NCBI GenBank assembly: GCA_021799485.1
Contig: JAJZAK010000001.1
Location: 98,458-162,457 of the forward strand
Direction: 5' to 3'
Source of the DNA: a bacterium
GTDB taxonomy: Bacteria; Elusimicrobiota; Elusimicrobia; UBA1565; UBA9628
Length of the DNA: 64,000 nucleotides
This document shows, one piece after another, positions 1 to 64,000 of this stretch (positions within the stretch are counted from its first letter, which is position 1; each line of letters opens with the position of its first letter). The position numbers were made by a program, and so were the translations under genes. The notes under the pieces were generated by a model. It was not told where the DNA came from. It made no database searches and saw nothing but the letters and a program-made list of their open reading frames with translations.

Positions 1-583
1 TGAACTTCGGGACGACGACGGTGATGAAAACCGTGATCACGATGCCCGACATGCCGATGAGCACGGCCGGAAGCATCATGGCGTTCAATACTTTCGTCTT
101 GAGCTCGGCCTGGGAGGCGAGATAGACCGCGATCTGATTGAGGATTTTCGGGAGTTGGCCACCCATCTCCCCGGCCTGGATCAGCGAAATCCACAGGTCG
201 GTGAAAATCTTGGGGTGCGCCTCAAGCGCCTTGAACAGCGCCGAGCCCGCGGAGACATCCTTGGCGACCTGGGTCAGGGCCAAATGGAGGGCTTTTGACC
301 CCGTATACTCGGCCAGCAGGGAAAGCGCTCGCACCAACGGCACGCCGCCGTTGAGGAGTGTCGCCAACTGCTCCGCGAAAAAGATGAGCTGCCACGTCCC
401 CACCTTGCCGCCGCCCGAGAGCTTCTTGGCGATGCCGGAGCCACCCTTCTCGATCGCCAGCGCCAGGATGAAAAACCCGCGGCCTTGGAGGGCGGCGACG
501 GCTTCATTCTCGTCGACAGCCTCTAGAACGCCCGAGCTCATTTCGCCGCGCTCATTCTGGACCGTGTAGGAGAATTGAGCCAT
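1..583 (-). CDS. pilC: Type IV pilus / type II secretion inner-membrane platform protein PilC (GspF family), partial
   Basis: The N-terminal 194 residues are present; the C-terminus lies beyond the left edge. Family role: polytopic platform protein that couples the PilB ATPase to pilin extraction from the inner membrane. Seen: start MAQFSYTVQNERGEM, then the first T2SSF helical bundle with LATLLNGGVPLVRAL (about residues 73-87) and LIQAGEMGGQLPKIL (134-148), and the first long membrane helix (about 169-191). The ATG at 583 is five bases after the pilB stop, so it is the last visible gene of the pilus operon. The family assignment is secure; PilC versus GspF cannot be separated from this fragment. 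Confidence 0.93.
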   Translation of the reverse strand, partial: MAQFSYTVQNERGEMSSGVLEAVDENEAVAALQGRGFFILALAIEKGGSGIAKKLSGGGKVGTWQLIFFAEQLATLLNGGVPLVRALSLLAEYTGSKALHLALTQVAKDVSAGSALFKALEAHPKIFTDLWISLIQAGEMGGQLPKILNQIAVYLASQAELKTKVLNAMMLPAVLIGMSGIVITVFITVVVPKF

Positions 584-588
584 GCCGA

Positions 589-2343
589 TTATTCCTCCAC
601 CGTCGCGGAGTGCACCTCGCCGATCGTCGTCTGGCCCAAGAGCACCTTCCGGAAGCCGCTCGCGCGCATATTCCACATCCCCGTTTTGGCCGCGGCCGCT
701 TGAAGCTTCGTCAGGTCCCCCTTGTCCTTGGAGATGATGCGCCGCATGTCTTGGTTGATCCGATAAATTTCGTAGATGGCCCGGCGGCCCTTATAGCCCG
801 TGTTATAGCAGCTCTGGCACCCGGAAGGCTTGTAGAAGGTCCGGCTGGTCGGCGGAGCCGAATCCAGCATCGCGCCCCTGACCACCTCGTCCCATTCCTC
901 GGCGGGGGGCTCATAGGGCTTCCTGCACTCGGGGCAGAGGACCCGGACGAGCCGTTGCGCGGCGACCAACATCAGAGAGCCCGCGAGGAGATACGGCTCG
1001 ATCCCCATATCGACCAAACGCACGACCGCCGAGAGGGCGTCGTTGGTGTGGAGGGTGGAAAGAACCAAGTGTCCCGTCAGCGCGGCGCGCAGGCAGGTCT
1101 GGGCCGTTTCGGCATCGCGCACCTCTCCCACCAGGATGACGTCCGGGTCCTGGCGCAGGAAGGATCGCAGCGCCGAGGCGAAGGTCAGGCCTATATTGGC
1201 GCGAACCTGCACCTGGCTGATGCCGGACAGCTTGATTTCGACGGGGTCTTCGATCGTCATGAAGTTGAGCTCGGGCGTCTTGATGGTGTTGAGGACCGTA
1301 TAGAGCGTCGTGGTCTTGCCCGAGCCCGTGGGGCCGGTGATGAAGATGAGCCCGTGCGGTTGATTGGCCGCATCCAGGAAATCGGTCCGTTGGCGCGGTT
1401 CAAAGCCCAAGGCGTCGATATTGAGCTCCGTCGCGGCGTTGGCGAGGATTCTCATGACAACCTTCTCTCCATAGACCGTGGGACAAATCGAAATGCGCAG
1501 GTCGATGGGGATGTCGTGCACCTTGATCGAGAAGGTCCCATCCTGGGGAAGCCGCCGTTCGGCGATGTCGAGCTTCGCCAGGATCTTGATCCGGGCGACG
1601 ATGGCCATGAAATCCTTTTTCAGGGGGGCGGCGCGCTCATAAAGAGTGCCGTCAATGCGAAACCTCAAGACGACGCGCTGGTCGTAGCTCTCCAGATGGA
1701 TGTCCGAGGCGCGCTCCGCCACGGCCTGCTTCAAGATCGCATTGACGAGGGCGATGGTGTGGGCGTCCTCCGACAAGGTCGCCGCGCTGTCGAGGTCCAC
1801 CCTGGTCACCAGGGACTCCATGTCGTCCCCCCCCGCCTTGGCGTCCAGCGGGGCGGCGGCGATCTTTTCAATCGTCTTGTCGATCATGCTCCTGCTGCCC
1901 TGCTGGTAAAAGTCGTCGATCGCCGAGTAGATCTGGACCTTCGTGGACACGAACGGCTGGATCTCGCAGTGGGTCAAAAGCTTCAAGTTTTCCCGAACGG
2001 AGATGTTCGTCGGATCCCACATGGCGACGGCGAGCAAGCTGCTGTCTCGGAAGAGGGGCACCAGGGCGTGTTCCCGCGCGAAGTTTTCGGGCACGAGATC
2101 CTCAAGCTTCTGGTGCTTCTGGACCTTGAGGAGCCTGTTCTCCTTGGACGCGAACGGGAGCCCCATCTTTTTGGAGAGGGCCAAGGCGATGGCGTCTTCC
2201 TTCGCGAATCCTAATCTCACGACGGCCTCGCCGAATAAACAACGCGATTGCGCCGCAAGCTTATCGGCGCGCTCCCGTTGTTCCGGGGTGATGACCTTCA
2301 CGGCCATCAAAATGTCGGCGATATCGAGCTTTTGTTCCGGCAT
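589..2343 (-). CDS. pilB: Type IV pilus extension / type II secretion ATPase PilB (GspE family)
   Basis: A 584-residue AAA+-like hexameric secretion ATPase that powers pilin assembly at the inner membrane. Seen: an N-terminal MshEN-type domain (about 5-150), Walker A GPTGSGKTT at 337-345, Walker B region DVILVGEVRD at 401-410, the His-box LSTLHTND near 428-435, and the Zn-binding tetracysteine typical of PilB/GspE (C470, C473, C509, C512). Length is normal for the family. It precedes pilC by five bases. It is separated from pilQ by 382 bases that hold an inverted-repeat element, so it may need its own promoter. No strong promoter is obvious in 2344-2459. Confidence 0.96.
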   Translation of the reverse strand: MPEQKLDIADILMAVKVITPEQRERADKLAAQSRCLFGEAVVRLGFAKEDAIALALSKKMGLPFASKENRLLKVQKHQKLEDLVPENFAREHALVPLFRDSSLLAVAMWDPTNISVRENLKLLTHCEIQPFVSTKVQIYSAIDDFYQQGSRSMIDKTIEKIAAAPLDAKAGGDDMESLVTRVDLDSAATLSEDAHTIALVNAILKQAVAERASDIHLESYDQRVVLRFRIDGTLYERAAPLKKDFMAIVARIKILAKLDIAERRLPQDGTFSIKVHDIPIDLRISICPTVYGEKVVMRILANAATELNIDALGFEPRQRTDFLDAANQPHGLIFITGPTGSGKTTTLYTVLNTIKTPELNFMTIEDPVEIKLSGISQVQVRANIGLTFASALRSFLRQDPDVILVGEVRDAETAQTCLRAALTGHLVLSTLHTNDALSAVVRLVDMGIEPYLLAGSLMLVAAQRLVRVLCPECRKPYEPPAEEWDEVVRGAMLDSAPPTSRTFYKPSGCQSCYNTGYKGRRAIYEIYRINQDMRRIISKDKGDLTKLQAAAAKTGMWNMRASGFRKVLLGQTTIGEVHSATVEE

Positions 2344-2459
2344 CTCATCATGCTGACGGCGTTTAATGCGGCATTATGGGATCACAATACGGCAAAAGTA
2401 TACCGGGACGACTGCAAAAGTCAAGGATAACAACGCAAAAAATAAGTTAAAACTCCTAA

Positions 2460-2490
2460 GGGCTCGTTAAGAAATAATTGATGCACTTCG
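2460..2490 (+). repeat. Left terminal inverted repeat of the MITE-like element
   Basis: 31 bp. It pairs with 2696-2726 with two mismatches (positions 19 and 24 of the repeat). The TAA at 2457-2459 lies immediately outside. Confidence 0.85.
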
Positions 2491-2695
2491 GAGGCCCGAG
2501 GTTGAGCCGAATTCGAGGCGCGACGAGGGCGCAGGCCGAGGCCTGGAACCGAGGAGCAACGAAGAAGTCGGCCAAGATCGGGCCTCCCCCCCTCGGGGCC
2601 GGGGCGATTTCGGGCTGCGCCTTCGTTGATCGTCGCTTCCATAGCTTCAGCTATGCGCGCTCCTCTCGCCTCGGCTCGCTCCGAACTGGCCCCGG

Positions 2696-2726
2696 CGAAG
2701 TGTATCACTTATTTCTTAACGAGCCC
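2696..2726 (-). repeat. Right terminal inverted repeat of the MITE-like element
   Basis: 31 bp, inverted copy of 2460-2490. The last base supplies the G of the pilQ TAG stop. Removing the element and one TAA restores the same TAG, so insertion did not change the PilQ C-terminus. Confidence 0.85.
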
Positions 2727-4660
2727 TAATCAAGCATGATCGTCGGCGTGATGAAGACGACGAGGTCCGTGTTCGTGGTGCTCGCCTGAGTGCTTGTGAA
2801 GAACCAGCCGATGATCGGAATGTAGCCCAGCAGCGGCACTTTCCGGACCACCTTGTTCTTGTTGGATTCCAGAAGCCCTCCCAGCACCAAGGTCTGCCCG
2901 TTCTTGATGCGCACCACCGTAGACACGGAACGGCTCAATGGGTCTTGGATGGGCTGGGCGCTGGAAGACAGCGGCGAGGTTTGCGTGTTGACGAACTGAG
3001 GCTGCACGTACATCGTCACGTAGCCGTCCTTGTTGACTTGGGGCGTGACGCTCAGAATGACGCCCGTCGTGGTCCGGTCGACCGTCGCCCCCGCTTGGCT
3101 CGTGCCGGAGCCGAAGCCGCTCGTGACGGCCTGCATGACGTCCACGGCCGTCTTGGCCGCGATCTGCACGACGGCGGGCTGGTTGTTGAGGGTCAGGACC
3201 TTGGGCTTTCCCAGAAAACGCGCCTCCGTTCGCGACACCAAGGCCCTGAGCACGACCGTCAATTGCTGCAGATTCAAGACGCTGGTCAAAACTCCCGTCT
3301 GGTTGAGATTAAGCGAGCCGCTGGTAACTGACGAGTTACTGCCGCCCAATCCAACGTTCTGCGATTGATTCATCATCTGGCCGCCCATCATCGCGAGCTG
3401 GCTGATGACGGACGGGTTGGGGTTGAAGAGAGCCAAGTTGGAGAGATTCGATGGGAGAATCATGGGGAACGTCGTGTCCCTCTCTCCTCCCGTGAAGGTC
3501 GCTAGACCCCCGTTTGGCCCTCCCCACTCGAGACCCAGGTCGTTGGCTTTGTTGGCGTCGATCTCGACCACCTGGGCCTCGATGAGGACCTGCGGCACCT
3601 TCTTATCGAGAGCGTCGATGATGTCCTCGACTTGGGGGAAGATCTCCGGGGTTCCCGTGACGATGAGGGAATTCGTGCGGGGGTCGACGGCGACGGCGCC
3701 GGAATTGCCAATGATCGTCTTCAGGATGTTCATAATGACGACCCCGCTATTATTACCGCCCGATCCGCCCATACCGCCGCCGCCCATACCGCCCATGCCG
3801 CCACCGCCCATACCGCCCATGCCGCCGCCGCCCATACCGCCCATCCCGCCGCCGCCCATACCGCCCATCCCGCCGCCGCCCATACCACCCATCCCGCCGC
3901 CGCCCATGCCCATGCCCATCCCGCCGCCGCCGCCGCCCATCGCGGAGCCCCCCGTCATGGGAGTAATACTCTGCTGAGCCGATTGAAGCGACTGCAGGGG
4001 AATCAGCGGAATCCAATTGAGGGTATATATCTTAACGATCCAGTTCCTAGCCTTGACAGAGCGGGCCAGAACCAAATAGGTGCTGCTCTTGCCGATGCGC
4101 TCGTAGGTCAGTCCCTTCATTTCCAGAAGCACCTGCAGCGCCTCCCGGACCGTGACGTTTTGAAGGAACGCCGTCACTTTTTTATCCTGCACACCCTCGG
4201 CGACGATAAAGTTTACCTTCGCCTGAGCGGCAATGGCGTCGAGAAAGGCCCCCAGGGGCGCCGCCTTGACGCGGACCGTCACCCGGGTGTCAAGAACCGA
4301 CTTTGGCGTTTTCGGCGCGCTGGGCGCCGGAGCATTGGTCGTCGGCTCCTCCGTCACGGTCGGCAGGGACCTATCCGAATACCCTGGAGGAGTCGGCCCC
4401 GCGCCTTGAGGGTAGGCCGGCTGATTGGCGGAAGAAGACGGCGTCGCCTGGGGAGCACCGGCTCCGCCCTGTCCATAGGAGGACTGCCCTTGCTGCTGAG
4501 TCGGGTCTTGCTGGGCCCACGCCGACCCCGCTGAGGCGCAACAAAGCATCTCCAAAGCCGCGGCGGCGGCAACGGCTTTACTGAAATAACGGCGCGTTCC
4601 CGTTAAGAGGGAAGAGAAGGCCGATTTAAGCCGCTGCTGATTCGTGGCTGCATTCTCCAT
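2726..4660 (-). CDS. pilQ: Outer-membrane secretin PilQ (GspD family) with a Gly/Met-rich repeat
   Basis: A 644-residue secretin that forms the outer-membrane gate for pili or secreted proteins. Seen: a signal peptide cleaved near AWA-QQ (about 49), a low-complexity Gln/Pro-rich linker (50-115), an STN/N0-like domain (about 125-200), an N1-type domain interrupted by a 60-residue Gly/Met insert (about 241-303), then the secretin core with the diagnostic KVPLLGYIPIIGWFF (about 607-621) and LVVFITPTI at the C-terminus. An AGGAGG ribosome-binding site lies just upstream of the ATG. pilP ends 12 bases upstream, so it belongs to the pil operon. The stop codon overlaps the edge of the MITE-like element. 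Confidence 0.95.
   Translation of the reverse strand: MENAATNQQRLKSAFSSLLTGTRRYFSKAVAAAAALEMLCCASAGSAWAQQDPTQQQGQSSYGQGGAGAPQATPSSSANQPAYPQGAGPTPPGYSDRSLPTVTEEPTTNAPAPSAPKTPKSVLDTRVTVRVKAAPLGAFLDAIAAQAKVNFIVAEGVQDKKVTAFLQNVTVREALQVLLEMKGLTYERIGKSSTYLVLARSVKARNWIVKIYTLNWIPLIPLQSLQSAQQSITPMTGGSAMGGGGGGMGMGMGGGGMGGMGGGGMGGMGGGGMGGMGGGGMGGMGGGGMGGMGGGGMGGSGGNNSGVVIMNILKTIIGNSGAVAVDPRTNSLIVTGTPEIFPQVEDIIDALDKKVPQVLIEAQVVEIDANKANDLGLEWGGPNGGLATFTGGERDTTFPMILPSNLSNLALFNPNPSVISQLAMMGGQMMNQSQNVGLGGSNSSVTSGSLNLNQTGVLTSVLNLQQLTVVLRALVSRTEARFLGKPKVLTLNNQPAVVQIAAKTAVDVMQAVTSGFGSGTSQAGATVDRTTTGVILSVTPQVNKDGYVTMYVQPQFVNTQTSPLSSSAQPIQDPLSRSVSTVVRIKNGQTLVLGGLLESNKNKVVRKVPLLGYIPIIGWFFTSTQASTTNTDLVVFITPTIMLD
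3755..3940 (-). repeat. In-frame 21-bp tandem repeats encoding a Gly/Met-rich segment of PilQ
   Basis: Codons about 241-302 of pilQ repeat a 7-residue unit (GGMGGGG) about six times. Copies differ by single synonymous bases, so the array is recent or homogenised. Because the unit is a multiple of three, copy-number change would alter loop length without a frameshift. Confidence 0.9.
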
Positions 4661-4672
4661 GTTGTCCTCCTT

Positions 4673-5464
4673 CTATTCCAGTCCGCCTTTCCACGCCTTG
4701 ATCGCCCGGTGATTCTTCCACGAGAAAACGACTCCCTCGCCGGTTATTTTCACGATCTTAAGCGTCTGCTTCTTGACCCTGATGACGCTCCCCACGTCGA
4801 CCGTGTCGCCGTCAATGATCGCCTTGCTGGCGGCTCCCTTCGTGATGATGGCCTGCAGCTCCACGGAAGCCAGGAGATTTCTCAGCATCGCCGCGAAGTC
4901 GACGCGCTTAACCTTGGGTTTCGGCCGATGTTTGACCACCTTCGGCTTGGGCTTGAGCGCCTCGATGTCCTCGGGAGACAGCATCGGATCCCGGATGATC
5001 GGCGGCGTGTCGGAGGTCGGCGGCGCGGCCGTGTTGATGCCGATCCGCGCGGGCATGGAGGCGCCCATGGCCGCGGGACGGGCGATGGGACTTCCGGACG
5101 TCGCGGCTGCCGCCGCCTGGGGAACTCCGAAAGCCGCGCTTGGCGGCGCCGCAAGCGGCGGAGATGCCGGACGCGGGACCAAGGGTGAGGAAGGCGCCCC
5201 GGGGACTACTCCCCGCGATATCGCCCCGGCACCGGGGATCGAGCGCGACGCTAATAGGGTCTTGGCGGGCGGCGTGATGATTTGAGTCCCATCGGCGGGA
5301 CGCATGAAGGGCGCGCGAGGCTGGGGATTCCCGCGCGCCGCGGCAGCCGCGGCCGGCTTGGTCTGGCGCCGGCGTCCCAGTCTCGCGGATCCGAAAAGCG
5401 CCATCAGAGGGATCGCGAGCGCGACGGCCAAGACGATCCAGACCCAAAAGCCGCCGCGCCTCAT
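4673..5464 (-). CDS. PilP-like pilus assembly protein, inner-membrane anchored with Pro/Ala-rich linker
   Basis: 263 residues from an ATG whose first bases overlap the stop of the upstream pilO-like gene (ATGA), which sets the start; a longer in-frame extension would run 150 bases into that gene. Seen: MRRGGFWVWIVLAVAL membrane anchor, a long Pro/Ala-rich linker (about 30-170), and a C-terminal small beta domain (about 185-263) with DGDTVDVGSVIRVKKQTLKI, as in PilP or GspC-type periplasmic domains that bind the secretin. The call rests mainly on size, topology and position between pilO and pilQ; sequence identity to PilP is not obvious. Confidence 0.72.
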   Translation of the reverse strand: MRRGGFWVWIVLAVALAIPLMALFGSARLGRRRQTKPAAAAAARGNPQPRAPFMRPADGTQIITPPAKTLLASRSIPGAGAISRGVVPGAPSSPLVPRPASPPLAAPPSAAFGVPQAAAAATSGSPIARPAAMGASMPARIGINTAAPPTSDTPPIIRDPMLSPEDIEALKPKPKVVKHRPKPKVKRVDFAAMLRNLLASVELQAIITKGAASKAIIDGDTVDVGSVIRVKKQTLKIVKITGEGVVFSWKNHRAIKAWKGGLE

Positions 5465-6072
5465 CGCCGCCCCCTCGATGCCGCGGCGCTCCCATCGAGA
5501 AAATCGTCCACCGAGCAATCGACCTGATTCATCCCGATAGGCTTGTCCAATTTCTCCATCTTCAAGCTTTCGATGTAAAGGACCGGCCTGGCATCCTCGA
5601 CGCGTTTGAGCCACGCTACAAAATCTTTAAACTGGACATTAAATTTCACGGAGACGTCCTGGACGATCAACCCGCTTTCACGAAGGGTTTGTTCCGTACC
5701 GGCGCCAATCGTATTGGATTCGAGGCGCTGATCGTTCAGCGTGGCCAGGACCGCCTTCGAAAGGCCCCCCTCCCGATCCTTCAACGGGGTCAGCAACGAC
5801 GCTCCGGCGGCAATGCGTTTCTCCAGGCTGTTATACTGCTCTTCATATCGGGCGACCATCTTCGCCGTCCTGAGCTGGTTTTCGTAGAGAGCTTCCTTAA
5901 GGGTTGCGGGAATATAAACCAGCCGATAAATTCCCAGAACCGCGCACCCCGCGATCACGACGGCCCTGCCAAAACGGGCAAGGCCCTTTTCAACGAAAAC
6001 GGCCGCCGTCAGCTTCGCCTCACGCAGGGCGGCCTCCATCATGGAGCCGAGCCAAGCGTTGAGCTTGTCCAT
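5461..6072 (-). CDS. PilO-like pilus assembly protein
   Basis: 203 residues: a short cytoplasmic N-terminus, one membrane helix (about 35-55, AVVIAGCAVLGIYRLVYI), a coiled-coil stretch (about 60-95), then an alpha/beta periplasmic domain ending DNA-protected-free in a basic tail. This topology and the gene order pilMN-O-P-Q match the inner-membrane alignment complex that links the cytoplasmic PilM ring to the secretin. The ATG follows the pilMN stop with no gap, and the stop overlaps the next gene's ATG. The assignment is by context and topology rather than by a strict motif. Confidence 0.75.
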   Translation of the reverse strand: MDKLNAWLGSMMEAALREAKLTAAVFVEKGLARFGRAVVIAGCAVLGIYRLVYIPATLKEALYENQLRTAKMVARYEEQYNSLEKRIAAGASLLTPLKDREGGLSKAVLATLNDQRLESNTIGAGTEQTLRESGLIVQDVSVKFNVQFKDFVAWLKRVEDARPVLYIESLKMEKLDKPIGMNQVDCSVDDFLDGSAAASRGRR

Positions 6073-7704
6073 CTAGCGGTTCGCTCCGGATCGAGATGCC
6101 GGCGACAAGGTGAGCGTGAACGCCGTCTGCTTGACGTTCTTCATATTGCCGCCGAACATGGACCCCTCATTTATTTCTTTGGAATCCATCATGACGCCGA
6201 TATGCCCAAGAAAGGCGCCGATGTCCTTGGACTTCAAAAGTTCGCCCTTGAACTTGAGGATCAGATTGCCTTCTTGGTCGCGAGTGGCGGCCCTGGCATA
6301 CCCCGAGAGGCTCAATTTGCCTCCGGCATCACCCCTTCCTTGCGAACTCAAAGGACGCGTGAATTGAATGCCCGTCAACCACATTTGAGAGGGAAGGCTG
6401 TTTGCCACCTCCGTGAGAATTTCCGAAGGCTTGAGCCTGTTGGCCGCGCCGGACAGATCGTCGAAGGCATTGGCCCTTTGCTGCATATTACCGATCAAGC
6501 CCTTGATGGCTATCTCGGATTGACCCTTAAAGACGGCTTCCAATCTCGAATCACGGTGATAGCTCTCTAAATCCTTGGAATGGAGCATGTAAAGAAAGCT
6601 TTGGACAATACCCGAAACAAGGAAATAGGCCGCCAACGCAAAACCCGCCACAAAAATGTTCCTTGCAACCCGCAACTCGTCCTCGGCCACTCTTCCCGTT
6701 TGCGCGACGTCGACGTTGATCGCGTTGGGCAGCATAAATTTAGCCGCGGCGCCGACGGACGCGTAGGCAGCCCAATCCCCTCCTCGCAGGCCGAGCGGCG
6801 CATCCACGTCGGCGTCCTGGACGGGCACGCCGGCATCCTGGGACAAAGCCTGCCTCCAAGCGTTCATGTCCGGGAGCCGCCCGCTCACGAGCGCTCGGGA
6901 AATCGGACCGGTTCCGAGGGCGTCGGCGGCGAAGCGCAATGAATTGCCGAATTCGATCCTCCGCAGAGCCTCGATAATGGACGGCGGTTGGCTCCAGAGC
7001 AACTCCCGAAACAGGACAGGCACTCCCTTGTCGATGACAAGAAACCGAAGGCTCGTCGCGTCCACGAGCACGTGCGCGTAGGGCTTTCGCTCCGCGTCGG
7101 CTTCCAGCAGGTCCCACAGCCGCGCAATCGAGCAGGGCGCGACCTCGACGCCGGCCAGCTTCAAGCCCGCCGCCGCGACTATTTTTTCGATCTTTCCGAC
7201 GGTGTCCTTTCCCGTCACCGCCGTCAGGACGCCCTGGCGCGGCTTGGAGGTCCCGGACTTTCCTTGGGGTACCACCTGGAAATCGAACTTCAGCGTCTCC
7301 AGCGCCAAAGGAACGTGCTTCTTGATCTCGAGACGCACCGCCGTCGTCCAGAACTTGCGCTCCATGGCGGGCATCATGAAGTAGCGGAAAAGTCCCATCT
7401 GGCGCGACAACGTCACGACGACATTCGGGCCGGCGCGCTTCGCGGCGCCTAAATTTTTATCGAGGAAATCGGCGAACTTCTCGGCGTCGTTGAGGAAATC
7501 GTCCGTGAGGGCCGCCGGGGCGGCCGAGGCGCCGGCGCTGGGAACGGGAAAGCGCAATAGGTTCTCCACGGCGAGATGGCCGCCCTTCAAATGCACGGCC
7601 GCGGCGTACACGACGCCCGGGCTCACGAAAAGACCCAGACAGCTTGCGTGCTGCGGGCGCGAACTGCCGAAAGCCCACTGCTGGACGACGTCGTTTAGGC
7701 CCAT
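6073..7704 (-). CDS. PilM-PilN fusion protein of the pilus alignment complex
   Basis: 543 residues that join two normally separate proteins. Residues about 15-335 are a PilM-type actin-like ATPase domain (CLGLFVSPGVVYAAAV start; FRYFMMPAMERKFW followed by IKKHVPLALETLKFDF, the hallmark of PilM/competence protein A). A membrane helix follows (about 349-372), then a PilN-type periplasmic domain (about 373-543) with LPSQMWLTGIQF, typical of fimbrial assembly PF05137. In other species the PilN N-terminal peptide docks into PilM; here the two are covalently linked across the membrane. It starts four bases after the upstream gene. PilM phosphate-loop residues cannot be judged by eye. Confidence 0.85.
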   Translation of the reverse strand: MGLNDVVQQWAFGSSRPQHASCLGLFVSPGVVYAAAVHLKGGHLAVENLLRFPVPSAGASAAPAALTDDFLNDAEKFADFLDKNLGAAKRAGPNVVVTLSRQMGLFRYFMMPAMERKFWTTAVRLEIKKHVPLALETLKFDFQVVPQGKSGTSKPRQGVLTAVTGKDTVGKIEKIVAAAGLKLAGVEVAPCSIARLWDLLEADAERKPYAHVLVDATSLRFLVIDKGVPVLFRELLWSQPPSIIEALRRIEFGNSLRFAADALGTGPISRALVSGRLPDMNAWRQALSQDAGVPVQDADVDAPLGLRGGDWAAYASVGAAAKFMLPNAINVDVAQTGRVAEDELRVARNIFVAGFALAAYFLVSGIVQSFLYMLHSKDLESYHRDSRLEAVFKGQSEIAIKGLIGNMQQRANAFDDLSGAANRLKPSEILTEVANSLPSQMWLTGIQFTRPLSSQGRGDAGGKLSLSGYARAATRDQEGNLILKFKGELLKSKDIGAFLGHIGVMMDSKEINEGSMFGGNMKNVKQTAFTLTLSPASRSGANR

Positions 7705-7708
7705 GTAA

Positions 7709-9406
7709 TTAGCTAGGCCCCCCCTTGGAAAAACTCAGAACGGCCTCCGGGGGCAGAGAGCCCGCGACGCGAGTCGAGACCCAGACGCGGAAAGGATCGG
7801 CGTTGTAGCGGTTAATGAGAAGTCCCGCCGTCATCTCGCCCCGCTTCAAAGCCAGGTCTTCGGCATGAGGCTCCTTGGAAGAGGCGTAGCCGACGATCCG
7901 AGCCTTCTCCTTGGGATGCGCGAGGAGCGTCATCGCGACTCTCTGGAGCGCCGCGTTTAGCCGCGAACTCCACTCAAAGCTTCTCCTATCGAAATGGAAG
8001 CGGTAGATCTTGATGGGAAGCCGGACCCGCTTGCGCGCCTTGCGGCGGTGGGCCCGCCGTAGAGCCGACGACTTGTGCGCGGGCGCCGCTTGCGCCGGCG
8101 TGGCGGCCGGCGACTTGGCTGCCGCCGGCGCTCCAGCGCCTTTCAAGTCGATCCATCGCTCCGCGACAAGCGTCTTATTTTTGAAGTCCGTCGCCTGCAG
8201 CCGGCAGAGATAGCGCCCCGACGGGAGCGGCGGCCCCCAGAAATGAGTTCGGCCGCTCCAGAAAAGCTGCTCGTAGACAGGGCCGACCCCGACGAACTCC
8301 TCGATCGGCGCGGGCCGAAAGCCCTTCTCCGTCGGGGGCCGCCCCAGAGTCAGACGCCAGGAAACAAGCCCCGCAGGCGGCTTTTCGACCGCGAACTCGA
8401 TGAGAGATCCTTGGTAACCCTCGGCCTTGAAGGCCGCCGGCGTCACTCCCAAGGACAGCGGCGGAGTTCCGGGCGCCGCGGATGCCGAGTCTCCCTCCAA
8501 TTCAAGAGGCTGATCGTAAACGAAAAGGATGATGATGCCCTTGTAGGTTCCCAGGGCTTCGGGGATATCGACCTGCGTGTTGAGGAGATTCACGTGGACG
8601 CGCGGTCCGGAGACCCCCCGATCGACCAGATACGAGGCGATCGCGAGCGTGCGCCTCATATCCAGCACGCTCGCCTTGGCGAAGGCTGTCCCCTCCGGAA
8701 GAATCTGGACTTGGGCCTCTCCCAACCCGAAAACAATCCGCGCCAGCGCCGCGAGCAAAGCGTCCGCCCCGCGCCGCAGATCCGTCTTCTTCTTGAACAG
8801 GGCCGTTGCGGGAATGGCGATGGCCAGCGGACGTTCCCTGCCGGTCTGCTTCATGATGATCCGGGAATCCTTAACGGCTCCCCAAGTGAGAAGTCCCTTC
8901 CTAACCCAGTCATCCAGTTGGGCCTCGACTTCGCGCCTGACCGCGACGTCATCGACCGGGACGAGCGGCCGCTGCGTGCTGACGGGGCCGGGCCAGGCGT
9001 CGGCTCCCGTTCCCGGAGGAGGAGGAGAAGCCTGTCGCACGACGGCGACCATGGCGGGCCCCTGGCCCGCGGCCGGAGACTCAGGGTTCGTCGGCAGCGG
9101 CTCGATCGAGGTCGGGGCGCCGTGGTAGGCGGGAGGAGGACGGGGGGTTTCCGCGGCCGGATTCATCCGTTCCGTGATCATATTGAGATAGTCTCGAGCC
9201 AACGGCCGTTCCGCGGGATTCCCCCCGTTTAGAACGGCGCCGAATTTCTCGAGGGCTTGAGCATCATCTCCCTGGTCGTAGAAATAAATCCCCAGAAGCA
9301 TATCGCGGCTTAATCCAGGCGATCCCGATGTCACGGCTTGGGCGCCGGCCTGCGCCGCCCCCCCCAACCAAGCGGCCGCCAAGAATAATATTTTAAAAGC
9401 GCGCAT
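7709..9406 (-). CDS. Secreted protein with two OmpA-like domains, first gene of the pilus operon
   Basis: 565 residues. Seen: a signal peptide (about 1-22, AQA-GAQ), a short helical repeat region (about 35-80) resembling a TPR, a Pro-rich linker (85-150), a first OmpA/MotB-like domain (about 195-298) with the pattern of a beta strand, helix, LARIVFGLGEAQVQI and RRTLAIASYLVDRGV, a middle beta-rich domain (about 315-420), a basic Ala/Arg linker (425-462), and a second OmpA-like domain (about 463-545) with YRFHFDRRSFEW and LKRGEMTAGLLINR. OmpA-like domains bind peptidoglycan, so a wall anchor for the pilus machine is a reasonable inference. No close named family was recognised. Confidence 0.7.
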   Translation of the reverse strand: MRAFKILFLAAAWLGGAAQAGAQAVTSGSPGLSRDMLLGIYFYDQGDDAQALEKFGAVLNGGNPAERPLARDYLNMITERMNPAAETPRPPPAYHGAPTSIEPLPTNPESPAAGQGPAMVAVVRQASPPPPGTGADAWPGPVSTQRPLVPVDDVAVRREVEAQLDDWVRKGLLTWGAVKDSRIIMKQTGRERPLAIAIPATALFKKKTDLRRGADALLAALARIVFGLGEAQVQILPEGTAFAKASVLDMRRTLAIASYLVDRGVSGPRVHVNLLNTQVDIPEALGTYKGIIILFVYDQPLELEGDSASAAPGTPPLSLGVTPAAFKAEGYQGSLIEFAVEKPPAGLVSWRLTLGRPPTEKGFRPAPIEEFVGVGPVYEQLFWSGRTHFWGPPLPSGRYLCRLQATDFKNKTLVAERWIDLKGAGAPAAAKSPAATPAQAAPAHKSSALRRAHRRKARKRVRLPIKIYRFHFDRRSFEWSSRLNAALQRVAMTLLAHPKEKARIVGYASSKEPHAEDLALKRGEMTAGLLINRYNADPFRVWVSTRVAGSLPPEAVLSFSKGGPS

Positions 9407-9569
9407 AGGCGTCGCCGACGATTACAACAGAGTGCAATATAAGCGCGCAACGGTTTCTGATTTGTTACGAAAAACAAAGACAACGGTAATTCGGAAAGCA
9501 CGGGGCGCCTCGACGGCTGTCGCATCCATGGAGGAAGCTTTCTTGCGCCTTCTGTGGCCTGACAGCGCC

Positions 9570-12128
9570 TTAGTATTTTTTCAGCCTTTCAAGGCCTTTT
9601 TGAGCCGCGTCGCTCCCAGGACTCAAAGCCACGGCTGCCCGGTAATGCCGGGCGGCTTCTGGCAGTTTCCCCTCCCGCTCGTTAAGCACCGCCAGAAGGA
9701 GCTGCGCATCAAAATCCGCCTGGACGTTTCCCGGGCTTTGACTCAGCAATTCTCGGGCTTGGGCCTCCGAGGCGGCGACGTCTCCCCGGGAGGCGAGGAT
9801 CGTCGCCAGGATCAGCCGCGGCTGGGGAAATCGCGGGATCTCCCGGATCGTTTCCATGGCCAAGCTCTCGGCCCCGGCGCCTCGATCGCCGCGCGAAACG
9901 AGGCCCCGCAGTTTTCTGAGGTTCGAAAGACCTTCGAAGAGTCCCCCGTCGGGTTTCCCCGAGCGTCGGCTCAAACTCCAAAGATTGCGCGCGGCCACTT
10001 CCAGATCGGGGTTGATGATCAGCGCCCGCTCATAGGCGTCCTTGGCTTCGCCGTATCGCCGCGCCAAGCTGTAGAGATAGCCCAAGTTGTTCCAATAATT
10101 CGGGTCGGAGGGAAACATCAGGGCGGCCGTCTTTAAGAGCCGGACGCACTTGCCCGCGTAGCGCGCGGGATCCTTAAGATAGACGTTGGAAAGGCTGTTG
10201 TAGGCCGCCGGAGAGACGGGGTTGATGAAAAGAGACTCTCGAAAATAAGGAATCGACGCCTCGGGGTTGCTCAAATGCCCGCTCTCCACGGCGCCGATGT
10301 TGTAATAAATCTCGTCATAGCCCGCGTTGGCGCCCAAGGCTTGAACGTAGGCATCTACGGCGTCCTTGTAGCGCCCCGATCGCGCGTAGACGTTGCCAAG
10401 CTCGTAGAGCGCGTTGACTTCGCGCGGCCCCCAACGCCTGGATTCCTCGAGTTCAGCGGCCGCGCGATCGTAAAAGCCTTGACGCGCGAGCTTAAAGCCC
10501 GCGAAATAATGCGCCTCCCTCATCCAGACTCTGACCCAATACCATGAGGCCGCCGTCGCGGCGGCGAGCCCCAGGACCCCGACGGCGCGCCAGAACCGAT
10601 GCGGGCGGCGGGGTGGAGGCTCGACGGATGCCGTCGCGAGGCCGGCGCTCCACCAAAAAAGAAAAGCTGGCGTCGCGAAATGAAGCGACACGTTGAGGAG
10701 ATTGTCCGCCAGCATTCCCGCCACTCCGGCGGCCGCCGCGAGCCCAAGCCGAGCGGGACGTCCGCCCTTTTCCCGGAAGCGGGACCGGCAGGAAGCGAAA
10801 AACGTCGTCCATAGCCATGCGTAAACCCCCAAACCCAAGAGGCCGGTTTGGCTGAACACCTCGAGGATTTCATTGTGGGCATTATTGGCGTGGGTCCGCA
10901 AAGTCCTGAAAAATTCGAAAGAAGACATCAGCGGGCCCTGGTAAAAAGGGTAGAAAAGCTCGAACACGCCGAATCCCTTGCCGGTCAACGGATTTTCCGA
11001 ACCCATCAGCCACGCCGACAGCCATATCAGCACCCGCTGATGAAGCGGCGCGTAGGGAGTCGGGGAGGAGCGTATCTCCGAAAGTTCGCTGAGGCGATCG
11101 AGAACCGATGGGGCGTATGTGGCCGTGGCGTTGTGGGGCCAAAAGACCACCAAGGCGGCCATGGCCCCGACGAGAAGTCCGTTCGCTCTGGGCGCGGCGC
11201 CGAGACGCTCCCGGACTCGCGGAGAAAGCAAAAGGAGAGAGGACGCCACGAGGGCGCCGGCCCAAGACGACCGCGTCAGGCTGGAGATCAAGGCGCCCTC
11301 CAAAACGACAACGAGGGCTCCATAGGCGAACCGGCGGGGCGCCGGGGACTCCAGATAATAGAGGATGGCGAAGGGCAGCACGAGGACGTCGTAGGATGAG
11401 AGAAAGTTCGGGTTTCCGAAGGTCGAAACGGAGCGGGAACCGTAAGGATTGAGGGTGTGCGGCCATATGAATTCCAAGTTGAAGTACTGGCAGATCGCGT
11501 AGGCCGAGGCCATGAAAGCCCCCGACATGGCGAGATGCGCATAATCGACGGTCCGGCCCCGCCGGCAAAGGGCATAAGCCCAGACGATGCCGCCGGCCCA
11601 CAGGAGCGCCCCGTATGAGTCAAAGACGTGGCTCCAAAGATTTTCCGGCGCGCCGGGAAGGGAGCGCAAATCCGGAAAGGCGATCCAAAGAGCGGGCCAA
11701 AGGACGGCGAAGAGAGACCAGGCTCCCGTCGCGGCGCCCCCCGCTTCCTCGTCGTCGGGACGCCGAGGGCGTGAGGCGAGATAAAAGGGCGCGACGGCGT
11801 TTATGATCAAAAATAAGAGGCTTTTCCCGCCCTCGCTCGCGATCGCGGGCTTGAAAAATGGCCGATGCCCCCAGTAGCTCACCCCCCATGAGAGGAGGGC
11901 CGTCGCGCACCAGAAAAGGATCGGCCAGTCGACCGGCGTTCTCGGCATTCCCGGGCCGCGGCCCCCGATCATGGGAATCAGCCAGCGGATTGAAGCCAGG
12001 CCGATGAGACAGAGGTTGAGAAGGACGATCTGGCTGATGTAGGGATTGCGCGTCAGGTCCGTGAAGAATAGGAGGGGGCTGACAAAGAGGACGCCGATCC
12101 AGAGAAGCGTCTCTAGTTTCTTAAGCAC
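9570..12128 (-). CDS. O-antigen ligase-like (Wzy_C) polytopic membrane protein with C-terminal TPR repeats
   Basis: 852 residues starting with GTG only 7 bases after the 3' end of tRNA-Thr. Residues 1-520 hold about a dozen membrane helices; the WaaL/Wzy signature NAHNEILEVFSQTGLLG lies near residue 416. Residues about 535-850 are tetratricopeptide repeats (e.g. NALYELGNVYARSGRYKDAV, NYWNNLGYLYSLARRYGEA). The family transfers or polymerises lipid-linked glycans, including O-antigen ligation and pilin glycosylation; TPR-tailed versions are common in deep-branching bacteria. Substrate is unknown; nearness to the pilus operon makes a pilin oligosaccharyltransferase possible. No Shine-Dalgarno sequence is visible, consistent with expression from the processed tRNA transcript. 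Confidence 0.85.
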   Translation of the reverse strand: MLKKLETLLWIGVLFVSPLLFFTDLTRNPYISQIVLLNLCLIGLASIRWLIPMIGGRGPGMPRTPVDWPILFWCATALLSWGVSYWGHRPFFKPAIASEGGKSLLFLIINAVAPFYLASRPRRPDDEEAGGAATGAWSLFAVLWPALWIAFPDLRSLPGAPENLWSHVFDSYGALLWAGGIVWAYALCRRGRTVDYAHLAMSGAFMASAYAICQYFNLEFIWPHTLNPYGSRSVSTFGNPNFLSSYDVLVLPFAILYYLESPAPRRFAYGALVVVLEGALISSLTRSSWAGALVASSLLLLSPRVRERLGAAPRANGLLVGAMAALVVFWPHNATATYAPSVLDRLSELSEIRSSPTPYAPLHQRVLIWLSAWLMGSENPLTGKGFGVFELFYPFYQGPLMSSFEFFRTLRTHANNAHNEILEVFSQTGLLGLGVYAWLWTTFFASCRSRFREKGGRPARLGLAAAAGVAGMLADNLLNVSLHFATPAFLFWWSAGLATASVEPPPRRPHRFWRAVGVLGLAAATAASWYWVRVWMREAHYFAGFKLARQGFYDRAAAELEESRRWGPREVNALYELGNVYARSGRYKDAVDAYVQALGANAGYDEIYYNIGAVESGHLSNPEASIPYFRESLFINPVSPAAYNSLSNVYLKDPARYAGKCVRLLKTAALMFPSDPNYWNNLGYLYSLARRYGEAKDAYERALIINPDLEVAARNLWSLSRRSGKPDGGLFEGLSNLRKLRGLVSRGDRGAGAESLAMETIREIPRFPQPRLILATILASRGDVAASEAQARELLSQSPGNVQADFDAQLLLAVLNEREGKLPEAARHYRAAVALSPGSDAAQKGLERLKKY

Positions 12129-12135
12129 GGAGAAC

Positions 12136-12207
12136 AGCCGGAGATGGGATTCGAACCCACAACCTATCGCTTACGAAGCGATTGCTCTACCGTTGAGCTA
12201 CCCCGGC
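12136..12207 (-). tRNA. tRNA-Thr (anticodon CGT)
   Basis: Read from 12207 down to 12136, a full cloverleaf folds: acceptor GCCGGGG with CTCCGGC (one G-U), D-arm GCTC/GAGC, anticodon stem ATCGC/GCGAT with loop TTCGTAA, and T-arm GTGGG-TTCGAAT-CCCAT. The anticodon CGT reads ACG. CCA is not encoded. The 5' 21 bases overlap the end of bcp, and the next gene starts 7 bases after the 3' end. Confidence 0.95.
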
Positions 12208-12678
12208 GCTAATCGATTCTAGGACGGCCTTCACGTGGCCCGGGACGCTGACTTTGCGCTCGACCGATGCCACGCGGCCATCCGGCCCGATCACGAATGT
12301 CGATCGCTCGACCCCCATGTAACGCCTGCCCATGAACGACTTTTCCTTCCAAACACCGTAGGCCTTGCAGAGGGCCTTATCCTCGTCGGCCAAGAGCGGA
12401 AAGGGAAGCTTGTGTTTGGCTTTGAAGCCCTCGTGGGACTTCGGGCCGTCGGGGCTGACGCCCAGGACGACGCAGCCGCGCGACGCGAACTTGGCATGAA
12501 GATCCCTGAAATCGCAGGCTTCCTTCGTGCAGCCGGGCGTATTGTCCTTGGGGTAGAAATAAAGGACCACGGTCTTTCCTCGGTAGTCCGAAAGCCTGCG
12601 AGCCACGCCGCCGTCGTCGACGGCCTCGAAATCGGGGGCCTTGGAGCCAGCCTCGAGAGCGTGAGACATCGCGGGCAT
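12187..12678 (-). CDS. bcp: Thiol peroxidase / peroxiredoxin (Bcp, PrxQ type)
   Basis: 163 residues; reduces H2O2 and organic hydroperoxides in the cytosol using thioredoxin. Seen: FYPKDNTPGCTKEACDF with peroxidatic Cys50 and the PrxQ-type resolving Cys55 five residues later, and the conserved RSTFVIGPDGRV. A start at M4 is possible. The last six codons and the TAG stop lie inside the 5' part of tRNA-Thr on the same strand, so the C-terminal SAGVAQR tail is encoded partly by the tRNA. It follows pgk by 4 bases, so the transcript is probably pgk-bcp-tRNA-Thr-ligase. Confidence 0.95.
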   Translation of the reverse strand: MPAMSHALEAGSKAPDFEAVDDGGVARRLSDYRGKTVVLYFYPKDNTPGCTKEACDFRDLHAKFASRGCVVLGVSPDGPKSHEGFKAKHKLPFPLLADEDKALCKAYGVWKEKSFMGRRYMGVERSTFVIGPDGRVASVERKVSVPGHVKAVLESISAGVAQR

Positions 12679-12682
12679 TATA

Positions 12683-13897
12683 TCAACTTCCCGTCAACGC
12701 CTTGATGCCAGGCAAAATCTTCCCCTCGACGAATTCGAGGCTCGCGCCGCCGCCGGTCGAAAGATGGCTGAAGCTCCCGGCGACGCCCGCCTTGGCGACA
12801 AGCGCCAGGGTGTCGCCGCCGCCGGCGATGGTCACGACGCCCGCCTTTTCGCCTTGCTTGGCGACGGCGTTCGCGACAGCCAGGCTTCCCTTGGCGAAAG
12901 GCTCCATTTCGAAGACGCCCAGCGGGCCGTTCCAGAAGATCGTTTTCGACTTCTTGATCTGCCCGGCAAAAATATCGACCGTGCCGGGGCCTATGTCGAC
13001 GCCGATCATGTCCGGCGGAATCGCCATCCCCTGCGTAAGCTCGACGGGAGAGTCGGGACGCAGTTCCTTGACCGCGGCATGGTCGGCGGGCAACAGACAG
13101 GTGATCTGCCGCGCGAAAGCCTTCTCGATGATCGACTTCGCCTCGTCGAGCATTTCCTTTTCGACGAGAGAGCGGCCGACCGAGATGCCTTGCGCATGGA
13201 GGAAGGTGTAGGCCATTCCCCCGCCAATCAGAAGAGAATCGACCCGTTCGACCAAGCGCTTCATGACCCCCAGCTTTCCAGAGACTTTCGCGCCCCCGAT
13301 GATGGCCAGAAACGGCCTCTGGGGATTGCCAAGAGCGCGATCCAGGAACTCGATTTCTTTTTGCACCAAGAGCCCCACGGCCGACGGCATGCGCCGGGGC
13401 AAAGCGTCGGTCGAGGCGTGGGCGCGGTGAAGAGAGCCGAAAGCATCCTGGATGAATATGTCCCCTAGTTTAGACAGAGCGCCCGCGAACGAGGCGCTGT
13501 CCTCCTCCTCTCCTGGATTGAATCGCAGGTTTTCCATCAGGAGGATCTCCCCGGGCTTGAGCGCCTTGGCGGCCTTCTCCGCCCGCAACCCGACCGTCTC
13601 CTCGCAGAAGGAGACGCGACAGCCCAAAAGCTTCGACAACTCCTCCGCCGCGGGCTTGAGGGTCAGGCGCGGATCGGGCTTTCCCTTGGGCCGTCCCAAA
13701 TGCGAAAGGATCACCACGCGGGCCTGCTCTTTTAAGAGGAACTTGATCGTGGGCAAGGACTCGCGGATCCTCGAATTGTCCCGGACTCCCCCGTCCGAAT
13801 TCAAGGGAACGTTGAAATCGACGCGCAGGATCACGCGCTTGCGGGAAAGTTTCATGTCCTGCAGGCGCTTGACTTTAAGGGCTGGTTCTTCCGGCAT
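12683..13897 (-). CDS. pgk: Phosphoglycerate kinase
   Basis: 404 residues; converts 1,3-bisphosphoglycerate plus ADP to 3-phosphoglycerate plus ATP. Seen: VILRVDFNVPLN near the N-terminus, LSHLGRPKG, LLMENLRFNPGEE, the hinge and nucleotide segment IIGGAKVSGKLGV, WNGPLGVFE and GGGDTLALV. The start is the ATG preceded by AAGGAG; an upstream in-frame extension of 76 codons runs into the arginase gene and is not credible. It sits two genes downstream of gap with an arginase between them. Confidence 0.97.
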   Translation of the reverse strand: MPEEPALKVKRLQDMKLSRKRVILRVDFNVPLNSDGGVRDNSRIRESLPTIKFLLKEQARVVILSHLGRPKGKPDPRLTLKPAAEELSKLLGCRVSFCEETVGLRAEKAAKALKPGEILLMENLRFNPGEEEDSASFAGALSKLGDIFIQDAFGSLHRAHASTDALPRRMPSAVGLLVQKEIEFLDRALGNPQRPFLAIIGGAKVSGKLGVMKRLVERVDSLLIGGGMAYTFLHAQGISVGRSLVEKEMLDEAKSIIEKAFARQITCLLPADHAAVKELRPDSPVELTQGMAIPPDMIGVDIGPGTVDIFAGQIKKSKTIFWNGPLGVFEMEPFAKGSLAVANAVAKQGEKAGVVTIAGGGDTLALVAKAGVAGSFSHLSTGGGASLEFVEGKILPGIKALTGS

Positions 13898-13920
13898 GAT
13901 GGGCTCCTTGTTTTGCTTGT

Positions 13921-14841
13921 TCACAGCAATATCCTTTTGCCAAGGGCCGAAGCGATGAGTTCGCAGGCGAGCGCCGCCGTGGCGTTCTCCACGTCCGCCA
14001 AGGGATTGACCTCGGCCATCTCCAGCGAGAGGATTTTCCCCGACTCCGCGGCGGCCTCCATCACGAAATGCGCCTCGCGGACGGTCAGCCCTCCGTCCTT
14101 CGGGACCGACGTTCCCGGCGCGCACCGGGGATCCACGGCGTCGATATCGAAGCTTAGGTGGAATCCGGCCGTTCCGGCGCCGGCGAGGGCGAGGGCCTCG
14201 TCCACCACGGCCGCGATGCCGCGGCGGTCGATCTCGTGCATCGAGAAGGCGCGCACGCCGCTGTCTCGAAGGTTCTTTCTCTCCTCGTCGTCGACGTCGC
14301 GCACGCCGATCAAGCAGAAATTCTCGGGCGCCACCTTGGGCGCGAACCCGCCCAACCTCGCCAAGCCGCGGTCTCCCATGCCGAGGATATGGGCGACGGG
14401 CATGCCGTGGGCGTTCTTCGATGGAGAGGTCGCCGGCGTGTTGATGTCGGCGTGGGCGTCCACCCAGACGACGCCGAGCCGCTTATTCTTCTCGCGAAGG
14501 GCGCCGGCGATTCCCAAGATGGAGCCGATCGCTATCGAATGGTCCCCGCCGAGCAGAAGGGGCAGCGCATCCTCCGACACGATGCGGCGCGTCCGGGAGG
14601 CGAGCTCGGAGCACATGCGGAGCAGCTCCCGGCGGTTCTTGATGCCCTTGGATGGCGCGGAGGCGGCCGCCGGCCTGGCGGGAACGTCCAAATCGCCGCG
14701 ATCGCTGACGCGCAGCTTCATCCCCCGCAGGGCATCCAAGAGCCCGGCATGTCGAATCGCCGCCGGGCCCTGGGAGGCTCCGGTCCGGTTGGCGGCCTGG
14801 TCCCACGGCACGCCCAGGACAGCGATCTCGCGACCCCCCAT
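13921..14841 (-). CDS. Arginase-type ureohydrolase
   Basis: 306 residues of the arginase/agmatinase family, which hydrolyses guanidino substrates with a di-manganese centre. Metal ligands are visible: LGGDHS (H101), VDAHADIN (D128, H130, D132) and SFDIDAVDP (D232, D234). The HGMP motif after DAHAD, the IGVRDVDDEERKNL segment and the SLEMAEVNPL...N.TA ending match bacterial arginases better than agmatinases. An arginine decarboxylase gene in the same window (61110) would make agmatine, so agmatinase remains a possible role. The start is the ATG 20 bases after the gap stop. Its position between gap and pgk is unusual. Confidence 0.88.
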   Translation of the reverse strand: MGGREIAVLGVPWDQAANRTGASQGPAAIRHAGLLDALRGMKLRVSDRGDLDVPARPAAASAPSKGIKNRRELLRMCSELASRTRRIVSEDALPLLLGGDHSIAIGSILGIAGALREKNKRLGVVWVDAHADINTPATSPSKNAHGMPVAHILGMGDRGLARLGGFAPKVAPENFCLIGVRDVDDEERKNLRDSGVRAFSMHEIDRRGIAAVVDEALALAGAGTAGFHLSFDIDAVDPRCAPGTSVPKDGGLTVREAHFVMEAAAESGKILSLEMAEVNPLADVENATAALACELIASALGKRILL

Positions 14842-14861
14842 GGTCGAGGTTCGCAAGGTTT

Positions 14862-15893
14862 CTATTTCCTTGAAAGGCCCGCCGGCGCCTTGATCCTCGC
14901 CCCCAGATACGCCGCGACGTCGACGACGCGGCGCGAATAACCCCACTCGTTGTCGTACCATCCGAACACCTTCACGAGGTGATCGCCGGAGGTGGCGGTC
15001 AGGAGGGAGTCAAAAATGCAGCTGGCGGGATTCCCGAGAAAGTCCCTGGACACAAGCGGGACGTCGCAGTATTCCAGGATGCCCTTGAGCCGTCCCTGGG
15101 AGGCTTTCTTGAATGCCGCGTTGACCGCCTCGGCGGCCACCGGTTTTTCCGTCACGATGGCGAGATCCGTCAAAGAGACGTCCTGGGTGGGCACTCGGAC
15201 CGAGATGCCGGAGAGCTTCCCCGTGAGCTCCGGAATGACAAGGCCGATCGCCTTGGCGGCCCCGGTCGTGCTGGGGATCATGCTCGCCGCCGCCGCCCGC
15301 GCGCGCCGCAGGTCCTTGTGGGGAAAATCGAGAAGGACCTGGTCGTTGGTATAAGAATGAACCGTCGTCATGTAGCCCGCGCGCACGCCAAAGTTGTCGA
15401 GCAGCACTTTCGCCATGGGAGCCAGGCAGTTGGTCGTGCAGGAGGCGTTCGAGACGATCGTATGCTTGGCCGGATCGAAAGCATCCTCGTTGACGCCCAA
15501 GACGATCGTCGCGTCGGCGCCCTTGGCGGGGGCCGAGATGAGGACGAGGCGCGCCCCGGCCTCGAGATGCGCTCGGGCCTTTTCAGCCTCGGTGAAGCGG
15601 CCCGTGGACTCGATGACCAAATCCACCCCCATCTCGCGCCAAGGGAGCTTCGCGGGGTCCTTTTCCGCGACCACGCGGATCTTGCGGCCGTCGATCGCGA
15701 TTTCCCCCTCCTCGGCGGAGACTTTCCCCGGGAAAGCGCCGAAGGTGGAGTCGTACTTGAAAAGATGCGCCAGCGTCGCCGAGCTCGTCAGGTCGTTGAC
15801 GCAGACGAACTCGAGTTCCGGCTTGTTGAGCCCCGCCCTCAAGACAAGTCTCCCGATCCTCCCGAAACCGTTAATGCCAATACGCATGCTCAT
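14862..15893 (-). CDS. gap: Glyceraldehyde-3-phosphate dehydrogenase
   Basis: 343 residues; NAD-dependent oxidation and phosphorylation of glyceraldehyde-3-phosphate. Seen: MSMRIGINGFGRIGR dinucleotide fold, catalytic Cys152 in SNASCTTNCLAP, the paired His179 in TTVHSYTNDQ, and WYDNEWGYS near the C-terminus. CVNDL after the second beta strand suggests NAD preference. An AGGAGG nine bases before the first ATG supports that start over the ATG two codons later. It leads a run gap-arginase-pgk-bcp-tRNA on the reverse strand, 59 bases downstream of thrS. Confidence 0.97.
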   Translation of the reverse strand: MSMRIGINGFGRIGRLVLRAGLNKPELEFVCVNDLTSSATLAHLFKYDSTFGAFPGKVSAEEGEIAIDGRKIRVVAEKDPAKLPWREMGVDLVIESTGRFTEAEKARAHLEAGARLVLISAPAKGADATIVLGVNEDAFDPAKHTIVSNASCTTNCLAPMAKVLLDNFGVRAGYMTTVHSYTNDQVLLDFPHKDLRRARAAAASMIPSTTGAAKAIGLVIPELTGKLSGISVRVPTQDVSLTDLAIVTEKPVAAEAVNAAFKKASQGRLKGILEYCDVPLVSRDFLGNPASCIFDSLLTATSGDHLVKVFGWYDNEWGYSRRVVDVAAYLGARIKAPAGLSRK

Positions 15894-15952
15894 GATTCAC
15901 GTCCTCCTAATCTTAGCAATGGACGGCGCGCCCAGGCCCCCGCTGTCCCGCA

Positions 15953-17734
15953 TCATGACGGCCACGCCGGCATGGGGCTTTTGTCCCGCGTCTCCTTCTC
16001 AAGTCTTCCGACGAAATCACCTTCCTTGACGCCCTGGAACTGCCGGCCGTCGCGCAGCCGAACCGAAAGAGTCCCGGCCGCCACATCCTTGGGTCCCAGC
16101 ACCACGGCATAGGGAATCTTTTCCAGCGTCGTCTCCCGGATTTTCTTGCCGACGGTTTCCATCCGGGAATCCAGGTCCGCGCGCAGCCCGGCGCGCGCGA
16201 GGCGCTCGACAAGAGCTTTCCCCTCGGCTAATTGCGCTTCGCTCAACGTAAGAACGCGGACCTGGACGGGCGCCAGCCACAAGGGGAAAGATCCGGCATA
16301 ATGTTCGACCAGAATCCCGAAAAACCGCTCGACGGATCCCAAGAGCGCCCGGTGCACCATGACCGGACGCCGGCGCGATCCGTCCGCGGCGATATACTCC
16401 AGCCCGAAGCGAGCCGGCAGATTGAAGTCGAACTGGACCGTGGAGAGTTGCCAGGAGCGGCCGATCGCGTCGATCACCTTGACGTCGATCTTCGGACCGT
16501 AGAAAGCGGCCTCCCCTTGGATCAGGCGGTAGGGGATGCCGCGCGCCTTGAGCACCTTCTCAAGCGCTCCTTGCGCCGATTCCCAATCCGAAGCCTCCCC
16601 GCTGTACTGCGAGGCGTTGGCGGGGTCCCAGGTCGAGACCTCGACCGCGTACTTGTCGAAACCGAAGGAGCCAAAGACCGCCAGCGCGAAATCGAGACAA
16701 CCCTCGACCTCGGATTCGACGGACTCCGGGGCGCAGAAGATATGGGCGTCGTCCTGGGTGAAGCCCCTCACGCGCAGGAGCCCGTGGAGGACGCCCGAAC
16801 GCTCGTAGCGGTACACCGTCCCCAATTCCGACAAGCGCAAGGGCAGGTCCCGGTAGCTCCTGAGCCGGCTCTGGTAGATCAGGATATGAAAAGGGCAGTT
16901 CATCGGCTTGAGCTGATAAGGAGTTTTCTCAAGCTCGAGCTCGGGGAACATATTGGCGCGGAAAAATTTCGAATGCCCCGAGGTCTCCCAGAGCCTGGCC
17001 TGAGCGATGTGCGGGGTGAAGACCATTTCGTAGCCCCGGCGCAGGGCCTCCCCCCGAAGCCAATCCTCGATGAGGAGACGCACGCGGCCGCCCTTGGGAT
17101 GCCAGAAGACGAGGCCGGGGCCGGCCCCCTCCTCGATGGAGAAAAGTCCCAGCGCCGAACCCAGCTTCCGGTGGTCGCGGCGGGCGGCCTCCTCGAGCAT
17201 TTTAAGATGGTCCGCGAGCTCCACGGCGGTGGGCCAGGCCGTGCCGTAGATGCGCTGGAGCATGGGTTTTTTTTCGTCCCCGCGCCAATACGCCCCCGCG
17301 ACGCTCAAAAGCTTGAAATGCAGGAGCTCTCCGGTGTCGCGAACATGCCCTCCGCGACAGAGATCGGTAAAGGTATCGTGAGTATAATGCGTGATCTTCT
17401 GGCCATGGAGGCCATCGAGGATCTCGACTTTATAGCTTTCCCCACGCTTTTCCCAGTAGCGGCGGGACTCCTCATAGGGGACCTCTTTCCCTATAAAGGC
17501 GTGCCGGCCCATCGCGACTTCGCGCATACGGGCTTCGATCTTCGGGAAATCGGCCTCCGTGAAACGGTGGGGGCTGTCAAAATCGTAATAAAAACCGTTC
17601 TCGATCGCGGGCCCTATCGTGATCTTGGTGCCCGGGAAAAGTTCCTGGACGGCCTGCGCCATCAAGTGAGCGCAGGAATGCCTCAGGGCGCTGAGGCATT
17701 CCTCCTTCGTTGGAGTCATCGTGTAAACGGGCAT
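15953..17734 (-). CDS. thrS: Threonyl-tRNA synthetase lacking the N-terminal TGS domain
   Basis: 593 residues. Seen: the editing/second additional domain from the very start (ALRHSCAHLMAQAV; THYTHDTFTDLCRGGHV), then the class II core with MNCPFHILIYQS (zinc-binding Cys), YERSGVLHGLLRVRGFTQDDAHIF (motif 2) and GSVERFFGILVEHYAG (motif 3), and a C-terminal anticodon-binding domain. Usual ThrRS are about 640 residues and begin with a roughly 60-residue TGS domain that is absent here. Extending the frame upstream only reads backwards through tRNA-Val, so the domain is truly missing at this locus. The start ATG lies 18 bases downstream of the tRNA-Val 3' end, with a weak ribosome-binding site. Confidence 0.94.
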   Translation of the reverse strand: MPVYTMTPTKEECLSALRHSCAHLMAQAVQELFPGTKITIGPAIENGFYYDFDSPHRFTEADFPKIEARMREVAMGRHAFIGKEVPYEESRRYWEKRGESYKVEILDGLHGQKITHYTHDTFTDLCRGGHVRDTGELLHFKLLSVAGAYWRGDEKKPMLQRIYGTAWPTAVELADHLKMLEEAARRDHRKLGSALGLFSIEEGAGPGLVFWHPKGGRVRLLIEDWLRGEALRRGYEMVFTPHIAQARLWETSGHSKFFRANMFPELELEKTPYQLKPMNCPFHILIYQSRLRSYRDLPLRLSELGTVYRYERSGVLHGLLRVRGFTQDDAHIFCAPESVESEVEGCLDFALAVFGSFGFDKYAVEVSTWDPANASQYSGEASDWESAQGALEKVLKARGIPYRLIQGEAAFYGPKIDVKVIDAIGRSWQLSTVQFDFNLPARFGLEYIAADGSRRRPVMVHRALLGSVERFFGILVEHYAGSFPLWLAPVQVRVLTLSEAQLAEGKALVERLARAGLRADLDSRMETVGKKIRETTLEKIPYAVVLGPKDVAAGTLSVRLRDGRQFQGVKEGDFVGRLEKETRDKSPMPAWPS

Positions 17735-17752
17735 TCTCTCTTTCGAGGCAAG

Positions 17753-17827
17753 TGGTGCCCAGTGCAGGATTTGAACCTGCGACCTTTCCCATGTCAAGGG
17801 AACGCGCTACCGCTGCGCCAACTGGGC
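17753..17827 (-). tRNA. tRNA-Val (anticodon GAC), CCA encoded
   Basis: Read from 17827 to 17753: acceptor GCCCAGT/ACTGGGC, D-arm GCGC/GCGC, anticodon stem TTCCC/GGGAA with loop TTGACAT, T-arm GCAGG-TTCAAAT-CCTGC, discriminator A and genomic CCA. Anticodon GAC reads GTC. It is the only one of the three tRNAs here with an encoded CCA. It lies directly upstream of thrS on the same strand and is probably co-transcribed with it. Confidence 0.95.
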
Positions 17828-18592
17828 TTTCGCGCCGATACTTCTCGGCGACCGCGACATTCTACAAAACTTTGCGGCGGCATCCAGAAACGGTGAACCG
17901 TCGTTCCAGCAATTCCGCAACTCTGATCCGCAATATTGCGAAAGTAGGCCGAAAAGCGGTCCGGCAAATTCGCGCGGGCCGATTGGCCGCCGAGAAGGGG
18001 CGGAGAGGCGGCGGAACAAGCCGCATGGCATCCTCGACGCGAACAGGAGCGTCCGGAGGGGCCGCCGGCGGATCAAGTCAGCCGGCGGCCGCTCGGCGGC
18101 CGGAAACAGCACGGCCCATCGCCAGTCCTCCTCGACATGACGTTCCGTCCATTGTCCCGCAATCCGCTCACGCTTGACATACTTCTTGAGCTCGCGCACC
18201 ACCCGGACGGGACGCCCGAGTTGGCTCCAGGATCGGAGATCATGGATGCCCCAGATTTCGGCCGTGCCCCGTATCCCCAGGCGCACCGTTTCCGGCTTTG
18301 AGATCCGGAGAAGCCCCTCAACATCACGATAGAGGCCCCTCTCTTCGGCCTTAAGGACCATCACGACGCCATAGCCCAGGCTCAGGACTTCCCGGACAAA
18401 GGGGGCCTGGAGGTAGAAGGCGTCCAAGGTCAGCACATCGATGAGGCGCGGCGCCGCCGCCCTGAGTCTCTTGAGAAGCCGCAGCGCCGCGGCGCACTCC
18501 GTTTCACCGGGCAAAACCGGCTCGGCATCCAGGGGCAGGGCCGGAACGACCCCGACCAGCTGGACAACCACCTCCCGATGGTAGTACTCCAT
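17807..18592 (-). pseudogene. Truncated DDE transposase fragment (ISNCY-like)
   Basis: An open frame begins MEYYHREVVVQLVGVVP and continues with PLDAEPVLPGETECAAALRLLKRL, DVLTLDAFYLQAPFV and YGVVMVLKAEERGLYRD, the central catalytic part of a large transposase family found as single-gene insertion sequences. The N-terminal third is missing (the frame starts at a junction with the exonuclease gene) and recognisable homology stops near 18050, after EEDWRWAVLFP. The remaining frame is arbitrary and runs into tRNA-Val, so it cannot be functional. No terminal inverted repeats were found. The exact family name is from memory of the motif pattern and is less certain than the transposase call. Confidence 0.72.
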
Positions 18593-19102
18593 GACGGTTT
18601 CTCCGCCGACTTCGAGACGGCGAATACGTCGCCGGAAAGCGCCTGCGCCGTCGGCATCGCGCGAGTCGAGGGCACTCGCATCGTTTCGGCCGATGCCCGA
18701 CTTCTCAAGCCCCCCTCCCGCGAATTTTCATTCACACATGTCCATGGCATCACCTGGCCACTCGTCGCCGCTCAACCGTCCTTCCGGGAGTATTGGCCGG
18801 AACTCAGATCCAAGTTGAGCAGCCTTGACTTCGTGGCCGCCCATAACGCTTCGTTCGACCGAGGCGTCCTCGCCTCAAGCTGCCGCCATGCGCGCCTTTC
18901 GTATCCGGGGTATCCCTTTCTCTGCACCATGGAGCTTGCCAGAAACCTTTGGGGCATCTACCCCACCAAGCTTCCCGATGTCTGCGGCCGATTGGGAATT
19001 CCCCTGAAACACCACGATGCCCTCTCTGACGCTCGAGCCTGCGCCGAGATCGTCTTGGCCGCCTTCAAAACCGGATGGCGGCCATCTCTACAACTCAGCT
19101 GA
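18578..19102 (+). CDS. DnaQ-like 3'-5' exonuclease (DEDDh family)
   Basis: 174 residues. Seen: Exo I SADFETAN (metal Asp and Glu), Exo II AHNASFDRGVL, and Exo III HHDALSDARACAEI (HxxxxxD). This is the stand-alone type related to the DNA polymerase III epsilon subunit. The first five codons (MVVLHD) lie in the antisense of the transposase remnant, so the present start region was probably created by the insertion or deletion event, and the native N-terminus, normally a few residues before the FxAxDFET strand, may be altered. No ribosome-binding site is visible. It is followed after 54 bases by the E1-alpha gene. Confidence 0.85.
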   Translation: MVVLHDGFSADFETANTSPESACAVGIARVEGTRIVSADARLLKPPSREFSFTHVHGITWPLVAAQPSFREYWPELRSKLSSLDFVAAHNASFDRGVLASSCRHARLSYPGYPFLCTMELARNLWGIYPTKLPDVCGRLGIPLKHHDALSDARACAEIVLAAFKTGWRPSLQLS

Positions 19103-19144
19103 ATCCATCAACTGCCGGAATTCCCTCCCCGCCCCGCGTTTTGC

Positions 19145-19150
19145 TATAAA
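19145..19150 (+). promoter_or_regulatory. Putative -10 element (TATAAA) six bases before a GTG start
   Basis: TATAAA, spacer GCTCCC, then the GTG of the E1-alpha gene at 19157. The spacing places the expected transcription start on the start codon, and there is no Shine-Dalgarno sequence, which suggests a leaderless message. No good -35 hexamer is visible 17 bases upstream. Confidence 0.45.
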
Positions 19151-19156
19151 GCTCCC

Positions 19157-20200
19157 GTGGCGACCACCTCGCAGGCCTCCAAGGCTCCCGCGGATCCCTA
19201 TCTCAAGATCGGCAAGGACCGCCTCCTCGACATCCACCGGCTCATGGTCCGCGCCCGGATCCTCGAGGAGCAGCTCATCAAGATGTCCAAAAGCGGCGAA
19301 GGATTCTTCTGGATCGGCGGCCCCGGCGAGGAAGCTTTCAACGTCCCCCTGGGCCTGCAGGTTCTCAAAGGCAGCGGCGTCTCCCACGATTATCTCCATC
19401 TTCATTACCGATCGAGCGCCCTTCTGCTCGCGATGGGCGCGCCCATGATCGACTTCATCCGCCAGATGCGGGCCGCGGCGACCGATCCTTATTCGCACGG
19501 GCGCAACTTCGTCAACCACGTCAACGTCCCGGAATGGAACGTCGTCCCCATGTGCCCCACGATCGAGGTCCAGTATTCGATGGCGATCGGCACCGCGATC
19601 GCCCAGGCGCGGGCGGGCGGGCGCGGCGTCACGATCGTCAACGGCGGCGACGCGGGCTCGGCCGAAGGGGACTTTCATACCTGCCTCGTCTGGTCGAACC
19701 GCCCGGTTCTCCCCCTTCCCGTTCTCATGGTCGTGGTGAACAACGGCTTCGGCATCTCGACGCCGGCCTCCGGCCAGCACGGCGAGAAGCATATCGCGGA
19801 CTGGACCAAGGCCTTCGATATGCCCGGAAAGACCATCGACGGCAACGATCCCGTCGCCTCTTATTTCGCGATCTCCGAGGCCCTCGACTATTGCCGGTCC
19901 CAAAGAAGGCCCTATCTCATCGAAGCCCTCACAAGCCGCCTCTACGGCCATTCATCCTCGTCGGGCGCCAACCGGATTTCCGGCGAGGCCGACTGCATCG
20001 CTCTTTTCGAGGAGCAGCTCATGAAGCGCGGCCTGGCCGCCCAGGAAGCCGTGGACGCGGTCTGGCAGGCCGCGCGCGCGGAATGCCAGGACGCCTATCA
20101 GAAGAGCAAATCCGAGCCCCAGCCTAGGCCCGAGGACATATGGCCGGGAATGTTTTCGAGCGGACTGCCAGATTCGTATCCGACCAAGGGAGGTTCGTAA
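19157..20200 (+). CDS. 2-oxoacid dehydrogenase E1 component, alpha subunit (branched-chain or pyruvate type)
   Basis: 347 residues. With the next gene it forms the thiamine-diphosphate-dependent E1 that decarboxylates a 2-oxo acid and loads the acyl group on lipoyl-E2. Seen: the ThDP motif GGDAGSAEGDFH...VVVNNGFGIST (about 157-200; the usual GDG is GDA here), RSSALLLAMG and YRLYGHS-like LTSRLYGHSSSS near 265-275. The HYRSSA segment and overall length favour branched-chain 2-oxoacid dehydrogenase. GTG start, see the -10 element. No E2 or E3 gene lies in the window, so the lipoyl partners must be encoded elsewhere. Confidence 0.88.
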   Translation: MATTSQASKAPADPYLKIGKDRLLDIHRLMVRARILEEQLIKMSKSGEGFFWIGGPGEEAFNVPLGLQVLKGSGVSHDYLHLHYRSSALLLAMGAPMIDFIRQMRAAATDPYSHGRNFVNHVNVPEWNVVPMCPTIEVQYSMAIGTAIAQARAGGRGVTIVNGGDAGSAEGDFHTCLVWSNRPVLPLPVLMVVVNNGFGISTPASGQHGEKHIADWTKAFDMPGKTIDGNDPVASYFAISEALDYCRSQRRPYLIEALTSRLYGHSSSSGANRISGEADCIALFEEQLMKRGLAAQEAVDAVWQAARAECQDAYQKSKSEPQPRPEDIWPGMFSSGLPDSYPTKGGS

Positions 20201-20206
20201 GGCTCC

Positions 20207-21265
20207 ATGGCGACGATGGCCCAGGCGATCCGCCTGGCCCTCCATTACGGGGAGGAAAACCTGGGGGTCAAGGAGATTTTCGGGGAAGACGTCGGCCCCC
20301 CCCTGGGCGGCGTGTTCACGGTCACGCAGGGGCTCAAAACCGCCTGGAACTCCCCCTTGGATGAACGCGGCATCATCGGCGCCGCGATCGGGCTTGCCTG
20401 GGCGGGCTCACGCCCGGTGGCCGAGGTCCAATTTTCGGACTACATCTTCAACGCGATCGACCTGCTCAAGCTCGCCGCCAATTCGACCTGGTCCTCGGCC
20501 GGACGATTCAGGACCCCTCTCGTCGTGATGACCCCCGTGGGGGCCGGCATCCACGGCTCGATCTACCATTCCCATTCCTTCGACTCCGTCGCGACGAAGC
20601 TCCACGGCATGAAGGTCGTCTGTCCCTCGAATCCTCTCGACGCCTACGGCCTCATGCTGGCCGCGATCAAGGACGACGACCCGGTCCTGTACTTAAAACC
20701 CAAGGCCCTCTTGCGCGTGCGCGGCGAAAAGCTCATACCCGGAGAACCCAAGGACTCCCGCGCCTTGGATGAGATGATCAACGCGCCCATCACCAACCGC
20801 GAGAACTGGAAACCGCGATGGCCGGCCGTGGAGGACTACACGGTCCCGCTCGGCCGGGCGCGCATCGCCCGCGAGGGCGCGGACGCCACGATCGTCACGC
20901 ACGGCCGGATGGTCCCGATCGCGCTCGAGGCGGCCCAGGCCGTCGCGCAATCCGCGGGGTCGCAGGTCGAGGTGGTCGACCTGCGCTCCCTCGTCCCCTA
21001 CGACTGGGACTGCCTCAAAAGCTCCGCGCGCAAAACGGGGCGGGTCCTCTTCCTCAACGAGGAAACCGAGATCACGAACTTCGGCGAGCACCTCCTGCGC
21101 CGGACGGTGGACGAGCTTTTCTACGAGCTCAAGGTCCGCCCGCGGCTCCTGGCCGCGAAGGCCGTGCCGGGGATCGGCCTTTCCCCCGTGCTCGAAAACG
21201 CCACGGTCCCGCAGAAGTCCGACGTCGAGCGTGCCCTTCACGAGCTGTTGAGCGAAGCAGCTTAA
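20207..21265 (+). CDS. 2-oxoacid dehydrogenase E1 component, beta subunit
   Basis: 352 residues; transketolase-like pyrimidine and C-terminal domains that complete the E1 heterotetramer. Seen: GEDVGPPLGGVFTVT, the ThDP-activating Glu in RPVAEVQFSDYIF, GGIHG-like GAGIHGSIYHSHSF, and the C-terminal domain DATIVTHGRMV...VEVVDLRSLVPYDW and LFLNEETEITNFGE. A GGGAGG lies upstream of the ATG; the gap to the alpha gene is six bases, so the two are co-translated. Confidence 0.93.
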   Translation: MATMAQAIRLALHYGEENLGVKEIFGEDVGPPLGGVFTVTQGLKTAWNSPLDERGIIGAAIGLAWAGSRPVAEVQFSDYIFNAIDLLKLAANSTWSSAGRFRTPLVVMTPVGAGIHGSIYHSHSFDSVATKLHGMKVVCPSNPLDAYGLMLAAIKDDDPVLYLKPKALLRVRGEKLIPGEPKDSRALDEMINAPITNRENWKPRWPAVEDYTVPLGRARIAREGADATIVTHGRMVPIALEAAQAVAQSAGSQVEVVDLRSLVPYDWDCLKSSARKTGRVLFLNEETEITNFGEHLLRRTVDELFYELKVRPRLLAAKAVPGIGLSPVLENATVPQKSDVERALHELLSEAA

Positions 21266-21294
21266 ACAACGACACAAAAGACAAAGGAGACCCC

Positions 21295-21627
21295 ATGAAA
21301 AAAGTCAGCTTAGGACTCACCCTGGCGGCGGCCCTGGCCGCTTATTCGGCTCCGGTTCTCGCCTCGCCGTATCCAAACATCGATGTCGCCATCCAGGCCC
21401 TTCGCAACGCCGAGAGGCACCTTCAAAAGGCGCCTCCGCGCTTCGGCGGCCACAAGGCCCAGGCCGGGCAGCTCATTCACCAGGCGATCGAGCAGTTGCG
21501 CCAGGCGATCCAATTCGCCAACCAGCATCGACGGGAATGGAAGGGCGGCAACCGCGCGAACGCCAACATCCAGGGCGGACCGAACGGCGCCCGCGTCAAC
21601 GTGAACGTCCAGGGACAGATTCCCTAA
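21295..21627 (+). CDS. Small secreted helical protein of unknown function
   Basis: 110 residues starting MKKVSLGLTL with a clear signal peptide (cleavage near VLA-SPYP, residue 23-24). The mature part holds an amphipathic helical stretch with regular spacing (IQALRNAERHLQKA, AIEQLRQAIQFANQHRREW) and a Gly/Asn-rich tail (ANIQGGPNGARVNVNVQG). A strong AAAGGAGA ribosome-binding site precedes the ATG. It lies 29 bases after the E1-beta gene but its export and base composition make a shared function doubtful. No family recognised beyond small periplasmic helical proteins. Confidence 0.8.
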   Translation: MKKVSLGLTLAAALAAYSAPVLASPYPNIDVAIQALRNAERHLQKAPPRFGGHKAQAGQLIHQAIEQLRQAIQFANQHRREWKGGNRANANIQGGPNGARVNVNVQGQIP

Positions 21628-21647
21628 CTCATCAAAAAGCGTCGGAC

Positions 21648-21700
21648 GCCAAGGAAGTCGCCGGAGGACCGACATCCGGGCCTCCAGCGACTTCCTTGGC
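21648..21700. terminator. Bidirectional rho-independent terminator
   Basis: A 20-bp stem (21648-21667 with 21681-21700, one mismatch) around a 13-base loop. TTTCTGTCT follows on the plus strand and, on the minus strand, the arm is followed by a run of T (AAAAA at 21634-21638). It separates convergent genes ending at 21627 and 21729. Confidence 0.85.
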
Positions 21701-21728
21701 TTTCTGTCTGCGGCTTTCCGCGCCCCGC

Positions 21729-22130
21729 TTAATGCTTCGCGCGGAAGATGCGGCGGCTGTTGCGGTTTTCCTCGCGGTTAAGCCTGCGAATCTGTCCGCG
21801 GGTCAAATGGCCCTTGTTGCCGTCGCGGCGAGCCATGCGGCGCTCCTGGGCGCGGATTCTCCGATCCCGTCGGCGCAGCCTTCGGGCCTGGGCGCGGTTG
21901 ATCGTGCCGTTCTTGAGGCCCTGGTTGATGCGCCGGTTCTGCGCGGCAAGCCGTCTGTTGACTTCGACGCGGCCGGGATGGGTCTTCGCCCATTGTCCCG
22001 GCCTGGGGGCGGCGGCGGACGCGCCTTGAGCGGGCGGAGCCGATGGCGCCGTGTTCTGATTCTGTTGATTCTGCGCGAGAGCCGAGGCTGAAAGCGCCAG
22101 GGCCGCCGCAACCGTCATCAGGCTTTTCAT
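21729..22130 (-). CDS. Small secreted Arg-rich protein
   Basis: 133 residues. Signal peptide MKSLMTVAAALALSASALA-QN, an Ala/Pro-rich spacer, then a very basic helical region (HPGRVEVNRRLAAQNRRINQGLKNGTI, RRLRRRDRRIRAQERRMARRDGNKGHLTRGQIRRLNREENRNSR, quoted in parts) with pI obviously above 11. Similar exported proteins with HPRRxxVNxRLxxQNxRI repeats are widespread in Gram-negative genomes and remain uncharacterised. An AAAGGAGA ribosome-binding site precedes the ATG. Confidence 0.82.
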   Translation of the reverse strand: MKSLMTVAAALALSASALAQNQQNQNTAPSAPPAQGASAAAPRPGQWAKTHPGRVEVNRRLAAQNRRINQGLKNGTINRAQARRLRRRDRRIRAQERRMARRDGNKGHLTRGQIRRLNREENRNSRRIFRAKH

Positions 22131-22159
22131 CGTTTGATCTCCTTTATGTTAAAACCAGC

Positions 22160-22208
22160 GACACCATCCCTATTTCCGCCCACAATATGGAGAAATCGGT
22201 ATGGTGTC
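22160..22208 (-). other. Possible stem-loop between the outer-membrane gene and the Arg-rich gene
   Basis: GACACCAT (22160-22167) pairs with ATGGTGTC (22201-22208), 33 bases apart; on the minus strand the second arm is followed by GCTGGTTTTA. It could be a weak terminator for the outer-membrane gene, but the loop is long. Confidence 0.3.
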
Positions 22209-22213
22209 ACCAG

Positions 22214-22858
22214 TTATTCCCAATGTCTCGGAGCGCCCCGACGGGGGCCTCCAAAGATATAGGAGAGCTTGAGCGACGGCGTCGCCATTTCAAAACCGCC
22301 GTGGCTGAAAATCAAGTCATGAAAGCGCGCGTCAATCGAGGCCAGCAGATTCGCGTTAAGCTGCCAATCGAATCCCACGCCGGCATTAAATCCGAACTCG
22401 TCGATCGGCAACGTCGCGCCGACCGGGAAATTCCCCCCCGAGGTCGAGGTCGAATACGCGACGCTCTCCAGGGAGTAAAATCCCGCGCCCACGCTCAAGT
22501 AGGGCCGCCAGCGCGAGCCGCCGCCGGTCGAAAAGGCCTTCCCCCACTTGACGGTCGGCGCGACGGAGACGATCGACAGCGAATCGCCGCCATTGCGGCC
22601 AACGAAGGAAGTGTCGTTTCCCATGTCGATCCCCACGGCCGTCCAAGGCGAGGCCTGCGCCTCGGCCGCGAAATCGAATGCGAAGGAACCCCTCAAATTC
22701 TCGCTGTTGGGGCCGAAGGGGAAGGCGTAGCCGCCTCCGAAGGATCCGTCCCACGTCCCCGGTTGGCCCAGCTCCGCGGCGCTGGCGAGGCCTGAAAGCG
22801 GCAGGAAGGCCCCGGTTAAAAGTTGGGCCGCCAAAACGACCCCTCGACGGACATTCAT
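22214..22858 (-). CDS. Outer-membrane beta-barrel protein of unknown function
   Basis: 214 residues: signal peptide (about 1-27, cleavage near ASA-AEL), then alternating hydrophobic/Gly-aromatic strands typical of an 8-stranded barrel (GSFGGGYAFPFG, AAEAQASPWTAVGID, APTVKWGKAF, WRPYLSVGAGFYSLE, EFGFNAGVGFDWQL, PSLKLSYIF). The last strand is followed by a 12-residue basic tail, so it does not end in the usual C-terminal aromatic. The start lies 27 bp from a divergent NUDIX gene with a shared palindromic promoter. Confidence 0.75.
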   Translation of the reverse strand: MNVRRGVVLAAQLLTGAFLPLSGLASAAELGQPGTWDGSFGGGYAFPFGPNSENLRGSFAFDFAAEAQASPWTAVGIDMGNDTSFVGRNGGDSLSIVSVAPTVKWGKAFSTGGGSRWRPYLSVGAGFYSLESVAYSTSTSGGNFPVGATLPIDEFGFNAGVGFDWQLNANLLASIDARFHDLIFSHGGFEMATPSLKLSYIFGGPRRGAPRHWE

Positions 22859-22867
22859 CAGGGAGAG

Positions 22868-22880
22868 AGTATACTATACT
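22868..22880. promoter_or_regulatory. Palindromic divergent promoter between the outer-membrane and NUDIX genes
   Basis: AGTATACTATACT is a perfect palindrome around its central C. It gives TATACT on the plus strand (22875-22880, five bases before the NUDIX ATG) and TATACT on the minus strand (22873-22868, nine bases before the outer-membrane ATG). The whole intergenic space is 27 bp, so both messages should be leaderless or nearly so. Confidence 0.6.
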
Positions 22881-22885
22881 CCTCC

Positions 22886-23344
22886 ATGTCCTCCTCTCCT
22901 CCGCTCCCCGCCCACATGGGAGCTCCCCTGCGCTTCAGCCTGCGCATCTACGGGATATTGATCGAAAAGGGACGTCTCCTCATGACCCGCAGCACCTTTC
23001 TCGGCCGGGAGTTCGTCAATTTTCCCGGGGGCGGGGTCGAGTTGGGAGAAGCGCCCATGGCGGCGCTCAAGCGGGAATTCCAGGAGGAGACCGGCTTGGC
23101 GGTCAAGCCCCGGCGCCTCCTCTACGCGAGCGAGGGTTATCACCGCTCGACCCAGGTGCCGATGCAGATCGTGAGCGTCTATTGGCTGGTCGGACGCGGG
23201 CGAGGCAAGCTGAGGGCCGCCGGCAACGGAGAGGATGTTCTGTCCCTTTTCTGGACGCGACTCGGGCGCATTCCCAAGCGAGAGATGTTCCCGGCGGACG
23301 TGGAATTCGTCCGGCGGCTTCCCCGCTTATTAAAGCTTAAATAA
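22886..23344 (+). CDS. NUDIX hydrolase
   Basis: 152 residues. Seen: a complete Nudix box G49-x5-E-x7-REFQEETGL (residues 49-71), preceded by LRIYGILIEKGRLLMTR. The family cleaves nucleoside diphosphates linked to another moiety; the substrate cannot be told. The ATG at 22886 was chosen because a -10 hexamer ends five bases before it; an ATG at 22916 is an alternative. The 3' end overlaps the convergent kbl gene by 8 bases. Confidence 0.9.
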   Translation: MSSSPPLPAHMGAPLRFSLRIYGILIEKGRLLMTRSTFLGREFVNFPGGGVELGEAPMAALKREFQEETGLAVKPRRLLYASEGYHRSTQVPMQIVSVYWLVGRGRGKLRAAGNGEDVLSLFWTRLGRIPKREMFPADVEFVRRLPRLLKLK

Positions 23345-24551
23345 CACCCAGTTCCCGGCCGACAAGGCGGAACTTCTCCAGGGCCCGATCGAGATCCTCC
23401 GGCGTATGCCCCGCGGTGACGATGGTCCGCAAGCGCTCCTTGCCCCGAGCGACGATCGGGTAGCCGATCGAAAGGGCAAAAACTCCTTCATCGAAGAGGC
23501 GTTCGCTCATGCGCCGCGCCTTCTCGGTGTCCCCCACCATCACGGGAGTGATCGGAGTCTCGCTTAATCCCGTGTCGAAACCCAGATTCTTAAGCCCTTC
23601 CTTAAAATGCCGGGCGCGATCCCAGAGCGTTTTGATCCGCTCCGGCTCGTTTTCGAGGAGATCGAGGGCCTTGAGGCACGTCGCGATGACGGAGGGCGGG
23701 TGCGAGGAGGAAAAAATGAAGGGTCTTCCCGTCGCGCGCACATAGTCCGCCAAATCCCGGCTTCCCGCCGCATAGCCCCCCACGGACGCGACGGCTTTCG
23801 ACAGCGTGCCGATTTGGACTTGGATTCTCTTGGAAAGACCGAAATGGTCCGGAGTGCCTCGCCCATTTTTCCCCATGACCCCCGTCGCGTGGGCGTCGTC
23901 CACCATCACCATCGCGTCGTAACGCTCGGCCAATTCCACGATCTGGGGGAGAGGCGCGACGTCCCCGTCCATGCTGAAAACCCCGTCCGTCACGATGAGC
24001 TTCCTCGCCGCTCGACGGGACTCGGGCGACTCAAGAATCGCCTGGAGCGCCTTCATATCGCGGTGCGGGTAAATCTTGCGCGGGGCTTTCGCGAGCCGGG
24101 CGCCGTCGATGATCGAGGCATGGTTGAGCTCGTCCGAGATCAAAAGCTGGTCCTCGGCGTCCATCAGGCTCTGGCAACAGGCGACGTTGACCGTGAAGCC
24201 GGACTGGAAAAGCGCCGCGGCCTCGGTTCCCTTGAAACGCGCCAGACGCCGCTCCAATTCCTCATGGATCGTCATCGTCCCGATGATGGGGCGCACGGCG
24301 GCGGTGCCGACTCCCCAGCGGTCGATCGCCTCGGCCGCCGCCTGCTTCATCGCGGGATGGTCGGCGAGCGCGAGATAATTATTCGAGGAAAGGTTGACCA
24401 CGCGCCTGCCGTCGATCATCGCGACCGGCTGCTGGGCGCCCTCGAGGACGCGGGCGCGGGGGAGCCGCCCTTCGCGCATCATGCGATCCAGGGCCTCGCG
24501 CAAAAAACCGCCGGAGGAACTCTTCGGGGTCGAAACGGAATCCGTCTTCAT
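23337..24551 (-). CDS. kbl: 2-amino-3-ketobutyrate CoA ligase (glycine C-acetyltransferase)
   Basis: 404 residues of the alpha-oxoamine synthase family (PLP, fold type I). Seen: VVNLSSNNYLALADHP, SDELNHASIIDGARL, VDDAHATGVMG, and the PLP lysine in GTLSKAVASVGGY. The neighbour tdh, whose stop overlaps this start by ATGA, defines the role: cleavage of 2-amino-3-ketobutyrate with CoA to glycine and acetyl-CoA in threonine breakdown. Without that context, serine palmitoyltransferase or AONS would be harder to exclude. Confidence 0.93.
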   Translation of the reverse strand: MKTDSVSTPKSSSGGFLREALDRMMREGRLPRARVLEGAQQPVAMIDGRRVVNLSSNNYLALADHPAMKQAAAEAIDRWGVGTAAVRPIIGTMTIHEELERRLARFKGTEAAALFQSGFTVNVACCQSLMDAEDQLLISDELNHASIIDGARLAKAPRKIYPHRDMKALQAILESPESRRAARKLIVTDGVFSMDGDVAPLPQIVELAERYDAMVMVDDAHATGVMGKNGRGTPDHFGLSKRIQVQIGTLSKAVASVGGYAAGSRDLADYVRATGRPFIFSSSHPPSVIATCLKALDLLENEPERIKTLWDRARHFKEGLKNLGFDTGLSETPITPVMVGDTEKARRMSERLFDEGVFALSIGYPIVARGKERLRTIVTAGHTPEDLDRALEKFRLVGRELGVI

Positions 24552-25585
24552 GGGACAAGCACCACCTTGCCGCAGTTTTTTTCAGGGGACATCATGAGCC
24601 GGAAGCCCTCCTTGAAATCCTTCATGGGCAGGACGTGAGTGACGACGGGGCGCACGTCGACCGCGCCCGACTCCAAAAGCGCGTCCGCCTGTTCCCAGGT
24701 CTCCCAGATCCTGCGGCCAATGATGCCGTAAACCCTTAAGCCCTTGAAAATGAGGTCTCGCGCCCAGTCGACCTCGACCGGGCGCCCCGGAAGGCCGAAG
24801 GCGGTGATCCGTCCGCCGGCCCTGACAGCCTTCAAGGACATCGACGCGGCCTCGGGATTGCCTGAAAGTTCGAGAACGGCGTCGTAGCCTTCCGGCCTCT
24901 TGGCGGCTTTGAGCGCCTTCGCGAGGGTCCCCGCCCCGTCCGGCTTGACCACGGCGTCCGCCCCCATCTTTTCCGCCAAGGCCCCACGAAATTTCGATCC
25001 CTCGACGGCGACCACGCGGCGAGCGCCCAAGGCTTTCGCGACCGCGATCGCGAAAAGCCCCTGGGGGCCCGCGCCCAAGACCAGGACGATCTGATCCTTG
25101 ACGTTCTCGACCGACACCGAGTAGACGGCGTTCCCGAAAGGCTCGAAGAGGGAGCCGAAGTCGCGAAGCGCCCCCGTCTTGTGCCTCCAGGCGACGCGCG
25201 CGGGAATCACCGCGAACTCGCCGAATCCTCCCGGAGCGTCGACGCCGATAAGCTTCATGTCCGCGCAGACATGCCGCTGCCCAAGCCGGCACTGAAGACA
25301 GCGGTCGCAGTAGATATGGGATTCGACGGAGACGAAGTCCCCCGCCTTGAAGCCGTAGGCTCCGGGCCCGGAGGCAAGCACCGTCCCGCAGAACTCGTGG
25401 CCGAACATGAGAGGGGTTTTCACCCGTCCCGGAGCCCAGGAATTCCAGTTGTAAATCGCGAGATCCGAGCCGCAGATGGAGGCGCGGTGCACCTTGATGA
25501 GAAGCTCCCCGTGCCGGGGCTTGGGATCCGGCAGTTCCGATAAAACGGCGCCCGGCGCTGATTTGGCTTTAATAATGGCTTTCAT
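24548..25585 (-). CDS. tdh: L-threonine 3-dehydrogenase
   Basis: 345 residues, zinc medium-chain dehydrogenase. Seen: catalytic zinc site SICGSDL (C38) and GHEFCG, the structural zinc lobe CDRCLQCRLGQRHVC (four Cys), the NAD fold VLGAGPQGLFAIAVAK, and GLRVYGIIGRRIWETW typical of Tdh. Oxidises threonine to 2-amino-3-ketobutyrate for kbl. Overlaps kbl downstream and the proline dehydrogenase upstream by 4 bases each, giving a translationally coupled three-gene unit. Confidence 0.95.
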   Translation of the reverse strand: MKAIIKAKSAPGAVLSELPDPKPRHGELLIKVHRASICGSDLAIYNWNSWAPGRVKTPLMFGHEFCGTVLASGPGAYGFKAGDFVSVESHIYCDRCLQCRLGQRHVCADMKLIGVDAPGGFGEFAVIPARVAWRHKTGALRDFGSLFEPFGNAVYSVSVENVKDQIVLVLGAGPQGLFAIAVAKALGARRVVAVEGSKFRGALAEKMGADAVVKPDGAGTLAKALKAAKRPEGYDAVLELSGNPEAASMSLKAVRAGGRITAFGLPGRPVEVDWARDLIFKGLRVYGIIGRRIWETWEQADALLESGAVDVRPVVTHVLPMKDFKEGFRLMMSPEKNCGKVVLVP

Positions 25586-26430
25586 TTGCTCAATGAGTTC
25601 CTTAGGACGAAGGCGACGTTCTCCTTGCGCTCACGAAGGCGGCGGTAGAAATAGGGAAACCAATGGGAGCCGTAGGGAACATAGACGCGCATCGCGTGGC
25701 CCTGACGCGCGAGCTCGCGCCAGCGCCCCGCGCGCAGACCGTAAAGCATCTGAATCTCGTAGTCGCCCGGCGCAAGCCCGGCGGCCCGCGCCGCCTGGAC
25801 GGCGTTGGCGATGCGATCGTCGTCGTGGGTTGCGAAGGCGGGGCGCGGCGCCTTGAGAAGAAGCTTCGCCAGATGGTCGTAGGAGGCGTTTATCTCCTCG
25901 CGGCTTTGGAAGGCGAGCCCCGGCGGCTCCTTGTAAGCTCCCTTGCACAGCCGCACCCGCGCGCCCGCGCGGACAAGCTCCTCGATGTCGCGCTCGGAGC
26001 GCTTGAGCATCGCCTGGATGACGACGCCGACGCAGCGATATTTCGATGGAAAGAAAGCATGAAAGACGTCGAGCGTCCTCTGCGTCCACTCGGACCCCTC
26101 CATGTCGAGGCGCACAAAATTATTAAGCCTCGCGGCCTCGGACAGAAGGCGATCGAGATTATCCCTGCCGAGATGCTCGTCCAGCCCTAGCCCCAATTGG
26201 GACAGCTTGACGGAGACGTTGCAGTCGAGCTCCGCCTGGGCGATGAGCTTGAGGAGCCCGACATATTCCTCGGTCGCCCGGATGGCCTCTCCGCGCGAGT
26301 TGACGTTTTCCCCCAGAAAATCCAGGGAAGCGAGGAGCGAGTCGTGGTTGAGCTTGCGGACGGCCTCCGCCGCCTCCTGGGCATTGTCCCCGGCGACGAA
26401 GCGGCTGGCGAGAAAAGTGAGAAATCGCAT
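25582..26430 (-). CDS. Proline dehydrogenase (monofunctional PutA-type)
   Basis: 282 residues; FAD-dependent oxidation of proline to pyrroline-5-carboxylate feeding electrons to the membrane. Seen: the beta/alpha barrel strands VSVKLSQLGLGLD, FVRLDMEGSEWTQRTLDVF, VGVVIQAMLKRSERD, VRLCKGAYKEP, and the C-terminal YIPYG-like VRVYVPYGSHWFPYFYRRLRERKEN proline-binding signature. The start at MRFLTFLASR was preferred over an upstream ATG that has no support. No P5C dehydrogenase is in the window. Operon with tdh and kbl. Confidence 0.93.
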   Translation of the reverse strand: MRFLTFLASRFVAGDNAQEAAEAVRKLNHDSLLASLDFLGENVNSRGEAIRATEEYVGLLKLIAQAELDCNVSVKLSQLGLGLDEHLGRDNLDRLLSEAARLNNFVRLDMEGSEWTQRTLDVFHAFFPSKYRCVGVVIQAMLKRSERDIEELVRAGARVRLCKGAYKEPPGLAFQSREEINASYDHLAKLLLKAPRPAFATHDDDRIANAVQAARAAGLAPGDYEIQMLYGLRAGRWRELARQGHAMRVYVPYGSHWFPYFYRRLRERKENVAFVLRNSLSK

Positions 26431-26533
26431 GGGAAGCGTCCCGCGCCCGCCCACCGTCCGGCAGGCGGCTCACTTTAACACATTCACCGGCGCGGGGAAA
26501 AGACGCCCGTCACGCGGCCGTCCCCGCTGTTTT

Positions 26534-29500
26534 TTAAGCGGCCGCGGCGGCGGGGGCCTGTCCCACCGACTGGGCGATGGCCTGGGCCTTTGCCAGAGAG
26601 ACCGAGACGATGCGGCTGACCCCCATCTCGGCCATCGTGACGCCGTAGATGACGTCGGCAGCCTCGAGGGTTCGCTTGTTATGGCTGATCACCAGGAACT
26701 GGGTTCTCGATGCGAACTCCCTCAGCATCCGCACGAGCCGGCCCACGTTGGCGTCGTCCAAGGCGCCATCCGCCTCGTCAAGGAGGCAGAAGGGCGCGGG
26801 GCGCACCATGAAGAAGGCGAAGAGCAGCGCGAGCGCGGTCAGGGCCTTCTCGCCGCCGGACAGGAGCGAGAGTTTTTGAAGGCGCTTGCCCGGCGGCTGG
26901 GCCACGATGTCGACGCCGGTCTCCATGGGATTGTCCGGCATCGTGAGGACCAGGTCCGCCTCTCCGCCCTCGAAGAGGACTCCATAGATGCGGCGGAAAT
27001 GCTCCCGAACCTCGGCATAGGTCTTGAGGAAGCTCTCCCGCGTCGAGGAATTCACTTGGGAGATCGCCCGCTTGAGGTCCTCCTTGGCCTTGTTTAAGTC
27101 CTCGATCTGCGAGGAAAGGAAGTTCTGGCGCGAGGAAAGCGCCTCGTACTCCTCGGGAGCCGCGAGGTTGACGTTGCCCAGGGACTGGACGCGCTTTCGG
27201 AGCATCTCGATCCGCTCGCGGCTCGGGGCCTCGTCGCTCTGACGCGAGGACGCGTCCTCGTAGGACATCCCGCTTTCCTCTACGAGGCGCTTTTCGAGGG
27301 TTTCCAGGGCGGCCTTCCGGCTTGAGAGCTCGACTTCCTTCGACGAAAGCTCGGCGCGACGGCTCTCCACCGAATCCTGGAGAGCCTTCAACTCCTGGCG
27401 CTTGGCGGCGAGAGCGGTTTCCGTCTCGAGGCTCTTGGCGTCGAGTTCTCCGATCTCCTTTTCCAGAACGCCCAGCCGATCTCCAATGGCGGATTTCTCG
27501 GCCTCGGCGCGCTCGGCTGTCCGCTCCGCCTCGGAAGCTTGCGACGAGAGGCGCTCGATCTCCGTCCTCGCGAACTCGATCTGGGACGAAAGGCTCTCTT
27601 TTTCGCGCGCCAACCTTTGCGCCGCTTCTTCCTCGACAGAAACACGGTATTCGACATTAACGGCTTGGCCGCGCAGCTCTCGAACGCGCAGTTCCCGATC
27701 CTTAAGAGATTCCTTGAATTGAGACAAGGCCCGGGCCGCGGACTCCTCCGCGGTCTTCGCTCGGGCTTCCTCCTCCGCGGCCGTCTCCGCGTCCTTGGCC
27801 GCTTTCTCGATGGCGGCGTTCAGGGCGTCGATTTCCGAGCGTTTGGCCGCGGACTCCTCCCGCAAGAGAAAAATCCCCTGCCGCGACTGCATGAGAGCGT
27901 CCTCTTTTTCCTTAAAACGGGCCGCGAGGGCAAGCTCGCCCTTCATGGCCTCGGATGAGCGCGCCTCCAAGGTCCGGAGGGACTCGCGGGCCGAGACAGC
28001 CTCGGCCGCCGCGGATTCCCGTCGGCCCCGGAAAGCCGCGATCTCCCCTTCGACGCTCTTCAACGATTCCCGCATCGCCGGGAGGTCCGCAAGCGCGGTC
28101 TCCGCGGCGCCGGCGGCCGGCGCGGCGCCGCCAAACACCCAGGGCCCGGCGTGGAGCGCTCCGGAAATCTCGAAGGCATCGGCGAGAAGGAACCGAACTG
28201 CCCTTTCGTGGGCCGGATCGCAGCTCGCCGCCTTCAAGAGCGCCGCGGCGGATTCGGGCAAAGGCCTGTCGGTGGGCACGTCGGGAACGGCGTCCAAAAC
28301 AAGAAAGCGAGCGCGGCCGGTCCCCAGCACGCGCAAAAACGAGACCGCCTCCGAGGCGGCCTGCGAATTTTGGCAGGCGACCGCGAAGAGCCGCTCGCCC
28401 ATCAAATCCTCCAAGAGCCGACGAGAGCCCTCGGGAACGGCAATAAGATCCCGGACGAGGCCGACGACGCCGGGGATTGAAGCCGCCAGGCACGCCTGCG
28501 CCCCGGACCAATAGGCGTTCTTGCGTCCCTCGGCATCAAGGGCCTCCAAGCGGGCTCCCGCCTTCGCCGCCTCCTCCGTTTTCTCCAAGATAGCCGCCGC
28601 GAGCGCCCGGTCCTCCCGCTCCAGGGACTCAAGCCGCGCCCGGGCCTCATCCAACTCCACACGCGCCGTGCGGGCCGACTCGCGCCCGGCCTCAAGAGAG
28701 GCCGAAAGCTCCTTAAGCTCCCCCTCCCCCGTCTGGATGCGCTCCTCTTCTCGCGCCGCGTCCCGCGAGAGCGACGCGAGCTCGGCCTGGACGTGCGCGG
28801 ACTTCGATCGTTCCTGGTCGCACAGCCGCCGCGCATCAAGCCCCTTCTGCGCCGCGAGAAGGACCGCTTGCTTGGCCGCATCAAAAGCTTTCTCGAACCC
28901 GGCGCCCTCGCTTTTGGCCGCGGCCAAAGCCTCGTCCTCCGCCCGAGCCGCCTCCCGCGCCTTTTCCAGAGCCTCTTTGGCGCCCGCCGCGGCAAGCCGC
29001 GCCGCCTCCATGCGAGGCTCCATCTCCGCGAGCCGCGTCTCCATGCCCGCGATCTCGCCACGGAGCCTTTCCGAGGAGGCCGCGGCGGCGGCGGCATTCT
29101 CGCGCGCATGGCAGATGCGCTCCTCAAGGCGCGCGAACTCCGTCGCGCCCAGCGAGGCGTCCGCCTTCAAGTCGGTGACGGTTTTCAGGATTTCGGCGTG
29201 CCGGAGGTCGAGCGCCTGAACCTCGGCATCGAGGGCGTCTCGACGAACTCTCTCATCCTCCAAAGCCTGAGCCAAGGGTTCCGCCTCCGACGTCAAGGCC
29301 GCGACGGCCTCCCGCAGGCCCCCGATTTCTTGGCAGAGCAGGGTGGCCTCCAGAGCCTTAAGTTCGGCCTGGTATTTCTCGAAAAGCTTGGCCTTGCGGG
29401 CGTCGTTGTCCAATTTCCGGACCTGTTCCGAGATCAGGGCCAGCGCGTCCTGGGCCCGGCCCATGTCCGCTTCGACGCGATCGAGCTTGCGCAGGGCTTC

Positions 29501-30025
29501 CTCGCGCTTGGCCTTGTAGCGCGAGACGCCGGAGGCCTCTTCGAAAAGCGCGCGGCGCTCCTCGGGCTTCGAATTGAGGACGAAATCCACACCGCCCTGG
29601 TCGATGATCGCATAGCCCTCCTCGCCCAGGCCCGTGTCGAGGAAAAGCTCGCGGACGTCCTTCAAGCGGCATTGGGTCTTGTTGAGGAAATAGGCGGATT
29701 CTCCTGATTTAAAGAGCCTCCGCGTGATCATGACTTCGGTGTAGTCGACCGGAAGGCGGTTGGAGGCGTTGTCGAAGCAGAGCGTCACCTCGGCGAGGGA
29801 CAGCGGCTGGCGTTTGGCCGTCCCGGCGAAAATCACGTCGGTCATCGACCCCGCGCGCAGCGATTTCCAGGACATCTCGCCCAGACACCATCGGATGGAC
29901 TCGATGATGTTCGACTTGCCGGAGCCGTTCGGCCCCACGATGCCGGTGATTCCGGACCTAAACTCCAGCGTCGTCTTCTGAGCGAACGACTTATAGCCGA
30001 ATATTTCGATCGACTTAAGAAGCAT
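26534..30025 (-). CDS. smc: Chromosome segregation ATPase SMC
   Basis: 1163 residues, full length for bacterial SMC. Seen: Walker A GPNGSGKSN (31-39) near the N-terminus, a long first coiled coil, a globular hinge (about 505-660), a second coiled coil, and the C-terminal head with signature LSGGEKAL, Walker B FCLLDEADGALDDAN and the D-loop. The family condenses and segregates DNA with ScpA/ScpB, not found here. GGAGG seven bases upstream supports the ATG at 30025. It heads the run smc-proline dehydrogenase-tdh-kbl but lies 103 bases from the next gene. Confidence 0.97.
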   Translation of the reverse strand: MLLKSIEIFGYKSFAQKTTLEFRSGITGIVGPNGSGKSNIIESIRWCLGEMSWKSLRAGSMTDVIFAGTAKRQPLSLAEVTLCFDNASNRLPVDYTEVMITRRLFKSGESAYFLNKTQCRLKDVRELFLDTGLGEEGYAIIDQGGVDFVLNSKPEERRALFEEASGVSRYKAKREEALRKLDRVEADMGRAQDALALISEQVRKLDNDARKAKLFEKYQAELKALEATLLCQEIGGLREAVAALTSEAEPLAQALEDERVRRDALDAEVQALDLRHAEILKTVTDLKADASLGATEFARLEERICHARENAAAAAASSERLRGEIAGMETRLAEMEPRMEAARLAAAGAKEALEKAREAARAEDEALAAAKSEGAGFEKAFDAAKQAVLLAAQKGLDARRLCDQERSKSAHVQAELASLSRDAAREEERIQTGEGELKELSASLEAGRESARTARVELDEARARLESLEREDRALAAAILEKTEEAAKAGARLEALDAEGRKNAYWSGAQACLAASIPGVVGLVRDLIAVPEGSRRLLEDLMGERLFAVACQNSQAASEAVSFLRVLGTGRARFLVLDAVPDVPTDRPLPESAAALLKAASCDPAHERAVRFLLADAFEISGALHAGPWVFGGAAPAAGAAETALADLPAMRESLKSVEGEIAAFRGRRESAAAEAVSARESLRTLEARSSEAMKGELALAARFKEKEDALMQSRQGIFLLREESAAKRSEIDALNAAIEKAAKDAETAAEEEARAKTAEESAARALSQFKESLKDRELRVRELRGQAVNVEYRVSVEEEAAQRLAREKESLSSQIEFARTEIERLSSQASEAERTAERAEAEKSAIGDRLGVLEKEIGELDAKSLETETALAAKRQELKALQDSVESRRAELSSKEVELSSRKAALETLEKRLVEESGMSYEDASSRQSDEAPSRERIEMLRKRVQSLGNVNLAAPEEYEALSSRQNFLSSQIEDLNKAKEDLKRAISQVNSSTRESFLKTYAEVREHFRRIYGVLFEGGEADLVLTMPDNPMETGVDIVAQPPGKRLQKLSLLSGGEKALTALALLFAFFMVRPAPFCLLDEADGALDDANVGRLVRMLREFASRTQFLVISHNKRTLEAADVIYGVTMAEMGVSRIVSVSLAKAQAIAQSVGQAPAAAAA

Positions 30026-30137
30026 GCGATGACCTCCGCCAGTCAACTCCGTCCATCTTTTGTTGCCTTTTATCTAGAAAGTCTCAACTAGTGTTTAATC
30101 ATAGCAATTCCCCAAGGGAAAGGCAATATTTCGGATT

Positions 30138-30173
30138 GAGAGGCGCTGCCGTCTTCGCCGCGGCGCGCCTCTC
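30138..30173. other. Stem-loop between smc and the FBPA/P homologue
   Basis: GAGAGGCGC (30138-30146) pairs perfectly with GCGCCTCTC (30165-30173), with a smaller GCCG/CGGC stem inside. It lies in the presumed 5' leader of the gene at 30231. No T-run follows, so it is not a typical terminator. Confidence 0.4.
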
Positions 30174-30230
30174 CGACGGCACAATCGTTGCGAATCCCGA
30201 GCCCATCGGAAGCGCCGGGAGGAGCCAAAC

Positions 30231-31343
30231 ATGAAGTTGACGCTGAGCATTTTCAAAGCGGACGTCGGATCGATCGGCGGGGATGTCCGCCCATCGCAAC
30301 GTCTCTTAAAAACGATCGGGGATTACGTTCTTCTCAACCGCAAGGACCTCCTCAAGGATCTCTATGTCTGCCACGCGGGCGACGACGTGGCGATGCTGAT
30401 GTCGCACACGCGGGGCGTCGGGAATCCCGATATCCACCACCTGGCATGGAAAACCTTCCTGGCCGGGGCGCAGGCCGCCCAACGACAGGGCCTTTATCGC
30501 GCGGGGCAAGATCTGGAGCCGGGAGCCTTCACCGGCAATGTCCTTGGATTGGGGCCTGTCGTCGCCGAGATGGAGATCGATGAACGCCCCGGAGAGCCAT
30601 TCCTTTGTTTCGTGACGGATAACGCGGCCCCGGAAACCTTCAATCTGCCCCTCTACCTGGTCTTCGCGGATCCGATGGCGAACCCCTGGCTTCTCTTATC
30701 GCCAGCGACAAGGAAAGGCTTCCGTTTTGCCGTCTGGAACGCCGCCGCGACGCGGGAAGACGGGCATGCCGGCATGATCCAGCTCGACGCTCCCGAGGGC
30801 CTCTACGAGCTCGCGGCGATGCTGAGGGAGAATGAGAACTGCGTGGTGGAGTCCGTCTGGTCCCGGAGCTCGGGAGAACAGACGGCCGCGGTCTCAACCG
30901 AACACTCCCGGCCCGCGGGCAAGGGCGGCGGCCCCGTGATGCTCGCGCGCTCGCAGATGGACTTCCCCCCGACGGGAGATATTTTGGCCCCCTATCACCT
31001 CGGATTTCCCATTGGCGGATCCTCGCGAAGTTCCTGCCGCCTGCCTCTCATGCCCGTCAAGATGAATTCCACCGAGAGCTTCTTCAATGGCCCTCCGATC
31101 GTCAGCTGCGCCGCCTTCTCGATCTGCGAGGGGCGGCTCACGGAACCCGTGGATGCCTTCGACAATCCTTTTTGGGACGTCGTGCGCGCTCGATCCGCGG
31201 AAAAGGCCCTGGAGGGCTGGCAGAACGGGTTCTTCGCCGCCCCGAGCCATCCGGGGAGAGAGCCCGTCGGGCCCTCTCCCCTCCTCGAGCCCGCCGGAGC
31301 GGCGCGCCGCATCTTGTCCCAAAGCCTTAATCCGCCTGGCTGA
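30231..31343 (+). CDS. FBPA/P-family (archaeal-type) fructose-1,6-bisphosphatase homologue with altered aldolase motif
   Basis: 370 residues. The family is the bifunctional fructose-bisphosphate aldolase/phosphatase of archaea and deep bacteria. Seen: MKLTLSIFKADVGSIGG start, HAGDDVAMLMSHTRGVGNPDIHHLAW, GQDLEPGAFTGNV, TFNLPLYLVFADP, PLMPVKMNSTES and GRLTEPVDAFDNP, all collinear with the family. Two departures: the conserved YVGKDDPV segment with the Schiff-base Lys and catalytic Tyr is replaced by AGKGGGPV (229-236) with about four residues deleted, and the C-terminal EYTTLP segment is absent. His18 of the family is Asp here. Phosphatase activity may remain; aldolase activity is doubtful. A GGAGGAG ribosome-binding site precedes the ATG. 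Confidence 0.85.
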   Translation: MKLTLSIFKADVGSIGGDVRPSQRLLKTIGDYVLLNRKDLLKDLYVCHAGDDVAMLMSHTRGVGNPDIHHLAWKTFLAGAQAAQRQGLYRAGQDLEPGAFTGNVLGLGPVVAEMEIDERPGEPFLCFVTDNAAPETFNLPLYLVFADPMANPWLLLSPATRKGFRFAVWNAAATREDGHAGMIQLDAPEGLYELAAMLRENENCVVESVWSRSSGEQTAAVSTEHSRPAGKGGGPVMLARSQMDFPPTGDILAPYHLGFPIGGSSRSSCRLPLMPVKMNSTESFFNGPPIVSCAAFSICEGRLTEPVDAFDNPFWDVVRARSAEKALEGWQNGFFAAPSHPGREPVGPSPLLEPAGAARRILSQSLNPPG

Positions 31344-32094
31344 GCGTTCCGAAGGCGGCGATGCCCAGCGCCATTCCGCCCGCGGCGAAGAGGAGCACGG
31401 CGGCGAGATCCCAGGCGGGCGGAAACAGGCTCCAGCCCAGAAGCGCCTTCCGCATAAGGTCCACGCAGTAGGTGAAGGGATCGAGATAGGCCGCGAGACG
31501 GAGCCACCCCTCGCTTTTGGAAAGATCAAAGAGCGCCCCGCTCAAAAGGAACATCGGCCACGTGAGGAGATTCATCGCGAGCCCGAAGCCCTCCATGCTC
31601 CTCATCCGGGCGCCGATCACGAGCCCGAGATTGACCGTCGCGAAGGCGACGAGCGCCGAAAGGAGCAAGGCGGTCGCGAGCGCGGCCAGGCTCGAACGCA
31701 GGATGAAGGCCTCCCCGATCGCCAAGAGCACCGCCGACTCGGCGATCCCGCCCACCATTCCGCCGAGGGATTTCCCGACAAACATCGTCGACCGGGAGAT
31801 CGGCGCCGCGAGAACCTCCTTGAGAAAATCGAGCCGCTTGTCCCAGACGATGTAGAGGCCGTAGGTGACGGAGGTGAAGAGGATCGTCATGCTGAGGATC
31901 CCGGGGAAGATGAATTGCTCGTAGGTCGTTGCGGGAACGGGGCTCGTGCCGGAGAGCCCCCGGCCGACGACGAACAAAAAGAGAAGAGGCGAGACGAGGA
32001 TGGAGACGATGCGCTCTTTCTCCCGGAAATAAACCTTCGTCTCCCGCAGGAAGAGCGCGTAGATGGCGTTCCACCGGAGCTGAAGTTCGCTCAT
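31327..32094 (-). CDS. ABC-2 type transporter permease
   Basis: 255 residues with six membrane helices and the ABC2_membrane features FPGILSMTILFTSVTYGLYIVWDKRLDFLKE and LPMFLLSGALFDL-like TWPMFLLSGALFDLSK. It is the membrane half of an exporter with the ATPase gene just upstream (4-base overlap). Drug, polysaccharide and Nod-factor exporters all share this family, so the substrate is unknown. The 3' end overlaps the convergent FBPA/P gene by 17 bases. Confidence 0.92.
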   Translation of the reverse strand: MSELQLRWNAIYALFLRETKVYFREKERIVSILVSPLLFLFVVGRGLSGTSPVPATTYEQFIFPGILSMTILFTSVTYGLYIVWDKRLDFLKEVLAAPISRSTMFVGKSLGGMVGGIAESAVLLAIGEAFILRSSLAALATALLLSALVAFATVNLGLVIGARMRSMEGFGLAMNLLTWPMFLLSGALFDLSKSEGWLRLAAYLDPFTYCVDLMRKALLGWSLFPPAWDLAAVLLFAAGGMALGIAAFGTLSQAD

Positions 32095-33047
32095 CGGCTT
32101 TCCTCATCCGCCCGAGGCGCGTTTTCGCCGTTTTTGAGCGGCCGGCCCGCGAACTTGAGGAAGACGTCATCGAGCGTCGCCCGGCGAACCTCGACCTCGG
32201 ACGCTGCGGGACAGCGGTCGAGAAGGGCCTTCAAGCGCCTGGGAGCGTCGTCCACGGCGAGCCGGACGCCCCCGTCATCGATCGTCATCTCCCGGACGAA
32301 ATCCAGCCCCGCGAAGTCCTGCGGGGCGACGCGCCCCCGGAGCCTCACGATATCCCCGCCCACGCGGCGCTTGAGCTCCTCGGGGGAGCCCATCTCCCGG
32401 ATTCGGCCGCGGTCGATGAGGGCGACGCGGTCCGAGAGGCCGTCCGCCTCCTCCATGTAATGCGTCGTCAGGATGACGGTTGTTCCCTCGGCGGCCTTCA
32501 TCTCGCGGATATGGTCCCAGACCGCGCGCCGGCTCACGGGATCGAGCCCTAGCGTGGGCTCGTCGAGAAAGAGGATGCGCGGGCGGTGGATGAGGCCGCG
32601 CGCGATTTCAAGACGCCGCTTCATGCCGCCCGAGTAGCCGCGCACGCGCTCGCCTTCCCGGCCTTTGAGGCCCACCGTCCGAAGCATGCGTTCGACGCGG
32701 CCGTCGATCTCCCGCGGAGGAACGCCGTAAAGAAGGCAGTGGAGCCGCAGGTTCTCCGCGCCGGTCAAAAGATCGTCCAGGCTCGGCTCTTGGAACACGA
32801 TGCCGATCGTCCGGCGGACCTTGAGGCTCTCCCGCGCGACGTCGAAGCCGCCCACGACGGCCGTCCCGCCGCTCGGTCTTGTGAGCGTGCAGAGCATGCT
32901 GATGAAGGTGGTCTTTCCCGCGCCGTTGGGGCCCAGAAGGGCGAAGGTTTCCCCCTCCGCGATCTCCAGGTCGATGGAATCAACGGCGAGGATGGCGCCG
33001 AAGCGCCGCGTGAGCCCCGACGCGCGAATCGCCGCCGCCGCGCTCAT
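32091..33047 (-). CDS. ABC transporter ATP-binding protein (DrrA/NodI-like)
   Basis: 318 residues. Seen: Walker A LGPNGAGKTTF (about 38-48), Q-loop region FQEPSLDDLLTG, signature YSGGMKRRLEIA, Walker B ILFLDEPTLGLDP, the switch His in LTTHYMEEAD, and a C-terminal regulatory extension of about 90 residues typical of the drug-resistance subfamily. Partner of the permease that follows. No substrate gene lies nearby. Confidence 0.94.
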   Translation of the reverse strand: MSAAAAIRASGLTRRFGAILAVDSIDLEIAEGETFALLGPNGAGKTTFISMLCTLTRPSGGTAVVGGFDVARESLKVRRTIGIVFQEPSLDDLLTGAENLRLHCLLYGVPPREIDGRVERMLRTVGLKGREGERVRGYSGGMKRRLEIARGLIHRPRILFLDEPTLGLDPVSRRAVWDHIREMKAAEGTTVILTTHYMEEADGLSDRVALIDRGRIREMGSPEELKRRVGGDIVRLRGRVAPQDFAGLDFVREMTIDDGGVRLAVDDAPRRLKALLDRCPAASEVEVRRATLDDVFLKFAGRPLKNGENAPRADEESR

Positions 33048-33459
33048 CGCGACGCGCTCGCGATGAGCGCCGGCGCTCCTTTGACAAGAAACCCGTCCCT
33101 TTGGGACCGGGTTTTCAGCATGGATATTTCAGCAAACATTGCGGGGGCCCGGACGACCCACTGCTCCTGCCTGACGAGATGGTAGAAAAATTTCGAGCCG
33201 CCGGCATGCTCTCTCTCTCCGAGATACGGGCATCAAAGGGCCGCTGACCCTTCGACTGGGGCGGGGTCCGGTACGGACCTGATCGTTGGCTTCAAGGAGC
33301 GTTCTTGATGCCGTTGGCCGGGGCGTCCCGGAGGCCGACTTGCGCAGGCAGGAGGCCGAGGCCCGAGCGGCGGCTTCTGGCCGACCGCGTCCCCGGCCGG
33401 CGGCGTCGAGAACGCGGACTTTCAGGGCTTCGCTGAAGATTTAAGGCTTCCCTTCCTCT
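33048..33459. other. Intergenic stretch without a supported gene
   Basis: No open frame here has coding support. Visible structures are a stem-loop (AAACCCG-TCCC with GGGACCGGGTTT, about 33086-33113, one bulge) and a short hairpin GGTCCG-GTA-CGGACC (33265-33279). One forward frame of about 45 codons ends at 33246 (LLLPDEMVEKFRAAGMLSLS) and could be the tail of a lost gene, but there is nothing to confirm it. Confidence 0.5.
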
Positions 33460-33488
33460 TGACACCGAACGCTTGGACTTCTATAACT
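33460..33488 (+). promoter_or_regulatory. Consensus sigma70-type promoter
   Basis: TTGACA (33460-33465), a 17-base spacer and TATAAC (33483-33488). This is the best -35/-10 pair in the window. The start should be near 33495, giving a leader of about 120 bases for the gene at 33618. Confidence 0.8.
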
Positions 33489-33499
33489 TGGGGCCGGAG

Positions 33500-33521
33500 G
33501 TCCTAGGAGGCCCTAGGACCA
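33500..33521 (+). other. Perfect 9-bp hairpin at the 5' end of the leader
   Basis: GGTCCTAGG and CCTAGGACC flank an AGGC loop. It sits within about 5 bases of the predicted transcript start and may stabilise the 5' end or bind a regulator. Confidence 0.6.
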
Positions 33522-33617
33522 AAGCCTCTAGCAGACGTCAACGCATACAAGGTATTCTAAGTTCCGTCAGGGTCGAAAGGCCTTGGCGAATGTCACAGTG
33601 TGGAGGATATGAAAGAC

Positions 33618-34211
33618 ATGAAAAGCAAGAGGATTGAGAGTTCCATTCTTTTGGCGGCTATGACTTTGGCCCTGGCGTCAGCCGCTTCTTGGGCCGACTC
33701 CGGAAACTTGGAGCAGGAAAGCCAGAACGCCGCGGCGCCTTTCGATAACGTGATGCCCGTCGGCGGCGTCACCCCCGGCGGCGCTCCTGGCGCCTCTTCC
33801 GCCTCCAACGGCTCGCTGTCAGTCCAATCCATGCTGGGCCAAAACATGAAGGACATGAAGACGTCTCTCAAGAGACAGCAGAAGGCCGCGAAGTATGACA
33901 AGGCGGCTCTCAACTCGGATAAAAAGGCGATGAAGGCCGCGATGGCCGCCAACGGCCGATTGATCGCCGCGAAAAAAGCCCAGATGAAGATGCTCAAGAA
34001 GCAGATGGCCGCCGTCGGCCAAGTCTCCAAGGCCCAGCAGATGCAGGCGAAGGCGACGCAGCAGCGCGATAATGCCCAGAAGGCTCTTAACGGCCAACCC
34101 ACGACGCGCTTCGAGATGTTCGAAGCCAAGCTCGGCGCTCTGAAGGAGAAAATCGTGAACTTCTTCCATCGCCGACAGCCGCAGCAGCCCGCCGCTCAGC
34201 CGGCCAGTTAA
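33618..34211 (+). CDS. Secreted Lys/Gln-rich helical protein of unknown function
   Basis: 197 residues. Signal peptide MKSKRIESSILLAAMTLALASAASWA-DSG, a Gly/Ser/Pro-rich spacer (about 30-70), then a long charged helical segment rich in Lys, Ala, Met and Gln (LKRQQKAAKYDKAALNSDKK, AKKAQMKMLKKQMAAVGQVS) likely to form a coiled coil, and a Pro/Gln tail. GGAGG lies 11 bases before this ATG; an ATG at 33609 is only two bases from it and less likely. It has its own strong promoter, a 120-base leader and a strong terminator, so it is an independent, probably highly expressed unit. Not recognised. Confidence 0.8.
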   Translation: MKSKRIESSILLAAMTLALASAASWADSGNLEQESQNAAAPFDNVMPVGGVTPGGAPGASSASNGSLSVQSMLGQNMKDMKTSLKRQQKAAKYDKAALNSDKKAMKAAMAANGRLIAAKKAQMKMLKKQMAAVGQVSKAQQMQAKATQQRDNAQKALNGQPTTRFEMFEAKLGALKEKIVNFFHRRQPQQPAAQPAS

Positions 34212-34226
34212 CCGCACGCAACGCCT

Positions 34227-34274
34227 CCCCCCGGACGCGGCTTTATGGGCCGCGTCCGGGGGGTTTTCTTTTTT
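34227..34274 (+). terminator. Rho-independent terminator
   Basis: A perfect 15-bp GC stem (34227-34241 with 34249-34263) around a 7-base loop, followed by TTTTCTTTTTT. It ends the secreted-protein transcript just before carB. Confidence 0.95.
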
Positions 34275-34295
34275 GGTATAGAATAAAGCCATCCC

Positions 34296-37187
34296 ATGCC
34301 GTCCGCTTCCTTGCCCCGCAGCGTCCTCGTCGTTGGCTCGGGACCTATCGTCATCGGCCAGGCAAGCGAATTCGACTATTCCGGGACGCAATCCTTAAAG
34401 GCGTTGCGCCGCCTGGGCGTTCGGTCAATACTTCTCAATCCGAACCCGGCCACCATCATGACCGATCCCGAGATGGCGGACCGGACCTATCTGGAGCCTC
34501 TGACGCTCGACACGCTCAAACAGGTGCTTGCAAAGGAACGACCGCAGGCCCTGCTCGCGACGATGGGAGGGCAAAGCGCCCTCAACCTCGGCCTCGCGGC
34601 CCATCGCCAGGGCCTTCTGAAGCGGCACGGTACCAGGCTTATCGGAGCCAACGCCTCCGCGATCCGAAGAGCCGAGGACCGCGTCGCCTTCCGCCGGCGC
34701 ATGCTTCAGGCGGGCCTCCCGCTTCCCCAAGGAGCCGCGGCAGACAACCTGCCGGCGCTCAAGGCCGCGGCGAGAAAGCTCTCCTTCCCGCTTCTTCTGC
34801 GGGCCTCTTTCACGCTCGGCGGGCTTGGATCGAGCCTCGCGCGGGACATGGCGGGGCTTGAGGACGGCTACCGCCGAGCCGTCGAGCTCTCGGGGAATTC
34901 TCTCGTCGTCGCGGAAGAATTCCTGGAAGGCTGGCAAGAGTTCGAGCTCGAGGTCATGCGCGACCGCAAGGACAACTGCGTCGTCGTCTGCTCGCTGGAA
35001 AACATCGACCCCATGGGCGTGCACACGGGGGATTCCGCGGTCGTGGCGCCTATTCAGACCCTCCGGGACCAGGAGTACCAGGACATGCGCCTGGCGGCCT
35101 TCGCCTGCATCCGGGCCGTTGGAGTCGAGACTGGGGGCGCCAACGTCCAGTTCGCCCGAAATCCCAAGACGGGAAAGCTGCTCCTCATCGAGATCAACCC
35201 GCGGGTCTCGCGCTCCTCCGCCCTTGCTTCGAAGGCGACTGGAGTTCCTATCGCCTCCGTCGCGACGGAGCTCGCCCTGGGTCGAACGTTGGACGAGATC
35301 CCGAACGGAATCACCGCGAAGACCACCGCCGCCTTCGAACCGGCGCTTGACTACGTCGTCGTTAAGCTCCCCCAGTTCCAATTCTCCAAGTTCCCAAGCG
35401 CGGATCCCTGGCTCAACACCTCGATGAAATCGGTTGGCGAGGCGATGGCGATCGGACGCAGCTTTCCCGAAGCGCTTCAAAAGGCCGTTCGCTCCCTGGA
35501 GGACGGCCAGGAGGGCCTCGACCTCTCCTCCTTGCGATCGCTCGCCCCTGCGGCGCTCGTCCGGCGCCTCTCGCGGGCCAACCCCGAGAGGCTCTTCGCC
35601 GTCAAGGAAGCCCTCGATCGTGGATGGGACGAGGCGAAAGCCGCCCGACTCTCCGGCATCCATCCGTGGTTCATCCGACAGATCGGATCGATCTCGCGTT
35701 GCGGCCGAGGGCTTCGGCGCGGCCTTGACTCAAGAAAACTCCGGGAGGCCAAAGCGCTCGGGTTTTCCGATGCCCACATCGCGCGCCTCGCCGGAGGATC
35801 GAGGAGTTCCGTCGCGAGGAGGCGAGAAACGCTCGGAATCGATCCTCTCTTCGGCGAGGTCGACACCTGCGCCGGGGAATTCGAGGCTTCGACTCCTTAC
35901 TACTACTCGAGCTACTCGGATGGCGGCCGCGGAGCCCCCCGGCCTCGCGGCGGGAGGAGCCGGCGCAAGCGCTACCTCATCCTGGGGGCGGGCCCCAATC
36001 GCATCGGGGAGGGGATCGAGTTCGACTACTCATGCGTCCATGCCGCCCAGGCGATCCGCGAGGCGGGCGCCGAGGCCGTGATCCTCAACTCGAACCCCGA
36101 GACCGTCTCGACCGACTTCGACGTCTCCGACAGGCTTTATTTCGACCCCGTGAATATCGAGGAAACGGAAAACGTGCTGCGCCGCGAGCGGCCGGACGGC
36201 GTGATCCTCCAATTCGGCGGCCAGACCCCGCTTAACCTGGCCCAGACGCTCGCGCGCGGCGGTTGGCCCATCCTCGGGACATCCGCCGATGCCGTCGCGC
36301 GATCCGAGGACCGCGTCGCCTTCGCGAAAGCTCTCGAACATTTGAACATCCCTTACCCTCCCTTCCGCGTCGTTCGCGCGCGAAACGGCATCCTGCGCGC
36401 GGCCTTGCGGCTGGGATTTCCCGTCCTCGTGCGCCCATCCTTCGCCCTCGGAGGCGAGCGCATCCGTCTCTTCCGGAATCCGCGGTCTCTCGCAGCGTGC
36501 CTTGAGCGGGACGGATTAGGCTGGGAAGGGCCTTTTATCATCGATCGTTTTCTCAACCCGGCCTCCGAGATCGACGTCGACGCGGTCTCGGATGGGCGCG
36601 ACATCGCCCTCTGCGGAATCCTCGATCATGTGGAGCCAGCCGGGGTCCACTCCGGCGATTCTTCGATGCTCCACCCCGCCCGCGGCGTGAGCGCGGATTT
36701 GCGGCGGCGCGTCGAGCTCTATGTCCGGCGCCTTGCCGCGGCTTTTATGATCAAGGGTCTCTTCAACCTCCAGATCGCCGTCTTCCGCGAGGAACCCTAC
36801 GTCATCGAGCTTAACCCCCGAGCCTCGAGAACGATTCCCTTCCTCTCTAAAGCGACGGGCGTTCCATGGGCGAAGGTCGCGACGCGCGTCCTCCTGGGGA
36901 AAAGATTGCGTCGGGCGCTGTCAGAGCATTCGCCGCGTATCGCTGACGGCTTCTGCTACGCCAAGGCCTCGGTTTTCTCCTTCCACAGATTCCCCGGTTT
37001 GGCTCCGGCTCTAGGCCTCGAGATGCGCTCCACGGGGGAATCGATGGGCATCGCCAGAACATCAACCGAGGCGCTTGCAAAGGCCATGCTCTCGGTCGCA
37101 CCCAGGGCCGGAAAAGTTCGTTTCGAAAACGTCCACTCCCTGCAGGAATTAGATAAAAATTTAAGCCGACCCCCAACGCAACCATAG
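34296..37187 (+). CDS. carB: Carbamoyl-phosphate synthase large subunit lacking the C-terminal regulatory domain
   Basis: 963 residues against about 1070 usual. Both ATP-grasp halves are present: VLVVGSGPIVIGQASEFDYSG (start), EINPRVSRSSALASKATG, then ILGAGPNRIGEGIEFDYSCVHA (about residue 565) and ELNPRASRTIPFLSKATG (about 850). The protein stops shortly after GLEMRSTGESMGIARTSTEALAKA, so the roughly 110-residue MGS-like domain that binds UMP, IMP or ornithine in other bacteria is missing. No frame-shifted continuation is visible before carA. A TATAGAAT element lies 11 bases before the ATG with no ribosome-binding site. carA faces it on the other strand. Confidence 0.95.
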   Translation: MPSASLPRSVLVVGSGPIVIGQASEFDYSGTQSLKALRRLGVRSILLNPNPATIMTDPEMADRTYLEPLTLDTLKQVLAKERPQALLATMGGQSALNLGLAAHRQGLLKRHGTRLIGANASAIRRAEDRVAFRRRMLQAGLPLPQGAAADNLPALKAAARKLSFPLLLRASFTLGGLGSSLARDMAGLEDGYRRAVELSGNSLVVAEEFLEGWQEFELEVMRDRKDNCVVVCSLENIDPMGVHTGDSAVVAPIQTLRDQEYQDMRLAAFACIRAVGVETGGANVQFARNPKTGKLLLIEINPRVSRSSALASKATGVPIASVATELALGRTLDEIPNGITAKTTAAFEPALDYVVVKLPQFQFSKFPSADPWLNTSMKSVGEAMAIGRSFPEALQKAVRSLEDGQEGLDLSSLRSLAPAALVRRLSRANPERLFAVKEALDRGWDEAKAARLSGIHPWFIRQIGSISRCGRGLRRGLDSRKLREAKALGFSDAHIARLAGGSRSSVARRRETLGIDPLFGEVDTCAGEFEASTPYYYSSYSDGGRGAPRPRGGRSRRKRYLILGAGPNRIGEGIEFDYSCVHAAQAIREAGAEAVILNSNPETVSTDFDVSDRLYFDPVNIEETENVLRRERPDGVILQFGGQTPLNLAQTLARGGWPILGTSADAVARSEDRVAFAKALEHLNIPYPPFRVVRARNGILRAALRLGFPVLVRPSFALGGERIRLFRNPRSLAACLERDGLGWEGPFIIDRFLNPASEIDVDAVSDGRDIALCGILDHVEPAGVHSGDSSMLHPARGVSADLRRRVELYVRRLAAAFMIKGLFNLQIAVFREEPYVIELNPRASRTIPFLSKATGVPWAKVATRVLLGKRLRRALSEHSPRIADGFCYAKASVFSFHRFPGLAPALGLEMRSTGESMGIARTSTEALAKAMLSVAPRAGKVRFENVHSLQELDKNLSRPPTQP

Positions 37188-37231
37188 AGGCATGCCCCTA
37201 TGGCCTTCCTGGGGCCCGGCCTCAGGTCTCG

Positions 37232-38317
37232 TTACGATGAGCGATTGAGAAACCGCCGGACCAGTTCCCTCGCTTCCCTGGGGCCCGGCGCTCCTTCCGG
37301 GTGGAACTGAAGTCCCGCGGCATGGCGGTGCTTGAAGCCTTCCAAGGTCCCGTCGTTGAGGCTCCGATGGGTCTCCCTCCAACCTGAGGGAAGGCTCCCG
37401 GCCTTGAGCGCGAATCCGTGGTTTTGCGTCGTAATGAGGACCTGGCCCGTCTGAAGGTCCTTGACGGGATGGTTGGCGCCGTGATGGCCGAACTTAAGCT
37501 TGAAGCTCGACGCTCCCGCCGCAAGACCTAAAAGCTGGTATCCGAGGCAGATCCCGAGCACGGGGACGCCCGAACGCATCAACTCCCGCGTCGTCTCGAT
37601 CTCGGGCCGCATGGCCGCGGGGTCCCCGGGGCCGCTTGAAAGGACAACCGCCTCGGGCCCCTCTTTGAGAAGCGTCGCAGCTGAAGTGCGCGCGGGGAAG
37701 GCCTTGACCGAGACGCCGGACTCGATCAACGTATCGATCAAGGCTCGTTTCGAGCCAAGATCCAAAAGAGAGACCCGGCGCCTCGAACGGCCGAAAACGC
37801 GGGGTTCGCGGACGCTGACAAGACGCGACAACGATCGCCCCTCCATGGCGGGGACGCGCCTGGCGAGGGCCACCAGGGCCTTGGAGCTCGCCTTTTCGGT
37901 TGTCAGGACGCCGCGCAGAGCGCCCGCCCCTCGGATCATGAGGGCAAGGTCCCGCGTGGGAAGTCCCGAGGCGGCCACGACCCCCCCTTCTTGAAGGAAT
38001 CGTCGCAGGCTCCGCCCATCCATCCCGGGACTGTCCGGAGAAGTCTTGTCGGCCACCACATATCCCGCCGCCGCGATCCGATCCCACTGCCGGTCCTCGA
38101 GTTGGACGCCGTGGTTGCCGATATGGGGATTGGTCGCGACGACGATCTGCCCCCAATAAGACGGATCGGTGAGGGTCTCGACGTACCCCGTCATCGAAGT
38201 CGTAAAAACCACCTCTCCTTGCGCCGTTCCGCCGGCCCCCGCCGAGAGCCCCTCGTAGACCGATCCGTTCTCGAGGGCGAGCCAGGCTTTAGGCGGCACG
38301 GTCGACTTTCGGCTCAT
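37232..38317 (-). CDS. carA: Carbamoyl-phosphate synthase small subunit (glutaminase)
   Basis: 361 residues. Seen: the CPSase small N-terminal domain (AWLALENGSVYEG; VVFTTSMTGYVETLTDPSY), and a class I glutamine amidotransferase with nucleophile Cys in GICLGYQLLG, TTQNHGFAL and the catalytic GLQFHPEGAPGP. It supplies ammonia to carB. It starts inside the last 29 bases of mtnA and converges on carB with 44 bases between the stops, so the two subunits are on separate transcripts. Confidence 0.96.
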   Translation of the reverse strand: MSRKSTVPPKAWLALENGSVYEGLSAGAGGTAQGEVVFTTSMTGYVETLTDPSYWGQIVVATNPHIGNHGVQLEDRQWDRIAAAGYVVADKTSPDSPGMDGRSLRRFLQEGGVVAASGLPTRDLALMIRGAGALRGVLTTEKASSKALVALARRVPAMEGRSLSRLVSVREPRVFGRSRRRVSLLDLGSKRALIDTLIESGVSVKAFPARTSAATLLKEGPEAVVLSSGPGDPAAMRPEIETTRELMRSGVPVLGICLGYQLLGLAAGASSFKLKFGHHGANHPVKDLQTGQVLITTQNHGFALKAGSLPSGWRETHRSLNDGTLEGFKHRHAAGLQFHPEGAPGPREARELVRRFLNRSS

Positions 38318-39344
38318 GGCGGACCCGGGAATTCGGAGAAACCCGGGAGGGAAGTCGGCCCTTGATGAGATCCGCGCGCTTGACGACCCCGACGTCGAGA
38401 ATCATGGCCTCGACAAGATCGGCGGGGGTGACATCGAAAGCGGGATTATGAACGCGGGCGCGCTTAGGCCCCCAGTCACGCCGCACCTCCTCGGGGGAGC
38501 GTTCCTCGATCGGGATGCCGTCGCCCGTCGAGATCGAAAGGTCCACCGTCGTCACCGGCGCCGCGCAGTAAAACGGCACGCCGTGATGGCGCGCGAGAAC
38601 GGCCAAAGGATAGGTGCCGATCTTGTTCGCGAAGTCGCCGTTGCGGGCGATGCGGTCCGCGCCGACGAAGATCCCGCGGACCTTGCCGCGGCGCATGAGG
38701 CTTCCGGCCATGTTGTCGCAGACGATCGTATAAGGGATTCCCAAGCTCTCGAGCTCCCAGGCCGTGAGCCTCGCCCCCTGAAGAAGCGGGCGCGTCTCGT
38801 CCACGTAAACGTGGATGCGCTTGCCGGACTCGTGGGCCGCCCGGATGACCCCGACCGCCGTGCCGATGCCGGCGGTCGCCAGGCCTCCGGCGTTGCAGTG
38901 CGTCAGCACCGACTCGCCGTCCTTGATGAATCGGGCTCCGTGCTCGGCGATCCTTCGGCACAACGCGACATCCTCGTCAAAGATGCGCTCCGCTTCGGCC
39001 GCGGCCTTTCCGGCTAGGTCCTTGCCTCCTCGCGCCTCCTGCCTAGCAGGCTGGCAGGCGGCAAGCATTCGGTCGACCGCAGCCATGAGATTGACCGCCG
39101 TCGGACGCGCCCGGCGCAGGAGCTTCGCGGAGGCCCTGAATTCCTCCCAGTCCGCGCCCTCCTCGGCATGTCGGGCAAGGGCGGCGGCAGCCGCGACACC
39201 GATCAAGGGGGCCCCCCGCACCTTGAGATCGAGGATGTACTTGGCCATTTTGCTTGGCGAGTCGGCGCGCAGCCACTCGACTTTATTGGGAAGCAGGGTC
39301 TGGTCCAGGACCCAGAGACGGCCCTTCTCGCAGATAAGGCCCAT
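38289..39344 (-). CDS. mtnA: Methylthioribose-1-phosphate isomerase (MtnA)
   Basis: 351 residues. Seen: LKVRGAPLIGVAAAAALA, the catalytic Cys in LTHCNAGGLATAGIGTA, VDETRPLLQGARLTAWEL, and the catalytic Asp in VGADRIARNGDFANKIGTY. Isomerises methylthioribose-1-phosphate (or 5-deoxyribose-1-phosphate) to the ribulose form. ATG 39344 matches the family length; a GTG at 39362 is possible. The class II aldolase gene is 25 bases upstream. Some genomes annotate this family as eIF-2B-like; the MtnA motifs are clear here. Confidence 0.94.
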   Translation of the reverse strand: MGLICEKGRLWVLDQTLLPNKVEWLRADSPSKMAKYILDLKVRGAPLIGVAAAAALARHAEEGADWEEFRASAKLLRRARPTAVNLMAAVDRMLAACQPARQEARGGKDLAGKAAAEAERIFDEDVALCRRIAEHGARFIKDGESVLTHCNAGGLATAGIGTAVGVIRAAHESGKRIHVYVDETRPLLQGARLTAWELESLGIPYTIVCDNMAGSLMRRGKVRGIFVGADRIARNGDFANKIGTYPLAVLARHHGVPFYCAAPVTTVDLSISTGDGIPIEERSPEEVRRDWGPKRARVHNPAFDVTPADLVEAMILDVGVVKRADLIKGRLPSRVSPNSRVRHEPKVDRAA

Positions 39345-39369
39345 CGAGGCGAGAGCCTTCACGGGGCGC

Positions 39370-40026
39370 TTACAAAATCCTCTCGCCGAGCTTCCGGCGC
39401 ATGCCCTGCAGGGCCGCGAGCTCCGCCCCCGGAACCGGGGCCAAGCCCCCGAAGCCTTGGGCAAGGCGCAGGATCCAGGCCGCATGCTCGACGCGTTCGA
39501 TGCCGTTGTAGGCTTCTTGGAGCGTCTCCCCCCAGCAGAGGGCCCCGTGACGGGCGAGGATCATGGCCCGGTGCTTGCAAAGAAAGGGCCGCAGATTTTG
39601 CGCCATCGCCTCGGTCGAGGGCCGCGCGTAAGGAACGATGGGGATGCGCCCCACGGCCAAAATGACCTCCGGCAGGCAGTCGGAGGGGAGTTCCTTTAAA
39701 TAAGGGCGCGCGACGGACCAAGCGATGGCCGCCGGCGGATGGGCATGCACGACGGCTTTCGCCTGCGGACAGCTGTTGTAGACCTCGAGATGGATGAGGC
39801 GCTCGCTCGAGGGCTTTCCCTTGAGCACGCGGCCGTCGGGCGCGATCATGGCGATGTCCTCGGGCTTGAGGAAGGCCTTGTTGATGCCGGTCGGGGTCAT
39901 CACGATAAGATCGTCGGATAACCGGACGCTCACGTTGCCGTCCGCCGAGGCGATCATATTCTTGTCGTTCAAGCGGCGGCAGACCTGGATGATCTCATCG
40001 ACGACGGCGGCTTCGTCCATCGCCAC
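39370..40026 (-). CDS. Class II aldolase / MtnB-like protein
   Basis: 218 residues. Seen: zinc ligands HAHPP (H94, H96) and ARHG (H160), the acidic E75 in SSERLIHLEVY, and the ASADGNVSVRL N-terminal signature. The family includes fuculose-1-phosphate aldolase and methylthioribulose-1-phosphate dehydratase. Pairing with mtnA suggests action on the MtnA product: either dehydration in methionine salvage or aldol cleavage in the DHAP shunt for 5'-deoxyadenosine or methylthioadenosine by-products. The GTG at 40026 overlaps the PP2C stop (TAGTG) and has GGAGG eight bases before it. Confidence 0.88.
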   Translation of the reverse strand: MAMDEAAVVDEIIQVCRRLNDKNMIASADGNVSVRLSDDLIVMTPTGINKAFLKPEDIAMIAPDGRVLKGKPSSERLIHLEVYNSCPQAKAVVHAHPPAAIAWSVARPYLKELPSDCLPEVILAVGRIPIVPYARPSTEAMAQNLRPFLCKHRAMILARHGALCWGETLQEAYNGIERVEHAAWILRLAQGFGGLAPVPGAELAALQGMRRKLGERIL

Positions 40027-40799
40027 TATAGCTGCCTCCCTCCCGCCATCCTGGCGACGATGACGGTGATATTGTCGGCTCCGCCCGCGGCCTTCGCCCG
40101 CTCGACGAGACGCCTCGCGGCCTCGCCGGCCGCGAGGCGGTAGATACCGAGAATTTTCTCGATTTCCGCGTCAGGCGCCATGTTGGTAAGCCCATCGGTC
40201 GCCAGGAGAAGGACGTCCCCCGGTTCGAGCGCCCGGCCGGCGACATCCACCGAAACGTCCGCTTGGAGGCCGACCGCTCTTGTCAAAGCGCTCGACACAT
40301 CGGGTCTTCGGGCTTCCTCAGGGCTCAAGAGCCCTCGACGCACCTGATCTTCGGCCCAACTGTGGTCCCGGGTCAGCCTTTCCAAACGGCCCTCCCGGCA
40401 AAGATAGAGGCGGCTATCGCCCACATGGGCGTAAGCGATGTCCTCGGCGCCGACCCATGCCGCGACCACGGTTGTTCCCATGCCGGCGTCTTTGGCCGAG
40501 GAGCGGGCCCGGTCGTAAACCGCCCGATTCGCCGCTTTGATCCATGCCTCAAGGAGATTCCTCCTCTCGGGAAGGCCCGGCGCCTGGGCCGCAGCCGATC
40601 GCCGCTGGGACGCCAAATCCATGAAGGTCCGAACCGCGAGAGAGCTTGCGATCTCCCCGGAGTTATGCCCGCCCAGGCCGTCCGCGACGATGAAAAGACC
40701 TTCCTCGGCAGCCATACTCCATTGGTCCTCGTTGTTGGTCCGGACGAGGCCGCGGTCGCTCAAGCCCGCGGCGGACAAGACAGGATAAGATCGGATCAT
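40026..40799 (-). CDS. PP2C-family serine/threonine protein phosphatase
   Basis: 257 residues. All metal-ligand motifs are intact: TNNEDQW (E24, D25), FIVADGLGGH (D40), HVGDSRLYL, LLATDGLT (D202) and GGADNIT (D242). It removes phosphate from Ser/Thr residues in the cytosol. It starts in a TGATG overlap with the CHASE2 pseudokinase gene upstream, so the two are translationally coupled. An upstream in-frame extension of 49 codons only re-reads the end of that gene. Confidence 0.95.
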   Translation of the reverse strand: MIRSYPVLSAAGLSDRGLVRTNNEDQWSMAAEEGLFIVADGLGGHNSGEIASSLAVRTFMDLASQRRSAAAQAPGLPERRNLLEAWIKAANRAVYDRARSSAKDAGMGTTVVAAWVGAEDIAYAHVGDSRLYLCREGRLERLTRDHSWAEDQVRRGLLSPEEARRPDVSSALTRAVGLQADVSVDVAGRALEPGDVLLLATDGLTNMAPDAEIEKILGIYRLAAGEAARRLVERAKAAGGADNITVIVARMAGGRQL

Positions 40800-43132
40800 C
40801 AAACCGTCGACTCCGCCGGAGCCGCCTGCGGCAGCGAGCCCAGAGCCGCCAAGCAGCTTCTCAGAGACGCGGCCATTTCCGCAGGCCCCGCATAGCGCTC
40901 GGAGGGAGACTTGGAAAGGGCGCGCATGACGATCTCCTGGGCGCATGGAGGCGATCCAGGATTGAGCTCGGAAAGAGGCACCAGGGAATCATTGGCTATC
41001 CTGTAGACAAGCTCTCCCAGGCCGTCCTGGGGCCTCAGGAATGGGTGCTTGCCGGTCAATAACTCATAGAGGAGGACGCCAATGGAGAAAACGGAGGACG
41101 CCGCATCGAGAGGCTTGCCCAAGACGGCTTCGGGGCTCAAGTAGGCAATTTCTTCCTTTTTCGGCTCGCCGTCCGCCGCGCCGGTTCCCGCCGCCGCGGG
41201 AAGCCCGCCGCCCCAATAATTGAGCAGTTTGGGGCTGTTTCCCGGCCCCATGAAGATGGAGGCGGGATGGACGGCGAAACAGGGAACCCCCGCCTCAAAA
41301 GCGGCCGCCACGGCCTCTCCGATCCCCGCCGCAGCCCGAAGGGTTCCCGCGACGTCCCAAAGAGGGCCCGCCCGAAGGCTGGAGGCGAGAAGCGAGGCCG
41401 TGGACATCTCCGCCGCGAGATAGCCGGCCTTTCCCGCCTCGCCGAAATCAAAAACGTGAAGGAGATTCGGGTGGTCGAGAGACACGAGAGCGGGGCCCTC
41501 GGCGAGAAAGGCCTCGGCGTCGTCCAGGGAGGCGAAGCGGCGAGAGATGATCAAGGCCTCGGCCCCCGTGCGGGAATCCCGCCCCACCCAAGCGGACTGG
41601 CCGCGCCCCAGGATCAGGCCCGGGACATCCCGGAGCTTCTCGTACGGGATGCTTTCGCCGGAGGGCTTCTTTTCGGCGTGCCCATTAAGCGCCGCCGTGC
41701 CGTGGTGGGGCGCGGCCTCCGGGGCGACCCGCGGGAGTTCCATAGCCGGCGTCGGCGATGGGACCGCGGCCGGCGCCATTTCCCGCTTGAGTCCCCGCCT
41801 CCCTAAAAACGCGAACCACGCGACGCGCGCGAAGCCGACCACGAAAGCCGAGGCGAAAATCGCCGACGCAGGCCCGGCCACCTCCATCCAAAAGCCATGC
41901 GCCATGAAGTAGAGCCCCAACACGACCACGCCGCAGGCGAGAAGCCAGGCGATGGCCGCGGCCCAGACCGCCCCCATGAAGGGAAGGACGCCGGCCGCGA
42001 ACAAAGCGGCGAACGCCCAGAGCCCGGCCTCCCACCTCTCTCGCCGGGGCGCTGGAAGAATGAAATTCTTGTCGAGGATATTCTGAAGTGCGTTCGCCGC
42101 CAGCTCGAGCTCCGTCATGGAGCGATCGACGGCGGTCCTATAAAAAGGCTTGGCCTCGGGAGACGACGGCCCCACAAGGACGATCTTATTGTTAAGGGCG
42201 GAAGCGGGAGTTTTGCCGGAAAGAACCTCCCAAGCCGGATATGGAAGAAACGTCCTCGACGGACCATAAAAGTCGATCAGGACGCTTCCCTTGGCCGACA
42301 AGGGGATCTCAAATCCACCGCCGGAAACGCCCCGGCCTGAAACGACGCTCAGCCGATCCAAGAGGAGACCCTGTGACAAGGCGGCGAGCGCCAGCGGAAA
42401 GGACGGAAGCGCCTGATCCGCGAAGCCGAACACCGGAACTTGGCGCCTTACAACCCCGTCCGAATCCCTGGGGAAGCTTAGGACTCCGATTCCGGCGGCG
42501 GCCTGGGAGAAAAGCGGCAGAGGAAGAGTCAAGGAGGCGGCGCGGGGAAGACCGTTCGCGGAAGCGGGTCGGGCAAGCGCCCATGGGAAGGCGCTGGAAA
42601 CCGCCGGAGGGCTAGAGGCCTCGAAGTCGCCAACTCGCGCCGCCAGCAGAACATGTCCCGACTCCTTAATCGCCTGGGCCAGATCCTGGTCCGCATCGAG
42701 CTTCAGGGCCGCCTGGGAAAAAAGCTCGGCGAGACGCCCTCGCCGGTCGATCACCCTGCGGCCGCGCTTAAGCCGCGCGTAAGCCTGAGAAAGATCCTTA
42801 ATCTCGGCAAGCGCCCGCGTATCGGAGGGCGCTGAAAGTTCCAGCAGCAACCCGATCGCCGCCGGCTTCTCAATCGAGATCGCCCGGATGAGATCCGCCC
42901 ATCGCGAGCGGGACCAAGGCCAGGGGCCCAGGCGCGCCTGCGACGCCGCGTCGACCGCGACCAGGGCGATCCTGGGGGATGTCTCCTGGCTCTCGCAGAG
43001 CCTCAGCCCCCAGTCGTAGAGCTTGGCTTCGATCGCCGCAGCCGGCGCCATCGGGGAGCGAAAGGCGGAGAACCATCCCGCGACGATGAGAAGTCCTAGC
43101 GCGCTTTCCACGAATCTCATTTTCTTTCGCAT
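40799..43132 (-). CDS. CHASE2-domain membrane protein with a degenerate Ser/Thr kinase domain (pseudokinase)
   Basis: 777 residues. Seen: an N-terminal membrane helix (about 8-24), an extracytoplasmic CHASE2 sensor (about 36-350; YDWGLRLCESQ, LVAVDAASQARLGPWPW, NNKIVLVGPSSPEAKPF), three membrane helices (about 365-445), and a cytoplasmic kinase-like domain (about 500-770). Kinase landmarks are recognisable but dead: glycine loop LGRGQSAW present; the VAIK Lys is Ser530 (ALIISRR); HRD is FAVHPAS (H622, no Asp); DFG is NYW (638-640); the helix-F Asp is Ser680; SPE replaces APE. GVLLYELLTGKHPF confirms the family. ATG 43132 has AGGAG 11 bases upstream; an earlier ATG lies inside the cspA terminator. 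Confidence 0.92.
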   Translation of the reverse strand: MRKKMRFVESALGLLIVAGWFSAFRSPMAPAAAIEAKLYDWGLRLCESQETSPRIALVAVDAASQARLGPWPWSRSRWADLIRAISIEKPAAIGLLLELSAPSDTRALAEIKDLSQAYARLKRGRRVIDRRGRLAELFSQAALKLDADQDLAQAIKESGHVLLAARVGDFEASSPPAVSSAFPWALARPASANGLPRAASLTLPLPLFSQAAAGIGVLSFPRDSDGVVRRQVPVFGFADQALPSFPLALAALSQGLLLDRLSVVSGRGVSGGGFEIPLSAKGSVLIDFYGPSRTFLPYPAWEVLSGKTPASALNNKIVLVGPSSPEAKPFYRTAVDRSMTELELAANALQNILDKNFILPAPRRERWEAGLWAFAALFAAGVLPFMGAVWAAAIAWLLACGVVVLGLYFMAHGFWMEVAGPASAIFASAFVVGFARVAWFAFLGRRGLKREMAPAAVPSPTPAMELPRVAPEAAPHHGTAALNGHAEKKPSGESIPYEKLRDVPGLILGRGQSAWVGRDSRTGAEALIISRRFASLDDAEAFLAEGPALVSLDHPNLLHVFDFGEAGKAGYLAAEMSTASLLASSLRAGPLWDVAGTLRAAAGIGEAVAAAFEAGVPCFAVHPASIFMGPGNSPKLLNYWGGGLPAAAGTGAADGEPKKEEIAYLSPEAVLGKPLDAASSVFSIGVLLYELLTGKHPFLRPQDGLGELVYRIANDSLVPLSELNPGSPPCAQEIVMRALSKSPSERYAGPAEMAASLRSCLAALGSLPQAAPAESTV

Positions 43133-43157
43133 CGCGCCCGGCTCTCCTTGAAAGATA

Positions 43158-43198
43158 ATAAAAAACAAGGGAGCCCGCCCGCAGAGCGGGCGGGCTCC
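43158..43198 (-). terminator. Rho-independent terminator of the cold-shock gene
   Basis: A perfect 13-bp stem (43170-43182 with 43186-43198) and a 3-base loop, followed on the minus strand by TTGTTTTTTATTATC. It isolates cspA from the downstream CHASE2 gene. Confidence 0.93.
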
Positions 43199-43220
43199 TG
43201 GTCGTACGGCTTAACTTCGG

Positions 43221-43424
43221 CTAGACCTTCTTGACGTTGGCTGCCCGAGGCCCCTTGTCGGTCTGCTGAACCTCAAACTCCACCGCCTGATTCTCGGCGA
43301 GGGAGCGATATCCCTCGGCTAGAATGGCCGAATGATGAACGAACAAATCCTTCGATCCGTCATCCGGCGTGATAAACCCGTAACCTTTCTGATCATTGAA
43401 CCACTTCACACGTCCTGTCGGCAT
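43221..43424 (-). CDS. Cold-shock domain protein
   Basis: 67 residues, standard CSD length. RNP1 is [11 protein letters not shown] and RNP2 is DLFVHHSAI. Binds single-stranded RNA/DNA as an RNA chaperone. The ATG giving MPTGRVKWF is chosen; a GTG five codons earlier adds a non-family extension. The 5' leader (43425 to about 43515) is GC-rich with a CTTCCGGAAG palindrome, and TACAAT on the minus strand near 43509-43514 could be the -10. Long leaders are usual for cold-shock genes. Single-gene transcript with its own terminator. Confidence 0.95.
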
Positions 43425-43687
43425 CTGACTTACTTGCACCTCTCTACCTTGGGATTGCCTTGCCTTGGGGCCCGGCAGTGCCTCCTTCCGGAAGCGTTAA
43501 ACTGATTGTAACACATCCTGGCACCATTCGCCATCCCATTTCCTTTTCCACGAAGGGCCGGAGGCTTGATCCGAGACGTTTTCGAGAGAATAAGGCCTTT
43601 TCTTCAGTCGAGACACTTGCTACAATTCGGAAGCGCCAGGAGGCGCCGTCGTCTAATACCAATAGCCCGCAAGGAGAATCCCACGAC

Positions 43688-43945
43688 ATGGCCAGGAAAC
43701 CGAACGCCGCGTTCATGAAGAAGATGTCGATCAGCCCCGCCCTCGAGAAAGTCATCGGCAAGGGTCCCTACCCGCGCACCGAGGTCGTCAAGAAGCTCTG
43801 GGCCTACATCCGCAAGCACAAATTGCAGGATACGAAGAACAAGCGCATGATCCACGCCGACGAGAACCTCAAGGCTGTTTTCAGCGGCAAGAACTCCGTC
43901 AACATGTTCGAGATGACGAAGCTCGTCAGCAAGCACCTGAACTAA
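43688..43945 (+). CDS. SWIB/MDM2-domain protein
   Basis: 85 residues, almost entirely a SWIB domain: PNAAFMKKMSISPALEKVIG, RTEVVKKLWAYIRKHKLQD, IHADENLKAVFSGKNSVNMFEMTKLVSKHL. In bacteria such stand-alone domains are known in Chlamydiae and several environmental lineages, where a role in DNA topology or nucleoid structure has been suggested; no function is established for this type. AAGGAG lies 11 bases upstream. TACAAT at 43621-43626 may be a -10 element. A terminator follows directly. Confidence 0.92.
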   Translation: MARKPNAAFMKKMSISPALEKVIGKGPYPRTEVVKKLWAYIRKHKLQDTKNKRMIHADENLKAVFSGKNSVNMFEMTKLVSKHLN

Positions 43946-43968
43946 ACCGACCCAAAGTCGCGCCACTT

Positions 43969-43999
43969 AAAAGCCCGGCCCCCAAGGCCGGGCTTTTTT
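43969..43999 (+). terminator. Rho-independent terminator
   Basis: AAAAGCCCGGCC (43969-43980), a CCCAA loop, and GGCCGGGCTTTTTT. It follows the SWIB gene by 23 bases. Confidence 0.93.
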
Positions 44000-44013
44000 A
44001 TTGATAAGATGTC

Positions 44014-44232
44014 ATGGTGACGCAGGGCATCAATAGGAGGGAGTTCCTTGAGAGGCTCATCATGGGTTTGGAGCAGACGATTCAGACCATGAGCTACGAA
44101 ATGCCCTATTACAAGCCAGACAGCCTCGAGCTCAAATACGCGAAGAAATTTCTCGACGCGGCCCAAGAGGGCCTGAAGAAGGCCCAGAAGGAGTTGGCCG
44201 ATCTGCCCGCCGATCCCGGTCCCACCAAGTAA
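44014..44232 (+). CDS. Small hypothetical protein
   Basis: 72 residues (MVTQGINRREFLERLIMGLE start), acidic/basic helical with no signal peptide or membrane segment; about half is one predicted helix (LKYAKKFLDAAQEGLKKAQKELAD). It lies 14 bases after the SWIB terminator with no Shine-Dalgarno sequence; TTGATAAGAT just upstream may serve as a -10 for a leaderless message. It ends 4 bases from the convergent tRNA-Val. Coding is likely from length and composition but function is unknown. Confidence 0.6.
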   Translation: MVTQGINRREFLERLIMGLEQTIQTMSYEMPYYKPDSLELKYAKKFLDAAQEGLKKAQKELADLPADPGPTK

Positions 44233-44235
44233 ATT

Positions 44236-44451
<216 letters not shown>

Positions 44452-44470
44452 CGCCGCCGCGTCCTTGCGC

Positions 44471-44885
44471 CTACTCGTCTCCGCGCGGCTTGAAGCCGAT
44501 CCGGGGCATGGGCTTCTCCGGCGGCTCCATCAGTTCCCGGATGGCGTCGAAAAGCGAGCGGATATGCCTGTCGTGGCTGGCCATCTGGCGTTCAAGCTCC
44601 GCAAGCTTGGCCGCCAACTCCCCATGGGCCGAAACCATCTCCCGCAGCCGCACGAACGCCCGCATGATGGCGATGTTGATTGTTGATTAAGGCGGCACGT
44701 TCACTTTTCAGGACACTTGACAGCATCGCTACGCCCTGTTCCGTAAAAACATACGGGAGCGCACGCCGATCTCCGCCCCAACTTGAAGTGCCAAATTGGC
44801 ATTTCAAGCCCCCCTCGGATTGCTCCGAGAAGGCTCTGGGCTTGGTCCGAAAACGCAGCATCAGCCAGCGAATAAACAGCATCAA
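44471..44885 (-). pseudogene. Broken ORF6N (KilA-N-associated) DNA-binding protein gene
   Basis: Two adjacent frames together encode the C-terminal two thirds of an ORF6N protein: [35 protein letters not shown] (44592-44885), then [33 protein letters not shown] and RIGFKPRGDE (44471-44680). The frame is lost at a 7-base tandem duplication, GTTGATT at 44675-44681 and 44682-44688; deleting one copy restores [11 protein letters not shown] as in the family. The N-terminal ORF6N part is also missing. Such genes belong to phages and plasmids, so this is a relic of transferred DNA. Confidence 0.8.
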
Positions 44886-44937
44886 GGGACCATGTTAGAG
44901 GCCATGACGATGTCAGGCGCTCCCGAATCGCCTTCTG

Positions 44938-46236
44938 CTATTGCCAGGGGGAGTGGGGAGCGCCGGCGGGTGGCGTCAGGTCCTGCTCGGTGGGCACCGT
45001 TCCCTTCGCGAAAAGGGCGTTGAATTCCCCCTCGAAAGCGGAAACGGTTGCCGGGGCGGCGTCGTAGACCGCGTTCTCGAAATTATTCGCCTGGGCGTTT
45101 CCGGAGTAGTTGAAGGAGCCCGTTTCCACCATCTCCCCGTCGAAAATTCCCACCTTGTCGTGCATGACGCCCTTACCGGAAATGCCGGACAAAATTCTCA
45201 CCGGGATTCCCGCGCCCAGCAGAGTCTTGTCCTGGGAATAGGGCGCCTCGGAACGGTCCTGCAAGAAACGAACCTCGACGCCGCGATGGGCGGCCTGGAC
45301 CAAAGCCTGCGCGACCGGCTTGGACGTGAAGGCGAACATCGCTATATCAATCGTCTTTTGGGAGAGACTGATGAGGCTCACGAGCTGGTCCGTCGTCCCG
45401 CCGTTGGGCGAAAAGGTGCAGGAAGGAAAGCTCCGGCCCTTGAAGCTCGGCCCGGAGCCCGTCGCCGCGGGCGGCGTCGTGACCGACGGAGGCGCCACCC
45501 CGTTCTGGGCATCGGCGACGGGTGTCGCGGCGTCCCACATCCACTCCCAATAGTTTTGGAAGGACGCGATGAGGCCCGCATCGGTCCTCGCGATGACGTT
45601 GTTATAGTCGTTGACATTGGAGGATTGCGTCCAGTTATAGGACCCCGTCTCGAGGAGATTCCCGTCGTACACGGCGAATTTATTGTGCATGATCCCGTAA
45701 CTGCCGAAGCCCTTGAGCACGCGGATCGCGACCCCCGCATCGATCAGATCCTGGAGGGCTTGGTCCCGAGTCTTCCCTTGGCCCGGGAAAGTGGTCCCGT
45801 AGTCCATGACGATCTGGACATTGACCCCGCGACGGAAGGCCGCGAGCAGGGCCTGCGAGACGTTCGGGAGGTCCAGCTCGTAGAGCGCCGCCTGGATGGA
45901 CTTCCTGGCGCCGTTGATCTCGCCAACGAGCACGGCCGAGAGATCGGAGCCCTGACCCGTGAAAAGGTTTTCCGCCCCCGAAGCCGCGGGGGGCGTCGGC
46001 TGGACAGTCGCAGACGCCGTCGCCTTCAGGCCCGGCGCCGCGGAGGCGCCTCGGAGATTCTCGACGGCCGCAGGCCGCAGCCGCCCCGAGGCCATCCCTT
46101 CAAGATAGTCCAGCCCCGATCCGCCCCAGTCTCCCGCCATCAAGAGCGCGGATGGGCTCGCGACCGCCAGTACGGTTGCCGCTAGGATCGAGGAACTCCT
46201 CCAACAAAATCGGAATTTCTGCTCCGCTATTTTCAT
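44938..46236 (-). CDS. Exported phospholipase-D-like protein with two HKD motifs
   Basis: 432 residues. An N-terminal membrane/signal segment (SSILAATVLAVASPSALLMA, about 17-36), a linker, and two PLD domains each with an HxK-x4-D-x6-GSxN motif: HNKFAVYDGNLLETGSYN (about 204-221) and HDKVGIFDGEMVETGSFN (about 371-388). Family members are phospholipases, cardiolipin synthases or nucleases; paired HKD motifs with export suggest a periplasmic nuclease or phospholipase. The ATG 46236 (MKIAEQKF) is preferred; no ribosome-binding site is visible. Confidence 0.88.
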   Translation of the reverse strand: MKIAEQKFRFCWRSSSILAATVLAVASPSALLMAGDWGGSGLDYLEGMASGRLRPAAVENLRGASAAPGLKATASATVQPTPPAASGAENLFTGQGSDLSAVLVGEINGARKSIQAALYELDLPNVSQALLAAFRRGVNVQIVMDYGTTFPGQGKTRDQALQDLIDAGVAIRVLKGFGSYGIMHNKFAVYDGNLLETGSYNWTQSSNVNDYNNVIARTDAGLIASFQNYWEWMWDAATPVADAQNGVAPPSVTTPPAATGSGPSFKGRSFPSCTFSPNGGTTDQLVSLISLSQKTIDIAMFAFTSKPVAQALVQAAHRGVEVRFLQDRSEAPYSQDKTLLGAGIPVRILSGISGKGVMHDKVGIFDGEMVETGSFNYSGNAQANNFENAVYDAAPATVSAFEGEFNALFAKGTVPTEQDLTPPAGAPHSPWQ

Positions 46237-46317
46237 AATAAAGACGATACCCCGACGCGCATGCGTCACCAAGGGGCCAAAGGCCCAGGCCCCATGGGGC
46301 CGAAGGTCCCGCTTCGG

Positions 46318-47556
46318 CTATTTGATGAGGACGTCCCCGCGGCCCAAGACTTCGATGACTTCCGGCCTCAAAAAGCGCTCGGGGAGACCCTTCCCTTCCT
46401 TAATTAGTTGCCTGATACGGGTCTGGCTCACCGACTCATGATGTTCTTGGGCATGCGGACACGTCTTATCCGAAGCCATGAAGCCGCATATTCCGCAGTA
46501 AAACAGCTCCCTATAGCGCAGCGCCCGAATGCCGACATCAAACTCGTCGAAGATTTTATGGCCGGCATAGGGATCGTAGAAGCTTCCCAGCCCGGCTTGG
46601 TCGCGCCCGACGATGTAGTGCGTGGCGCCGTAATTCTTGCGCACGATCGCGTAAAAAAGCGCCGCCTTCGGGCCCGCGTAGCGCATCGTGATGGAAAGCG
46701 GCGCCAGCACGACCCGTTCCCGCGGGTAATACCCCTCGATAACGCGGCGGTAAGACTCCATGATAATCTCGGGCTTATAGTCCCCCGCCTTGAGCCGTCC
46801 GATCACCGGATGGATGAAAAGACCGTCGATCTCATCGCGTTCCAGCGCCGCTTTCTGCATGTACTCGTGCGCCAAATGAGGAGGATTCCGGCATTGATAA
46901 GCGGCGATGTTTTTCCAGCCCTTGCTTTCAAATAACGCTCGCGTCTCCCGCGGGGAAAGTTCGGCCGCCCCTGACGGCGCCGCAAGTCTCCGGATCAGCC
47001 GGATTTTTCCCGCGAGAGCGACGCCCCCGTAATGAAGGCCTATGTCGCGGACATTGGGATGGCTTTCATCCGTCGTCCCGTAGACGCCCCGCGCGAATTC
47101 CTCCTTGGAGTACTCGTATTTTTCAACCGCTTCGATCAGCGCGAAGACGCCGCCCCCGCCGTCGATCAATGCGACCTCCTGTCCCGCGCGGATCGAAGCG
47201 GCCTCCTGGCGCGAGAGAGCGAGAATAACCGGGATCGGCCACGGCAGTCCTCCAGGGAGCCTCCCCCGTTTTACGACGGATTCAAAGGTTCGCGAGTCCA
47301 TGAAGCCTTCCAGCGGGGTGTAGGCCCCCAGGGCGATCTTTTCGGCGTCATAGACGAAGTCGTCGAAGAGCCGCAAGGATGGCAGACGCGCCGCGCGCGC
47401 CAAGGCCCGCCGCGACTCTTCGGTGGACATGACGCCGTCCACGAGCGCTCCGCCGTAGGGCGTCCCGAGCGGCCCCGCCTCCTTCCCGCCGCTCTCAGAA
47501 GCCCAAGCGAAGGCAGGGTTTTTTGAAGACTTTCCACTCGCCGCTGGCTTTGTCAT
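46318..47556 (-). CDS. sat: Sulfate adenylyltransferase (ATP sulfurylase, dissimilatory type)
   Basis: 412 residues; interconverts sulfate plus ATP with adenylylsulfate plus pyrophosphate. Seen: PYGGALVD start of the PUA-like domain, AAYQCRNPPHLAHEYMQ (QxRNxxHxxH), VGRDQAGLGSFYDPYA (usual GRDHAG has Gln here), and the zinc site CGICGFMASDKTCPH. This is the homo-oligomeric Sat of sulfate reducers and sulfur oxidisers. It overlaps aprA by 62 bases if the ATG 47556 is used; AAGGAGG at about 47480 lies inside the frame but no standard start follows, so the true start is uncertain. Same operon as aprBA. Confidence 0.94.
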   Translation of the reverse strand: MTKPAASGKSSKNPAFAWASESGGKEAGPLGTPYGGALVDGVMSTEESRRALARAARLPSLRLFDDFVYDAEKIALGAYTPLEGFMDSRTFESVVKRGRLPGGLPWPIPVILALSRQEAASIRAGQEVALIDGGGGVFALIEAVEKYEYSKEEFARGVYGTTDESHPNVRDIGLHYGGVALAGKIRLIRRLAAPSGAAELSPRETRALFESKGWKNIAAYQCRNPPHLAHEYMQKAALERDEIDGLFIHPVIGRLKAGDYKPEIIMESYRRVIEGYYPRERVVLAPLSITMRYAGPKAALFYAIVRKNYGATHYIVGRDQAGLGSFYDPYAGHKIFDEFDVGIRALRYRELFYCGICGFMASDKTCPHAQEHHESVSQTRIRQLIKEGKGLPERFLRPEVIEVLGRGDVLIK

Positions 47557-49321
47557 AAACGGAATTCACGAACACGTCCCAATTCTTGTCGTCAAGCTTC
47601 GGGAAATCGGAGCGGTAACCGTAGCCGGGCCAGCGCGTCTCCTGGCGGAAAAGGGTGTGCCTCAGCAATGTCTCCGCCGTGAGCACGCGATGACGGAGCT
47701 CCCACGCCCTCTGGAGCTGATGCAGGTCCTCGGCCGCGACCCAAGACAAGTCCTCCTTGAGCATCGAGAGGAGCTCGATTCCCCGCCGCAGGAGCGTCGC
47801 GTTCGTCGTGTACATCGAGCCCCATCCTCCCGCGTATTCATCCATGATCTTCTCGAGCCGCACGACCCCCTGAAGGGGATCGATATAGTCGGGAGAGACG
47901 CTGCCTCCCGTGATGAGGCCCCTGGCGAGACGGAAGTTTTCGATGGGCTTATAGATCTCCTCGCGCAAATCCTCCAACGCCTTGTCGGACGCGGCGGGGC
48001 GGTCGCTGGGATGATCTTCGATGAAAGCGACCGCGGCCTTTCCCGCGAGCCGGCCCTCCGTGAAAGAACCCGAGGAGAACTTATGCGCCGATCCCCCGAC
48101 CGTGTCCCCGGCGCCGAAAAGGCCGCGGATCGTCGTCATCCGGTTGTATCCCCAGAAGTAGTCGGCGGGGGAGACATCCTGGGGCCCGCTCGCCCAGGCC
48201 CCCGCGCAGGCGGCGTGGGATCCCATGACATAAGGCTCCGAGGTCTGCAGTTCCGAGGCCCTTTTGGATGGGTTGATGTTCTGCGCGGCCCAAACGAGGG
48301 TCTGGCTCACCGTCATGTCCAGGAAGTCCTCATAGCCGATCGCCTCCTTCTCGGGAGTGTCAAGGATCTCCTCGGTATGCATGTAGATGGGAGCGTTTCC
48401 GGCGCGGATCTCCCGAAGCATGGCGTCGTTGCGCAAACAGGAGGGAAGGGGCTTGGCGTCCGCGTATCGTCCATAAAGTTTTCTCTGCTCGTCGCGATAT
48501 TTGAGCTCGTACTCCTCGCCGTAGGCGTTCGTCGCCCGCGCCTTCAACGTAAGAAACCAGGCGCCCACGGGGCCGTAGCCGTCCTTGAAGCGCGCGACCA
48601 CAAGCCTATTTTCCATCTGCGTCATTTCGGCGCCCGCGTCGATGAGAAGACCATAAGCGGAGCCGGAGCTCCATGGCGCATACCAGGTGCGTCCCGCTCC
48701 CTCCCCAACCGATCTCGGCCGGAAAATGCGCGAGGCGCCTCCCGCCGAGACGATGACGGCCTTCGCCCTGAAGGCCCAGCAGGCCCCGTCCCGCACGTCG
48801 AACCCGACGGCGCCGGCGACCCGCCCCGGATCCCCGGAGTCGGTCAAAAGATGCGTCACCATGATCCGGTTGTAGACCTCGCTCGCGGACTTCGCCGCAG
48901 CTTCCGCCACGATGGGCTTGTAGGATTCCCCGTGGATAAGAACCTGCCACCGCCCCTCCCGCGCGTAGCCCCCGGTCCTGGGGTCGCGCTTGAAGGGAAG
49001 CCCCCAGCTTTCAAAAAGGCGGACGGAGGAGTCGACGTGCCTTGCCATGTCGAACTCGAGGTCCTCCCGGACAAGTCCCATCATGTCGTTTCTCGCGTAG
49101 CGCACGAAATCCTCGGGGGCGTTCTCGCCCTCCCGGACCCCCAGGTAGCAGTTGATCGCCGAGAGCCCCATCGCGACGGCGCCGCTCCTCTCGATGCTCG
49201 CCTTTTCGACGAGGACGATCTTGAGGCCTCTCCCCCAATGGCGAGCCTCGTAGGCCGCGCCGCATCCGGCCATCCCGCCGCCGAGGATCAAGACGTCGCT
49301 GTCTATGACTTTCGCTTCCAT
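47495..49321 (-). CDS. aprA: Adenylylsulfate reductase alpha subunit
   Basis: 608 residues, flavoprotein of the fumarate reductase/succinate dehydrogenase fold. Seen: the FAD motif VLILGGGMAGCGAAYEA, ERSGAVAMGLSAINCYLG, DMMGLVREDL, GAGRTWYAPWSSGSAYGL and the WPGYGYRSDFPKLDD C-terminal region, diagnostic of AprA. Reduces adenylylsulfate to sulfite and AMP, or runs in reverse in sulfur oxidisers. It overlaps the aprB end by 19 bases and sat by up to 62, so the order aprB-aprA-sat is one transcript. No dsrAB, qmo or hdr genes are in the window, so direction is unknown. Confidence 0.96.
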   Translation of the reverse strand: MEAKVIDSDVLILGGGMAGCGAAYEARHWGRGLKIVLVEKASIERSGAVAMGLSAINCYLGVREGENAPEDFVRYARNDMMGLVREDLEFDMARHVDSSVRLFESWGLPFKRDPRTGGYAREGRWQVLIHGESYKPIVAEAAAKSASEVYNRIMVTHLLTDSGDPGRVAGAVGFDVRDGACWAFRAKAVIVSAGGASRIFRPRSVGEGAGRTWYAPWSSGSAYGLLIDAGAEMTQMENRLVVARFKDGYGPVGAWFLTLKARATNAYGEEYELKYRDEQRKLYGRYADAKPLPSCLRNDAMLREIRAGNAPIYMHTEEILDTPEKEAIGYEDFLDMTVSQTLVWAAQNINPSKRASELQTSEPYVMGSHAACAGAWASGPQDVSPADYFWGYNRMTTIRGLFGAGDTVGGSAHKFSSGSFTEGRLAGKAAVAFIEDHPSDRPAASDKALEDLREEIYKPIENFRLARGLITGGSVSPDYIDPLQGVVRLEKIMDEYAGGWGSMYTTNATLLRRGIELLSMLKEDLSWVAAEDLHQLQRAWELRHRVLTAETLLRHTLFRQETRWPGYGYRSDFPKLDDKNWDVFVNSVYDKASGEWKVFKKPCLRLGF

Positions 49322-49752
49322 CGTTCTCGTTGAAGAAGATTTTCTTCGCCCTCATTGGAGAGGCGCTGAGAGCGTCGATCCGCGTCCTCCGGCGGCTTTA
49401 ATTCCAGCGGGGATTTGATCGAGCCCCACGGCGTGGTCCTGATCGGGAAGGCGAATTCCTTTCTCGTTCCGTCGCGATAAAGAATCGTCCATTCAATGAC
49501 GTTGCGTTCCTTATCTCGAATCACGCTCAACGAGGATCCCAAGGGGGCGAAATCCGCGTAGCCCCGAACGCCGATCGCCCGCGGACGGCATTCCTTGACG
49601 CAGGAACAGCATTCCCAGCAGTAATTGGGCTCGGAATTGAAAGCTTTTTTATCCGGAGAGCCGCCGGGCAAAAAGCGCATGATATCCGATGGACAAATAT
49701 CGACGCACTTGCCGCAACCCTCGCATTTCGATGCGTAAACAAAAGTGGGCAT
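49303..49752 (-). CDS. aprB: Adenylylsulfate reductase beta subunit (two [4Fe-4S] ferredoxin)
   Basis: 149 residues starting MPTFVYASKCEGCGKC, as in AprB. Cluster Cys: C10, C13, C16, C20 and C45, C48, C51, C55 (with an extra C49). A beta-rich segment follows (WTILYRDGTRKEFAFPIRTT, WGSIKSPLE) that wraps AprA, then a charged tail. Transfers electrons to the AprA flavin. CGGAG lies eight bases before the ATG. A much longer in-frame upstream extension covers the intergenic space and the response regulator antisense and is not used. Confidence 0.96.
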   Translation of the reverse strand: MPTFVYASKCEGCGKCVDICPSDIMRFLPGGSPDKKAFNSEPNYCWECCSCVKECRPRAIGVRGYADFAPLGSSLSVIRDKERNVIEWTILYRDGTRKEFAFPIRTTPWGSIKSPLELKPPEDADRRSQRLSNEGEENLLQRERWKRKS

Positions 49753-49855
49753 GGAGAAGACTCCGGGAATCGCTTCCTTCTCTCCCGTTGCGAAACTGCA
49801 ACATTTAGACCGTATCAGCGCGGCGTCCGGGGATGAAAATGCCATAATTGAAGGG

Positions 49856-50236
49856 ATGGCGCGCATCCTCATCGTTGACGACGACTTCGAAATCGTCTCC
49901 CTCCTCGACGAGATTCTCACGAAAGACGGCCACCAAGTGGACTCGGCCTTCGAGGCCGTCGAGGGGATGGAGAAAGCTCGCAGCCTCAAGCCCGACCTCG
50001 TCATCCTCGACTTCCACATGCCGGGGGCCAACGGGGCCCATCTCTTCGAGTCGATGCGGCGCAACCAGTCCGGGGCGCCCACTCCGGTCCTCTTCATCAG
50101 CGGCGAAGCCTCTCCGGAGGACATCCTCAACCAAATCGCGGACCCCGAACACTCTCGCTTTCTCCCCAAGCCCCTCAAACTCGAGGAATTCCGCGCGGCG
50201 GTGAAGGAACTCCTCGACCCGCATCACAAAAAGTGA
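49856..50236 (+). CDS. Single-domain response regulator (CheY-like receiver)
   Basis: 126 residues. Seen: ILIVDDD (D8-D10 acidic pocket), phosphoacceptor Asp52 in VILDFHMPG, Ser82 in LFISGEAS, Lys105 in LPKPLK. No output domain, so it acts by protein binding or as a phosphorelay link. No histidine kinase is adjacent. CATAAT lies seven bases before the ATG (49843-49848), possibly a leaderless start; GAAGGG directly before the ATG is too close for a normal ribosome-binding site. gpmA starts two bases after the stop. Confidence 0.92.
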
Positions 50237-50238
50237 CC

Positions 50239-50862
50239 ATGGGCCGCCTCATTCTCATCCGCCACGGCCAGTCGCAATGGAACCTGGAGAACCGCTTCAC
50301 GGGCTGGATCGACATCCCGCTTTCCCCGCATGGAGAGGAGGAAGCCCGGCGCGCGGGACAGCTCCTCAAGGATTTCAAAATCGACCGCGCCTTCACCTCG
50401 GCCCTGACCCGCGCCCAACAGACCCTGGATATCATTCTTAAGGAAATCCATCAGGCCGGGGTCCCGATCAAGAAGGACCAGGCCCTCAACGAGCGCCACT
50501 ACGGGGATCTTCAAGGGCTCAATAAAGCGGACACGGCCAAGCGCTACGGCGAGGAACAGGTGCTCATCTGGCGCCGCTCCTACGACGTGCGCCCCCCAGG
50601 CGGCGAAAGCTTGAAGGACACCGCCGCGAGGACGCTCCCTTATTTCACGTCTCAGATACTGCCCGAGGCGGTCAAGGCCGGCCGCGCCGTGCTTGTTTGC
50701 GCGCACGGCAACTCCCTGCGCTCGATCGTGATGGATCTCGACCGGCTCTCGCCCGAGGAAATCATGAAAGTCGAGATCCCGACCGGGGAGCCCATCGTCT
50801 ACGAGATCTCGTCCGAGGGCCGCGCCCTCGGCAAGCGCGTCCTGCGACCCGCCGAACCCTGA
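50239..50862 (+). CDS. gpmA: 2,3-bisphosphoglycerate-dependent phosphoglycerate mutase
   Basis: 207 residues, slightly short for the family (228-250). Seen: the phospho-His motif [42 protein letters not shown] (catalytic Glu), [10 protein letters not shown] and [12 protein letters not shown]. Interconverts 3- and 2-phosphoglycerate, the step after pgk. Co-transcribed with the response regulator; converges on purH with three bases between stops. Confidence 0.95.
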
Positions 50863-50865
50863 GCG

Positions 50866-52425
50866 TCAGTGCCGGAAGTGCCGCAGGCCCGCGAACACGA
50901 GGGCCAGCCCTCGCTCGTCGGCCGCCTCGATCGCGTCCTTGTCGTCGGTCGAGCCCCCCGGCTCCATGATCGCGGCGACGCCCGCGCGCGCGGCCTCGAT
51001 GACGTGTTCGGCCGAGAGCGGCCCGTCCGAGGCCATGACGACCGGAAGTTCCCCCGTGATAATGGGATGACGCTCCTGGCTCTTTAATACGGCAAGCCGT
51101 ATCGAATCCAGGCGCGAGGTCTGGCCCGAGCCGATGCCGATCGTGGCGCCCCCGCGGCAGACGACCGCGGCATGGGTTTTCGCGAATTTGGCCGCGTGCC
51201 AGGCGAGCCTCATCGACTTCATCTCCTGGTCCGTCGGCTGGCGCCGGGTCGCGACGCGCGTGGCGGCGCCGAAGACCTGGTTGTCCCGATCCTGAAGGAG
51301 CACCCCGCCCGCCACGCTCGCGAGATCGATCTCGTGGGCCGCGATCAAGGTCGACGGGAGAGTCACCAAGCGCACCTCCTTTTTCGTCTTGAGGATCGCG
51401 AGGGCCTTCGGCGAAAACTGAGGCGCCGCGATAAGAGACACGAACTGCTCGGCCAGGATCTTCGCCGTGTCCTCGTCGAGTTCGCGGTTGACGGCGGCCG
51501 ATCCCTGGATCGCGCCGCGGGGATCCGACCTCCAAGCCAGAAATGCCGCCTCGGAGAGCTTCTCGGAAGAAGCGAATCCCACCGGGACGCCGAACTTGAC
51601 GACCGCGCAGGATGGCTCCGCGATCTCGGTCGCGAGCTCCCAGGCGGCGTGGAGGTCCAGGAAGTGGTTGTAGGAGAGGGCTCGTCCCGCGACGAGGTTC
51701 GCGGCGTTCACCCCCCAGGGCCGAGCGCCGCTCAAGGTGTAGAGGGCCCCCTGCTGATGGGGGTTCTCCCCGTAGGCGAACTCCTGGGTTTTTTTAAGCG
51801 CGACGACGAATTCCTCGGGGAGCGGCATTTCCTCCCCCGAAAAATACTGCGCGACCGTCGCGTCGTAATAGGCGCCGTAGTGAAAGGCCTTGGCGGCGAG
51901 GGCCTTTCTTTTCTCGAGGCTCAAAGGCGCGCCCGATTTTTTGAGCGACTCGGAGGCGGAAACGTAGTCGCCGGGATCGGAAAGGACGATGACATGCCTG
52001 AAGTTCCGGGCCGCGAGGCGCAGGATGGTCGATCCCGCGACGTCGATGTAGTCGAAAATCTCGCCCTCCCCCACGTTGGGCTCGGCCAAGGCCTCGGCCA
52101 AGGGATAAAGATTCACGGCGACGAGGTCGATCAAGACGCTGCGTCGCCTCTCGATTTCGTGCATGGCCGAGGGGTTGTCGCGGTCGGCCGCTATTCCCGC
52201 GATCAGCCTGGGATGCAAAAGGCCCAAGGGCCCCTCGAGAACGTTGGGCCCTCCCACCCACGTCCGGGCGTCCTCGGCCTCAAGTTCCGCCTGGCGAAGC
52301 GCCGAAAGCGTCGCCCCGGCCGCGAGAATCTTGAATCCCGCCTCCTTCAAGGCGTAAGCGAAATCGACGATGCCCGTCTTGTCGACGACGTTGAGGAAGG
52401 CCCAGCGATCGGAAGAGACGCTCAT
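50866..52425 (-). CDS. purH: PurH-family protein (AICAR transformylase/IMP cyclohydrolase fold) with altered active sites
   Basis: 519 residues, collinear with PurH from LNVVDKTGIVDFA to GLALVFAGLRHFRH, and close to the usual 529. Many catalytic segments are changed. IMP cyclohydrolase: STGGT is AAGAT, GRVKTLHPK is GPLGLLHPR (Lys66 lost), IDIGGP is IDVAGS, and the Lys in AAKNH is Arg. Transformylase: VKHANPCGVA is VKFGVPVGFA (catalytic His lost), DPTSAFGG is DPRGAIQG, SDAFFPF is SDGPLSA. Structural motifs such as AYGENPHQQ, LSYNHFLD, TIGIGSGQTSR and PGGS are kept. It is the last gene of the rib-nus-lig cluster, overlapping ligA by 4 bases. The name is by homology; activity is doubtful. Confidence 0.85.
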   Translation of the reverse strand: MSVSSDRWAFLNVVDKTGIVDFAYALKEAGFKILAAGATLSALRQAELEAEDARTWVGGPNVLEGPLGLLHPRLIAGIAADRDNPSAMHEIERRRSVLIDLVAVNLYPLAEALAEPNVGEGEIFDYIDVAGSTILRLAARNFRHVIVLSDPGDYVSASESLKKSGAPLSLEKRKALAAKAFHYGAYYDATVAQYFSGEEMPLPEEFVVALKKTQEFAYGENPHQQGALYTLSGARPWGVNAANLVAGRALSYNHFLDLHAAWELATEIAEPSCAVVKFGVPVGFASSEKLSEAAFLAWRSDPRGAIQGSAAVNRELDEDTAKILAEQFVSLIAAPQFSPKALAILKTKKEVRLVTLPSTLIAAHEIDLASVAGGVLLQDRDNQVFGAATRVATRRQPTDQEMKSMRLAWHAAKFAKTHAAVVCRGGATIGIGSGQTSRLDSIRLAVLKSQERHPIITGELPVVMASDGPLSAEHVIEAARAGVAAIMEPGGSTDDKDAIEAADERGLALVFAGLRHFRH

Positions 52426-54425
52426 TTGACCAGCTCCAAAAATTCCTTTTCGTCGAGGATGGGGACGCCGAGGGCCTTCGCGCGGTCGAGCTTGGAGCCG
52501 GCCTCGGAGCCCGCCACGACATAGGACGTCTTCTTCGAGACGGAGGAGGCGGCTTTCGCCCCCATGGTTTTCACCCGCGACTCGGCCTCCTCGCGCGAGA
52601 GGCTCCGAAGTCCGCCCGTGAAGACGAAGGTCTTCCCAGCGAGGGGTTTGGCGCCCGCGGCGCGCTCGACGCGCTTGAAATCGAGGCCCGCGGCCTTGAG
52701 CCTCTTGATCAGGGAGCGGACGCCCGGGGCGCGGAAGTAGTCGACGATGGCGCGGGACATGACATCTCCGATCTCGGGAATGGACGCCAAATCCTCGGCC
52801 TTCGCCTCCGCCAACTCCTCCAAGCTTGAATGCTCCGCCAGGGTTTCCGCCGCTTTCTCCCCGACATGAGGGATGCCCAAGGCGAAGAGAAGCCGGGAGA
52901 GGGGGCGCGACTTGCTCTCCGAAATCTCCTTCATTAGATTTTGGGTCTTCTTGTCCTTGAAAAGCGGGAGCTTGAGGAGGTCGCCCAGGGAAAGGCCGTA
53001 TATCTCGGCGGCATCCTTGACGCGGCCGGAGTCGACCAGGCCATCGACCACGGACTCTCCCAAGCCCCGGATATCCATGCCGGGGCGGGAAGCAAAATGG
53101 AGGATCCGCCGCTTGAGCTGCGCCGGGCAGGCGGGATTGTCGCAGCGAAGAGCCACGAAGCCCTCCTCGCGGGTCAGGGGTCCGCCGCAGGAAGGACAGG
53201 ACCTGGGCTCGACGATCTGGCGCTCCAACCCGGTTCTCTCTTCCTTGGCCACCCCCACGACATGCGGGATCACCTCTCCCGCGCGCTCAAGCCACACCGC
53301 ATCCCCGACCTTGAGCCCGAGGCGCTTGATTTCGTCGAAATTATGGAGCGTCGCCGAGCTCACCGTGACCCCCGAGCAAAAGACGGGCTTGAGCTTTGCG
53401 ACCGGGGTTACGACCCCGCTGCGGCCAACCGAGAACTCGACGTTGAGGAGCTTCGTCTTGACCGCCTCGGCCGGGTATTTGACCGCGAGGGCCCATCGGG
53501 GGCTCTTCGCGGTCTCGCCCAGCTCCGCCCGGAGCTTGAAGGAATCCACCTTGACGACGATCCCGTCCGCCGCGTAGCCGAGTCCCGGCAGGATCTTCGC
53601 CTTGAAGTCCCGGTATACCGCCGCCGCCTCGTCGATGGTCGCGGCCTCCCAGACGGGCTCCGGCACCGGAAGGCCCATCGACTCCAGGCGCCGCAGGAAA
53701 TCCCGCTGGGTCTCCGGAACGCCTCCGCCCCGCCAGACCCCGTAGGAATGGGCGAAAAAGCGCAGCCGGCGGCGGGCGGTGATCGCGGGGTCCTTCTGCC
53801 GCAGGGATCCCGCCGCGCAGTTGCGGGCGTTGACGAAAGGCTCGCCGCCCGCGGCCTCGACCTCGGCGTTGACCTTCTCGAAATCATCGACGCGCAGGAA
53901 GACCTCCCCCCGGACTTCCAGGACCTCCGGAAAGACGGCTTTGAGGCGCTTGGGGATGGATTTCATGGCGAGCACGTTCGCCGTCACATCCTCGCCGGTC
54001 TGTCCGTCTCCGCGGGTCGCGGCGCCGACGAGTTCCCCGTTCTCGAAGGTCAGCGCGCACGAGAGGCCGTCGATCTTGGGCTCGATGAGATAACGGATCG
54101 GGACCTCGCGCCTCAAAAAGCGTTTGATCTTATCTTCCCATTCCCGCAACTCCGTCTCCGAAAAGGCATTGTCGAGGGAGAGCATGGCGACCGCATGGCG
54201 CACGGACTTGAAGGCCGCGCTGGGCCGCCCTCCCACCTGCTGGGTCGGCGATTCGGGAGCGAGGGACTCGGGATATTTCTCCTCAAGAGCCTTGAGCTTC
54301 GCCACGAGGCCGTCGTAGACGCTGTCGGGGACCTCCGGCTTGTCCTCCTCGTAATACAGCTTGTCGAGCCGGAGAATCTCGCGCCTAAGTTTTTCGATGT
54401 CCTCGCGGATCTTCCTCGGGATCAT
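52422..54425 (-). CDS. ligA: NAD-dependent DNA ligase
   Basis: 667 residues. Seen: the Ia domain (LYYEEDKPEVPDSVYDGL), adenylation Lys117 in EPKIDG, RGDGQTGEDVTANV, the zinc finger CPSCGG...CDNPACPAQ, HhH repeats, and a C-terminal BRCT domain (about 590-667; GKTFVFTGGLRSLSREEAE). Seals nicks in replication and repair. The ATG lies inside the last 41 bases of nusB and fits the family N-terminus. Confidence 0.97.
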   Translation of the reverse strand: MIPRKIREDIEKLRREILRLDKLYYEEDKPEVPDSVYDGLVAKLKALEEKYPESLAPESPTQQVGGRPSAAFKSVRHAVAMLSLDNAFSETELREWEDKIKRFLRREVPIRYLIEPKIDGLSCALTFENGELVGAATRGDGQTGEDVTANVLAMKSIPKRLKAVFPEVLEVRGEVFLRVDDFEKVNAEVEAAGGEPFVNARNCAAGSLRQKDPAITARRRLRFFAHSYGVWRGGGVPETQRDFLRRLESMGLPVPEPVWEAATIDEAAAVYRDFKAKILPGLGYAADGIVVKVDSFKLRAELGETAKSPRWALAVKYPAEAVKTKLLNVEFSVGRSGVVTPVAKLKPVFCSGVTVSSATLHNFDEIKRLGLKVGDAVWLERAGEVIPHVVGVAKEERTGLERQIVEPRSCPSCGGPLTREEGFVALRCDNPACPAQLKRRILHFASRPGMDIRGLGESVVDGLVDSGRVKDAAEIYGLSLGDLLKLPLFKDKKTQNLMKEISESKSRPLSRLLFALGIPHVGEKAAETLAEHSSLEELAEAKAEDLASIPEIGDVMSRAIVDYFRAPGVRSLIKRLKAAGLDFKRVERAAGAKPLAGKTFVFTGGLRSLSREEAESRVKTMGAKAASSVSKKTSYVVAGSEAGSKLDRAKALGVPILDEKEFLELVK

Positions 54426-54840
54426 GCTTCATCGCCCTGATTTTGTCCAAGATGCCGTTGATGAACTTGGTCGACTCCTCGGTCGAGTATTTGCGCGCGA
54501 TCTCGATCGCCTCGTTGATCGCGGAAGCCTTGGGGGCATCCCCATAAAGGAGCTCATAGGCGGCCAGGCGCAGGATATTCCGGTCGACGACGGCCATGCG
54601 CTCAATATTCCAATTCTTGGCGGCGGCCCCGATCGCCCGGTCGATCTCCCGGCGCTTCTCGTGCGCGCCAAGAACGAGGGCCTTGGCGAATTCGGCTTTC
54701 GCCTCCTCCTCACCGGCCCGCTTGTCGTCGATCTTCTCGGCTCGGACGGCTCTCCAAGCCTGCTTCGCCGGAAGCCCGGAGGAGTCCATCAAATAAAGGG
54801 ACTTGAGCGCCCATTCGCGCGCCTCCCGCCGCTTACCCAT
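54385..54840 (-). CDS. nusB: Transcription antitermination factor NusB
   Basis: 151 residues, all-helical. Seen: RREAREWALKSLYLMD start, NWNIERMAVVDRNILRLAAYELLYG and INEAIEIARKYSTEESTKFINGILDKI. Binds boxA RNA with NusE in rRNA antitermination. The rib-nusB linkage (ribH just upstream, 8-base overlap) is a widely conserved arrangement. Confidence 0.96.
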   Translation of the reverse strand: MGKRREAREWALKSLYLMDSSGLPAKQAWRAVRAEKIDDKRAGEEEAKAEFAKALVLGAHEKRREIDRAIGAAAKNWNIERMAVVDRNILRLAAYELLYGDAPKASAINEAIEIARKYSTEESTKFINGILDKIRAMKHDPEEDPRGHRKT

Positions 54841-55303
54841 TCCGCCGTCCGCCTCCCCGCCGCGAGCGGACGGCGGGACGGACCATGGCGAGCATATGAA
54901 GAGCGCTCTCGGCGGCTTCCCGGCCCCGATCGAGGCTCCCCCGGGTGCGCGCCATGGCTTGATGGACGTCGTCCACGGTGATGACGCCCAGGAGCACGGG
55001 GATGCGCGTCCGAAGCCCGACCTTCTGCAGAGCCGAGAACACCGCGCTCGACAAATGCCGGTTCTGCGGCGTCTCGCCCTGGATGATGGCGCCCAGGCAG
55101 ATCACCGCGCGGCATCGTCCCGACAAGGCTTCTTCCTGGGCGGCCCAGGGAATTTCCCAGCTTCCCGGCACGCGCACGACGCGCACGCGCGCGGGCGGAA
55201 CGCCCCCCGCCTTCAAGGCCCCAAGACAACTCGCCAGGAGCCGGGAGGTGACCTTTTCGTTAAAGCGCGAACAAACGATCGAGATCGCGGCGTCTCCTTT
55301 CAC
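54833..55303 (-). CDS. ribH: 6,7-dimethyl-8-ribityllumazine synthase
   Basis: 156 residues. Seen: SIVCSRFNEKVTSRLL, VRVPGSWEIPWAAQ, CLGAIIQGETPQNRHLS (the usual His88 region GETxHxxY is modified) and PVLLGVITVDDVHQAMART. Condenses the ribBA product with the pyrimidine intermediate into lumazine. Overlaps ribBA by ATGA. Confidence 0.94.
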   Translation of the reverse strand: MKGDAAISIVCSRFNEKVTSRLLASCLGALKAGGVPPARVRVVRVPGSWEIPWAAQEEALSGRCRAVICLGAIIQGETPQNRHLSSAVFSALQKVGLRTRIPVLLGVITVDDVHQAMARTRGSLDRGREAAESALHMLAMVRPAVRSRRGGGRRNG

Positions 55304-56529
55304 GGCAGGGCCTCCTCGGCGAGCCAGTGACCGAGCTTGCGGCGCTTGGTCTCGAGATAGCGCTTCGAATGCGGCGTGGCCGGCATGGCGATGGGGACGC
55401 GTTCGACCACCTTGAGCCCGTAGCCCTCGATGCCGACGATCTTGCGCGGGTTGTTGGTGAGGACGCGGATCGTCGAGAGCCCGATATCCGCCAGAATTTG
55501 GGCGCCGATCCCGTATTCGCGAAGGTCGGGCTTAAAGCCCAGCGCTAAATTCGCCTCGACCGTGTCGAGCCCCCTGTCTTGAAGGGCATAGGCGCGCAGC
55601 TTGTTTAAGAGCCCGATCCCGCGCCCCTCCTGAAACAAATAGAGGAGCACCCCCCGGCGCGCCTCGGAGATCTGCTTCAAGGCGGCGGCGAGCTGCTGGC
55701 CGCAATCGCAGCGCGCGGAGAACAGGACGTCCCCCGTCACGCAGGAGCTGTGCACGCGCACCAGGATGTTCTTGGCGCCCGCGACCTCTCCCTTGACGAG
55801 AGCCAGGTGCTGCTTCCCGGAAAGGATCTCCTGGTAAAGATGGATCGCGAACTCCCCGAAATGGGTGGGGAAACGCGCCGAGGCCATTCGCTCGACGAGC
55901 CGCTCCTTTGAGAGCCGGTAGCTGATGAGGTCGCGGATCGTGACGATCTTGAGCCCATGCTCGCGGGCGAGCCTCCAAAGCTCCGGCACCCGGGCCATGC
56001 GGCCGGATTTCCCTAATATCTCGCAGATCACCCCTGCGGGCCGAAGCCCCGCCAAGCGCGCCAGGTCCACCGCGGCCTCCGTGTGCCCCGCCCGGACGAG
56101 CACGCCGCCCTCTCGGCTTCTAAGAGGAAAAATGTGCCCGGGACGGATGAGATCGTCGGGCTTCGTCCTAGGATCGAGAAGAGCCTTGATCGTCGCCGCG
56201 CGGTCATGGGCGGAGATGCCGGTGGTCGTCCCGCGGCGGGCGTCGACCGAGACGGCGAAGGCGGTGTCGCGGCCGGCCGCCGAGGAGCCGACGAGGGAGG
56301 GATCGACCATGGCGTGCAGGCGCAGGGCGTCGAGCCTTTCCGGCCGCATGGGGACGCAGATGAGGCCTCGGCCGTGATGGGCCATGAAGTTGACCTCTTT
56401 TTCTCCGGCTTTCTCGGCCGCGATCACGAAGTCGCCCTCGTTCTCGCGAGCGGGGTCGTCCACGACGATCACCATGCGCCCGCGACGAATCTCGCGGATC
56501 GCGGACTCGATCGAATCGAAATTAGGCAC
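55300..56529 (-). CDS. ribBA: Bifunctional 3,4-dihydroxy-2-butanone-4-phosphate synthase / GTP cyclohydrolase II
   Basis: 409 residues from a GTG that overlaps the ribE stop by 8 bases; an ATG at 56565 would add 12 residues. RibB half: VIVVDDPARENEGDFVIAA, TTTGISAHDRA, GHIFPLRSREGGVLVRAGHTEAA. RibA half: VHSSCVTGDVLFSARCDCG with the three zinc Cys, GRGIGLLNKLRAYALQD and EYGIGAQILADIG. Supplies both riboflavin precursors in the cytosol. Middle of the ribE-ribBA-ribH unit. Confidence 0.96.
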   Translation of the reverse strand: MPNFDSIESAIREIRRGRMVIVVDDPARENEGDFVIAAEKAGEKEVNFMAHHGRGLICVPMRPERLDALRLHAMVDPSLVGSSAAGRDTAFAVSVDARRGTTTGISAHDRAATIKALLDPRTKPDDLIRPGHIFPLRSREGGVLVRAGHTEAAVDLARLAGLRPAGVICEILGKSGRMARVPELWRLAREHGLKIVTIRDLISYRLSKERLVERMASARFPTHFGEFAIHLYQEILSGKQHLALVKGEVAGAKNILVRVHSSCVTGDVLFSARCDCGQQLAAALKQISEARRGVLLYLFQEGRGIGLLNKLRAYALQDRGLDTVEANLALGFKPDLREYGIGAQILADIGLSTIRVLTNNPRKIVGIEGYGLKVVERVPIAMPATPHSKRYLETKRRKLGHWLAEEALP

Positions 56530-57118
56530 GGATCCGCCCCCGGCTCTCGAGGATCGAAAGGACATACCGGCCGATGAGATCGGCTTCGAGATTGACCCTC
56601 TGCCCCGCGCGCCGCGCTCCCAGGTTGGTCGCCGAAAGGGTTTCGGGGATCAGGGCCGCCTCGAAAAAATCATCCCCGGCGGCGCTGACCGTAAGGCTCA
56701 CCCCGTCGACCGCGACCGAGCCCTTCTCCGCGACCAAGCCGCGAAGGGCGCCTGGAAGCCCCACGCGCAGCCGGACGAATCCGGCGCGAAGCCGCTCCAT
56801 CTCCAAAATCGGAGCGCAGGCGTCGATGTGCCCGCTCACAAGATGGCCTCCGAGGGAATCCCCGACCTTGAGAGGGAACTCGCCGTTGACGACATCGCCC
56901 TTGGCGAGATCGCCGAGGTTCGTCCTCGAAAAAGTCTCGGCGCTCACGTCGAAGCCGAGAATGCCCCCCCGCTTGCGGACGACAGTGAGGCAGGCGCCGT
57001 TGACGGCGTAGCTCGATCCAATCTTAAGCCGGCCGGCCGCCCCTGCGGCCTTGAGGCCGATTGAGCGGGCGTCCACTGACGCGACACGCGCGGTATGCGT
57101 GATGATGCCCGTGAACAT
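56522..57118 (-). CDS. ribE: Riboflavin synthase, alpha chain
   Basis: 198 residues; two tandem lumazine-binding barrels (MFTGIITHTARV; VNGACLTVV...FDVSAETFSRTNL in the first, VDGVSLTVSAAGDDFF and ALIPETLSATNL in the second) joined by GGHLVSGHIDA. Dismutates lumazine to riboflavin. First gene of the six-gene overlapping cluster. The 87-base space to the divergent gene holds a GGCCAG/CTGGCC inverted repeat but no FMN riboswitch elements. Confidence 0.96.
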   Translation of the reverse strand: MFTGIITHTARVASVDARSIGLKAAGAAGRLKIGSSYAVNGACLTVVRKRGGILGFDVSAETFSRTNLGDLAKGDVVNGEFPLKVGDSLGGHLVSGHIDACAPILEMERLRAGFVRLRVGLPGALRGLVAEKGSVAVDGVSLTVSAAGDDFFEAALIPETLSATNLGARRAGQRVNLEADLIGRYVLSILESRGRIRA

Positions 57119-57205
57119 AGAAGTCTTCCGGCCAGATTCTATGAATTTCCTGGCCCCAACGTTGCGTGTTGTGCACGTGCGTCAGGCTAGGAGGAAATAA
57201 GAGCC

Positions 57206-57619
57206 ATGAAGATTTCGGTAATGGAATGCTTGGACTGGAACACGTCGAACAGGCCGGAGCAACTGGCGAGCTTTTCCCGGGCCTTCATGGACGCCGGGGT
57301 CGACCTCGAGGCGCTTTGGACCTACCGCCATGACGGGGGGCGCCAGATCGCCGCCATCTCGAGGCGGCCGTCGCGGCTCGAGAAGCTCTTAAAATCTCTC
57401 GGGATCAAGCCCCGCAAATCGAGGGTCCTCTTCGCCTCGGGTCCTGAGACGCCCGCCGCGGTGCCGGCCATCATTGAAAAGCTCTCCAGCGCGGGGATCA
57501 AGGTCAACTACGCGGACGTCCTGGGGACGGGAGAACAGTTCGGCGCGGCGGTCTGGGTCGAGGACAAGGATATCCCGGCGGCCCGGCGCGCCCTTCACTC
57601 GGCTCGGACGATGCTTTAA
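57206..57619 (+). CDS. ACT-domain-like protein of unknown function
   Basis: 137 residues with two babababa-like halves (ISVMECLDWNTSNRPEQLAS, FSRAFMDAGVDLEALWTYRH; then VPAIIEKLSSAGIKVNYADV, GAAVWVEDKDIPAARRAL), the pattern of tandem ACT domains that bind small ligands. No catalytic domain. AGGAGG precedes the ATG by ten bases. It ends in a 4-base overlap with the convergent DUF423 gene. Calls such as amino-acid sensor are inference only. Confidence 0.68.
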   Translation: MKISVMECLDWNTSNRPEQLASFSRAFMDAGVDLEALWTYRHDGGRQIAAISRRPSRLEKLLKSLGIKPRKSRVLFASGPETPAAVPAIIEKLSSAGIKVNYADVLGTGEQFGAAVWVEDKDIPAARRALHSARTML

Positions 57620-58002
57620 GCCGATCCTCCCTTTAAAGCCCCCAAGGCTAGGCACAGCCAGCCCGCCAATAAAAGAAGGCCCCCCACGGGCGTCACGGCG
57701 CCCCAGGCCCTGACGCGGCTCAAGGCCAGGATGTAAAGGCTTCCGGAAAAAACGGAAATGCCGGCCGCGAAAAGCCATCCCGCCGCGCGCGTCCAGGCGC
57801 CGGGATATTGAACGCAGGCCCAAGCCGCCGCGAGAAGCGCCAAGGCATGCATCAATTGGTAGCGGCTCGCCGTCTCGAAAACGGCGAGGGATTCGGGATC
57901 GACCCGCCCTTTGAGAGCGTGCGCCCCGAAGGCCCCGGAAGCCACCCCTAGAAATCCGAATAGGGAGCCCAGGGCGAGAAAGGTCCGATCAAGCGCCGCC
58001 AT
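57616..58002 (-). CDS. DUF423 (YgdD/TMEM256-like) membrane protein
   Basis: 128 residues, four membrane helices, with the signature GFLGVASGAFGAHALKGRVDPESLAVFETASRYQLMHALAL read in parts, and TPVGGLLLLAGWLCLALGAL at the C-terminus. Function of the family is unknown. TATACT (58009-58014 on the minus strand) lies exactly six bases before the ATG 58002 with no ribosome-binding site, suggesting a leaderless transcript; this decides the start over an upstream ATG at 58044. Confidence 0.92.
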   Translation of the reverse strand: MAALDRTFLALGSLFGFLGVASGAFGAHALKGRVDPESLAVFETASRYQLMHALALLAAAWACVQYPGAWTRAAGWLFAAGISVFSGSLYILALSRVRAWGAVTPVGGLLLLAGWLCLALGALKGGSA

Positions 58003-58110
58003 GAGAAGAGTATACCGATCTTGGGAATGGGACTTTCGGCCCAATCGAAGCAGGACCCCAGGGACCCTGGCCGTTCGCCAAGCTTCCGGCGTAAAATAAG
58101 CTCACTTGTT

Positions 58111-58770
58111 ATGGCCATGAAAAACCGAACTCATCCTTCCATCCCAACCCTCGTCGCTCTCATGATGGCGGCCTCATGGCTGCCGGACAGCCAGACGGCT
58201 CGCGCCGACGCCTGGGAAGCCCTCAAGGCGCCGGCCGGCCGGGATTTCGGCGAAAACATCGGGCTCTCCAGCCTCCAGGAGAAGCCCGGCATCTCTCTCT
58301 CAAGGCGGATTCGGGTCGCGGCCATTCCGGCGGCCCGTCTGACGACAGCCCCAGCCTCCGGCAAAGCCGCCGCGGCGGTGCCGCCGCCCTCGTCCAAGGC
58401 CCCCGGCGCGAAACCTTCGCCCGACTCCGTGCGCAGCGTCTTTGTCCGGTTTTCCCATTGGCTCGACAAGGTCGATGCGAAGCTCGGCAAGGTCGGACAT
58501 ATCACCGGCCTGCGCTATCTGGTCAACCACCATCCTCTCTTTATGGGGGGCGTCCTCACCGCCACGGCGATCGGCCTGGGCGCGCTCGTCGGCGGCCCTA
58601 TCGGGATTGTCGTCGGCGCCATCGGCATGATCGGGTATGTCGCGGGCATCCTGGAAGGGGGCTGGTCGCCGCACACGAACGCCGGCCCGACGCCTTCCTC
58701 GCCCGCCATGGCCACGCCCGGAGAGGGGACGACGAGCGCGGCCTTATCTCCCGCTCCGCCGAATCGGTAA
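58111..58770 (+). CDS. Exported protein with Gly-rich membrane segments, unknown function
   Basis: 219 residues. Signal peptide (MAMKNRTHPS to about 35, ALMMAASWLPDSQTARA), a Pro/Ala-rich central region, then SHWLDKVDAKLGKVGHITGL and a hydrophobic Gly-rich hairpin (FMGGVLTATAIGLGALVGG, IVVGAIGMIGYVAGILEGG), and a Pro/Ser/Thr tail. It may insert two helices in a membrane. A second ATG six bases later is equally possible. No known family recognised. Confidence 0.68.
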   Translation: MAMKNRTHPSIPTLVALMMAASWLPDSQTARADAWEALKAPAGRDFGENIGLSSLQEKPGISLSRRIRVAAIPAARLTTAPASGKAAAAVPPPSSKAPGAKPSPDSVRSVFVRFSHWLDKVDAKLGKVGHITGLRYLVNHHPLFMGGVLTATAIGLGALVGGPIGIVVGAIGMIGYVAGILEGGWSPHTNAGPTPSSPAMATPGEGTTSAALSPAPPNR

Positions 58771-58835
58771 AGATCCGAAGAACCCGTCGAGAAAGCTTTC
58801 GTCCCCGAACGAACCCTTAACCGCCCGTCGTCCAG

Positions 58836-59888
58836 CTATGTCCGGGACACGACGCGGGACCGGATCAGCAAGTCGGGCCCCGACCTCCGAAGCGCCGGCT
58901 TCGTCAGGACAACCGCGTCTCTCATCCGACGCGCGCCGCCCAAGAGCTTGGGGGCGATGAAGACTCGGACCTCGTCGGCGAGCCCCGCCTCCAAAAACGC
59001 CCTCCAGACCCTGGGCCCTCCCTCGACGAGGACGGAGCGGATGCGGCGGCGGCCCAGCTCGGCGACAACGGCCCTCAAGTCGACCTCCCCCCCGCTCGCC
59101 GGCAGCGAGATCACCTCGGCGCCGCGGACTCGCCCCTTCCGGACGCTCAAAATCCAGGTCGGCGCCTTCCCGTCGAGAACTTTCGCGCGGCGCGGAATCC
59201 GCAGCCGCGAATCGAGCACCAGGCGCACGGGATTGCGCCCCATCCCGCGGCTCGTGAGCTCGGGATCGTCCTCGAGGACGGTGCCGATCCCGACCAGGAC
59301 CGCGTCCGACTCGGCGCGCCACCGGCCGACGAGCTTTCGCGAGGACCCGGATGTGATCCAGCGCGACTCGCCGGAGAGGGAGGCCGGCCTGCCGTCGAGA
59401 CTCAGCGCCATTTTGAGGATGACGCGCGGCCTCAGGGACGCGGGGCGGCTCATGCGCGCTAAAAAATCGGCGTTAAGCGCGCGGCCCTCGCGATCGAGGA
59501 CGCCGGAGACCACCTCGATGCCGCGGGCGCTCATCAGGCGCTTCCCGCGTCCCGAGACGAAAGGGTTCGGGTCTCCCGCGGCATAGACCACCCGCGCGAC
59601 TCCGGCGTCGGCCAACGCCCGCGCGCAGGAGGGCGTTTTCTTCCCGGGGAACACGACGCAGGGCTCAAGGGCGACATAGGCCGCGGCGCCGCGCGAGCGC
59701 GAACCGGCGACCTTAAGAGCCTCTGCTTCCGCGTGGGGCAGGCCGTATCCGCGATGCCAGCCGGAGGCGATCAGCCGCCCCCCCTTCACGATGACGCAGC
59801 CCGCCATGGGATTTGGAAAGACGCGCCTTCGCCCGCGCGCGGCGATCTTGAGCGCCAACCGCATCCAGCGGACGTCGTCTCTCTTCAT
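58836..59888 (-). CDS. ribD: Bifunctional riboflavin deaminase/reductase RibD
   Basis: 350 residues. Deaminase domain: PNPMAGCVIVKGG, zinc motifs HAEAEAL and EPCVVFPGKKTPSCARAL. Reductase domain from about 150: RPRVILKMALSLDGRPA, SRWITSGSSRKLVGRWRAESDAVLVGIGTVLEDDP and SVLVEGGPRVWRAFLEAG. Performs the second and third riboflavin steps; encoded 1.7 kb from the other rib genes on a separate transcript with a methyltransferase whose stop overlaps this start by ATGA. Confidence 0.95.
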   Translation of the reverse strand: MKRDDVRWMRLALKIAARGRRRVFPNPMAGCVIVKGGRLIASGWHRGYGLPHAEAEALKVAGSRSRGAAAYVALEPCVVFPGKKTPSCARALADAGVARVVYAAGDPNPFVSGRGKRLMSARGIEVVSGVLDREGRALNADFLARMSRPASLRPRVILKMALSLDGRPASLSGESRWITSGSSRKLVGRWRAESDAVLVGIGTVLEDDPELTSRGMGRNPVRLVLDSRLRIPRRAKVLDGKAPTWILSVRKGRVRGAEVISLPASGGEVDLRAVVAELGRRRIRSVLVEGGPRVWRAFLEAGLADEVRVFIAPKLLGGARRMRDAVVLTKPALRRSGPDLLIRSRVVSRT

Positions 59889-61081
59889 TTCCTGGGTTTC
59901 TCAAACACCGCCATATATCCTAACAGCTTGGAGCGGCTCCAGACGAACTCGAAATCCTCCGGCACGACGCCCGTTCGAAGGAGCCTCCAGAATGCCGCGT
60001 GAAAGACCCGCGGGCGGGCGCCGCGCATCCCGGCCAGCGCCAGCCCGGCGCTCATGCCGTCCGCCGCCAATTCACGGGGCTTGATGAGAAGCGGATAGAC
60101 ATGCATGCGCGGCGGGGCGTTCCGAACGAAGCGCTCGATCCCCTTGATGCCGACGAGCCAGGAGACGGGGTTGCGGCTGATCGTATACGCGAAGAAAAGC
60201 CCCCCGGGCCTCGTGAGCCTGGCCGCCTCGCGGACCGCCGCCGAGGGATCCTCGACGTGCTCCAAAAAGTCCATCGCGCACACCGCCTCGAAGCTTCCAT
60301 CGCGGAAAGGCGGCTTGAGCGCGTCGCCCTCCACGTAATGGACGGTCGCGGTTTTGTCGCGGCCGCGGGCGACAGCCAGGCTTTTTAAGGACCGGTCGAT
60401 CCCGGTGACACGGTGCCCCGCCAGAGCCAGCGCGTTCGCCAGGAGTCCAGCGCCGCAGCCCATGTCGAGGATATCCTTCCCGCCGGGACCTAGCCTTCGG
60501 CCGATCTCCTCCACGACCCAGGAGTTCCTCAGCCTGGACTCCGCGCGCAAAATGGCGACGGGGTGATCGTGCCGTTCGTACCACCCTTCTCCGAGCTCGT
60601 CATAGAAGTCGTTGTTGATGATCTCGGCTCCCCTTTGATCCTCGGCCGCCGCGAAACGCCAAAAGGCATATTGATACGTCCCGAAGACGAAAATGCCTCC
60701 CGCGAAACTGCGGAGGAGCATCTCGCTTTCGCGGCCGCCGAAGGACCATAGGACGCCGATCGCGACGAGAGCAAGCGGATGCAGCATGAAAAGGAAGGCG
60801 TGGCAGACATGCTCCCCGGCCGCGCAGAGCCGGGCGTGGACCGGCTCGTCCTTCACGATCAGAAGCGAGGAGAAAACGGCAAGCCCGACGAAGGCCTTCA
60901 AGGCTCCGCTCGAAAATGGAAGCAGGGCCGCGATCAAGACGGCGAGGAAGTACACGGCGGTGTCGAGCGGATGGCCCCGCCTCTCCCACAACGGCAGGCC
61001 TCGGCGGCGGTGGAAATAAAATTCGTCCGTCATGATGCACGCCGCTTGAAGGCCGAGCGGAACAGCGAGATACCAATCCAT
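59885..61081 (-). CDS. Membrane domain fused to a UbiG-like SAM-dependent methyltransferase
   Basis: 398 residues. N-terminal half: about four membrane helices (1-18, 42-58, 62-76, 92-113, 124-140 are the hydrophobic stretches) with TDEFYFHRRRGLPLWERRGHPLDT, a motif of small uncharacterised membrane proteins. C-terminal half (about 155-398): NDFYDELGEGWYERHDHPVA and ILRAESRLRNSWV as in UbiG, SAM motif I ILDMGCGAG (204-212), Asp229, and DFLEHVEDP. UbiG O-methylates quinone precursors; membrane tethering would suit a lipophilic substrate, but that is inference. Starts 28 bp from the divergent speA with a shared palindromic promoter. Confidence 0.85.
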   Translation of the reverse strand: MDWYLAVPLGLQAACIMTDEFYFHRRRGLPLWERRGHPLDTAVYFLAVLIAALLPFSSGALKAFVGLAVFSSLLIVKDEPVHARLCAAGEHVCHAFLFMLHPLALVAIGVLWSFGGRESEMLLRSFAGGIFVFGTYQYAFWRFAAAEDQRGAEIINNDFYDELGEGWYERHDHPVAILRAESRLRNSWVVEEIGRRLGPGGKDILDMGCGAGLLANALALAGHRVTGIDRSLKSLAVARGRDKTATVHYVEGDALKPPFRDGSFEAVCAMDFLEHVEDPSAAVREAARLTRPGGLFFAYTISRNPVSWLVGIKGIERFVRNAPPRMHVYPLLIKPRELAADGMSAGLALAGMRGARPRVFHAAFWRLLRTGVVPEDFEFVWSRSKLLGYMAVFEKPRK

Positions 61082-61087
61082 GAAAGC

Positions 61088-61107
61088 GGCGATTATATAT
61101 AATCGCC
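61088..61107. promoter_or_regulatory. Perfect 20-bp palindrome with a -10 element on each strand, divergent promoter
   Basis: GGCGATTATATATAATCGCC reads the same on both strands. TATAAT on the plus strand (61098-61103) is six bases before the speA GTG; TATAAT on the minus strand (61097-61092) is ten bases before the methyltransferase ATG. The intergenic space is 28 bp, leaving no room for separate promoters or ribosome-binding sites. Confidence 0.65.
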
Positions 61108-61109
61108 TG

Positions 61110-63098
61110 GTGGCGAACGGTTCGGCTCATGGCGCGTGGAGCCCCGAGGACTCCGCGTCCCTCTATAACCTGAAGGGCTGGGGCGGCAAATACTTCGGCG
61201 TCGCCGGCGACGGGCATCTCGTCGCCCAAACCCGCCGCGGCGTCGAAGGCGCGATCGACGTGAAGCGCGTCGTGGACGACGTCGTCTCGCGAGGCATCAA
61301 GCTCCCGGTCCTCATCCGCTTCCAGGACATCCTGCGCCACCGCGTGGAGATCCTCAACGAGTCCTTCACGAAGGCGATTTCCCAGAGCCAGTACCAAGGG
61401 AAATTCCTCGGGGTCTACCCCATCAAGGTCAATCAGCTCCGGGAGGTCGTCGAGGAAATCGCCGACGCGGGGGAGCCCTACCGCTTCGGCCTTGAAGCGG
61501 GATCGAAGGGCGAGCTCATGGCGGTGCTGGCCATGAACGCCAACGACTCCCTGACGATCGTCAACGGCTACAAGGACGAGGCCATGATCCGCCTCGCCCT
61601 CCTGGGCCTCAAGCTCGGCCGCCGCGTCATCGTCGTGGTCGAGAAGCCCCAGGAATTGGGGATGCTCCTCAGGCTCGCGCGCGAGGAAGGCGTCAAGCCT
61701 CTCATCGGCCTGCGCGCCAAGCTCCAGACCCAGGGCACGGGCAAATGGAAATACTCGGCCGGCCACTCGGCCAAATTCGGCTTGACGACGCCGGAGCTTC
61801 TCGCGGCCTTCGAGGAGATCCGGGCCGCCTCCGCCCTCGACCGCGTCCAGCTCCTCCACTTCCACATCGGATCGCAAGTCACCGACATCCAGGCGATCAA
61901 GGACGCCGTCAAAGAGGCCGCCAGAATCTACGCCAAGCTGCGCCAGAAAGGCCTTCCTCTCGAATTCCTCGACTGCGGCGGCGGGCTCGGGGTCGACTAC
62001 GACGGCACCCACACGACGTCCGACGCCTCGACGAACTACACGCTCAAGGAATACGCCGCGAGCGTCGTCCAAACCGTGCAGGAGGTCTGCCGGCAGGAGA
62101 AAGTCCCGGAACCCGATCTCGTCACCGAGTCCGGCAGATCCCTGACGGCGCATCACTCCGTCGTCATCGTCAACGCCTTCGGCGCCGTCGCGGGGACCTG
62201 CGGCTTTCCTCTCAAGGAGACGCCCGATGAGGCCGAAGGAGTCAAGGCGATTCGCAAGCTCATCCGCGATTTAGACGCGAAGACCCTCGCTCCCGCCTAC
62301 CATGAGGCGGCCGGCCGGCTCTCGGAGGCGGAGGCTCTCTTCAAGCTCGGTTTTTTATCCCTCGAGGACAAGGCCAAGATCGAGGCCCTCTGGGGCGAGT
62401 TCGTCGAGAAGCTCGGGGAATTGGCTCCCCGGTCGAAAAACACGCCCGAGGAGGTCGCCGCGGCGGCGCAATCCCTGAGGGACCAATACCTGTGCAATTT
62501 CTCCCTCTTCCAGTCCCTCCCCGACTCCTGGGCGATCGGCCAGGTCTTCCCCATCATTCCGATTCACAGGCTGGAGGAGCAGCCCGCCAAGCGGGCGGCC
62601 TTGATCGACATCACCTGCGACTCGGACGGCAAGATCACGCGCTTCGCCTGCGCGAAGCGGGCCGGCGCCGGCCTTCCCCTCCACGATCTCGTGCCGGGCG
62701 AGCCTTATTACCTGGGCATTTTCCTCGTGGGCGCCTACCAGGCGACCATGGGCGACATCCACAACCTTTTCGGCCGCGTGAGCGAAGTTCACGTCTTCTC
62801 GGACCGCAGCGTTCCCGGAGGCTACTATTTCGACAAGATCATTCCCGGGCAGACCGTCCGCCAGGTCCTTTCCGACGTCCAGTACAGCGATGTCGAGCTC
62901 GTGGGCAAGGTCCGCGCCGCGGTCGACGCCCGCGTGCGCGCCGGCGAACTCAAGCCCAGCGAGGGAGCCGAACTCATGAGCCGCTATGAGGCGATCATGG
63001 ACGAATACCCCTATTTCGACCCGGGAGGTCCGGCCGCCAAGCGCCGCTCGGGAGACGTCAAGGCCGCCGCCTCCGTCGCCGCGTCCGCCAAGCCCTGA
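61110..63098 (+). CDS. speA: Biosynthetic arginine decarboxylase
   Basis: 662 residues, full length for the PLP fold-III SpeA family. Seen: SLYNLKGWGGKYFGV near the start, the PLP lysine in GVYPIKVNQLREVVEE (about 106), ELMAVLAMNANDSLTIVNGYKD, FHIGSQVTDIQAIK, CGGGLGVDYDGT, TESGRSLTAHHSV and GAYQATMGDIHNLFG. Makes agmatine for polyamine synthesis. The GTG 61110 is used because a -10 element ends six bases before it; an in-frame ATG at 61080 overlaps the divergent start codon. It overlaps fixC by TGATG. Confidence 0.95.
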   Translation: MANGSAHGAWSPEDSASLYNLKGWGGKYFGVAGDGHLVAQTRRGVEGAIDVKRVVDDVVSRGIKLPVLIRFQDILRHRVEILNESFTKAISQSQYQGKFLGVYPIKVNQLREVVEEIADAGEPYRFGLEAGSKGELMAVLAMNANDSLTIVNGYKDEAMIRLALLGLKLGRRVIVVVEKPQELGMLLRLAREEGVKPLIGLRAKLQTQGTGKWKYSAGHSAKFGLTTPELLAAFEEIRAASALDRVQLLHFHIGSQVTDIQAIKDAVKEAARIYAKLRQKGLPLEFLDCGGGLGVDYDGTHTTSDASTNYTLKEYAASVVQTVQEVCRQEKVPEPDLVTESGRSLTAHHSVVIVNAFGAVAGTCGFPLKETPDEAEGVKAIRKLIRDLDAKTLAPAYHEAAGRLSEAEALFKLGFLSLEDKAKIEALWGEFVEKLGELAPRSKNTPEEVAAAAQSLRDQYLCNFSLFQSLPDSWAIGQVFPIIPIHRLEEQPAKRAALIDITCDSDGKITRFACAKRAGAGLPLHDLVPGEPYYLGIFLVGAYQATMGDIHNLFGRVSEVHVFSDRSVPGGYYFDKIIPGQTVRQVLSDVQYSDVELVGKVRAAVDARVRAGELKPSEGAELMSRYEAIMDEYPYFDPGGPAAKRRSGDVKAAASVAASAKP

Positions 63099-64000
63099 TG
63101 TCCGACAGCTACGACTCGATCGTCGTGGGCGCCGGGCCGGCCGGCGTCTCCGCCGCGATCACGATGGCTCGGGCGGGCCTCAAGGTCCTCGTCCTCGAGC
63201 GAGGCGAATATCCGGGCGCCAAGAACGTCCAGGGGGCCGTCCTTTATTCGCGCATGCTTCACGAGATCGTCCCCGAATTCTGGAAGGATCCCCAGGCCCC
63301 CGTCGAGCGCCCGGTCGTCGAGCAGAAGATGTGCGTCACGACCGAGGACTCCTGGATCACGGTCGGCTACAAATCGCTCAAGTTTCTCCAGGACGTCCCC
63401 AACTGCTTCACGATCATCCGGGTCCGCTTCGACCAATGGTACGCGAAAAAAGCCGAGGAGGCGGGAGCCGAGCTTTTCGCCGGCGTCATGGTCCAGGATC
63501 TCGTCAAGAAGGACGGCCGCGTCGTCGGCATCAAGACTTCCGACGGCGACGAGCTTCTGGCCTCCGCCGTCGTCGCCGCGGACGGCGTCAACTCGATCAT
63601 CGCCCAGAAGGCGGGCGTGCGCCGGGAGCTGAAACCGAGCGAGGTCGCCCTGGGCGCCAAGGAGGTGATCGCGCTTTCCTCCTCCGTCATCGAGGACCGA
63701 TTCCAGCTCAATCCCGGCGAGGGCTCGACGATGGAGATGTTCGGCGCGACATCCCTGGGCATGCTGGGCTATGTCTTCCTCTATACGAACAAGGAAAGCG
63801 TCTCCTTGGGGGTCGGCTGCAAGCTGTCCGACTACCAGAAAAAAGGCCTGCGTCCCTCGGATCATCTGGAGATCGTCAAGAAGCATCCCTTGATCGCGAA
63901 GCTCATCTCGGGCGGCAAGACTCTCGAATATTCCGCCCATCTCATCCCCGAGGGAGGCCTCCCCTCCATGCCGCCGTTGGTTTCCGACGGGCTTTTAATC
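63098..64000 (+). CDS. fixC: Electron-transfer flavoprotein:quinone oxidoreductase (FixC/ETF-QO family), partial
   Basis: 301 residues before the right edge. Seen: the FAD motif YDSIVVGAGPAGVSAAITMARAG, VLERGEYPGAKNVQG, VVAADGVNSIIAQKAG, EVALGAKEVIAL and the quinone-binding Gly-rich region FGATSLGMLGYVFLYTN. FixC carries electrons from the ETF FixAB to quinone. The ATG overlaps the speA stop. The ferredoxin-like FixX and the ETF subunits, if present, lie beyond the window. Confidence 0.93.
   Translation, partial: MSDSYDSIVVGAGPAGVSAAITMARAGLKVLVLERGEYPGAKNVQGAVLYSRMLHEIVPEFWKDPQAPVERPVVEQKMCVTTEDSWITVGYKSLKFLQDVPNCFTIIRVRFDQWYAKKAEEAGAELFAGVMVQDLVKKDGRVVGIKTSDGDELLASAVVAADGVNSIIAQKAGVRRELKPSEVALGAKEVIALSSSVIEDRFQLNPGEGSTMEMFGATSLGMLGYVFLYTNKESVSLGVGCKLSDYQKKGLRPSDHLEIVKKHPLIAKLISGGKTLEYSAHLIPEGGLPSMPPLVSDGLLI

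Follow-up and report, generated by a model that had tools for sequence, protein, structure and literature searches.

A CHASE2 receptor pseudokinase translationally coupled to a PP2C phosphatase in a lineage of Elusimicrobiota

The window analysed here, a stretch of 64,000 nucleotides from an Elusimicrobiota metagenome assembly (2.31 Mb, 61 contigs, 90% complete), encodes a CHASE2 receptor whose gene overlaps that of a PP2C phosphatase. Judged by its residues, the kinase domain of this receptor is a pseudokinase, a domain that retains the kinase fold, has lost its catalytic motifs and has been kept by selection. Such pairs of a CHASE2 kinase and a PP2C are common, and the arrangement arose from one of them by a conversion specific to this lineage.

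The receptor, its phosphatase and their locus

The genes of interest lie on the minus strand, as do all features listed below, and the coordinates, strand and gene content given for the pair in the earlier note are correct. The receptor gene (P0001, 777 aa, 40799..43132) starts with an ATG at 43132 with an AAGGAG Shine-Dalgarno sequence on its 5' side, and homologues occur in 46 of 57 near relatives. A terminator-like hairpin (43170..43198; 13 pairs, T-rich tail), located 3' of the preceding cold-shock gene, bounds the unit on its upstream side. The predicted product comprises a CHASE2 sensor domain (residues 27-380, 41993..43054; Pfam PF05226, E 4e-45, 154.7 bits against a cut-off of 26.3), putative transmembrane helices recognized by inspection as hydrophobic segments (residues about 381-445, 41798..41992), a Pro/Ala-rich linker in which within-genus identity is lowest (residues 446-498, 41639..41797), and the pseudokinase domain (residues 499-770, 40823..41638). 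In Pfam searches CHASE2 alone matched the outside part of the receptor, and no PASTA repeats were found there. The receptor stop codon TGA (40801-40799) and the PP2C start codon ATG (40799-40797) have one base in common, forming the TGATG overlap (40797..40801) by which a membrane receptor had been proposed to be joined to its phosphatase.

The phosphatase (P0002, 257 aa, 40026..40799) is Stp1/PstP-like. It matches PP2C_2 in Pfam (E 1e-15), scores 229 bits against a cut-off of 230 for NF033484, the model of Stp1/PstP-type PP2C, and has Stp1 and PstP among its solved relatives. Its metal ligands were originally described as complete, and the motifs NED, DGLGGH, DGLTN and GGADN are indeed all intact. 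The same-strand run continues into a class II aldolase family gene that overlaps the PP2C gene by one base (39370..40026), a gene order common to the genus only. Model matches and gene order then identify mtnA, for methylthioribose-1-phosphate isomerase (38289..39485), and, at the end of the run, carA, for the small subunit of carbamoyl-phosphate synthase (37232..38317).

The proposal that the receptor keeps a kinase fold without catalytic residues, for which structure prediction had been suggested as a check, is borne out by Pfam, AlphaFold2 and a family alignment. The domain scores 39.2 bits with PF00069 (Pkinase; cut-off 31.7), and the AlphaFold2 model of residues 490-769 is a kinase fold (pLDDT 87.6, pTM 0.88) whose nearest solved structures are PknB and PknA of M. 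tuberculosis, the best being PknB 2fum (E 1.6e-18). The sole badly modelled inner stretch is the former activation loop (domain residues 152-165). The motif register was taken from the family alignment, which includes many active relatives. It places the VAIK Lys at Ile529, one residue from Ser530 as first assigned, and Lys is found at neither. The HRD position is occupied by Cys618-Phe619-Ala620, aligned without a gap; the HPA at 622-624, previously read as the replaced HRD, corresponds to the KPA of HRDxKPAN, with Ser625 at the position of the catalytic Asn. The alignment agrees with the earlier readings of DFG as Asn638-Tyr639-Trp640 and of the helix-F Asp as Ser680, and the two misplaced motifs leave the conclusion of catalytic loss unchanged. 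The Gly loop is shortened as well. The structural core is kept, including αC Glu545, the HP of the αC-β4 loop, and the APE motif (here SPE, with Glu668) together with its partner Arg746.

In the genus of the window, purifying selection maintains the pseudokinase, which is not decaying. The genus (g1) comprises three genomes (G000, the window's own, with G001 and G002), all with the same motif losses, and the receptors of the two siblings are 87% and 64% identical to that of the window. In both siblings the PP2C gene and then the aldolase gene lie downstream, followed in G002 by mtnA and carA; the only congeneric contig in the genome-contig scan, L036, matches G001. Within the genus dN/dS (Nei-Gojobori) is 0.17-0.25 for the pseudokinase, 0.23-0.26 for CHASE2 and 0.16-0.18 for PP2C; ratios involving G002 are rough because dS is near 1, and the G000-G001 comparison (dS 0.3) gives 0.17 for the pseudokinase. 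The domain contains no stop or frameshift in any of the three genomes. An unusual activation-loop block, LNYWGGGLPAAA...GEPKK..IAYLSPEAV.GKPL, is nearly invariant at overall identities of 64-87%.

An active ancestor and repeated loss of the kinase

A CHASE2-kinase homologue (E <= 1e-20) is present in 137 of 341 Elusimicrobiota genomes, and the loci of 129 of these were read. VAIK, HRD and DFG are all retained in 115 of the 129. Motif losses occur in seven genomes (G000, G001, G002, G003, G006, G018 and G021), one further genome has NFG for DFG with the other motifs intact (G177), one has no kinase domain (G004), and five loci are cut by a contig end or otherwise lack the kinase region. PP2C adjoins the receptor in nearly all sufficiently long loci, and among 107 junctions measured across the phylum 77 are overlaps of 4 or 1 bases. 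The overlap is kept in seven of the eight genomes with a lost kinase, the eighth (G021) having a 2-base gap. An apparent natural fusion of receptor and PP2C in G230 (L085) was rejected: a frameshift within the Pro-rich tail accounts for the single reading frame, and the two genes in fact overlap in the usual way. Family f14 has an additional kinase gene upstream of the pair.

The survey shows the pair to be ancient in Elusimicrobiota and its ancestral state to be an active CHASE2 receptor kinase whose gene was already coupled in translation to that of a PP2C. With all three motifs kept in 115 of 129 loci, most such pairs consist of an ordinary receptor kinase and its phosphatase and the window represents a derived state, which rules out a common ancient system of dead kinase and PP2C. 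The earlier note had proposed the dead-kinase pair as a signalling arrangement of its own, open to challenge from PP2C-adjacent homologues that retain the catalytic residues, and such homologues make up those 115 loci. What stands is a real, selected pseudokinase coupled to an intact PP2C; its distinctness by origin does not. Likewise, the gene pair sought in related genomes proved common, but the losses seen in the window are shared in full by the other two genomes of its genus. As the coupling is older than the loss of the kinase, it is by itself no evidence for a new role.

Loss of the kinase is almost wholly confined to the window's family, where it affects the three genomes of g1, four other genomes and, as a domain deletion, one more. 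All catalytic motifs are gone in g1. G003 keeps the Lys, the Asp of HGD and the Asn, with DFG changed to GFG, and G006 keeps the Lys and HLD, with DFG changed to GLG; both are predicted to be inactive from the loss of DFG. In G018 the Lys is replaced by Glu, HRD by HGD and DFG by GFG, and in G021 the Lys is replaced by Arg and HRD by HRH while DFG is kept. G004 has no kinase domain at all, and its CHASE2 leads straight into PP2C via an ATGA overlap. The metal-ligand motifs of PP2C are complete in every one of these lineages. A tree of CHASE2 and PP2C rules out that the losses all go back to the same event (AU p = 2e-7). A single loss in G018 and G021 (group g11) is compatible with the tree (p 0.45), and g1, g2, g3 and g5 are already set apart together by a branch with support 57/29. 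Since a single origin is rejected and one loss per group is allowed, there were two or more events, up to about 5 or 6, whose exact placement is unsure given the long branches of the affected rows.

Of the residues conserved across the family, the dead domains lack most in the catalytic and activation loops and fewest from helix F to αH. Mean PP2C identity to family f2 is 45% where the kinase is lost and 51% elsewhere; the rows compared are related by descent, and the Mann-Whitney p of the comparison is therefore not to be read literally. CHASE2 is likewise more diverged where the kinase is lost, and one active genus (g6) is about as divergent as the kinase-loss lineages. The greater divergence of PP2C and CHASE2 could stem from a new role or from relaxed constraint on receptor and phosphatase alike.

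A candidate route from sensor to phosphatase

In 13 genomes of the family (the window's and 12 others) PP2C_2 has exactly one match per genome, always adjacent to the receptor, and Pkinase has 3 to 14. A search of the window's genome with the SpoIIE model returned no further phosphatase of the PP2C kind, and of five other kinases encoded there four have intact motifs. A single PP2C facing several kinases must serve the others too, as PstP does in mycobacteria, where this one phosphatase faces many kinases and is under the control of PknA and PknB (PMC3052367, PMC6554272). The unit is thus the address of the sole PP2C, a reason for its survival after the death of its own kinase. With its catalytic residues absent, the receptor should be unable to phosphorylate PP2C as PknA and PknB do PstP.

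We lean towards the view that the receptor has become a non-catalytic sensor or scaffold, the pseudokinase C-lobe of which places or switches the only PP2C of the cell. The CHASE2 domain would sense an extracytoplasmic signal. The C-lobe, with its well-kept helix F, αG and αH, the best-preserved part, may hold the co-translated phosphatase at the membrane or affect it allosterically. By binding, positioning or switching the sole PP2C, the receptor would let the signal set the dephosphorylation of substrates of the four other intact-motif kinases. Sensor output would then have moved wholly to the phosphatase arm, as in an altered PknB/PstP pair. Repeated loss of the kinase, the deletion in G004 with its overlap kept, and the uniqueness of the PP2C suggest, indirectly, that the receptor acts via the phosphatase. 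Retention from helix F to αH fits docking through the C-lobe, the core of which is also a requirement of the fold; PP2C need not be contacted through the kinase domain, which G004 does without. Tentatively, this one family may be a case in which sensor kinases repeatedly became non-catalytic receptors governing a single PP2C, with signals written by dephosphorylation alone.

The four other intact-motif kinases also allow a different role, in which the pseudokinase regulates other Hanks kinases, as a hetero-dimer or decoy substrate, and PP2C is merely a general phosphatase in its ancestral place. Known pseudokinases often act on active kinases (PMC8141879). Such a role is unlikely here, as no other kinase gene adjoins the pair within the window and G004 lacks the kinase domain, yet its CHASE2 and PP2C remain coupled. 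That deletion, the long branches of the kinase-loss lineages and the several patterns of loss would all be expected if the kinase domain were a vanishing relic under falling constraint, with only the CHASE2-membrane part or PP2C still of consequence. The low dN/dS, the uninterrupted frames in three genomes and the near-invariant block within the window's genus argue against a relic, which we regard as improbable.

Strong conservation of the activation-loop block might instead reflect the adoption of another ATP-dependent reaction, for which SelO (AMPylation) and SidJ (glutamylation) are precedents (PMC12599244). The activity of SidJ, however, depends on ATP- and metal-binding residues put to new use (PMC12599244), whereas here the β3 Lys, the HRD Asp, the Asn and the DFG Asp are gone and the Gly loop is curtailed, making a new reaction very improbable. 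A normal active kinase obscured by frameshift, misassembly or a chimaeric contig can be almost wholly discounted. The window comes from a single MAG and the sibling genomes are likewise MAGs, but the losses common to both siblings are not sequencing errors, frames are continuous, gene order is conserved, and dN/dS well below 1 in a domain with the same losses in three genomes also eliminates a pseudogene.

If the favoured reading, control of PP2C by a non-catalytic receptor, is correct, external signals would enter the phosphoproteome by controlled dephosphorylation alone. In ordinary kinase/PP2C pairs, effects of the sensor kinase on its phosphatase other than phosphorylation are hard to see. 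Here the kinase reaction has been deleted in at least two lineages with sensor, coupling and phosphatase kept, which makes a non-catalytic link directly testable. Few other bacterial pseudokinases have concrete candidates for both partner and output.

Relation to known systems

Bacterial Ser/Thr pseudokinase families described to date include ActPs1-3 (among them MviN/MurJ), CP1, DYD, DLHK, GLW and EssB/YukC (PMC12599244). Like the window's receptor they have a kinase fold; some lack all three motifs and some are membrane scaffolds (PMC12599244). On text search, that review contains no mention of CHASE2, PP2C or Elusimicrobiota (PMC12599244). Neither a CHASE2 pseudokinase with PP2C nor any bacterial pseudokinase with PP2C was found in a literature survey in which subscription journals were thinly covered.

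SiaA is a single-chain protein, whereas the window's sensor is a separate pseudokinase and its PP2C is Stp1/PstP-like. SiaA-type sensor-controlled PP2Cs share with the window's pair a path from sensory input to PP2C output, but their target is a STAS protein, on which a stas-type kinase acts as well (SiaABCD, PMC9239204).

Closer to the window are the active CHASE2-kinase/PP2C pairs of Elusimicrobiota, which have orthologous domains in the same order and the same kind of stop/start overlap. They differ in their intact VAIK, HRD and DFG motifs, in the often longer Pro-rich tails after the kinase, and in having no aldolase-mtnA-carA run downstream. The PknB/PstP (Stk1/Stp1) pairs of Actinobacteria and Firmicutes likewise link a receptor Ser/Thr kinase to a PP2C and supply the nearest solved structures for both domains. 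There, too, the kinase gene adjoins that of the sole PP2C, PstP often being the only PP2C against many kinases (PMC6554272, PMC3052367). In contrast to PknB, the window's receptor carries a CHASE2 rather than a PASTA sensor and a kinase domain without catalytic residues. The parts are each of a known kind, and we rate the whole as a variant of the PknB/PstP-like kinase-phosphatase pair.

Other genes in the window

Divergent to the cold-shock gene that lies upstream of the receptor is a gene for a stand-alone SWIB/MDM2 domain protein (43676-43945, +). The window of this Elusimicrobiota genome also carries adjoining genes on the reverse strand (46318-50178, -), comprising sat, one whose product is an aprA-like flavoprotein, and the APS reductase beta gene aprB. 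The dsrA gene was not found in the window's genome, the assembly of which is 90% complete.

Altered and missing kinase domains

Besides the CHASE2 receptor, the window's genome probably encodes a second pseudokinase, from a gene on its contig C7 (locus L005, 400-2250, +). The product looks like a response-regulator receiver combined with ankyrin-like repeats and a kinase domain, in which the Lys is present, with HGS at the HRD position and DFK at that of DFG.

The CHASE2 membrane protein of Elusimicrobiota genome G004 (locus L100, 5450-7725, +) is a natural kinase deletion, lacking any kinase domain, and its gene shares an ATGA overlap with that of the PP2C. The CHASE2 kinase of genome G177 (locus L146, from 4083 onward) has NFG instead of DFG and carries HRDIRPPN, with 148 bases separating the receptor stop from the PP2C start. 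This kinase possibly represents an early stage of inactivation in a lineage other than the window's family.

A kinase-phosphatase triplet in family f14

Family-wide in f14, an Elusimicrobiota family (loci L109-L173), an extra kinase gene immediately precedes the CHASE2-kinase/PP2C pair; the arrangement is thus a triplet of kinase, receptor kinase, and phosphatase.
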